In this document: piece after piece, positions 1 to 34,339 of the stretch
Position numbering within the stretch: the stretch's first letter is position 1
Layout: the number at the start of each line of letters is the position of its first letter
DNA from: an uncultured Ectothiorhodospiraceae bacterium
Lineage (GTDB): Bacteria; Pseudomonadota; Gammaproteobacteria; Nitrococcales; Halorhodospiraceae
Direction of reading: 5' to 3'
DNA length: 34,339 bases
NCBI GenBank assembly: GCA_913055575.1
Contig: CAJXLI010000011.1
Coordinates: forward strand, 1-34,339
The notes under the pieces: generated by a model
The model's input: only the letters and a program-made list of their open reading frames with translations
Databases searched by the model: none
What the model was told of the DNA's origin: nothing
Translations under genes and position numbers: made by a program

Positions 1-2
1 CC

Positions 3-62
3 GACGCCGCCGGACTGGAAGTGCCCAAGCTGCGGGCCCTCGCGGCCGATCATAGCGACTAG
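3..62 (+). CDS. C-terminal end of an upstream CDS (partial), product not identifiable
   Basis: Frame 3 reads DAAGLEVPKLRALAADHSD then TAG at 60-62; too short to assign. Confidence 0.4.
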   Translation, partial: DAAGLEVPKLRALAADHSD

Positions 63-126
63 GGACCGCGCCTAGCACGACCCTGGATTCCAACCCGCAT
101 TCACGCCCCGCTTTCTGGAGAGTGCC

Positions 127-1821
127 ATGCCTCATAACGAACGCAGCCGCGCTACCACTCAAGGGGTCCGCCGGACCCCCAACCGCGCCATGCTGCGCGC
201 GGTGGGCTTCGATGATGACGACTTCGACAAGCCCGTGGTGGGCGTCGCCAACGGCTTCAGCACCATCACGCCCTGCAACGTCAAGCTGAACGACCTGTCG
301 CACAACGCCGAGGAGGCCATCTTCGCCAGCGGGGCCATGCCGCAGATGTTCGGCACCATTACGATCTCCGACGGCATCTCCATGGGCACCGAGGGCATGA
401 AGTATTCGCTCGTGTCCCGGGAGGTGATCGCCGATTCCATCGAGACCGTGTGCCAGGGCCAGTCCATGGACGGGGTGATCGCCCTCGGCGGCTGCGACAA
501 GAACATGCCCGGGGCCATGATCGCCCTCGCCCGCATGAACATCCCGGCGATATTCGTCTATGGCGGCACCACCAAACCCGGCTGGTACAACGGCGAGGAC
601 CTGACCATCGTTTCCGCCTTCGAGGCGGTGGGCCAATTCCAGGCCAATAAGCTGCCCGAGGCGGATCTCAAGGGCGTGGAGCGCAACGCCTGTCCCGGGG
701 CCGGCTCCTGCGGCGGCATGTTCACGGCCAACACCATGTCCTCGGCCTTCGAGGCCATGGGCATGAGCTTACCCTACTCCTCCACCATGGCGGCCGAGGA
801 CGCCGAAAAGGCCAAAAGCGCCGAGGCCTCGGGGGAAGCGCTGGTGAACGCCATCAAGCAGAGTATCCGCCCGCGGGATCTGATGACCAAAGCGGCCTTC
901 GAAAACGCCATCGCGGTGGTCATGGCCCTCGGCGGCTCCACCAACGCCGTCCTGCACCTGCTCGCCATCGCCAACACCGCCGAGGTGCCGTTCTCCATCG
1001 ACGACGTGGAGGCCATCCGCCGCAAGGTGCCGGTGCTCTGCGACCTCAAGCCCTCGGGCCGCTTCGTGACCAGCGCCTTCCACGAGGTCGGCGGCACGCC
1101 GCAGGTGATGCGGATCCTCCTCGAGCACGGCCTGCTCCACGGCGACTGCCTGACCATCACCGGGCAGACCGTCGAGGAGCAGATCCGCCACCTGCCGCCG
1201 GAGCCCCCGGCGGACCAGGAGATCATCATGCCCTTCGACCGGCCGCTCTACCCGCAGGGCCACCTGGCGATCCTGCGCGGCAACCTCGCCGAGGAGGGCG
1301 CCGTGGCCAAGGTCACCGGGATCAAGCAGCGCCGGATCAGCGGCCCGGCGCGGGTCTTCGACTCCGAGGAGGCGTGCCTGCAGGCCATCCTCGACGACCG
1401 TATCCAGGCCGGCGACGTGGTGGTCGTCCGCCACGAGGGGCCCAAGGGCGGACCGGGGATGCGCGAGATGCTCGCCCCCACCTCGGCGATCATCGGCAAG
1501 GGGCTCGGCGATTCGGTGGGCCTGATCACCGATGGTCGCTTCTCCGGTGGGACCTATGGGCTGGTGGTCGGTCATGTGGCCCCGGAGGCCTTCGATGGCG
1601 GGACCATCGCGCTGGTGGCCGAAGGCGATAGGATCACCATCGACGCCGACGAGAACCGCCTCGAGGTAGCGGTCGACGAGGCCGAGCTCGAGCGCCGCCG
1701 CAGCGCCTGGCAGGTACCGATGCCCCGCTACCGCCGCGGCGTGCTCGGCAAGTACGCGCGCCTGGCCTCGTCGGCCAGCCGCGGGGCGGTCACCGACGCC
1801 GATCTGTTCCCGGAGCAGTGA
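127..1821 (+). CDS. ilvD: Dihydroxy-acid dehydratase
   Basis: 564 aa; family motifs [47 protein letters not shown]. Confidence 0.97.
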
Positions 1822-1909
1822 TCGCCGCGGCGCGTACCGGGGCGGGGCCGGCGCCCACCCTCGGCGCCGTCCGCGGCCGTAGGCGGCCGGGGCCAGGGAG
1901 GAGGGCGGC

Positions 1910-2749
1910 GTGTCGGCGCTAGGGCCACGACCCACGGAGCCGGAGGCCTGGCAGCGCTGGGTGCGCGAGGCGGGGGCCCTGCTCCTGCGGCGGCCTGGCG
2001 CCTTCCTGGGCTACACCGCCGCCGTGGCCGCCGCGCTGCTGGCGGCGCACCTGGTCGCCTGGGAGCTGCTGCGGGCGCTGATGACGCTGCTCGTGGTTAC
2101 CGTGGCCCTGGTCCTCTTCGTGCGCCTGGCCCTGGTGGTGGACCACAACCGGGACGCGCGGCCGCTCTACGTCGTCCCGGGGAACCTGGACAGCGCGGTA
2201 GCGATCACGGTGGCCGCTGGGCTCTTCGCAGCCTTCGGGGCACTCAGCCCGGCGCTGTTCAGCCCGCTGGCCGCCTCCCTGGAGGGGGCGCTAACCGGCC
2301 TCGGCCTCTATGAGCCGCGCCTGGAGACAGGGGCGCCGGCGCCGCCGCCGATGCGGGCGCTGCTCATCGGGCCGGTCCTGGTGGTTGGCGGGGCCTGGGG
2401 CGCGGCGGCCCTGGGCGCGGTCACGGCGCTGCTGGCGTTCGGGCAGTGGTTCCTGCTGCCCATGGTGGCGCTGCACGGCGCCCAGCCGGGGATGGCAATG
2501 CTGCTGAGCGTCCGGGCCTACGCCGCCAATCCGGCGGCGATGACGGGGCTGGTCGGGGTGCTGCTCGTCGCCGTAGCGGTGCTGGTCCTCAGCCTGGGCT
2601 GGCTGGCCGTCCTCCTGCTGCCCTTCTTCGGGGGGCTGCTCTACACCGCCTACCGGGATGTCTTCCTCGCTCGCGCCCACAACCACCCGCCGGGCGCGCC
2701 GGTGTACACCGAGGCGGAGCGGCTGGACGGCCTGGACGATCCGGGCTGA
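1910..2749 (+). CDS. Multi-pass membrane protein of unknown function
   Basis: 279 aa ORF with several hydrophobic segments; no recognised family; GTG start after GGAGGG-like SD. Confidence 0.7.
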   Translation: MSALGPRPTEPEAWQRWVREAGALLLRRPGAFLGYTAAVAAALLAAHLVAWELLRALMTLLVVTVALVLFVRLALVVDHNRDARPLYVVPGNLDSAVAITVAAGLFAAFGALSPALFSPLAASLEGALTGLGLYEPRLETGAPAPPPMRALLIGPVLVVGGAWGAAALGAVTALLAFGQWFLLPMVALHGAQPGMAMLLSVRAYAANPAAMTGLVGVLLVAVAVLVLSLGWLAVLLLPFFGGLLYTAYRDVFLARAHNHPPGAPVYTEAERLDGLDDPG

Positions 2750-2764
2750 GGCCGCCCCTCAGCC
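2744..2764. terminator. Putative bidirectional hairpin between convergent genes
   Basis: GGCTGAGG-CCGCC-CCTCAGCC, 8-bp perfect stem containing both opposing stop codons; no T-tract. Confidence 0.4.
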
Positions 2765-3124
2765 GTTGACGGCGGTATCCGGGGCTGCCTGCGCCTGGAC
2801 ACCGGCCCGGTGCAGGCAGTTGATCATGTCGCCGATGGCGCCGGCGGCATCGGCCCAGACTGAGTCGCCGTCCACCTGGGCCATCTCCAGGTAGCGATCC
2901 CGCTCCGCCTCCAGGATGGCCTCGAGGCGCTCGGCCGGGAACGGCTGGACGTGCTCCGGGTCGGCGGAGTCGGGCTCCCCCGGCAGGAGGGCGTAGAACC
3001 ACCCCGCCTGCTCGCCCCGGTCGCGATGCGGCGGCACCAGGCCGTGGGCGATGAACCCGCCGGCGACCGCGGTCGCCTGGCCGTACCGATCCGCGTAGTC
3101 CGGGCTGACAAGTGCCGTGAACAT
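2759..3124 (-). CDS. Hypothetical protein
   Basis: 121 aa minus-strand ORF, convergent with the preceding gene; no recognised domain. Confidence 0.55.
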   Translation of the reverse strand: MFTALVSPDYADRYGQATAVAGGFIAHGLVPPHRDRGEQAGWFYALLPGEPDSADPEHVQPFPAERLEAILEAERDRYLEMAQVDGDSVWADAAGAIGDMINCLHRAGVQAQAAPDTAVNG

Positions 3125-3246
3125 GGCGTTCCACTCCCCGGGGCGCTCGGCCCCTGCGCGGTAGGATCAAGGCAGCTTATGCTGCTATGCAACATATCCT
3201 ACGCGCCTGAGCGGGGAATGTGAACAGGTAGTCATGTTTGGGCGCG

Positions 3247-4068
3247 TCACCCCGTCGGCGCGTCCTCGCCGATGCGGAAGAAGCGGCGCGCCACCCGGCT
3301 GGAGGTCTCGGCCAGCTCCGTCACGTCGCGGCCGGTGAAGTGCGCCACGGCGCGGCCGATGTGCGGCAGCAGGCACGGCTCGTTGCGGCGGTTCTTGACC
3401 GGCAGGCCGGCCTCCTGGGGGTCGACGTCCCGCGGCAGCAGGTAGGGGCAGTCCGTCTCCACCATCAGCCGCTCGGCCGGGATGGCCCCGACCGCCTGGC
3501 GCAGGGCCTCGCCGCGGCGCTCGTCGCAGATCCAGCCGGTGACCCCGATGTGCAGCCCGAGCTCGATGTAGTCGCGCGCCGCCTCAGGCCCCTCCGTGAA
3601 GCAGTGGGCCACCCCGTCGACCAGGTGCTCCCGGTGCGCGCGGAGGATCTCGGTGAAGCGCTGGTGGGCGTCGCGCTGGTGGAGGAACACCGGCAGCTGC
3701 AGCTCCGCGGCCAGCTCCAGGTGGCGCTCGAAGACGCGCTGCTGGACCGCCGGCGGCGAGTGGTTGCGGTAGAAGTCCAGGCCCGTCTCGCCGATGGCCA
3801 CCACCTCGTCGCGCGCGGCGAGCTCGCGGAGTACCGACTCCGAGTCGCTCGAGAACGACTGGGCCATATGCGGGTGGAAGCCCGCCGTGGCGTAGAGCCG
3901 GCCCGGGTGCCGGGCGGCGAGGGCCTGCGCGCGCACCGACTCGTCCTCGTCCATGCCGGTGACGACCAGCTGGGAGACCTCCGCGGCGGCGGCCCGCTCG
4001 AGGACCTGTTCCAGGTCCTTGCGGAAGGTGTGGTGGGTGAGATTGGCTCCGATATCGATCCATGCCAT
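3247..4068 (-). CDS. tatD: TatD family metal-dependent hydrolase / DNase
   Basis: 273 aa; MAWIDIGANLTHHTF, GETGLDFYRN, METDCPYLLP, HIG motifs of TatD hydrolases. Confidence 0.93.
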   Translation of the reverse strand: MAWIDIGANLTHHTFRKDLEQVLERAAAAEVSQLVVTGMDEDESVRAQALAARHPGRLYATAGFHPHMAQSFSSDSESVLRELAARDEVVAIGETGLDFYRNHSPPAVQQRVFERHLELAAELQLPVFLHQRDAHQRFTEILRAHREHLVDGVAHCFTEGPEAARDYIELGLHIGVTGWICDERRGEALRQAVGAIPAERLMVETDCPYLLPRDVDPQEAGLPVKNRRNEPCLLPHIGRAVAHFTGRDVTELAETSSRVARRFFRIGEDAPTG

Positions 4069-4284
4069 AGCCGCGCGAGTCTACCGAGGATCGCCCGTGC
4101 AACGCCAGCCTGGCCGCGCGCAGGCCCGGGGTCGCCTTGCCGCTGGCGGCGCGTCGGGCTCACGGGCGCTAGGCGGCGCGGCCCGGCAGGCCCGAAGGGC
4201 CGCCGTGCGCCGCCGGTGGCCGCCGCAGGCGTCGTCGCGGGGCCGCGTTGCCGGCAGCGCAGCCCGGGGTGCAGAATCGGGCTT

Positions 4285-4653
4285 ATGGCCAAGCTCCTGC
4301 TCAACCTGCGCGGTGTACCGGACGAGGAGGCCGACGAGATCCGCGGCCTGCTCGATCAGTACCGCCTCGACTACTACGAGACGCCGCCCAATCGGTGGGG
4401 GATCACCAGCGGCGGGATCTGGCTGCGGGACCCGGAGCAGCACCCCCAGGCGAGGCGGCTGCTGGACGAGTACCAGCGCCAGCGCCTGGCGCGCGTGCGC
4501 GCCGAGCACGAGGCGCTGCGCCGCCGGGGGGAGCTGGAGGGCGTGGCGCAGCGCATCCGGCGCGAGCCAGTGCGCTTCGCGCTCTACGCTGCAGTGATGG
4601 GGGTGATCATCGCCCTCATGACGGTCCCCTTCCTGCAGCTGGCCCTGCGCTGA
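4285..4653 (+). CDS. DUF6164-like small membrane protein
   Basis: 122 aa from ATG 4285: MAKLLLNLRGVPDEEADEIRGLL..YETPPNRWGI..IWLRD with one C-terminal TM segment; the longer ORF from 3238 is antisense to tatD. Confidence 0.75.
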   Translation: MAKLLLNLRGVPDEEADEIRGLLDQYRLDYYETPPNRWGITSGGIWLRDPEQHPQARRLLDEYQRQRLARVRAEHEALRRRGELEGVAQRIRREPVRFALYAAVMGVIIALMTVPFLQLALR

Positions 4654-4717
4654 GGCAGGGGCGGCGGCCGAGGCCTCCGCGCCGGCCCCGAGGGCTTGGG
4701 CATGGCCGGCACCTCTG

Positions 4718-4726
4718 TGGTAATCT
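4718..4726 (+). promoter_or_regulatory. Possible extended -10 promoter for the slyD-like gene
   Basis: TGG-TAATCT (TGn extended -10) about 40 bp upstream of the ATG; TTGGGC at 4696-4701 is a weak -35. Confidence 0.35.
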
Positions 4727-4764
4727 GCAAGGGACGTAAACGGTCGTACCGGAGAGTACTTAAG

Positions 4765-5241
4765 ATGCAGGTAGCTAGCGAGAAGGTCGTCACCTTCGAT
4801 TTCACCCTGACCGGCAGCCAGGGTGAGGTGATCGACCAATCCCATGGGGGGCAGTTCGCGTACCTCCACGGGAGCCAGAACATCATCCCCGGCCTGGAGA
4901 ACGCCCTGGACGGCAAGGAGCCGGGCGAGCAGATCAATGTCACCCTGGAGCCGGCGGACGCCTACGGCGAGCGCGACGAGCGGCTCATGCAGAACGTCCC
5001 GCGCGATGCGTTCCCCGAGGAGGCCGAGCTCAACGTCGGTGAGCGGTTCCAGGCCCAGGGCCCGGACGGCAACCCGATCCCGATCACCGTCTCAGAGGTC
5101 GGCGAGGAGGAGGTCACCGTCGACGCCAACCACCCGCTGGCCGGCGAGACCCTGAACTTCGACGTCAAGGTGGTCGACGTCCGCGACGCGACCGAGCAGG
5201 AGCTCGAGCACGGCCACCCGCACAGCGAGGACGCTGCCTAG
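4765..5241 (+). CDS. slyD: FKBP-type peptidyl-prolyl cis-trans isomerase, SlyD family
   Basis: 158 aa from ATG 4765: FDFTLTGSQGEVIDQS..IIPGLENALDGKEPGE..PADAYGERDE; the annotated ORF start at 4696 is probably too far upstream. Confidence 0.88.
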   Translation: MQVASEKVVTFDFTLTGSQGEVIDQSHGGQFAYLHGSQNIIPGLENALDGKEPGEQINVTLEPADAYGERDERLMQNVPRDAFPEEAELNVGERFQAQGPDGNPIPITVSEVGEEEVTVDANHPLAGETLNFDVKVVDVRDATEQELEHGHPHSEDAA

Positions 5242-5272
5242 CGGCTTAGGCCACGTCCGTAAGGATCGAGGC

Positions 5273-5305
5273 AGGGCCGGTCCCGCGGGGGTCGGCCCTT
5301 TCTTT
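5273..5305 (+). terminator. Intrinsic terminator downstream of the slyD-like gene
   Basis: AGGGCCG-(13 nt)-CGGCCCT followed by TTCTTT. Confidence 0.75.
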
Positions 5306-5432
5306 ACGTGCTAGGGGGCGGCAACTCGATGTCGGTTGCCTGGCTGCGGTGGGTGCCCCTGACGGGAACGGCCCGGGCACGGGCCCGGGCCGGAGGGAGC
5401 GGAACCGGGCTCCGTGCCCGGTACGGGGCGCC

Positions 5433-6734
5433 CTAGAAGTCCACCTGGAAGCGCGTGGCGACGTAGCTGGCGTCGCCGTAGGCGTCCTGGTCGGCGTCGA
5501 CGTAGTTGAGCATCCACTTGGCGTGGGCCACCGGGTACCAGTTCAGGCCGAGGGTGGTCACCGTCGTCTCGGCCACGCCAGGCGAGCCCACAGTGCCGCC
5601 GCCCTGTAGCGCCTCCCCGGCCAGCTCCTCGGCGTCGAGGCTCGAGTAGCGGGCGACGAGCTCCCAGGCGCCGGGCCCGGTGTTCATGCCGGTGAAGGGG
5701 CTGGCCGGCTTGACCCGGTCGAAGCCGCCGTCGGCCTTGTCGTAGGGCCGGCTCTCGCCGGTGAGGAAGACCCCGCCCTGGGCGTAGTAGGTGTCGACGC
5801 TCGGGTCGCTGCTGTCGGTGCTCACATCAACCTGGCCGTACTCGCTCTGGAAGTGGGCGGGGCCGAGGACCGCGCCGAGTTCCAGCCCGGAGACCAGGGT
5901 GTCGTCCACCGCGATGTCGCCATCGGTCGTCACGAAGTCGTTGGTCTTGTGGACCTCCGGCTCCAGGCCGAGGCTGTAGTCGTCGACGTTGCGCTGGGAC
6001 AGGCTCGCGCCGACGTGCAGGACCTGGCGGCCGTCGCCGGCGTAGACCAGCGGCGAGGTGATCCGGCCGGTGATGGCGCCCGTGCCCCCCTGGTCGATAT
6101 CGAAGACGCCGAGGGCGACGTTGACCTGGTCCTCGCCGTAGTGGTCGGTGAGCATCAGGCCGTGGCTGCGGCCTTGGCTGATGACGCCGTCCGTGAGCAT
6201 GGTCCGGGACATCAGGGAGATGTACTTGCTCGAGGTCTGCTCCTGGAGGCTGATGGGCTCCTTGAAGTGGCCGACCTTGACGCTCGGCAGGGTGCCAAGC
6301 CCGTGGGCCTGGAGGTAGGCGTCCTTGGTGGAGACGTCGCCGTCGCCGAAGTCGATCTGCAGCTTGTAGGCGAGCCACGGCGCCACCGAGCCTTCGGCGA
6401 AGAAGCGGGCCCGGCGCAGCTCGGCGCCCTCCTCGAGGTCATCCCCGCCCGCTACCGCGTCCTCCAGGCTGCTGTCGCTGTCGACGCTGAAGGTCTGGTC
6501 GTACATGATCCGGCCGCCGAACTCGCTGACGTACGGGCTCCAGCTCGCCTGGCCGCCGCCCTCCTGGTCCTCGATCTGGGCCTCGAGCTCGTTGAGCCGC
6601 TGCTCGACGTGGTCGTAGACCTCGCTCTGGGTCTGGGCGTCCGCATGGGGCGCCGCGAGCCCCCCTGCAGCCGCCATCAGCACGGGTGCGGCCGAGCGCA
6701 GGTGTGTCGTCAGCAGATGTCTCGTCATGGGCAT
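5433..6734 (-). CDS. Outer-membrane porin, OprP/OprO (phosphate-selective porin) family
   Basis: 433 aa; signal peptide, short coiled coil (VEQRLNELEAQIEDQ), FFAEGSVAPWLAYKLQIDFGDGDVSTKDAYLQ..VGHFKEPISLQEQTSSKYISLMSR, C-terminal F. Confidence 0.88.
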   Translation of the reverse strand: MPMTRHLLTTHLRSAAPVLMAAAGGLAAPHADAQTQSEVYDHVEQRLNELEAQIEDQEGGGQASWSPYVSEFGGRIMYDQTFSVDSDSSLEDAVAGGDDLEEGAELRRARFFAEGSVAPWLAYKLQIDFGDGDVSTKDAYLQAHGLGTLPSVKVGHFKEPISLQEQTSSKYISLMSRTMLTDGVISQGRSHGLMLTDHYGEDQVNVALGVFDIDQGGTGAITGRITSPLVYAGDGRQVLHVGASLSQRNVDDYSLGLEPEVHKTNDFVTTDGDIAVDDTLVSGLELGAVLGPAHFQSEYGQVDVSTDSSDPSVDTYYAQGGVFLTGESRPYDKADGGFDRVKPASPFTGMNTGPGAWELVARYSSLDAEELAGEALQGGGTVGSPGVAETTVTTLGLNWYPVAHAKWMLNYVDADQDAYGDASYVATRFQVDF

Positions 6735-7149
6735 TACTCCTTGTTGATTATGGAGTTGGCCGAGATCCTCCTCGGATCAACCCTTGGGCGTGATGCGCGC
6801 TGGCGTGAAAAGCAAGAATCAGGCCATGCATGTCGATCGCCAGTGCCTCATGGCCCTCTGGCAGGCCAGCGCAGGGTCTCCGGATCGGCTCCCGGTTGCG
6901 TCTACGGCATGGCAGAGATTGCCCGAGAGATTTGAAAGGCGATTTGCCGTGGGGCTACGGGTCGATGACAGGCCGTGGCTCGGGGGAGGGGAGAGGGGCT
7001 CTTACAGGCGGTGGCCCGGCGAGCCGTGGGCGAGGCCGTCCGGGGGAGGGGTGGCAGTCCGGCCCGAGGGTGCCGGTGGGCCCGGCCTCAGGGGCGAAGC
7101 GGCGCGCCCCCGGCAGGCGCCGCGCGGCACCCGGGTGGCGGGCTCCTCT

Positions 7150-7191
7150 GTGAGCCGGTGGGCCGGGTCCGTGAGCCGGTGGGCCGGGTCC
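7150..7191. repeat. Exact 21-bp tandem duplication
   Basis: GTGAGCCGGTGGGCCGGGTCC present at 7150-7170 and again at 7171-7191. Confidence 0.95.
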
Positions 7192-7210
7192 GGTGTGCGG
7201 CTAGGGGCGC

Positions 7211-9025
<1,815 letters not shown>

Positions 9026-9030
9026 TCGGT

Positions 9031-9471
9031 TTACCAGGTTCCCGTGTTTTCCATGGAGGCCCAGGGCTCCTGCTCGGGCAGGGGATCGCCGGCCTGCAGT
9101 AGCTCGATGGAGATCCCGTCCGGGGAGCGGACGAAGGCCATGTGGCCGTCCCGGGGTGGGCGGTTGATCGTGATGCCGGCGTCCATCAGGCGCTGGCAGG
9201 TGGCGTAGATGTCGTCGACACGGTAGGCCAGGTGCCCGAAGTTGCGTCCGCCGGTGTACGTCTCCGGGTCCCAGTTCCAGGTGAGCTCGAGCATCGGCGC
9301 CTGCTCGTCGCGGGCCCGCTCGGCGTCGTCGGGTGCGGCGAGGAAGACGAGGGTGAACCGGCCGCGCTCGCTCTCGCGTCGACGGATCTCCACCAGCCCG
9401 AGCTTGTCGCAGTAGAAATCGAGGGACGCGTCCAGATCGCTGATCCGGACCATCGTGTGCAGGTATTGCAT
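9031..9471 (-). CDS. gloA: Lactoylglutathione lyase (glyoxalase I)
   Basis: 146 aa; [42 protein letters not shown]-type ending ([11 protein letters not shown]). Confidence 0.95.
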
Positions 9472-9495
9472 GGCCCACCTCGCACGCCGTCTGCG

Positions 9496-9514
9496 CTGAT
9501 CGATAAACGATCAG
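9496..9514. promoter_or_regulatory. Palindromic operator-like site at the gloA promoter
   Basis: CTGATCG-ATAAA-CGATCAG, 7-bp perfect arms; overlaps a minus-strand extended -10 TGG-TATACT (9513-9521). Confidence 0.5.
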
Positions 9515-9607
9515 TATACCATTCCCGTAGCGGCCGCGGATATCGCCCTGGATCGCTGTCGCGGCGGGCCTTACGATAAGCCCGTTTACCCGTGGCGGGG
9601 GAGCGCG

Positions 9608-11395
9608 TTGCGAAAGAGCCGGGCGAACGACTACAGCGGCCAGCGCCCCAACTGGCGGATCATTGCCAGCGTCTTGCCGTACCTGGCCGAGTACCGCAGG
9701 CGGGCCCTCCTCGCGGTGGGGCTGCTGGTCCTCGCCAAGGTGGCCAATGTCCTGGTCCCGGTGGCGCTCAAGTACCTGGTGGACTACCTGGACGGCCTGG
9801 AGACCACCGAGGCGGCCCTGTTCGTGCCCCTGGCCCTGGTAGCGGGGTACGGGGCGCTGCGCTTCGCCTCGACCCTGTTCCAGGAGCTGCGCGACGCGGT
9901 CTTCGCCCGGGTCGCCGAGCGGGTCATGCGCCGGGCGGCGCTGCAGGTTTTTGAGCACCTGCACCGGCTGGATCTCGGCTTCCACCTGGCGCGGCGCACC
10001 GGCGCGCTCTCCCGGGATATCGAGCGCGGCACCAGCGGCATGGCCTTCCTGCTGCGCACCCTGGTCTTCAACATCGGGCCTACCCTGCTGGAGGTCGTGC
10101 TGGTGGCGCTGGTCCTGGCCGTAGCCTTCGACGCCAGCTTCGTGGTGACGGTGCTCGTGGCGGTGACGCTCTACGTGGGGTTCTCGCTGGCCGTGACGGA
10201 GTGGCGGACGCGCTTCGTCCGCGAGGCCAACGAGCTGGATAACCAGTCCAACACCCGGGCGGTGGACAGCCTGCTCAACTACGAGACGGTCAAGTACTTC
10301 AATGCCGAGGCCTACGAGGCGGAGCGCTACGACCGCGACCTCGCCGCCTGGGAGCAGGCGCGGATCAAGCACCGCCTCTCCCTGGCCGCGCTCAACACCG
10401 GCCAGGCCCTCATCGTGGCGGCGTCGATCACGGTGATGATGGGCATGGCCACCTACCAGGTCGCCGAGGGGCGCATGAGCCTCGGCGACCTGACCATGAT
10501 CAACGCCTACCTGCTGCAGCTTTTCATCCCGCTCAACAACCTCGGCTTCGTCTACCGCGAGATGCGCGAGTCGGTGATCAACATCGAGCGGATGTTCGGG
10601 CTGCTCGACCAGGCCCCCCAGGTGGCGGATCGGCCGGACGCTGCCGAGCTGGTCCCGGATGGCGGCCGGATCCGCTTCGAGGACGTGACCTTCGGCTACC
10701 AGCCGGAGCGGCCCATCCTGCGCGGCGTGGCATTCACCGTTGAGCCGGGGCAGAAGGTGGCTCTCGTCGGCCCGAGCGGGGCGGGCAAGTCGACCATCGC
10801 CCGGCTGCTGTTCCGCTTCTACGACGTGGACAGCGGGCGGATCACCATCAACGGCCAGGACCTGCGCGACGTTACCCAGCAGAGCCTGCGTGCCGCGATG
10901 GGCGTCGTGCCGCAGGATACGGTCCTGTTCAACGATACGATCCGCTACAACATCGCCTACGGCCGGCCGGACGCCAGCGAGGCGGAGATCCAGGAGGCGG
11001 TCCGCCGGGCCCACCTCGACGGCTTCATCAGCGAGCTGCCCCAGGGGCTCGACACCCTGGTCGGCGAGCGCGGGCTGAAGGTCTCGGGCGGGGAGAAGCA
11101 GCGCATCGCTATCGCCCGCGTGCTGCTCAAGGACCCGCCGCTGCTCATCCTCGACGAGGCCACCTCGTCGCTGGACTCCGCCGCGGAGCGGGCCATCCTG
11201 GGCACCCTGCAGGAGGTGGCCGCCTCGCGGACCACGCTGGCCATCGCGCACCGGCTCTCCACGATCCAGGACGCCGACCAGATCCTGCTCATCGAGCACG
11301 GCCGGATCGTCGAGGCGGGGACGCACGGCGAGCTGCTGGCCCGCGATGGCGCCTACGCGCAGCTGTGGCGCTACCAGGAGAGCGTCGCGGGCTGA
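9608..11395 (+). CDS. ABC transporter, fused permease/ATPase, Atm1/HMT-type exporter
   Basis: 595 aa; N-terminal TM domain, NYETVKYFNAEAYE, Walker A GPSGAGKST, signature VSGGEKQRIAIAR, Walker B LLILDEATSSLD; TTG start after GGGGGAG SD. Confidence 0.93.
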   Translation: MRKSRANDYSGQRPNWRIIASVLPYLAEYRRRALLAVGLLVLAKVANVLVPVALKYLVDYLDGLETTEAALFVPLALVAGYGALRFASTLFQELRDAVFARVAERVMRRAALQVFEHLHRLDLGFHLARRTGALSRDIERGTSGMAFLLRTLVFNIGPTLLEVVLVALVLAVAFDASFVVTVLVAVTLYVGFSLAVTEWRTRFVREANELDNQSNTRAVDSLLNYETVKYFNAEAYEAERYDRDLAAWEQARIKHRLSLAALNTGQALIVAASITVMMGMATYQVAEGRMSLGDLTMINAYLLQLFIPLNNLGFVYREMRESVINIERMFGLLDQAPQVADRPDAAELVPDGGRIRFEDVTFGYQPERPILRGVAFTVEPGQKVALVGPSGAGKSTIARLLFRFYDVDSGRITINGQDLRDVTQQSLRAAMGVVPQDTVLFNDTIRYNIAYGRPDASEAEIQEAVRRAHLDGFISELPQGLDTLVGERGLKVSGGEKQRIAIARVLLKDPPLLILDEATSSLDSAAERAILGTLQEVAASRTTLAIAHRLSTIQDADQILLIEHGRIVEAGTHGELLARDGAYAQLWRYQESVAG

Positions 11396-11534
11396 GCCGG
11401 CGCCGGGTTCCCTTCCGCGGTGGGGGGGCTGCCGGCTGCCCCGGAGGCGCGCCGCTGCCCGCGGCGCTTGCGGCACTATGCCCCAGCCCTGTGGCACCCT
11501 ATCGGTGTTGTCGCACCCGAGAGGTTGGGTCCCC

Positions 11535-12371
11535 GTGAGCGGTCTCTACGATCTGCACTGCCACTCTACCGCCTCCGACGGCCACCTGACCCCTACGGAG
11601 GTGGTGGCACGGGCCGCGGGGCTGGGCGTGGCCACCCTGGCGCTCACCGACCACGATACCGTCGCCGGGGTCGCCGAGGCGCAGCGGGCCGCGGCGGCCC
11701 GTGGCCTGCGCCTGATCCCCGGCGTCGAGCTCTCGGTGCTCTGGCAGCGCCGTACCCTCCACGTGGTGGGCCTCGGCGTAGATCCGCAGGAGCCCGGCCT
11801 GCAGGCGGGGCTGGCCCAGATGCAGCGGGCCCGGCAGGAGCGCGGCGAGGCCATCGGCGAGCGCCTCGAGCGGGCCGGCCTGCACGGCGCCCGGGCAGGG
11901 GCCCGGGCGCTGGCCGGCAGCGCCGACATGACGCGGGCCCACTACGCCCGCTGGCTGGTGGAGAGCGGCCAGGTACGCGGTTTCGAGCAGGCCTTCCAGC
12001 GCTACCTGCGCCAGGGCCGGGTGGCCTACGTGCCCGGCGATTGGGTGGCCATGGAGCAGGGGATCGAGTGGATCCGTGGCGCGGGCGGGATCGCCGTGCT
12101 CGCCCACCCCCTGGGGTACGACCTCACCGGTGCCTGGCTGCGCCGGGTGCTGGACGCCTTCACCGCCGCGGGGGGTGGCGGCATGGAGGTCGCCTGCGGC
12201 ACGTCACCGCAGCCGCGGCAGGTCCAGAAGCTCGGCGGCTGGTGCCGGCGCTACGAGCTGCTCGCCTCGGTGGGCTCGGATTTCCACGCCCCCGGCTATC
12301 CGAGTCGCGAGATCGGTGCGGCCCCGGCACTGCCGGAGGACCTGCCGCGGCTGCTCGATGCGCTGCCGTAG
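11535..12371 (+). CDS. PHP-domain phosphoesterase (RNase AM / YciV/TrpH family)
   Basis: 278 aa from GTG 11535: YDLHCHSTASDGHLTPTEVV, LTDHDT, IPGVELS, VGSDFHAPG. Confidence 0.88.
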   Translation: MSGLYDLHCHSTASDGHLTPTEVVARAAGLGVATLALTDHDTVAGVAEAQRAAAARGLRLIPGVELSVLWQRRTLHVVGLGVDPQEPGLQAGLAQMQRARQERGEAIGERLERAGLHGARAGARALAGSADMTRAHYARWLVESGQVRGFEQAFQRYLRQGRVAYVPGDWVAMEQGIEWIRGAGGIAVLAHPLGYDLTGAWLRRVLDAFTAAGGGGMEVACGTSPQPRQVQKLGGWCRRYELLASVGSDFHAPGYPSREIGAAPALPEDLPRLLDALP

Positions 12372-12566
12372 CGCCCGTGCTGCTCGGTGTGGCCGAGGGC
12401 CCTGGCCCCGCGGTGCGCGGGTGACGGTCCGGCGCCCGGATCGCCCGGCCGGTCGGGCTGTGTGGGCCGCTCGATCGGTCGCGTTGACGCGAGGCAGCGG
12501 CTAGCTAGGCGGCGTTGGCGGCGTTATAGTACTGCGTGGAGTGCCTCGGACTGAGCGGCTGCTGCA

Positions 12567-14234
12567 ATGAAGCGAATCTGCTGGATCCTGTCCGCCCTGC
12601 TCGCGCTGAGCGCGGGCCCGGCCCTCGCGGCGGAGGCGCCGGCCGAGCCGCCGATCCCCGGCGCGTCGAATGAGGAGCCCGTCGGCTCGACGGCCGACCA
12701 CAGCCAGTTCGGCGTGCTGGAGGGGCCGTTCGAGACCGGGCAAGAGGTTACCCAGGCGTGCCTGACCTGCCATACGGAGGCCGCCGAGCAGGTCCAGAGC
12801 AGCATCCACTGGACCTGGACGTACCAGCAGCCGGCGACGCAGCAGACCCTCGGCAAGCGGTACGTGGTCAATAACCTGTGCATCGGGGTTGCCGGGAACT
12901 ACCAGCGCTGCTCCTCCTGCCACGTCGGCTACGGCTGGGACGACAGCGACTTCGACTTCAGTGCCGAGGAGCGGGTCGACTGCCTGGTCTGCCACGACAC
13001 CACCGGTGAGTACGTCAAGCTGCCCACCGGGGCCGGCCATCCGCCCTACGAGGACACCGAGCTCCACGGCAAGCGCTTCGAGGCGCCGGACCTGGCCCAC
13101 GTGGCGCAGAATGTCGGCGAGACGAGCCGCGAGACGTGCGGCAGCTGCCACTTCGAGGGGGGCGGCGGTGACGCCGTCAAGCACGGCGATCTCGACAGCT
13201 CCCTGCTGGATGCGCCCCGTTCGCTGGACGTGCACATGTCCCCCGAGGGCGGCGACTTCAGCTGCTCCGATTGCCATACCTTTAGCGGCCACATCCAGCG
13301 GGGCAGCCGCTACCACGTGAGCATGCCCGACTACGAGGACTCGCCGCTCGCCGCCCACCCGCACGACAAGCCGGCCTGCGTCGCCTGCCACGGTGGTGAG
13401 CCGCACGAGCCGGGCCTGCACGACAAGCTCAACGCCCACGGCGATCTCATCGCCTGCCAGACCTGCCACGTCCCGGAGATCGCGCGCGGCGGCCTGTCCA
13501 CCAAGACCCGCTGGGACTGGTCGGATGCCGGCCGGATGGGCGCGGACGGGGAGCGCATCGTCGAGCGTAACGAGCAGGGGCGGCCGGTCTACGACACCAT
13601 GAAGGGCTCCTTCGCGTGGCGAGAGGACTACCCGCCGACCTACCGCTGGTTCAACGGCGAGGTGAGCTACACGCTGGTCGGCGACACCATCGACCCGGAT
13701 ACCGAGGTCCCCCTCAATCGCCCGCTCGGCGGCCCCGATGAGGCGGGCTCGAAGATCTGGCCCTTCAAGGTCATCTACGGCCGGCAGCCCTACGACGCCG
13801 GCAACGACCACCTGGTGGTGCCCAAGCTGTTCGGCAGCGAGGGCGAGGACGCCGCCTACTGGCGCAGCTACGACTGGGACCGGGCCATCCGTGCCGGCAT
13901 GGCGGAGGCGCAGGCCATCGGGCAGACCGACGCTGGCTACAGCGGCGACTACGGCTTCGTCGATACCCGCATGTACTGGCCGGTCAATCACATGGTCGCG
14001 CCCGCCGAGGAGAGCGTGGCCTGCGGCGAGTGCCACAGCCCCGGGGGCCGCATGGCGGGGGTGGCAGGGGTCTACGTCCCCGGCCAGGACGGCCATCCGC
14101 TGATCGAGCGGCTCGGCTGGGCGGCGGTGTGGCTCACGCTGCTGGCCGTCCTCTTCCACGGGGGGCTGCGCTACTACCTCTACCGGTACCAGCGCCACGG
14201 CGGTGGGCACAGCGAAGCGGAACGGGGCTCGTGA
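12567..14234 (+). CDS. Octaheme c-type cytochrome, tetrathionate reductase (OTR) family, with C-terminal TM anchor
   Basis: 555 aa; signal peptide; eight CXXCH motifs (CLTCH, CSSCH, CLVCH, CGSCH, CSDCH, CVACH, CQTCH, CGECH); hydrophobic C-terminal helix LGWAAVWLTLLAVLFHGGLRYYLY. Confidence 0.9.
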   Translation: MKRICWILSALLALSAGPALAAEAPAEPPIPGASNEEPVGSTADHSQFGVLEGPFETGQEVTQACLTCHTEAAEQVQSSIHWTWTYQQPATQQTLGKRYVVNNLCIGVAGNYQRCSSCHVGYGWDDSDFDFSAEERVDCLVCHDTTGEYVKLPTGAGHPPYEDTELHGKRFEAPDLAHVAQNVGETSRETCGSCHFEGGGGDAVKHGDLDSSLLDAPRSLDVHMSPEGGDFSCSDCHTFSGHIQRGSRYHVSMPDYEDSPLAAHPHDKPACVACHGGEPHEPGLHDKLNAHGDLIACQTCHVPEIARGGLSTKTRWDWSDAGRMGADGERIVERNEQGRPVYDTMKGSFAWREDYPPTYRWFNGEVSYTLVGDTIDPDTEVPLNRPLGGPDEAGSKIWPFKVIYGRQPYDAGNDHLVVPKLFGSEGEDAAYWRSYDWDRAIRAGMAEAQAIGQTDAGYSGDYGFVDTRMYWPVNHMVAPAEESVACGECHSPGGRMAGVAGVYVPGQDGHPLIERLGWAAVWLTLLAVLFHGGLRYYLYRYQRHGGGHSEAERGS

Positions 14235-14854
14235 GCATGATTCGGATCTTCACCCGGTTCGAGGTCTTCTGGCACTGGACGCAGGCGGCGCTGATCTTCG
14301 GGCTGCTGTTCACCGGGCTGGAGCTGCACGGCAGCTACGCCCTGCTCGGCTTCGGCCAGGCCTTCGCCGTCCACATCGTCCTGGCCTGGGCGCTCATCGC
14401 GCTCTGGGCCTTCGCCATCTTCTGGCACCTGACCACCGGCGAGTGGCGGCAGTACGTCCCCACCGGCACCGGCGTGGCGCGCATGGCGGCCTACTACGCC
14501 TACGGGATCTTCTCCGGAGAGGCCAAGCCCTTCGTCAAGACCCGCTCGGCCAAGCACAATCCGCTGCAGCGGCTGGCGTACTTCGCCTTCAAGGCCGCCA
14601 TCGCCCCGGCCCTGTGGATCTCCGGGCTCCTGCTGCTCTCCTACAACTACTGGGACGGGACCTGGCTGTCCGGGCCGCTGAGCCTGGCCGCGGTCGCCGG
14701 GGTCCACGTCACAGCGGCCCTGGCGCTGATCGTCTTCCTCATCGCGCACGTCTACATGGCCGCCACCACCGGCTCGCCCTGGTACGAGTACCTGCGGGCC
14801 ATGGTCACCGGCTACGACTGCGAGGAGGGAGAGTGCCTGCCGCGACGGCGCTGA
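14231..14854 (+). CDS. Cytochrome b561-type membrane protein, likely electron-transfer partner of the octaheme cytochrome
   Basis: GTG 14231 or ATG 14237; overlaps the upstream stop codon; FEVFWHWTQAALIFGLLFTG and several TM helices with His; C-terminal CEEGEC. Confidence 0.87.
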   Translation: MSMIRIFTRFEVFWHWTQAALIFGLLFTGLELHGSYALLGFGQAFAVHIVLAWALIALWAFAIFWHLTTGEWRQYVPTGTGVARMAAYYAYGIFSGEAKPFVKTRSAKHNPLQRLAYFAFKAAIAPALWISGLLLLSYNYWDGTWLSGPLSLAAVAGVHVTAALALIVFLIAHVYMAATTGSPWYEYLRAMVTGYDCEEGECLPRRR

Positions 14855-14944
14855 GCCCCGCTCCGCGGCGCGCCGGCCCGCCGCTGTAATCAATAAATAT
14901 TCCGTGCGGTGTGGTTCAGGGATGCCACCACACCGGTCCCGCCG

Positions 14945-14984
14945 TCTCCGTAGGCTCTGTCCCTGCGTTCAACCAACGGAGAGG
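14945..14984 (+). promoter_or_regulatory. Possible SD-sequestering hairpin upstream of the DsrE2-like gene
   Basis: TCTCCGT (14945-14951) is complementary to ACGGAGA (14976-14982), which overlaps the SD GGAGAGG. Confidence 0.35.
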
Positions 14985-14991
14985 CAAGACC

Positions 14992-15567
14992 ATGAGCGAG
15001 CAGACGAGCGAGAACGCCGCTACCGGTACGGCGGAGACTGGGCAGCAGGGGCCGCAGCCGAGCGGCGGCCAGGGGGACGGGCAGCAGCAGAAGAGCATGT
15101 CCATCATCGTCACCAAGGGCACCCTGGACTGGGCCTATCCGCCCTTTATCCTGGCGACTACGGCGGCAGCCATGGACGTGAAGGTGAGCCTGTTCTTCAC
15201 CTTCTACGGGCTGCAGCTCCTCAAGAAGCGGCTCGACCACCTGCGCGTGTCCACGCTGGGCAACCCGGGCATGGAGATGCCGATGATGGGCGGGCACATG
15301 AGCATGCCCAACCTGATCTCCGTGCTACCGGGGGCCGACCGCATGGCCTCGACGATGATGCGCAACCTGATCGCCCGCAAGGGGGTGAGCTCGGTCGAGG
15401 AGCTGCGCGAGGCGGCGCAAGAGATGGACGTACGCATGATCGGCTGCCAGATGACCCTGGATCTGTTCGAGTTCAAGCAGGAGGACCTCATCGACGGGGT
15501 CGAGCTGGCGGGCGCCGCAACCTACATGGAGAGCGCCCTGGAGTCGGACATCAACCTCTACATCTGA
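14992..15567 (+). CDS. DsrE/DsrF-like (DsrE2-type) sulfur-transfer protein
   Basis: 191 aa; SMSIIVTKGTLDWAYPPFILATTAAAMDVKVSLFFTFYGLQLL, IGCQMTLDLF (conserved Cys). Confidence 0.88.
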   Translation: MSEQTSENAATGTAETGQQGPQPSGGQGDGQQQKSMSIIVTKGTLDWAYPPFILATTAAAMDVKVSLFFTFYGLQLLKKRLDHLRVSTLGNPGMEMPMMGGHMSMPNLISVLPGADRMASTMMRNLIARKGVSSVEELREAAQEMDVRMIGCQMTLDLFEFKQEDLIDGVELAGAATYMESALESDINLYI

Positions 15568-15574
15568 CCTGTGA

Positions 15575-15610
15575 CGCCGTCGGGCCGTGCCTGCCCAGGG
15601 CCCGACGGCG
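15575..15610. other. Strong perfect hairpin between the dsrE2-like and RHH-TusA genes
   Basis: 12-bp perfect stem CGCCGTCGGGCC/GGGCCGACGGCG type pairing (15575-15586 with 15599-15610), 12-nt loop, no U-tract. Confidence 0.6.
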
Positions 15611-15691
15611 ATCTATCACCTTCGGGGAATAGGCCCTGCCTCGCGGGAGCCCTACGCTGGCCGGGCGTGGTCATCGTCGAGGAGGCACGCC

Positions 15692-16312
15692 ATGCCCGAG
15701 GCCATCCCGATGGGGGCGCTATCCGCCTGGCGCGACGGCGCCGAGGCCGGCGCGTGGGGGGAGACGCCGCTGGAGCGGATGTTCAACCGCTGCGCCCCGG
15801 CGGAGGAGCGCGGTGCCTATGAGCCGGAGCGCCGCTCCCTGCGCGTCGCTGGCCACTGCACCACGATCCGCCTGGAGCGTGCCTTCTGGTCCGTGCTCGA
15901 CGAGATCTCGGCCGGCGAGGGAATGACTGTCCCGGAGATCATCGCCCAGGTGCAGAGCCACTGCCAGCGCGTCAACGACAAGAACCTGGCCAGCTGCCTG
16001 CGGGTGCTGTGCCTGAGGTACCTCAATACCCGTGCCGCGAGCGGCACGGAGGCCCCGGACCCTGAGCCGCACCCGGCACCGGACCGGGGTGCGCGGATGG
16101 AGCTGGACACGCGGGGTCTGGGCTGCCCGCAGCCGATCCTCAAGACCAAGCAGGCGCTGCACAGCCTGGCCTCGGGAGAGGCGCTACGGGTGATCACCAG
16201 CGATCTGGGCTCGGCCATGGACTTCGAGGCCTTCTGCCGGTCGGTCGGCCACCACCTGCTCTGGGAGCGGCACACCGAGGAGACCTTCGTCTTCCTCATC
16301 CGCAAGGGGTAG
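15692..16312 (+). CDS. Fusion protein: N-terminal ribbon-helix-helix (RHH_4-like) domain plus C-terminal TusA sulfur-carrier domain
   Basis: 206 aa from ATG 15692; RRSLRVAGHCTTIRLERAFWSVLDEISAGEGMTVPEIIAQV..NLASCLRVLCLRYL, then from codon 136 MELDTRGLGCPQPILKTKQALHSLASGEALRVITSD (CPxP active site). Confidence 0.87.
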   Translation: MPEAIPMGALSAWRDGAEAGAWGETPLERMFNRCAPAEERGAYEPERRSLRVAGHCTTIRLERAFWSVLDEISAGEGMTVPEIIAQVQSHCQRVNDKNLASCLRVLCLRYLNTRAASGTEAPDPEPHPAPDRGARMELDTRGLGCPQPILKTKQALHSLASGEALRVITSDLGSAMDFEAFCRSVGHHLLWERHTEETFVFLIRKG

Positions 16313-16402
16313 GGGCCTCGGGGACGGATCCGGCGAGGGCCATCCCGGGCCCGCAGTCGATCCCCGGCCGCCGTGGCGAGGGGGAAGCCCTTGCGGGGCG
16401 GT

Positions 16403-16794
16403 CTAGGGGCCGGGCTCGCCAGGGCCCCGCTGCGCCGGGGCAGGGTCTCGGTGGCGGTGCGCGACGGGCCGCAGGCCCCGCGTCGCGCCAGCGGACAGGC
16501 CATCGGGGATGCCGGGATGCGGGCCGCCGCTGCGGCCGGTGTCCGCGCTGCCGCGGGGGGTGTCGATGAACGCGAGCAGCTGCCCGGCCAGCGCGTCGGC
16601 GCTCAGGGCCTGGGCCCGCTCCAGGCGCCGCCGTGCTCGCTGCGGGTCCCCGGCGGCGAGCGCTGCCACCGCCCGCTCGCGTAGCACGGCCGCGGCATGC
16701 TCGGTCCTGCGGAGCAGCTGCAGCTCCATCCCGCAGCGCCGGCAGTGCTGCGCTCCCTCCTCGAGCCGGGCGCGGCAGTTGGGGCAGCGCTCCA

Positions 16795-16795
<1 letters not shown>
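16403..16795 (-). CDS. Small zinc-ribbon protein in Hsp70 operon
   Basis: 130 aa from ATG 16795: MERCPNCRARLEEGAQHCRRCGMELQ; ATGA overlap with the Hsp70 stop. Confidence 0.75.
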
Positions 16796-18524
<1,729 letters not shown>

Positions 18525-18528
<4 letters not shown>

Positions 18529-19214
18529 GTCTTGCTGTCCTTCTTGTTGACGATGACCTCAGCGGTGCGCAGGACACGGCCGTTGCGCAGGAAGCCTCGG
18601 CGGACCTCCTGGACCACCGTGCCGTCCGGCATGCTGGGCTCTTCGGTCGTCTCCACGGCGTGCATGGTCTGCGGGTCGAAGGGCCGATAGACGGTCTCCT
18701 GCGCCTGGACCCCGCGCCGGGCGAGGATCTCGTCCAGGTGGCGGAGGTTCATCTCCATGCCCTCGGCCATGCGCGCCAGGTACCGCCGGCCTCGGCCGAG
18801 GCGGGCGAGCAGCCCCAGGCGGTACCCTGCCGCCTGGCTGTGGCCTGCCGCCATGCGGTCGCGGAGGTCGAGGAGCTCCTGGAGCACGCCCTGGTCCGCC
18901 CCCTCGCTGGCCGCCTCGGCCCGGCGACGCTCGCGCTGCAGCCCCTCCTGGAGCTCCTGGTTCTGCTCACGCAGCGTCTCACACGCCGCCGAGAGCTGGT
19001 CCAGCGCCGATTTGAACTGGCGGGACTCGAGCCGCACGTCGTTCTTCAGCGCGGCGAGCTCGGCGAGCAGGGTGAACAGGTCCGGCACCTCGCCCTGCCC
19101 CGCGTCCGTGGCCGGCTCTGAGGCGGCCTCTGGCGCGGCCTCCGGCTCCGCGGGGACCTGCTCCAGATACGCCCGGAAGCGGGAGACCAGGGCCTCGCGC
19201 TCGCTGGCATCCAT
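18525..19214 (-). CDS. GrpE-like nucleotide exchange factor
   Basis: 229 aa from ATG 19214; long coiled coil then beta-domain-like VVQEVRRGFLRNGRVLRTAEVIVNK; stop overlaps the Hsp70 start. Confidence 0.83.
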
Positions 19215-19507
19215 CAGCCGTCGCCCCTCAGCAGCGCCCGGAAGGTGCCGGCATCGGGCTGGCCCGGTCCGGTCACCGGTGCGGCCCGCTCCAGCAGATC
19301 CAGCGCCCCGGCGGGGGTCGTGTCGAGGTACGCGTGGGCCAGCCGGTGGCGCTCGGTGCGGATGGCCTCGTAGGCCTGCCGCAGGGCCTCGAACCGCTCC
19401 GGGTCGTGCTCCGGCGGGCACGCCTTGATCGCCGTCAGGTAGGCGGCGTGGACGGCCTCATCGTCGGCCTCGCGCCCGATACCGAGGATCAGGTACGGAT
19501 CGTACAT
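19214..19507 (-). CDS. J-domain-like protein lacking canonical HPD
   Basis: 97 aa: MYDPYLILGIGREADDEAVHAAYLTAIKACPPEHDPERFEALRQAYEAI; ATGA overlap with grpE-like ORF. Confidence 0.78.
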   Translation of the reverse strand: MYDPYLILGIGREADDEAVHAAYLTAIKACPPEHDPERFEALRQAYEAIRTERHRLAHAYLDTTPAGALDLLERAAPVTGPGQPDAGTFRALLRGDG

Positions 19508-19584
19508 CGTCGATTCCCCCTCCGTGTCGCCCTCCGGTTCTTAGCCGCTGCCGGCCGCCCGGGTCAAGGGGCAGCGGGCGTGGC

Positions 19585-21771
19585 TCACGGCGCCTCGGAC
19601 GCCGGCACCAGGCGCTTGATCAGCGCGCCGAGGCGGTGGGCGGTGCGCTTGTCGTCCATTGCCTGCGCGCGCCGGAAGGCGCGCTGGAGCTGGTCGATCT
19701 CGCGGCTGGTGGCTCGGCGCCCCCTGCCGGGCGGATGGCGCGCCTCTAGGGCGTGGAGGATGAAGGGCGGCTCCTCCGGCCGGTGGCGCAGCGCCGCCCG
19801 GGCGAAGGCCTCGCGCAGCCCTGGCTCCCCTACGGCGCGCAGGGCCTCGCAGGCGGTGGCGTAGTCGGCCAGGGCCAGCCCCTTCAGGCGCGCGGCGCGC
19901 TTGAGCGGCCGCCGGAACGGCGCCAGCGCCCGCTCGAGCTGCTCCGCAGGGGCGTCGGCGGCCTGCTCCAGGGCGCTGCAGAGGGCGAGGAGGTCCGCGC
20001 GCGCCGGCGGGCCGCCCGCGGGCAGCAGGCGGCCCTGGTCGAGGATCTCCCGGGCGCTGGCGCCGAGGCGCTCCGCCTCCAGCGCGACCGCGAAGGCCCC
20101 GGCCAGTCCGTTGCCGTAGCGCTGCGCTGCCTCGCGGATCGCCCGGGGGCTGCCGCCTCGCTCGTGGCTCCTGTCGATCACGGTGCGGATGCGCTCGATC
20201 TGCTCGCGGGCGGGGCCCGACTCGCTCCAGCGGGCCGCCTCCGCCAGGGCCCGGCGGGCCTCGTCCGAGTCCCCGGCCGCGGCGCAGGAGCGCGCCCGGG
20301 CGATGAGGGCGTCGTGGAGGGCCGTCCGCGCCCGGCGGTTGATCGGGTCACGCTCCAGGAGCTGCTGGGCGTAGCCGGCGGCGGCCTCGAGGGCCTGCTC
20401 GTCCAGGGCCGTCTCGAGGGCCGCCTGGAGGAGGTCCGGCGCCTGCGGCCAGCGCGCCAGCGCCGCCTCCGCCGCCTCCCGCGCCTGTCGCGGCCGCCCC
20501 TGGCCGCGGAGGTGCTCGATCAGCAGCCGGTGGCCGGGGGCGTAGTCCGGGTCCAGGGCTACGCTCTCGGCGAGGGCGGCCTCGGCCTCGTGGGCCCGGC
20601 TGGTGTGCGCCAGCTGCAGCCCGGTGGCGAGGTAGCGCTGGATAACGGCGATGGGAAGGGCTGCCGAGCTGCCGGGCGTCGGCTCCCCCGCGGCGCGCAG
20701 GGCGGCGATCACCCGCTGCCAGGCGCCGAGCGCCGCCTCGGGGTCGTCCGGGTGGTCGCGCTCGGTCTGCCAGGCGGCGAGCAGGGCCCGGTCCGCCGCC
20801 GTGAGCCGCGCCGTCAGCGTCTCATCCAGCGGCTCCGGCAGGTGGTGGTAGGCATAGCGGATGAGCTGCTGGCGGCTCCAGCGGTCACCGAGCTCGGCGC
20901 GGTGCTCGAGCAGCACCGACAGGCGTGCCTCGAGCGCCGCGGCCTCGTCGCCGTGGCGGTAGAGCCGCGCCCAGAGGGCATAGCGCTCTGCCGACCAGCC
21001 CCGCAGGGCGGTCGCGAAGCGCCGGCTCGGCTCGTCGACCGCGGCCAGCGCCTCGACGAGCTCGGCCTCCGGCAGCAGGGCCAGGCGCGCCGCGGCGGCG
21101 GCCCGGGCGAAGGCCGACGCATCGTCGATGCCCGCGAGCAGGCGCTCGCTGCGCCCGGGGTCCTCCGGGTAGGCGAGCAGGGCCTTGAGCAGGATGGCGA
21201 AGTCCCGGTAGGGGGAGCGGAAAGGGATCGCGCCCAGGTGCTCGGCGGCGGCTGCGAGATCCCCGGCGCAGTAGGCGGCCAGGGCCGCTTGGGCGCGCTC
21301 GCCGTGGCTACGCACCGGGTCGTCGTCGGCCAGGGCGGTGAGCGCCTCCGGCTCGGCGAGGTAGTGGGCGGCCAGGCGGGATTGGGCCTCGGCGACCAGC
21401 TCGGGTGCCTCGGCGGCGACGAGCTCCCGGTAGGCGGCGAGGGCGGCGTCGAGCTCGCCGAGCGCCAGCAGCAGGCGGATCTCCTCGGGATCCGGCAGGG
21501 CACCGGGACACCGCCACCGGCGGTTGCCCCAGATGGCCAGCGCCTCCCGGGGCATGCCCTTGGCCTCGAGCTCCAGGGCGCGGCCCCGGTAGGCCCGGGA
21601 CAGGCCTTCCGCCCAGAGGCTCGCCGGCTCAGTCTGCGCCAGGGTCCGGTAGGAGCGGATGGCCTCGCGGTAGCGGCCGGCGGCCAGAGCCTCGTGGGCG
21701 TCGGGCGCCACCGTCTGGCGTGCGGCGCCCAGGGCGCTCGCCTCGTGCCTCGGTTCCCGGTGCTCGGCCAC
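19585..21771 (-). CDS. Large TPR-rich protein, first gene of the variant Hsp70 operon
   Basis: 728 aa, Ala/Leu/Arg-rich helical repeats, e.g. AEAALAESVALDPDYAPGHRLLIEHLRGQGRPRQAREAAEAALARWPQAPDLLQAALE. Confidence 0.82.
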   Translation of the reverse strand: MAEHREPRHEASALGAARQTVAPDAHEALAAGRYREAIRSYRTLAQTEPASLWAEGLSRAYRGRALELEAKGMPREALAIWGNRRWRCPGALPDPEEIRLLLALGELDAALAAYRELVAAEAPELVAEAQSRLAAHYLAEPEALTALADDDPVRSHGERAQAALAAYCAGDLAAAAEHLGAIPFRSPYRDFAILLKALLAYPEDPGRSERLLAGIDDASAFARAAAAARLALLPEAELVEALAAVDEPSRRFATALRGWSAERYALWARLYRHGDEAAALEARLSVLLEHRAELGDRWSRQQLIRYAYHHLPEPLDETLTARLTAADRALLAAWQTERDHPDDPEAALGAWQRVIAALRAAGEPTPGSSAALPIAVIQRYLATGLQLAHTSRAHEAEAALAESVALDPDYAPGHRLLIEHLRGQGRPRQAREAAEAALARWPQAPDLLQAALETALDEQALEAAAGYAQQLLERDPINRRARTALHDALIARARSCAAAGDSDEARRALAEAARWSESGPAREQIERIRTVIDRSHERGGSPRAIREAAQRYGNGLAGAFAVALEAERLGASAREILDQGRLLPAGGPPARADLLALCSALEQAADAPAEQLERALAPFRRPLKRAARLKGLALADYATACEALRAVGEPGLREAFARAALRHRPEEPPFILHALEARHPPGRGRRATSREIDQLQRAFRRAQAMDDKRTAHRLGALIKRLVPASEAP

Positions 21772-21928
21772 GTTCTCTCCCTGGCTGCTGCGGGTGGCGA
21801 TGCTGGGCCCGGACCGGCCTTGCTGGACATGATACCCGCCGAGCCCAGACGGCTCACACCCTGCGCCGCACCGGAGCCGGAGAGGCCGGGATTGCCATCA
21901 ATCGTCTTCTGAGTGACGAAAAGTCCTG

Positions 21929-21942
21929 TTGATGATGGTCAA
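21929..21942. promoter_or_regulatory. FNR/Anr-like (CRP-FNR family) binding site
   Basis: TTGAT-GATG-GTCAA, one mismatch from TTGAT-N4-ATCAA. Confidence 0.45.
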
Positions 21943-22062
21943 AGGAGGTGCAAGTTGATAATTTGTCGCACACTGCTACGACTAGCCCCGTCCGACGAGG
22001 CGTAGGGAGCGGCTGTCGCGGCGGCTCGATGGGGCAGTGCACAAGCCAGCAGAAGGTGCGGG

Positions 22063-22878
22063 ATGAGGTTTGATTTCTTCTACAATTTCCTGGCAAGCCT
22101 AGGGTACAACCACCCCGTCCATCCAATCTTGGTCCACATCACGATCGGCCTGGTCGTGGCATCGTTCCTCTTCGCCCTGGTCGCGACGGTGCCGCGCTAC
22201 AGCAAGTTCGCGGTAACCGCCCGGCACTGCACCACCCTGGCCGCCATGACGGTCCCCCTGACCTTCCTGGCCGGGATCATGGACTGGCAGCACTTCTACG
22301 CCGGGGCCTGGACGGGCACCTTCAAGGCCAAGCTCACCCTGGGTAGCGTGCTGATCGCGTTGCTCGCTACGGGGGTGTTCCTCTCGCGCCGGCTCGCCTA
22401 CCGGTCGCCGGGGATCTACGCGGTCTATCTGGCCGCCTTCCTGACGGTGGTAGGGTTGGGCTACTACGGCGGTGAGCTGGTCCACAGCGGCGCTGAGCCG
22501 GCCTCGGCCGAGTCCGGAGGCGGTAGCAGCGGGGATGCGGCCGCGACGGATCAAGACGGCGAGGTCGCCTACACGCAGATCGACTCGATCATGCAGAGCC
22601 GGTGCGTCTCCTGCCACAGCACCGGCAACCCCATCTGGGGGCTCGATGCCAGCTCCTACGAGGCGCTCATGGACGGCAGCAAGAACGGCCCCATCGTCGA
22701 GCCGGGAAACCCGGCCGATAGCGAGCTGGTCAAGCGCATCAAGGGGATCACGCAGCCGCAGATGCCCCTGGGCGGCTCCCCCCTGTCCGAGCAGCAGGTG
22801 CAGCGCATTGAGCGCTGGATCGAGCAGGGCGCCCCGGGGCCGGACGGCGAGCCCGCGTCCGGGTCCGAGGCGGGCTGA
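22063..22878 (+). CDS. DUF2231-type membrane domain fused to a monoheme cytochrome c domain
   Basis: 271 aa; NHPVHPILVHITIGLVVASFLFAL plus four hydrophobic segments, then IDSIMQSRCVSCHSTG..PQMPLGGSPLSEQQVQRIERWIEQGAP. Confidence 0.85.
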   Translation: MRFDFFYNFLASLGYNHPVHPILVHITIGLVVASFLFALVATVPRYSKFAVTARHCTTLAAMTVPLTFLAGIMDWQHFYAGAWTGTFKAKLTLGSVLIALLATGVFLSRRLAYRSPGIYAVYLAAFLTVVGLGYYGGELVHSGAEPASAESGGGSSGDAAATDQDGEVAYTQIDSIMQSRCVSCHSTGNPIWGLDASSYEALMDGSKNGPIVEPGNPADSELVKRIKGITQPQMPLGGSPLSEQQVQRIERWIEQGAPGPDGEPASGSEAG

Positions 22879-22905
22879 GCCCGCGCCAGCGCCAGGAGGC
22901 GCGCG

Positions 22906-24135
22906 ATGAGCGGAAAGATCCTAGAGCCGATCCACACGCCGCGCACGGCCCACTACCCCGGCGCCCTGGGGCAGCTGGGCGCCTGGGCCGCCGAGCTCTG
23001 CCCCGCCGGCAGCCGCCTGACGCTGGTCACCGGCCGGCAGACCGTCGAGCGTCTACCCGCCCTGGCGAGTGCGGTGGCTGGGCTCAGCCAAGCCGGCTGG
23101 CAGGTGACGACCGTCCGCGTCGACGGTGAGCCGAGCGCCGAGTGGGTGGACGAGCAGCGCGGCCGGCAGGCGCAGGCCGGCGCGGATCTGGTGGTCGCGG
23201 CCGGCGGCGGCAGCGCCCTGGATACGGGCAAGGCCCTGGCCGCCATGGCCTGCGAGCCGGGGCCGGTACGGGCCTATACGGAGGGGATCGGCGACCGTGC
23301 CCCGAGCGGCGAGCGGCTGCCCTGGATCGCGGTGCCGACCACCATGGGCACGGGCAGCGAGGTCACGCACAACGCTGTGCTCGGCCGGCCTGCCCTGGAG
23401 GGCGGCTACAAGAAGTCCCTGCGCCATCCTCGCTACGTCGCCGACCGCGTGATCCTCGACGCCCGGCTGTCCGTTTCCCTGCCGCCCAGCGTGGTCGCCA
23501 GCGCCGGCCTGGATGCCTACTCCCAGCTGCTCGAGAGCTACCTCGCGCCTACCTCGTCACCGCTACTCGATCGCTGGCTGGCGTACGGCCTGGGGCTCGC
23601 CGGCAGCGCCCTGCCGGCGCTGCTGTGCCGCCACGGCGACGAGGACCTCGAGGCGCAGCGCCACGATATGGCCCTGGCGGCCATGCTCTCCGGGGTGGCC
23701 TTGACGTATACCGGCCTCGGCGTGGTGCACGGGCTCATCGGGCCCCTCGGCGCGGTGGCGCCGGTTGGCCACGGTGTCGCATGCGCCAACTGCCTGCCCG
23801 GCGCCATGCGCCATACCCTCGCGGCGGCTCGCGCTGCGGGCGGCGAGCGGCGGGCCTTCGTGGAGGGACGCATGGCCCGTGCCGCGTCGGTGCTGGACGA
23901 GCCTGCCGTAGCGGGCGCCGGTGCGGACGACGCGGCGGGCGCGGACGCGCTGGTCGAGGCGCTGGAAGGCTGGCGGCAGCTCGCCCGCGACGCGGCGGGG
24001 CTGCCCGGTCTGGCCCAGGCCGGAGTCGAGGAGCGCCACATCCGGGCCGTGCTCGATAAGGCCTCCGATCGCCGCAACCCCGTGCCCCTCGACGGGGCCC
24101 GCCGGCGCGCCATCCTGGACGAGGCCCGGGGCTAG
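22906..24135 (+). CDS. Iron-containing alcohol dehydrogenase family protein
   Basis: 409 aa; VVAAGGGSALDTGKALAAM, AVPTTMGTGSEVTHNAV, HGLIGPLGAVAPVGHGVACA. Confidence 0.9.
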   Translation: MSGKILEPIHTPRTAHYPGALGQLGAWAAELCPAGSRLTLVTGRQTVERLPALASAVAGLSQAGWQVTTVRVDGEPSAEWVDEQRGRQAQAGADLVVAAGGGSALDTGKALAAMACEPGPVRAYTEGIGDRAPSGERLPWIAVPTTMGTGSEVTHNAVLGRPALEGGYKKSLRHPRYVADRVILDARLSVSLPPSVVASAGLDAYSQLLESYLAPTSSPLLDRWLAYGLGLAGSALPALLCRHGDEDLEAQRHDMALAAMLSGVALTYTGLGVVHGLIGPLGAVAPVGHGVACANCLPGAMRHTLAAARAAGGERRAFVEGRMARAASVLDEPAVAGAGADDAAGADALVEALEGWRQLARDAAGLPGLAQAGVEERHIRAVLDKASDRRNPVPLDGARRRAILDEARG

Positions 24136-26081
24136 GTGCCCTGGCTGCGGCCCTCTAGCTCCTGCCAGCGCTCGTAGGCCTGCTCCAGGCGCGCCTCCAG
24201 ATCGGCGAGCTGCTGCTGGAGCTCGCCGGCCTGCCCGCCGTCCCGCTGGTACAGGGACGGATCGGCGAGCTGCTCGTGGAGCCCGGCCTGCTCCGCTTCC
24301 AGGGCCTCGATCTGCCCGGGCAGGGCGGCCAGCTCCGCCTCCTCCCGGCGCGTGAGCCGCTTCGACGGCATACCGCTGCTGGAGTCGCTCCCCCCGGTGC
24401 TGCTGCCCGAGTCCTGGTGCTGGGGCGTCGTCTCGCCACTGCGGCCGCTGCTCCGTCCGGAGCTGTCGTGATTGTCGCCCGCGCTGGCCGGGCGCTGCTG
24501 GACCCAGTCGCTGTAGCCGCCCGGGTACTCGCGGAAGACCCCGTCGCCCTCGTAGGCCAGGCTCTGGGTGACTACGGCGTCGAGGAAGGCGCGGTCGTGG
24601 CTGACCACCAGCACCGTGCCGTTGAACGCCAGCAGCCGCTCCTCGAGCAGCTCCAGGGTCTCGGTGTCGAGGTCGTTGGTGGGCTCGTCGAGCACGAGCA
24701 GGTTGGCCGGCTGGCTGAACAGCCGCGCTAGCAGCAGCCGGTTGCGCTCGCCGCCGGACAGGGCGCGCACCGGCTGGCGGGCCCGCTGGGGCGGGAAGAG
24801 GAAGTCCTGCAGGTAGCTGAGCACGTGCCGGGAGCGGCCGCCGATGTCGAGGTGCTCACGGCCGCCGCCGACGTTGTCCTGGACGCTGGCGTCCTCGTCG
24901 AGCGCGGCGCGCTGCTGGTCGAAGTAGGCGATCTCGAGCCGGGTGCCGCGGCTGATCTCGCCGGCGGTGGGCTCGAGGTGGCCGAGGAGCAGCCGGATGA
25001 GCGTGGTCTTGCCGCAGCCGTTGGGGCCGATGACGCCGACCTTGTCGCCGCGCAGGATGGAGGTGCTCAGCTGCCGGATGACGGTCTCGCCGTCGTAGGC
25101 GAAGGCTGCGCCCTCGGCCTCGGCGACGATCTTGCCCGAGCGCTCCGCCTCCTGGACGCTGAACCGCGCCTGGCCCTGGCGCTCGCGGCGCTCGGCGCGC
25201 TCGGCGCGCATGCGCTGGAGCTGGCGGACGCGCCCCTGATTGCGGGTGCGGCGCGCCTTGATCCCCTGGCGGATCCAGGCCTCCTCCTGCGCCAGGCGCT
25301 TGTCGAACTCGGCGCGCTGGCGCTCCTCGGCGTGGAGGCGCTCTTCGCGGCGGCGCAGGTAGCTCTGGTAGTCGCCGGGGTAGCTGATCAGCGCGCCGCG
25401 GTCGATCTCCACGATGCGCGTGGCCAGGCTCTGCAGGAAGGCGCGGTCGTGGGTGACGAACAGCAGCGCCCCGGACCAGTCCTTCAGGAACCCCTCCAGC
25501 CAGGTGATGGCGTCGATGTCCAGGTGGTTGGTCGGCTCGTCGAGCAGGAGTAGATCCGGGTCCGTGACCAGGGCCCGGCCGAGCAGGACGCGCCGCTGCA
25601 CGCCCCCGGAGAGCGCGGCCATGGGGGCATCCGGGTCGAGCTGCAGGCGGCTGAGCACCGCCTCCACCCGCTGCTTGAGGTCCCAGCCGCCGTGGGTGTC
25701 CAGGGCGTCCTGGCAGGCCTGCATCTCGCCCAGCTGGGCCGTGTCGCCGGCGGCCACCGCCTCGGCGAGGCGGTGGTAGCGCTCCACCATCCCGCCGAGC
25801 TCGCCGAGCCCGGCGGCGACGTGCTGATAGACGGTACCGCTGGTGTCCTCGGGCAGCTGCTGGGCGAGCTGCGCCACCCGGACGCCAGGGTCGCAGACGA
25901 CCTGGCCGTCGTCCGGCTCCTCGGCGCCGGTGAGGATGCGCATCAGGGTGGACTTGCCCGCGCCGTTGCGGCCGACCAGGCAGACGCGCTCGCCGTAGTC
26001 GAGGGTGAGGTTGAGATCCTCCAGCAGTGGCGGGTGGTGGCCCAGGGCGAGGTGGACGTTGCGTAGCTCGAGTAGCGGCAC
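24132..26081 (-). CDS. uup: ABC-F family ATPase, Uup-like
   Basis: 649 aa from GTG 26081; two ATPase cassettes (GRNGAGKST, GPNGCGKTT), LLDEPTNHLDI and LVLDEPTNDLDTETLELLE, C-terminal coiled coil. Confidence 0.9.
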   Translation of the reverse strand: MPLLELRNVHLALGHHPPLLEDLNLTLDYGERVCLVGRNGAGKSTLMRILTGAEEPDDGQVVCDPGVRVAQLAQQLPEDTSGTVYQHVAAGLGELGGMVERYHRLAEAVAAGDTAQLGEMQACQDALDTHGGWDLKQRVEAVLSRLQLDPDAPMAALSGGVQRRVLLGRALVTDPDLLLLDEPTNHLDIDAITWLEGFLKDWSGALLFVTHDRAFLQSLATRIVEIDRGALISYPGDYQSYLRRREERLHAEERQRAEFDKRLAQEEAWIRQGIKARRTRNQGRVRQLQRMRAERAERRERQGQARFSVQEAERSGKIVAEAEGAAFAYDGETVIRQLSTSILRGDKVGVIGPNGCGKTTLIRLLLGHLEPTAGEISRGTRLEIAYFDQQRAALDEDASVQDNVGGGREHLDIGGRSRHVLSYLQDFLFPPQRARQPVRALSGGERNRLLLARLFSQPANLLVLDEPTNDLDTETLELLEERLLAFNGTVLVVSHDRAFLDAVVTQSLAYEGDGVFREYPGGYSDWVQQRPASAGDNHDSSGRSSGRSGETTPQHQDSGSSTGGSDSSSGMPSKRLTRREEAELAALPGQIEALEAEQAGLHEQLADPSLYQRDGGQAGELQQQLADLEARLEQAYERWQELEGRSQGT

Positions 26082-26165
26082 AGCTCCCTCAGTCGGCAGT
26101 CTCCAGGCGGTAATGGTAGCGTATTTCCAGCGGCGCTCGTACCATTCAAGCAAAGGAGGTCGGCC

Positions 26166-27083
26166 GTGGACAGTATTCGCTCGCGCACCGGTGTCCCGGT
26201 GGAGGTCATGGACCTCCACTTCCAGGGCAAGCCGGGGCTCATCGCCAGCTACCTGATCCGTCACCAGAACGGCGTGATGGTCGTGGAGAGCGGGCCGGGC
26301 AGCACCATCGGCGGCCTGGAGCTGGAGCTCAGCCGCCGCGGGCTGAGCCCGGGGGATGTCACCCACGTGCTGCTCACCCACATCCACCTGGACCACGCCG
26401 GCGCCGCCGGCTGGCTGGCCAGCCACGGGGCCCACGTCTACGTCCACCCCAACGGCGCGCCCCACCTCGTGGAGCCGGAGAAGCTGCTCCAGAGCGCGGC
26501 CCGGATCTACGGCGACGCCATGGAGGCGCTCTGGGGGGATTTCTACCCCGTCCCCGAGGCGCAGGTCACGGCGCTGGACGACGGCGACGAGATCGCCGCC
26601 GGCGGCGTGGCGGTGGTCGCCCTGGATACCCCGGGCCACGCCGAGCACCACCTCGCCTACGTCCTCGACGATATCTGCTTTACCGGCGATGTCGGCGGCG
26701 TACGGATGCAGCACTCGGGGGTGGTAATCCCGCCCATGCCGCCGCCGGAGCTCTCGCCGGACCGCTGGCGGCGCAGCCTGGAGCACATCGAGGCGTACGA
26801 GCCCGAGTACCTGGCACCCACCCACTTCGGGCTCTTCCTCGATCCGCCCGAGCACCTGGCGGCCCTGCGCCGAGGGCTGCAGGCGGTAGAGCAGTGGGCC
26901 GAGGAGGGCGTGCCGCAGAGCGAGGACGTGCCCGACCTGCAGGCCCGCTATGCCGCCTGGCTGCAGGAATGGGCCGCGGAGCAGGGGCTGGACCCGGGTG
27001 ACTGGCCGCGCCACGAGGCCATCAACCCGAGCTGGATGTCGGCGCTGGGGCTGCGCCGCCTCTGGAAGCAGCGGCACAGCTGA
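26166..27083 (+). CDS. MBL-fold metallo-hydrolase
   Basis: 305 aa; LLTHIHLDHAGAAGWL, DTPGHAEHH, CFTGDVGG; strong SD AAAGGAGGT with GTG start. Confidence 0.9.
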   Translation: MDSIRSRTGVPVEVMDLHFQGKPGLIASYLIRHQNGVMVVESGPGSTIGGLELELSRRGLSPGDVTHVLLTHIHLDHAGAAGWLASHGAHVYVHPNGAPHLVEPEKLLQSAARIYGDAMEALWGDFYPVPEAQVTALDDGDEIAAGGVAVVALDTPGHAEHHLAYVLDDICFTGDVGGVRMQHSGVVIPPMPPPELSPDRWRRSLEHIEAYEPEYLAPTHFGLFLDPPEHLAALRRGLQAVEQWAEEGVPQSEDVPDLQARYAAWLQEWAAEQGLDPGDWPRHEAINPSWMSALGLRRLWKQRHS

Positions 27084-27117
27084 GCGGCCTGTGGCGGCTG
27101 CTACGCGGAGGAGCTGC

Positions 27118-28707
27118 ATGGCAGCGGCACCGAGCTACGACCACCTGCCCATGGCGTGGGTAGGCAACTGGGCGGGGCGGCGAGCGGCCTTGACGCCGGG
27201 GCGGCCGGCCCTCTACGAGCCGGACAGCGGCCGCCGGTGCACCTTCGAGGAGATGGACCGGCGCGCCGAGCGGGCTGCCGCCTTCCTCGCCGAGGGCCTC
27301 GGTATCGGGCCAGGCCAGCCCGTGTGCCTGCTCGCGCGCAACCGCCTGGAGGCCGTGGACCTCTACCTCGCCTGCGGCAAGATCGGGGCCGTGCTGGCGC
27401 CGCTCTCCTACCGCCTGGCGAGTCCCGAGATCGACGGCCTGATCCAGCGCATCGCCCCGCGGGCGCTGCTCTACGATGAGGCCTTCGCCGGGCTCGCCGA
27501 TGCCCTCACGCTCCCGGCAGGCGCGGAGCGCGTCGAGCTCGCCGACGGCCGCGGCGCCTACCACGAGGCGGTAGATGCCGGGGCTGATCCCGGCGGCACG
27601 TACAACCGCCCCCTGGCGCTCGCGGACCCGTTCCTCTACGTCCACACCGGCGGCACCACGGCGACCCCGAAGATCTGCGTGGTCTCCCACCGGCAGATGG
27701 TCTGGAACGCGGTGGACATCCTGGTCAGCAGCGGCGGCGCGCTGGGGCCGCAGCAGGAGCTGCTGACCTTCCCCCTGTTCCACATCGGCGGCTGGAACAC
27801 CCTGACCCCGGTCTACTACGCCGGCGGCCGCACCGTGCTGCTCCGCAGCTTCGATCCCGGCCGGGCGCTGGCCCTGATCGAGTCCGAGGGGATCACCCAC
27901 CTGGGTGCCGTGGAGGCGATGCTCCAGGCCATGGCGGAGCATCCGCAGTTCGCCGGCACGGACCTGAGCGCCCTGACGAGCGTGACCACCGCCGGCGCGC
28001 CGTGCTCGGCGGCGGCGATGCAGCCCTTCTGGGCGCGCGACATCCCGGTCAGCCAATCCTACGGCCTCACCGAGGCGGGGCCCTCGGACTTCCTCTACGT
28101 CGGCGACGGCCAGGGCATCGAGGCGCTGCGCGAGCGCCACGACTCGGTGGGTACCGCGATGTTCCACACCGATCACCGCATCGTCCACCCCGAGAGCCTG
28201 GAGCCGGTGGCGCCCGGGGAGGTCGGCGTGCTGCTGATGCGCAGCCCCCACACCTTCGACGGCTACCTCGACGAGCCGGAGCGCACCGAGCGGACCCTGC
28301 TGCCCGGCGGTTGGCTCTACAGCGGCGATCTGGCCCACGAGGACAGCGAGGGCTGCGTCCGCATCGTCGGCCGGACCGACAACATGTTCATCAGCGGCGG
28401 CGAGAACGTCGCCCCGGAGGAGGTGGAGCAGGCGCTGCTGCGCCATCCCGGGGTCCACCAGGCCGCCGTGGCGGGCGTCGCCGATGGCCGCTGGGGGGCC
28501 GTGCCCGCGGCGGCCGTGGTGGCCCGCGCCGGGGCCGACGTCGATGCCGCGCAGCTTCGCCAGCTGGCCGCCCAGGGACTGGCCCGCTACAAGGTCCCCC
28601 AGCGGATCCACTTCGTCGAGGCCCTGCCGCTGACCGGCGCTGGGAAGGTGGATCGCTACCGCCTCCGCGACCAGCTTGAAGGCCTATCGTCCGCCAGCTC
28701 TGTATAA
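27118..28707 (+). CDS. AMP-dependent acyl-CoA synthetase/ligase
   Basis: 529 aa from ATG 27118; YVHTGGTTATPKICVVSH, SQSYGLTEAG, GWLYSGDLAHEDSEGCVRIVGRTDNMFISGGENVAPEEVE. Confidence 0.92.
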   Translation: MAAAPSYDHLPMAWVGNWAGRRAALTPGRPALYEPDSGRRCTFEEMDRRAERAAAFLAEGLGIGPGQPVCLLARNRLEAVDLYLACGKIGAVLAPLSYRLASPEIDGLIQRIAPRALLYDEAFAGLADALTLPAGAERVELADGRGAYHEAVDAGADPGGTYNRPLALADPFLYVHTGGTTATPKICVVSHRQMVWNAVDILVSSGGALGPQQELLTFPLFHIGGWNTLTPVYYAGGRTVLLRSFDPGRALALIESEGITHLGAVEAMLQAMAEHPQFAGTDLSALTSVTTAGAPCSAAAMQPFWARDIPVSQSYGLTEAGPSDFLYVGDGQGIEALRERHDSVGTAMFHTDHRIVHPESLEPVAPGEVGVLLMRSPHTFDGYLDEPERTERTLLPGGWLYSGDLAHEDSEGCVRIVGRTDNMFISGGENVAPEEVEQALLRHPGVHQAAVAGVADGRWGAVPAAAVVARAGADVDAAQLRQLAAQGLARYKVPQRIHFVEALPLTGAGKVDRYRLRDQLEGLSSASSV

Positions 28708-28717
28708 AGGATCAGGC

Positions 28718-29539
28718 ATGACCGACCGTTTCGGTAACGCCCGCGTGTTCATCGTCGCCGGCTCGGACTCGGGCGGCGGCGCCGGCATCCAGGCCGATCT
28801 CAAGGCGGTGATGGCCCTCGGCGGCTACGGCGCCACCGCCATCACGGCCCTCACGGCGCAGAACACGCGCGGGGTGCAGGACTTGCACACCGTGCCGCCG
28901 GCGTTCATCCGGGCGCAGATGGCCTCGGTGCTCGACGATATCGGCGCCGACTGCATCAAGACCGGCATGCTCCACGATACGGCCGTTATCGAGGCGGTCG
29001 CCGAGGAGCTCGAAACCCGGGCGCCCGGCGTGCCCCTGGTCGTCGACCCGGTCATGGTGGCCCAGAGCGGCGACCGGCTCCTCGCCGAGCCGGCCGTCGC
29101 CGGCCTGAGCCGGGTCCTGCTGCCCCGGGCCGCGCTGCTGACCCCGAACCTGCCCGAGGCCGAGGTGCTGCTCGGCCGCGAGATCGCTGGCGCCGAGGCC
29201 ATGGCGGAGGCCGCGGCGGCGCTGCGCGAGCTCGGCCCGGACGCGGTGCTGCTCAAGGGGGGGCACGCCGAGGGGGCCGAGGTGGTCGACTGCCTCGCCA
29301 CCGCCGAGGGCGTCGAGTGCTTCCGGACCCCGCGGATCGAGACCACCTCCCGTCACGGCACCGGCTGCACCCTCGCCAGCGCCATCGCCGCCGGCAGGGC
29401 CCAGGGGCAGGATAGCCGGGCGGCCGTCGTCCGCGGCCGGGCCTATCTGCTCGAGGCCCTGCGCCACGCCCGCGGGCTGGGCAGCGGCGCCGGCCCGGTC
29501 GAGCACGCCTGCCACGTGCCGCCCTTCCAGGGTTCGTAG
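28718..29539 (+). CDS. thiD: Bifunctional hydroxymethylpyrimidine kinase/phosphomethylpyrimidine kinase
   Basis: 273 aa from ATG 28718; VFIVAGSDSGGGAGIQADLKAVMALGGYGATAITALTAQNTRGV, VVDPVMVAQSGDRLL, RHGTGCTLASAIAAG. Confidence 0.95.
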   Translation: MTDRFGNARVFIVAGSDSGGGAGIQADLKAVMALGGYGATAITALTAQNTRGVQDLHTVPPAFIRAQMASVLDDIGADCIKTGMLHDTAVIEAVAEELETRAPGVPLVVDPVMVAQSGDRLLAEPAVAGLSRVLLPRAALLTPNLPEAEVLLGREIAGAEAMAEAAAALRELGPDAVLLKGGHAEGAEVVDCLATAEGVECFRTPRIETTSRHGTGCTLASAIAAGRAQGQDSRAAVVRGRAYLLEALRHARGLGSGAGPVEHACHVPPFQGS

Positions 29540-29564
29540 CGGCGCCGGATCGGGTTGCGACAAA

Positions 29565-29593
29565 TTGGCACAAACCGAAAAAGGGACTAGAAT
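29565..29593 (+). promoter_or_regulatory. Sigma-70-type promoter of the Rrf2 regulator
   Basis: TTGGCA (29565-29570)-N17-TAGAAT (29588-29593), 40 bp upstream of ATG. Confidence 0.65.
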
Positions 29594-29633
29594 GGTCCAA
29601 AATCCTGAGGGCCGACACCGCAAGGGGTGAGCC

Positions 29634-30158
29634 ATGTACGCCAGCGCCGATCCGCATACCCTCGTACAAGTCACCGCCCGCGGCCGCTACGCGGTAGGGG
29701 CGGTCCTCCACATCGCCCTGCACGATGAGATCGGGCCGGTGCCGCTCGCCGAGATCTCGGTCTGCCAGAACATCTCCACCTCCTACGTCGATCAGATCTT
29801 CGCGGACCTGCGCCCCTACGGGATCATCGAGGGCCTCCCGGGCCCGGGCGGCGGCTACCGGATGGCGCGTCCGGCGGGGGAGGTGAGTGTCGGCGAGATC
29901 CTCGCCGCCGTGGAGCGCCGCGAGGTCGGGACGAACTACCGCAGCGCGCTCGAGGGCGCCGTGTGGAACCGCCTGATGGCGGACATCGCCGACTTCATGG
30001 AGTCGATCACGGTGGCCGACCTGGTAGACCGGCCGGCGGCGCGCGAGTGGCTGGCCCGGCAATACCAGAGCGGCCCGTGGCGCTGCGAGGTCTGCGGCGT
30101 ACTCACCGACCGCGGCCCGGAGCCGACCCAGGTCGCCCGCGCCCGGCGCGCCCGCTGA
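29634..30158 (+). CDS. Rrf2 family transcriptional regulator (IscR-like)
   Basis: 174 aa; VTARGRYAVGAVLHIALH, PLAEISVCQNISTSYVDQIFADLRPYGIIEGLPGPGGGYRMARP. Confidence 0.9.
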   Translation: MYASADPHTLVQVTARGRYAVGAVLHIALHDEIGPVPLAEISVCQNISTSYVDQIFADLRPYGIIEGLPGPGGGYRMARPAGEVSVGEILAAVERREVGTNYRSALEGAVWNRLMADIADFMESITVADLVDRPAAREWLARQYQSGPWRCEVCGVLTDRGPEPTQVARARRAR

Positions 30159-30182
30159 TCCGGCGCACCGGGTCAGCGGGCG
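30149..30182. terminator. Bidirectional hairpin between convergent Rrf2 and ispG genes
   Basis: 15-bp stem with one T-G wobble (30149-30163/30168-30182), 4-nt loop CGCA; includes the Rrf2 stop codon; no U-tract. Confidence 0.6.
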
Positions 30183-30188
30183 GGGCGG

Positions 30189-31430
30189 CTAGCCGAAGCG
30201 GCGCTCGACGTAGTCGTCGACGATGCGCTCGAACTCCTCGGCGATGTTGTCGCCCTTGAGGGTGACCGAGCGCTCGCCGTCGATGAATACCGGCGCCGCT
30301 GGCTGCTCCCCGGCGCCGGGGAGGCTGATGCCGATGTCCGCGTGGCGGCTCTCGCCGGGGCCGTTGACCACGCAGCCCATGACGGCGATCCGCATGCCCT
30401 CGACCCCCGGGTAGCGCTGGCGCCACTCGGGCATGCGGGTATCGATATGGCCGCGGATGTGCTCGGCGAGGCGCTGGAAGAAGTCGCTGGAGGTGCGCCC
30501 GCAGCCGGGGCAGGCCGTTACCCGCGGGGTGAAGTCGCGCAGGCCCATGCCCTGCAGCACCTGCTGCGCTACCTCGACCTCGCGGGTACGTGCGCTGCCG
30601 GGCTCCGGGGTCAGGGAGACGCGGATGGTATCGCCGATCCCCTCCTGGAGCAGGATGGCCAGCGCCGCCGTGGAGGAGACCATGCCGGGGACGCCCATGC
30701 CGGCCTCGGTCAGGCCCAGGTGGAGGGGGTAGTCGCAGCGCCGGGCCAGGTCGCGGTAGACGGCTACCAGGTCCTGGACCCCGCTCATCTTGCAGGAGAG
30801 GATGATCCGGTCGCCGGGCAGGCCGAGGGCCTCGGCGCGCTGGGCGCTCTCCACCGCCGAGGCGACCACGGCGTCGCGCATGACCGCCTCCGGCGGCCAC
30901 GGCTCGTCGCGCTCGGCGTTGGCGTCCATCAGCCGGCTGAGGACGCTATCGTCGAGGCTGCCCCAGTTCACGCCGATGCGCACCGGCAGGCCGTACTCCT
31001 TGGCGATCTCGACCATCTCGGCGAACTGCGGATCCCGGCGGCTGCCCTTGCCGACGTTGCCGGGGTTGATGCGCATCTTGGCGATGGCCTCGGCGCACGC
31101 CGGGTAGCGGCGCAGGAGCTTGTGGCCGTTGAAGTGGAAGTCGCCGACGAGGGGGACGTCGAGGCCCATCTGCTCGAGGCGCTCCCGGATGCGCGGGACC
31201 GCGGCGGCGGCCGCCTCGTTGTTCACGGTCACACGGACGAGCTCCGATCCGGCGCGGGCGAGGTCGGCCGCCTGGGCGGCGGTGGCTACCTCGTCGGCGG
31301 TGTCGGTGTCGGTCATCGACTGCACCACGACCGGGGCGTCGCCGCCGATGCGGAGCCCCCCGACGCGGACCGCTCGGCTCCGGCGCCGCGGCGCCGGCTC
31401 GGCTGCTAGGGGTCGGGTCTGTGTATCCAT
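30189..31430 (-). CDS. ispG: (E)-4-hydroxy-3-methylbut-2-enyl-diphosphate synthase
   Basis: 413 aa; [63 protein letters not shown]. Confidence 0.96.
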
Positions 31431-31535
31431 GGCGCCATTGTAGCGGAATTGGCCATCGACCCGGAAAACATTCGTATCCTAGGATGCCAGGCCGCTGCGC
31501 AGGCCCACGCCCGTGCATCCATCCAAGGAGGCGCC

Positions 31536-32159
31536 ATGATCGAGCTCTATAGCTGGCCCACCCCGAACGGGCAGAAGGTGCATATCGCCCTTGAGGAGAT
31601 GGGGCTCGCCTACCAGGCCCATCCGGTGAACATCGGCCAGGGGGAGCAGTTCTCCGAGCAGTTCCAGCGCATCTGCCCCAATTGCCGCATCCCGGCCATC
31701 GTCGATACCGACGGGCCGGAGGGGGAGGCGTTCCCGCTGTTCGAGTCCGGCGCCATCCTTATCTACCTGGCGGAGAAGACCGGGCAGTTCCTCCCCGCCG
31801 GGACCGCGGCGCGGATGCGGGTGCTCGAGTGGCTGATGCTCCAGGTGGGCGGCATCGGGCCGATGTTCGGCCAGGCCGGGCACTTCCGCAACCAGGCCCC
31901 GGAGCGGGTCGAGTACGGCATCGAGCGCTACACCAACGAGACCGCGCGCCTGCTCGGCGTGCTCGATCAGCGCCTCGAGGCGGCCACCTACCTCGGCGGC
32001 GAGGCCTACACCATCGCCGACATAGCCACCTTCCCCTGGGTCCAGGTAGCGGAGCGCCTCGGCCAGCGCATGGGCGACTTCCCCAACGTCCTGCGCTGGT
32101 CCGACGAGGTCGCCGAGCGGCCGGCGGTGGAGCGGGGCATGGCCCTGCTGAAGGAGTGA
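31536..32159 (+). CDS. Glutathione S-transferase family protein (YfcG/Ure2p-like)
   Basis: 207 aa from ATG 31536; IELYSWPTPNGQKVHIALEEMGLAY, RIPAIVD, FESGAILIYLAEKTG, YTIADIATFPWV. Confidence 0.92.
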   Translation: MIELYSWPTPNGQKVHIALEEMGLAYQAHPVNIGQGEQFSEQFQRICPNCRIPAIVDTDGPEGEAFPLFESGAILIYLAEKTGQFLPAGTAARMRVLEWLMLQVGGIGPMFGQAGHFRNQAPERVEYGIERYTNETARLLGVLDQRLEAATYLGGEAYTIADIATFPWVQVAERLGQRMGDFPNVLRWSDEVAERPAVERGMALLKE

Positions 32160-32180
32160 CGCCGCTGAGGGGCAGCGGCG
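32160..32180 (+). terminator. Hairpin directly after the GST stop codon
   Basis: CGCCGCTG-AGGGG-CAGCGGCG, 8-bp stem starting 1 nt after the stop; no T-tract. Confidence 0.4.
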
Positions 32181-32226
32181 GCGAGCGGATGGCTCGTGCC
32201 CGGGCTGACGGGCGGCCCCGCCGGGG

Positions 32227-32856
32227 CTAGACGCTGGTGTCGTCGTCCGGGACGAGGCCGTTCTGGATGAGCGCGGTGGCGGTGGCGACCGACTCCTCAT
32301 CCGGCAAGGCGTTCTCCCAGATGAGGTTGCGCTGCCCCATGAAGAAGGCCACCCCGATGAGCGCCAGCGCCTGGGTGTAGGGATCCCCCGGACGGACCTC
32401 GTCGCGGGCCTGGGCGGCCCGGAGCCGCTCGGCGTAGCCGTTGGCCAGGGTCTGGAAGTACCAGCGGTGGGCCTCCGGGTCGACGAACTGCGACTCCATG
32501 ACGATCCGGTAGAGGTCCTGGTGCTCGCGGCAGAAGCGCAGGAAGGCCTCCAGCCCGATGCGCTCGGCCTCGGCACGGTTCCGCGCCGCCTCGATGGCCT
32601 CGCTGAGGTAGCGGCGCATGGTACGGTTCATGTGCTCGACCAGGGCACGGAAGATCTCCTCCTTGGAGCGGTAGTAGAGGTAGAAGGTCCCCTGGGCGAC
32701 CCCGGCACGCTGGGTGATGCTGCTGATGGAGGCGTTGTGGAAGCCCTTCTCGCCGAACTCCCCCTCGGCAGCGCTGAGCAGCTTGCGGCGGGTGCGCTCG
32801 CCGCGCTCGGTGGCCGGATCGGTCCCTCGGGTCAAAACGGGGTTGGTCTTCTCCAT
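32227..32856 (-). CDS. TetR/AcrR family transcriptional regulator
   Basis: 209 aa; RRKLLSAAEGEFGEKGFHNASISSITQRAGVAQGTFYLYYRSKEEIFRALV. Confidence 0.94.
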   Translation of the reverse strand: MEKTNPVLTRGTDPATERGERTRRKLLSAAEGEFGEKGFHNASISSITQRAGVAQGTFYLYYRSKEEIFRALVEHMNRTMRRYLSEAIEAARNRAEAERIGLEAFLRFCREHQDLYRIVMESQFVDPEAHRWYFQTLANGYAERLRAAQARDEVRPGDPYTQALALIGVAFFMGQRNLIWENALPDEESVATATALIQNGLVPDDDTSV

Positions 32857-32888
32857 CTCGGATCTGCCGTTGGCCGGGTAGCGGATCT

Positions 32889-32918
32889 AAACTAAGTTGC
32901 CCCTTTTAACCCTGTCAA
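32889..32918 (-). promoter_or_regulatory. Probable sigma-70 promoter of the TetR gene
   Basis: Minus strand TTGACA (32918-32913)-N18-TAGTTT (32894-32889), about 33 bp upstream of the start codon. Confidence 0.5.
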
Positions 32919-32951
32919 ATCTGAGCGGATGGGCGAACAGGAGGTCGATCC

Positions 32952-33737
32952 TTGGAAGCTGTCGACCGCTTACTGCAGATCATGGCCCGGCTGCGCGATC
33001 CGGAGCGGGGCTGCCCCTGGGACGTGGCGCAGGACTTCCAGTCCATCGCGCCGCACACCGTCGAGGAGGGCTACGAGGTCGCCGACGCCATCGAGCGCGG
33101 CGATATGGACGGGCTCCGGGACGAGCTTGGCGATCTGCTCCTGCAGGTCATCTTCCACGCCCAGATGGCGGCGGAGGCCGGGCATTTCGGCTTCCAGGGG
33201 GTGGCCGAGACGCTCGAGGGCAAGCTGGTGCGCCGCCACCCGCACGTGTTCGGCAGCACCGCGGAGGGCGACGCCGAGGACGGGTCCCACGACTGGGAGG
33301 CGATCAAGGAGCAGGAGCGTTACGAGAAGGGCGAGGCCGGTAGCGCGATGGACGGCGTAGCGACCGCGCTACCGGCGCTGATCCGGGCTGCGAAGCTGCA
33401 GCGCCGGGCGGCGCGCGTCGGCTTCGACTGGCCGGATCACCGTGGCGCCGTCGACAAGGTCCGCGAGGAGCTCGACGAGGTGGAGGCCGAGGTCGGCGGC
33501 GAGCCGCAACGCCTCGAGGCGGAGGTGGGCGATCTGCTCTTCGCCGTGGTCAACCTCGCCCGGCACTTGGACGTGGACCCGGAGACAGCGCTGCGCCGCG
33601 CGGGCTACCGCTTCGAGACCCGGTTCCGCGGCGTCGAGGTGGACCTCGGCGAGCGTGGCCAGTCCCTGCGCGAGCAGCCCCTCGAGGCCCTGGAGGCGGC
33701 CTGGCAGCGCGCCAAGCGCCGCGGCGATCGCGGCTAG
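32952..33737 (+). CDS. mazG: Nucleoside triphosphate pyrophosphohydrolase
   Basis: 261 aa; LLQIMARLRDPERGCPWDVAQDFQSIAPHTVEEGYEVADAIERGD, ELGDLLLQVIFHAQMA; TTG start with AGGAGG SD. Confidence 0.95.
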   Translation: MEAVDRLLQIMARLRDPERGCPWDVAQDFQSIAPHTVEEGYEVADAIERGDMDGLRDELGDLLLQVIFHAQMAAEAGHFGFQGVAETLEGKLVRRHPHVFGSTAEGDAEDGSHDWEAIKEQERYEKGEAGSAMDGVATALPALIRAAKLQRRAARVGFDWPDHRGAVDKVREELDEVEAEVGGEPQRLEAEVGDLLFAVVNLARHLDVDPETALRRAGYRFETRFRGVEVDLGERGQSLREQPLEALEAAWQRAKRRGDRG

Positions 33738-34105
33738 CGCAGCAGGAGCAGGGCGCAGACGTGGCGGTCATCGCCTACGAGCATGTTGAAGGTCCGGCAG
33801 GCCGCCGCGGTGTCCATGGCCTCAAGGCCGATACCGGAGCCGATCAGCCCGCGCATCAGCGCCCGGTCGGGGAAGGCCTGCCGCTCGCCCGTACCTAGCA
33901 GCAGGATCTCCGGGTCGAGGTCGGCCGCCGCCTGCAGGTCCTCGTCGCCGAGCTCCGCGAAGGTCTGCGCGCTGATGCCGGTGCTCAGCTGGCCCGGCGT
34001 CAGCAGCACGCTGTGCTCGTAGGTCTGCTGATTGACCTGGATCCAGCCTGGCTCGTAGGCGCGGATCCGGTAGGCGGCCGCACCCTGGTCACGGGCGAGC
34101 TTCAT
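33734..34105 (-). CDS. Mth938-like (DUF498/NDUFAF3-type) domain protein
   Basis: 123 aa; YRIRAYEPGWIQVNQQTYEHSVLLTP, PEILLLGTGERQAFP, GLEAMDTAAACRTFNMLVGDDRHVCALLLL. Confidence 0.85.
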   Translation of the reverse strand: MKLARDQGAAAYRIRAYEPGWIQVNQQTYEHSVLLTPGQLSTGISAQTFAELGDEDLQAAADLDPEILLLGTGERQAFPDRALMRGLIGSGIGLEAMDTAAACRTFNMLVGDDRHVCALLLLR

Positions 34106-34122
34106 GGCGACTCCCCTCCAAT

Positions 34123-34151
34123 TTGACAGCTAGTCTGCTGGTGAGTACGTT
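34123..34151 (+). promoter_or_regulatory. Probable sigma-70 promoter of the aminotransferase gene
   Basis: TTGACA (34123-34128)-N17-TACGTT (34146-34151). Confidence 0.5.
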
Positions 34152-34202
34152 CGCAGGCTTCATTGCCCCCGGTTCCCAGACTGAATACCTCGAGGTTCGC
34201 CC

Positions 34203-34339
34203 GTGGACGCCGACCTACCGAAAGCCGACTTCCCTCGGATCAAGCGGCTGCCCCCGTACGTATTCAACATCGTCAACGATCTCAAGGCGGCTGCCCGCAA
34301 GCGCGGCGAGGACATCGTCGACTTCGGGATGGGCAATCC
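34203..34339 (+). CDS. alaC: Aminotransferase class I/II, AlaC/YfdZ-like (partial, N-terminus only)
   Basis: GTG 34203: [45 protein letters not shown], runs off window. Confidence 0.75.

Follow-up and report, generated by a model that had tools for sequence, protein, structure and literature searches.

A ribbon–helix–helix domain fused to TusA: a candidate sulfur-responsive autoregulator of sulfur-transfer genes

What is a sulfur carrier doing in the same polypeptide as a ribbon–helix–helix (RHH) domain? TusA is a small carrier protein of reactive sulfur, and RHH folds dimerise. The two are joined in a gene at positions 15692–16312 (forward strand) of the window, the 34,339-nucleotide stretch of DNA from an uncultured Ectothiorhodospiraceae bacterium that was analysed here. 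A single frame of 206 amino acids plus stop, its ATG preceded by GAGGAGG, encodes an RHH_4 domain (PF13467; residues 46–111, 15827–16024, +; Pfam E 2.5e-23, 82.3 bits against a gathering cut-off of 25), a linker (residues 112–135, 16025–16096, +) and a TusA domain that begins at Met136 (PF01206; Pfam match 136–205; 16097–16309, +; E 1.6e-19, 69.9 bits against a cut-off of 28.6) and carries the CPxP cysteine, Cys145, in CPQP (145–148). These scores bear out the sequence-only reading, an earlier inspection that had described RHH_4 and a full TusA with CPxP in one uninterrupted frame. The Pfam search of the fusion returned RHH_4 and TusA only, plus a DUF2249 match below threshold, and no ArsR domain. 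The C-terminal half is a TusA-family domain that is not filed as canonical TusA, because its 52.6 bits with the NCBIfam TusA equivalog NF001423 fall below the 78-bit cut-off.

Structure prediction, proposed earlier as a check, gives confident RHH and TusA domains in an AlphaFold monomer model (pLDDT 84, pTM 0.52), with a disordered linker of low model confidence that is also fast-evolving. The RHH part is predicted to contain strands 45–52 and 55–62 and helices 63–76, 80–91 and 99–117, and the monomer model shows an additional strand ahead of the ribbon. Foldseek matches the TusA part to E. coli TusA (3lvj, 1dcj) and the RHH part to B. pertussis BP1543 (3kk4; E 1.2e-5, TM 0.63/0.58). In strand 55–62, the predicted DNA contact, T57 and T58 are invariant, and R60 occurs in at least 90% of the sequences, in the subfamily described below.

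One gene upstream of the fusion, across a gap of 124 bp, lies dsrE2 (14992–15567, +), whose product matches the sulfur carrier protein DsrE2 (NCBIfam SulfCarrDsrE2, 225 bits), so that the neighbour previously called DsrE2-like is confirmed. Farther upstream are genes for a cytochrome b561-type membrane protein (14228–14854, +) and a tetrathionate reductase family octaheme cytochrome c (TIGR04315; 12567–14234, +). The gap that separates dsrE2 from the fusion holds a strong hairpin (15575–15610, +; 15-bp arms, 93% complementary), which could be an attenuator or an mRNA stabiliser. Right after the fusion, Hsp70 and GrpE-like genes occupy the opposite strand (16798–19421, −).

The RHH_4 family can be divided. 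A subfamily profile splits the relatives of the fusion (E ≤1e-23) from ordinary RHH_4 (weaker than 1e-22, mostly 1e-12 to 1e-20), and by this measure the RHH_4 domain of the fusion belongs to a distinct subfamily. Genes for DsrE2, TusA and/or YeeE are found within 4 kb in 63 of 67 subfamily loci, as against none of 20 ordinary RHH_4 loci taken from the same or nearby genomes; in a further 36 ordinary loci, DsrE2, TusA or YeeE lies within 1.5 kb in none (0/36). Among 320 Rhodospirillales genomes, 53 have the RHH, 82 have DsrE2 and 50 have both (Fisher 9e-33, with related genomes treated as independent). Two gene contexts recur, dsrE2-rhh-tusA and an rhh divergent from YeeE-YeeE-TusA-rhodanese clusters. 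Plasmid RHH_4 matches in Paracoccus and Aminobacter were considered and rejected as relatives with a sulfur link, since the annotation shows neither dsrE2 nor tusA beside them.

We propose that the fusion is a TusA-fused, sulfur-responsive autoregulator of sulfur-transfer genes, in which operator binding by the RHH part is combined with handover of sulfur from TusA to RHH cysteines; this seems to us probable, though well short of secure. The RHH_4 half, as a dimer, would bind a 20-bp palindromic operator of the GTNGG-N7-TACYACC type. Placed in front of the operon that contains dsrE2 and the fusion gene, such a site would make the sulfur-transfer genes subject to autoregulation. Cys145 of TusA would take up sulfane sulfur, supplied by DsrE2, by a rhodanese or by a donor imported through YeeE; tethered as it is, TusA would pass this sulfur to C91 and C102, together with C34. 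Sulfur on these cysteines would change DNA binding, and derepression is likelier than the reverse effect. Relatives would achieve the same with RHH and TusA as distinct proteins encoded in a single operon. The proposal joins computed results (fusion, subfamily, linkage, cysteine conservation and motif co-occurrence, with PWM scores and gene calls computed on draft MAGs) to steps that we infer, namely physical DNA binding, sulfur transfer and the sign of regulation. The sulfur-responsive regulator suggested by the sequence-only reading is largely supported at the level of comparative genomics, and partly supported as a whole.

Among 62 subfamily sequences, C91 (in SHC) and C102 (in ASC) are invariant, and C34 (N-terminal; codon 15791–15793, +) and C107 (in LC) are kept in at least 90%. 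C34, C91 and C102 are missing in ordinary RHH_4. C107 is common to the subfamily and to ordinary RHH_4, and at the position of C56 (in GHC), within the strand predicted to contact DNA, unfused subfamily members have Ser and some ordinary RHH_4 have Cys. Both C56 and C107, being found in ordinary RHH_4, were rejected as diagnostic. The RHH cysteines picked out earlier as possible sulfur targets thus divide: C91 and C102 stand as invariant but C56 and C107 are not diagnostic, and C34 had not been listed.

The same cysteines might serve a regulator that receives no signal from TusA. An RHH_4 autoregulator could bind DNA, the fusion only coupling expression or placing TusA, and the cysteines sensing polysulfide directly or something else, such as metal or redox. 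Unfused RHH proteins keep the same cysteines, some subfamily loci have no neighbouring tusA, and in Hyphomicrobium polysulfide reacts directly with repressors in vitro (PMC11582611), all of which would be accommodated. It is harder to explain on these terms why the RHH adjoins TusA in most dsrE2 loci, why the two have been fused at least once and possibly twice, and why the fused state has been retained in four genomes. We regard signalling without TusA as unlikely, though deserving of serious weight, and continue to favour the autoregulator that takes its sulfur from TusA.

That autoregulator would need a DNA site, and a candidate exists. De novo searches upstream of dsrE2 yielded two motifs, A and B, both far above shuffled controls (for motif A, 206 against 35–37 shuffled). 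Motif A, a 20-bp YGTNGGC-N6-TACYACC, is found upstream of 38 of 41 RHH-linked dsrE2 operons but of 1 of 31 dsrE2 operons in genomes without the RHH (Fisher 1e-15; Fisher values count related loci as independent and so overstate significance). In cross-validation, for which the PWM was built from 11 magnetospirilla, the counts were 22/30 against 2/31. When trained on dsrE2 loci, motif A also occurs upstream of rhh in 13 of 23 held-out loci, mostly of YeeE type, at a score of at least 11, versus 3.6% of random segments; among ordinary RHH_4 loci a score of 10 is reached in 1 of 56. The spacing between GTRG and CYAC is characteristic, N10 standing out (27/42) over the next best (7/42).

Examples of the site are CGTAGGCAAAGGCTACTACC in Magnetospirillum moscoviense and another at L037:727-746. 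In G009 and G011, which also encode the fusion, the sole genome-wide match to YGTNGGC-N6-TACYACC heads the fusion operon. When rhh and dsrE2 fall on separate contigs, dsrE2 nonetheless has motif A upstream in G541, G543 and G423, but not in G469, G470, G600 and G444 or at a second copy in G573. The motif is absent at three loci (L149, L174, L175) despite a subfamily RHH beside dsrE2. The unfused RHH relatives of the fusion appear to recognise one conserved DNA site ahead of their operons, and the DNA-binding role first proposed for this part of the protein gains support from the retained T57, T58 and R60 and from a motif upstream of dsrE2 that tracks the RHH gene. At one locus (L259, in G513) a clear motif A stands at a dsrE2 operon and no RHH was found in the genome, the gene possibly being missing from the assembly. 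Ordinary RHH_4 genes of one family (L102, L107, L109, L110, L114) have GGTGGCAGCCGATTACCACG-like palindromes upstream in the motif A register, and RHH_4 proteins in general may use GTGG-N10-CCAC sites.

Motif B, ATATTAG-N6-CTAATAT, is a second conserved palindrome at the same promoters (L119–L168, L232–L262). It is largely independent of the RHH, occurring at 34 of 41 RHH-linked operons and 18 of 31 dsrE2 operons without RHH. Since it also occurs where RHH is lacking, and most YeeE-type loci do not have it, it was rejected as the RHH operator, and it is probably another regulator's site. Could motif A, too, be the site of a different regulator, one inherited along with the RHH gene, while the RHH serves some other purpose? 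Motif B points to other regulators acting at these promoters, and the tree-corrected contrast is underpowered (p=0.25), with only 4 well-supported independent pairs, nearly all neutral or pointing as expected. However, the regulator in question would need to accompany RHH in two different gene clusters and on separate contigs, and RHH is the gene common to both clusters. We consider this reading quite improbable.

The RHH half might also bind no DNA at all and act only as a scaffold for dimerisation, or as a domain for protein binding, that brings TusA and DsrE2 together, a use that the sequence-only reading had allowed. The dimerising fold, the uncharacterized RHH_4 relative in the PDB and the additional strand before the ribbon are compatible with such a role, but motif A upstream of dsrE2 follows the presence of RHH and not that of dsrE2, and it is also found beside RHH in loci of a different gene set. 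What speaks against a scaffold alone is that free-standing RHH proteins, with no TusA fused to them, show the same cysteines and the same motif association; we would give the scaffold reading very little credence.

In the window, no motif A match near dsrE2 reaches the PWM threshold, and the candidate operator is a degenerate palindrome. This inverted repeat, CGGTGTGGT-TCAGGGATGCC-ACCACACCG (14907–14935, +), lies just upstream of dsrE2 in the window and in G004, another fusion genome, where it is conserved and its arms change as a pair. It is in register with motif A at 14910–14929 (TGTGGTTCAGGGATGCCACC) and scores 6.0 with the motif A PWM. Aligned by eye, it equals the dsrE2 site of G541 at 15 of 20 positions, and all differences are transitions. 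For GTRG-N10-CYAC alone, a chance match in that gap is expected at roughly 1–5%, as estimated from 12 matches in 34 kb. As a motif A-type operator the palindrome is no more than suggestive, and an RNA hairpin is an alternative reading of it.

The same in-frame fusion is present in three other genomes, G004, G009 and G011 (86%, 70% and 66% identity; range about 65–86%), and dsrE2 precedes it in every one of the four. The three are separate MAGs, with records named Ectothiorhodospiraceae and Halorhodospira; fusions of this kind belong to some halophilic sulfur bacteria. The RHH part is 80–90% identical among the fusions, compared with 65–86% for the full length. Between the window and G004 the dN/dS components are 0.036/0.259 for RHH and 0.052/0.181 for TusA, while the N-terminus is unconstrained (0.186/0.160) and the linker relaxed (0.233/0.513), values which indicate that purifying selection acts on both halves and not, or less so, on the N-terminus and linker. 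Although the window derives from a draft MAG (83.7% complete), the assembly or frameshift error that the earlier reading had raised against itself is ruled out with near certainty, and the fusion is genuine, because homologous fusions share its frame in G004, G009 and G011, no stop interrupts any of the four, which come from two genera, and both halves are under purifying selection.

The fusion evidently joined operon neighbours, since in Rhodospirillales dsrE2, RHH and tusA are usually separate and adjacent; in M. moscoviense they are three separate neighbouring genes. The concern that homologs might always be two proteins is thus right for most Rhodospirillales, but one Halorhodospira-type clade retains the fusion. 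In the RHH tree the four fusions form one group (100/100) whose sister is a Rhodospirillales relative, and DsrE2 from the fusion clade likewise falls among Rhodospirillales sequences. By contrast, in the genus-mate G002 the DsrE2 encoded beside TusA is highly divergent and no RHH was detected. Together the trees and the contrast with G002 suggest that the cassette was transferred from an alphaproteobacterium and then fused. An independent in-frame RHH+TusA ORF occurs in one Rhodospirillales genome (G543; locus L130, 3772–4308), with an apparent internal ribosome site and an ATG ahead of TusA. RHH and TusA have been joined in a single polypeptide at least once, possibly twice.

In the open-access literature searched, no paper was found that links RHH regulators with TusA and DsrE2. 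The idea that these proteins form an RHH family not described before, whose members respond to sulfane sulfur and autoregulate DsrE2-TusA and YeeE-TusA operons with TusA as dedicated sulfur donor, and with donor and regulator as one protein in Halorhodospira-type bacteria, is in our judgment evenly poised. A branch of the uncharacterized RHH_4 family gains a hypothesis about its function, a set of cysteines and a candidate DNA site. TusA has been proposed, without proof, as sulfur donor to the repressor SoxR in Hyphomicrobium (PMC10451225), and PMC11582611 leaves the question open. Because the fusion of TusA to a regulator occurs naturally, has relatives encoded by separate genes in culturable Magnetospirillum and comes with a predicted operator, the TusA-to-regulator question can be tested directly.

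BP1543 (3kk4), alone among relatives of the RHH part in having a solved structure, shares its RHH_4 domain and fold and is uncharacterized; ordinary RHH_4 proteins, unlike the subfamily of the fusion, are without C34, C91 and C102 and without linkage to sulfur genes. E. coli TusA (3lvj, 1dcj) and TsuB/YeeD have the same complete TusA fold with CPxP, but without a fused DNA-binding domain. The dsrE3A-dsrE2B-tusA cluster of Metallosphaera (PMC4175335) similarly unites DsrE-family and TusA genes; the abstract of that paper names no regulator in the cluster. A parallel in organisation is offered by SoxR and sHdrR of Hyphomicrobium denitrificans, ArsR-type repressors responsive to sulfane sulfur, which are likewise small cysteine-containing regulators encoded with genes for TusA, YeeE-like SoxT and DsrE. 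Those repressors have an ArsR winged helix and two conserved sensing cysteines; here the fold is RHH_4, the candidate cysteines are the invariant C91 and C102 and C34, kept in at least 90%, and TusA lies within the same polypeptide as the regulator.
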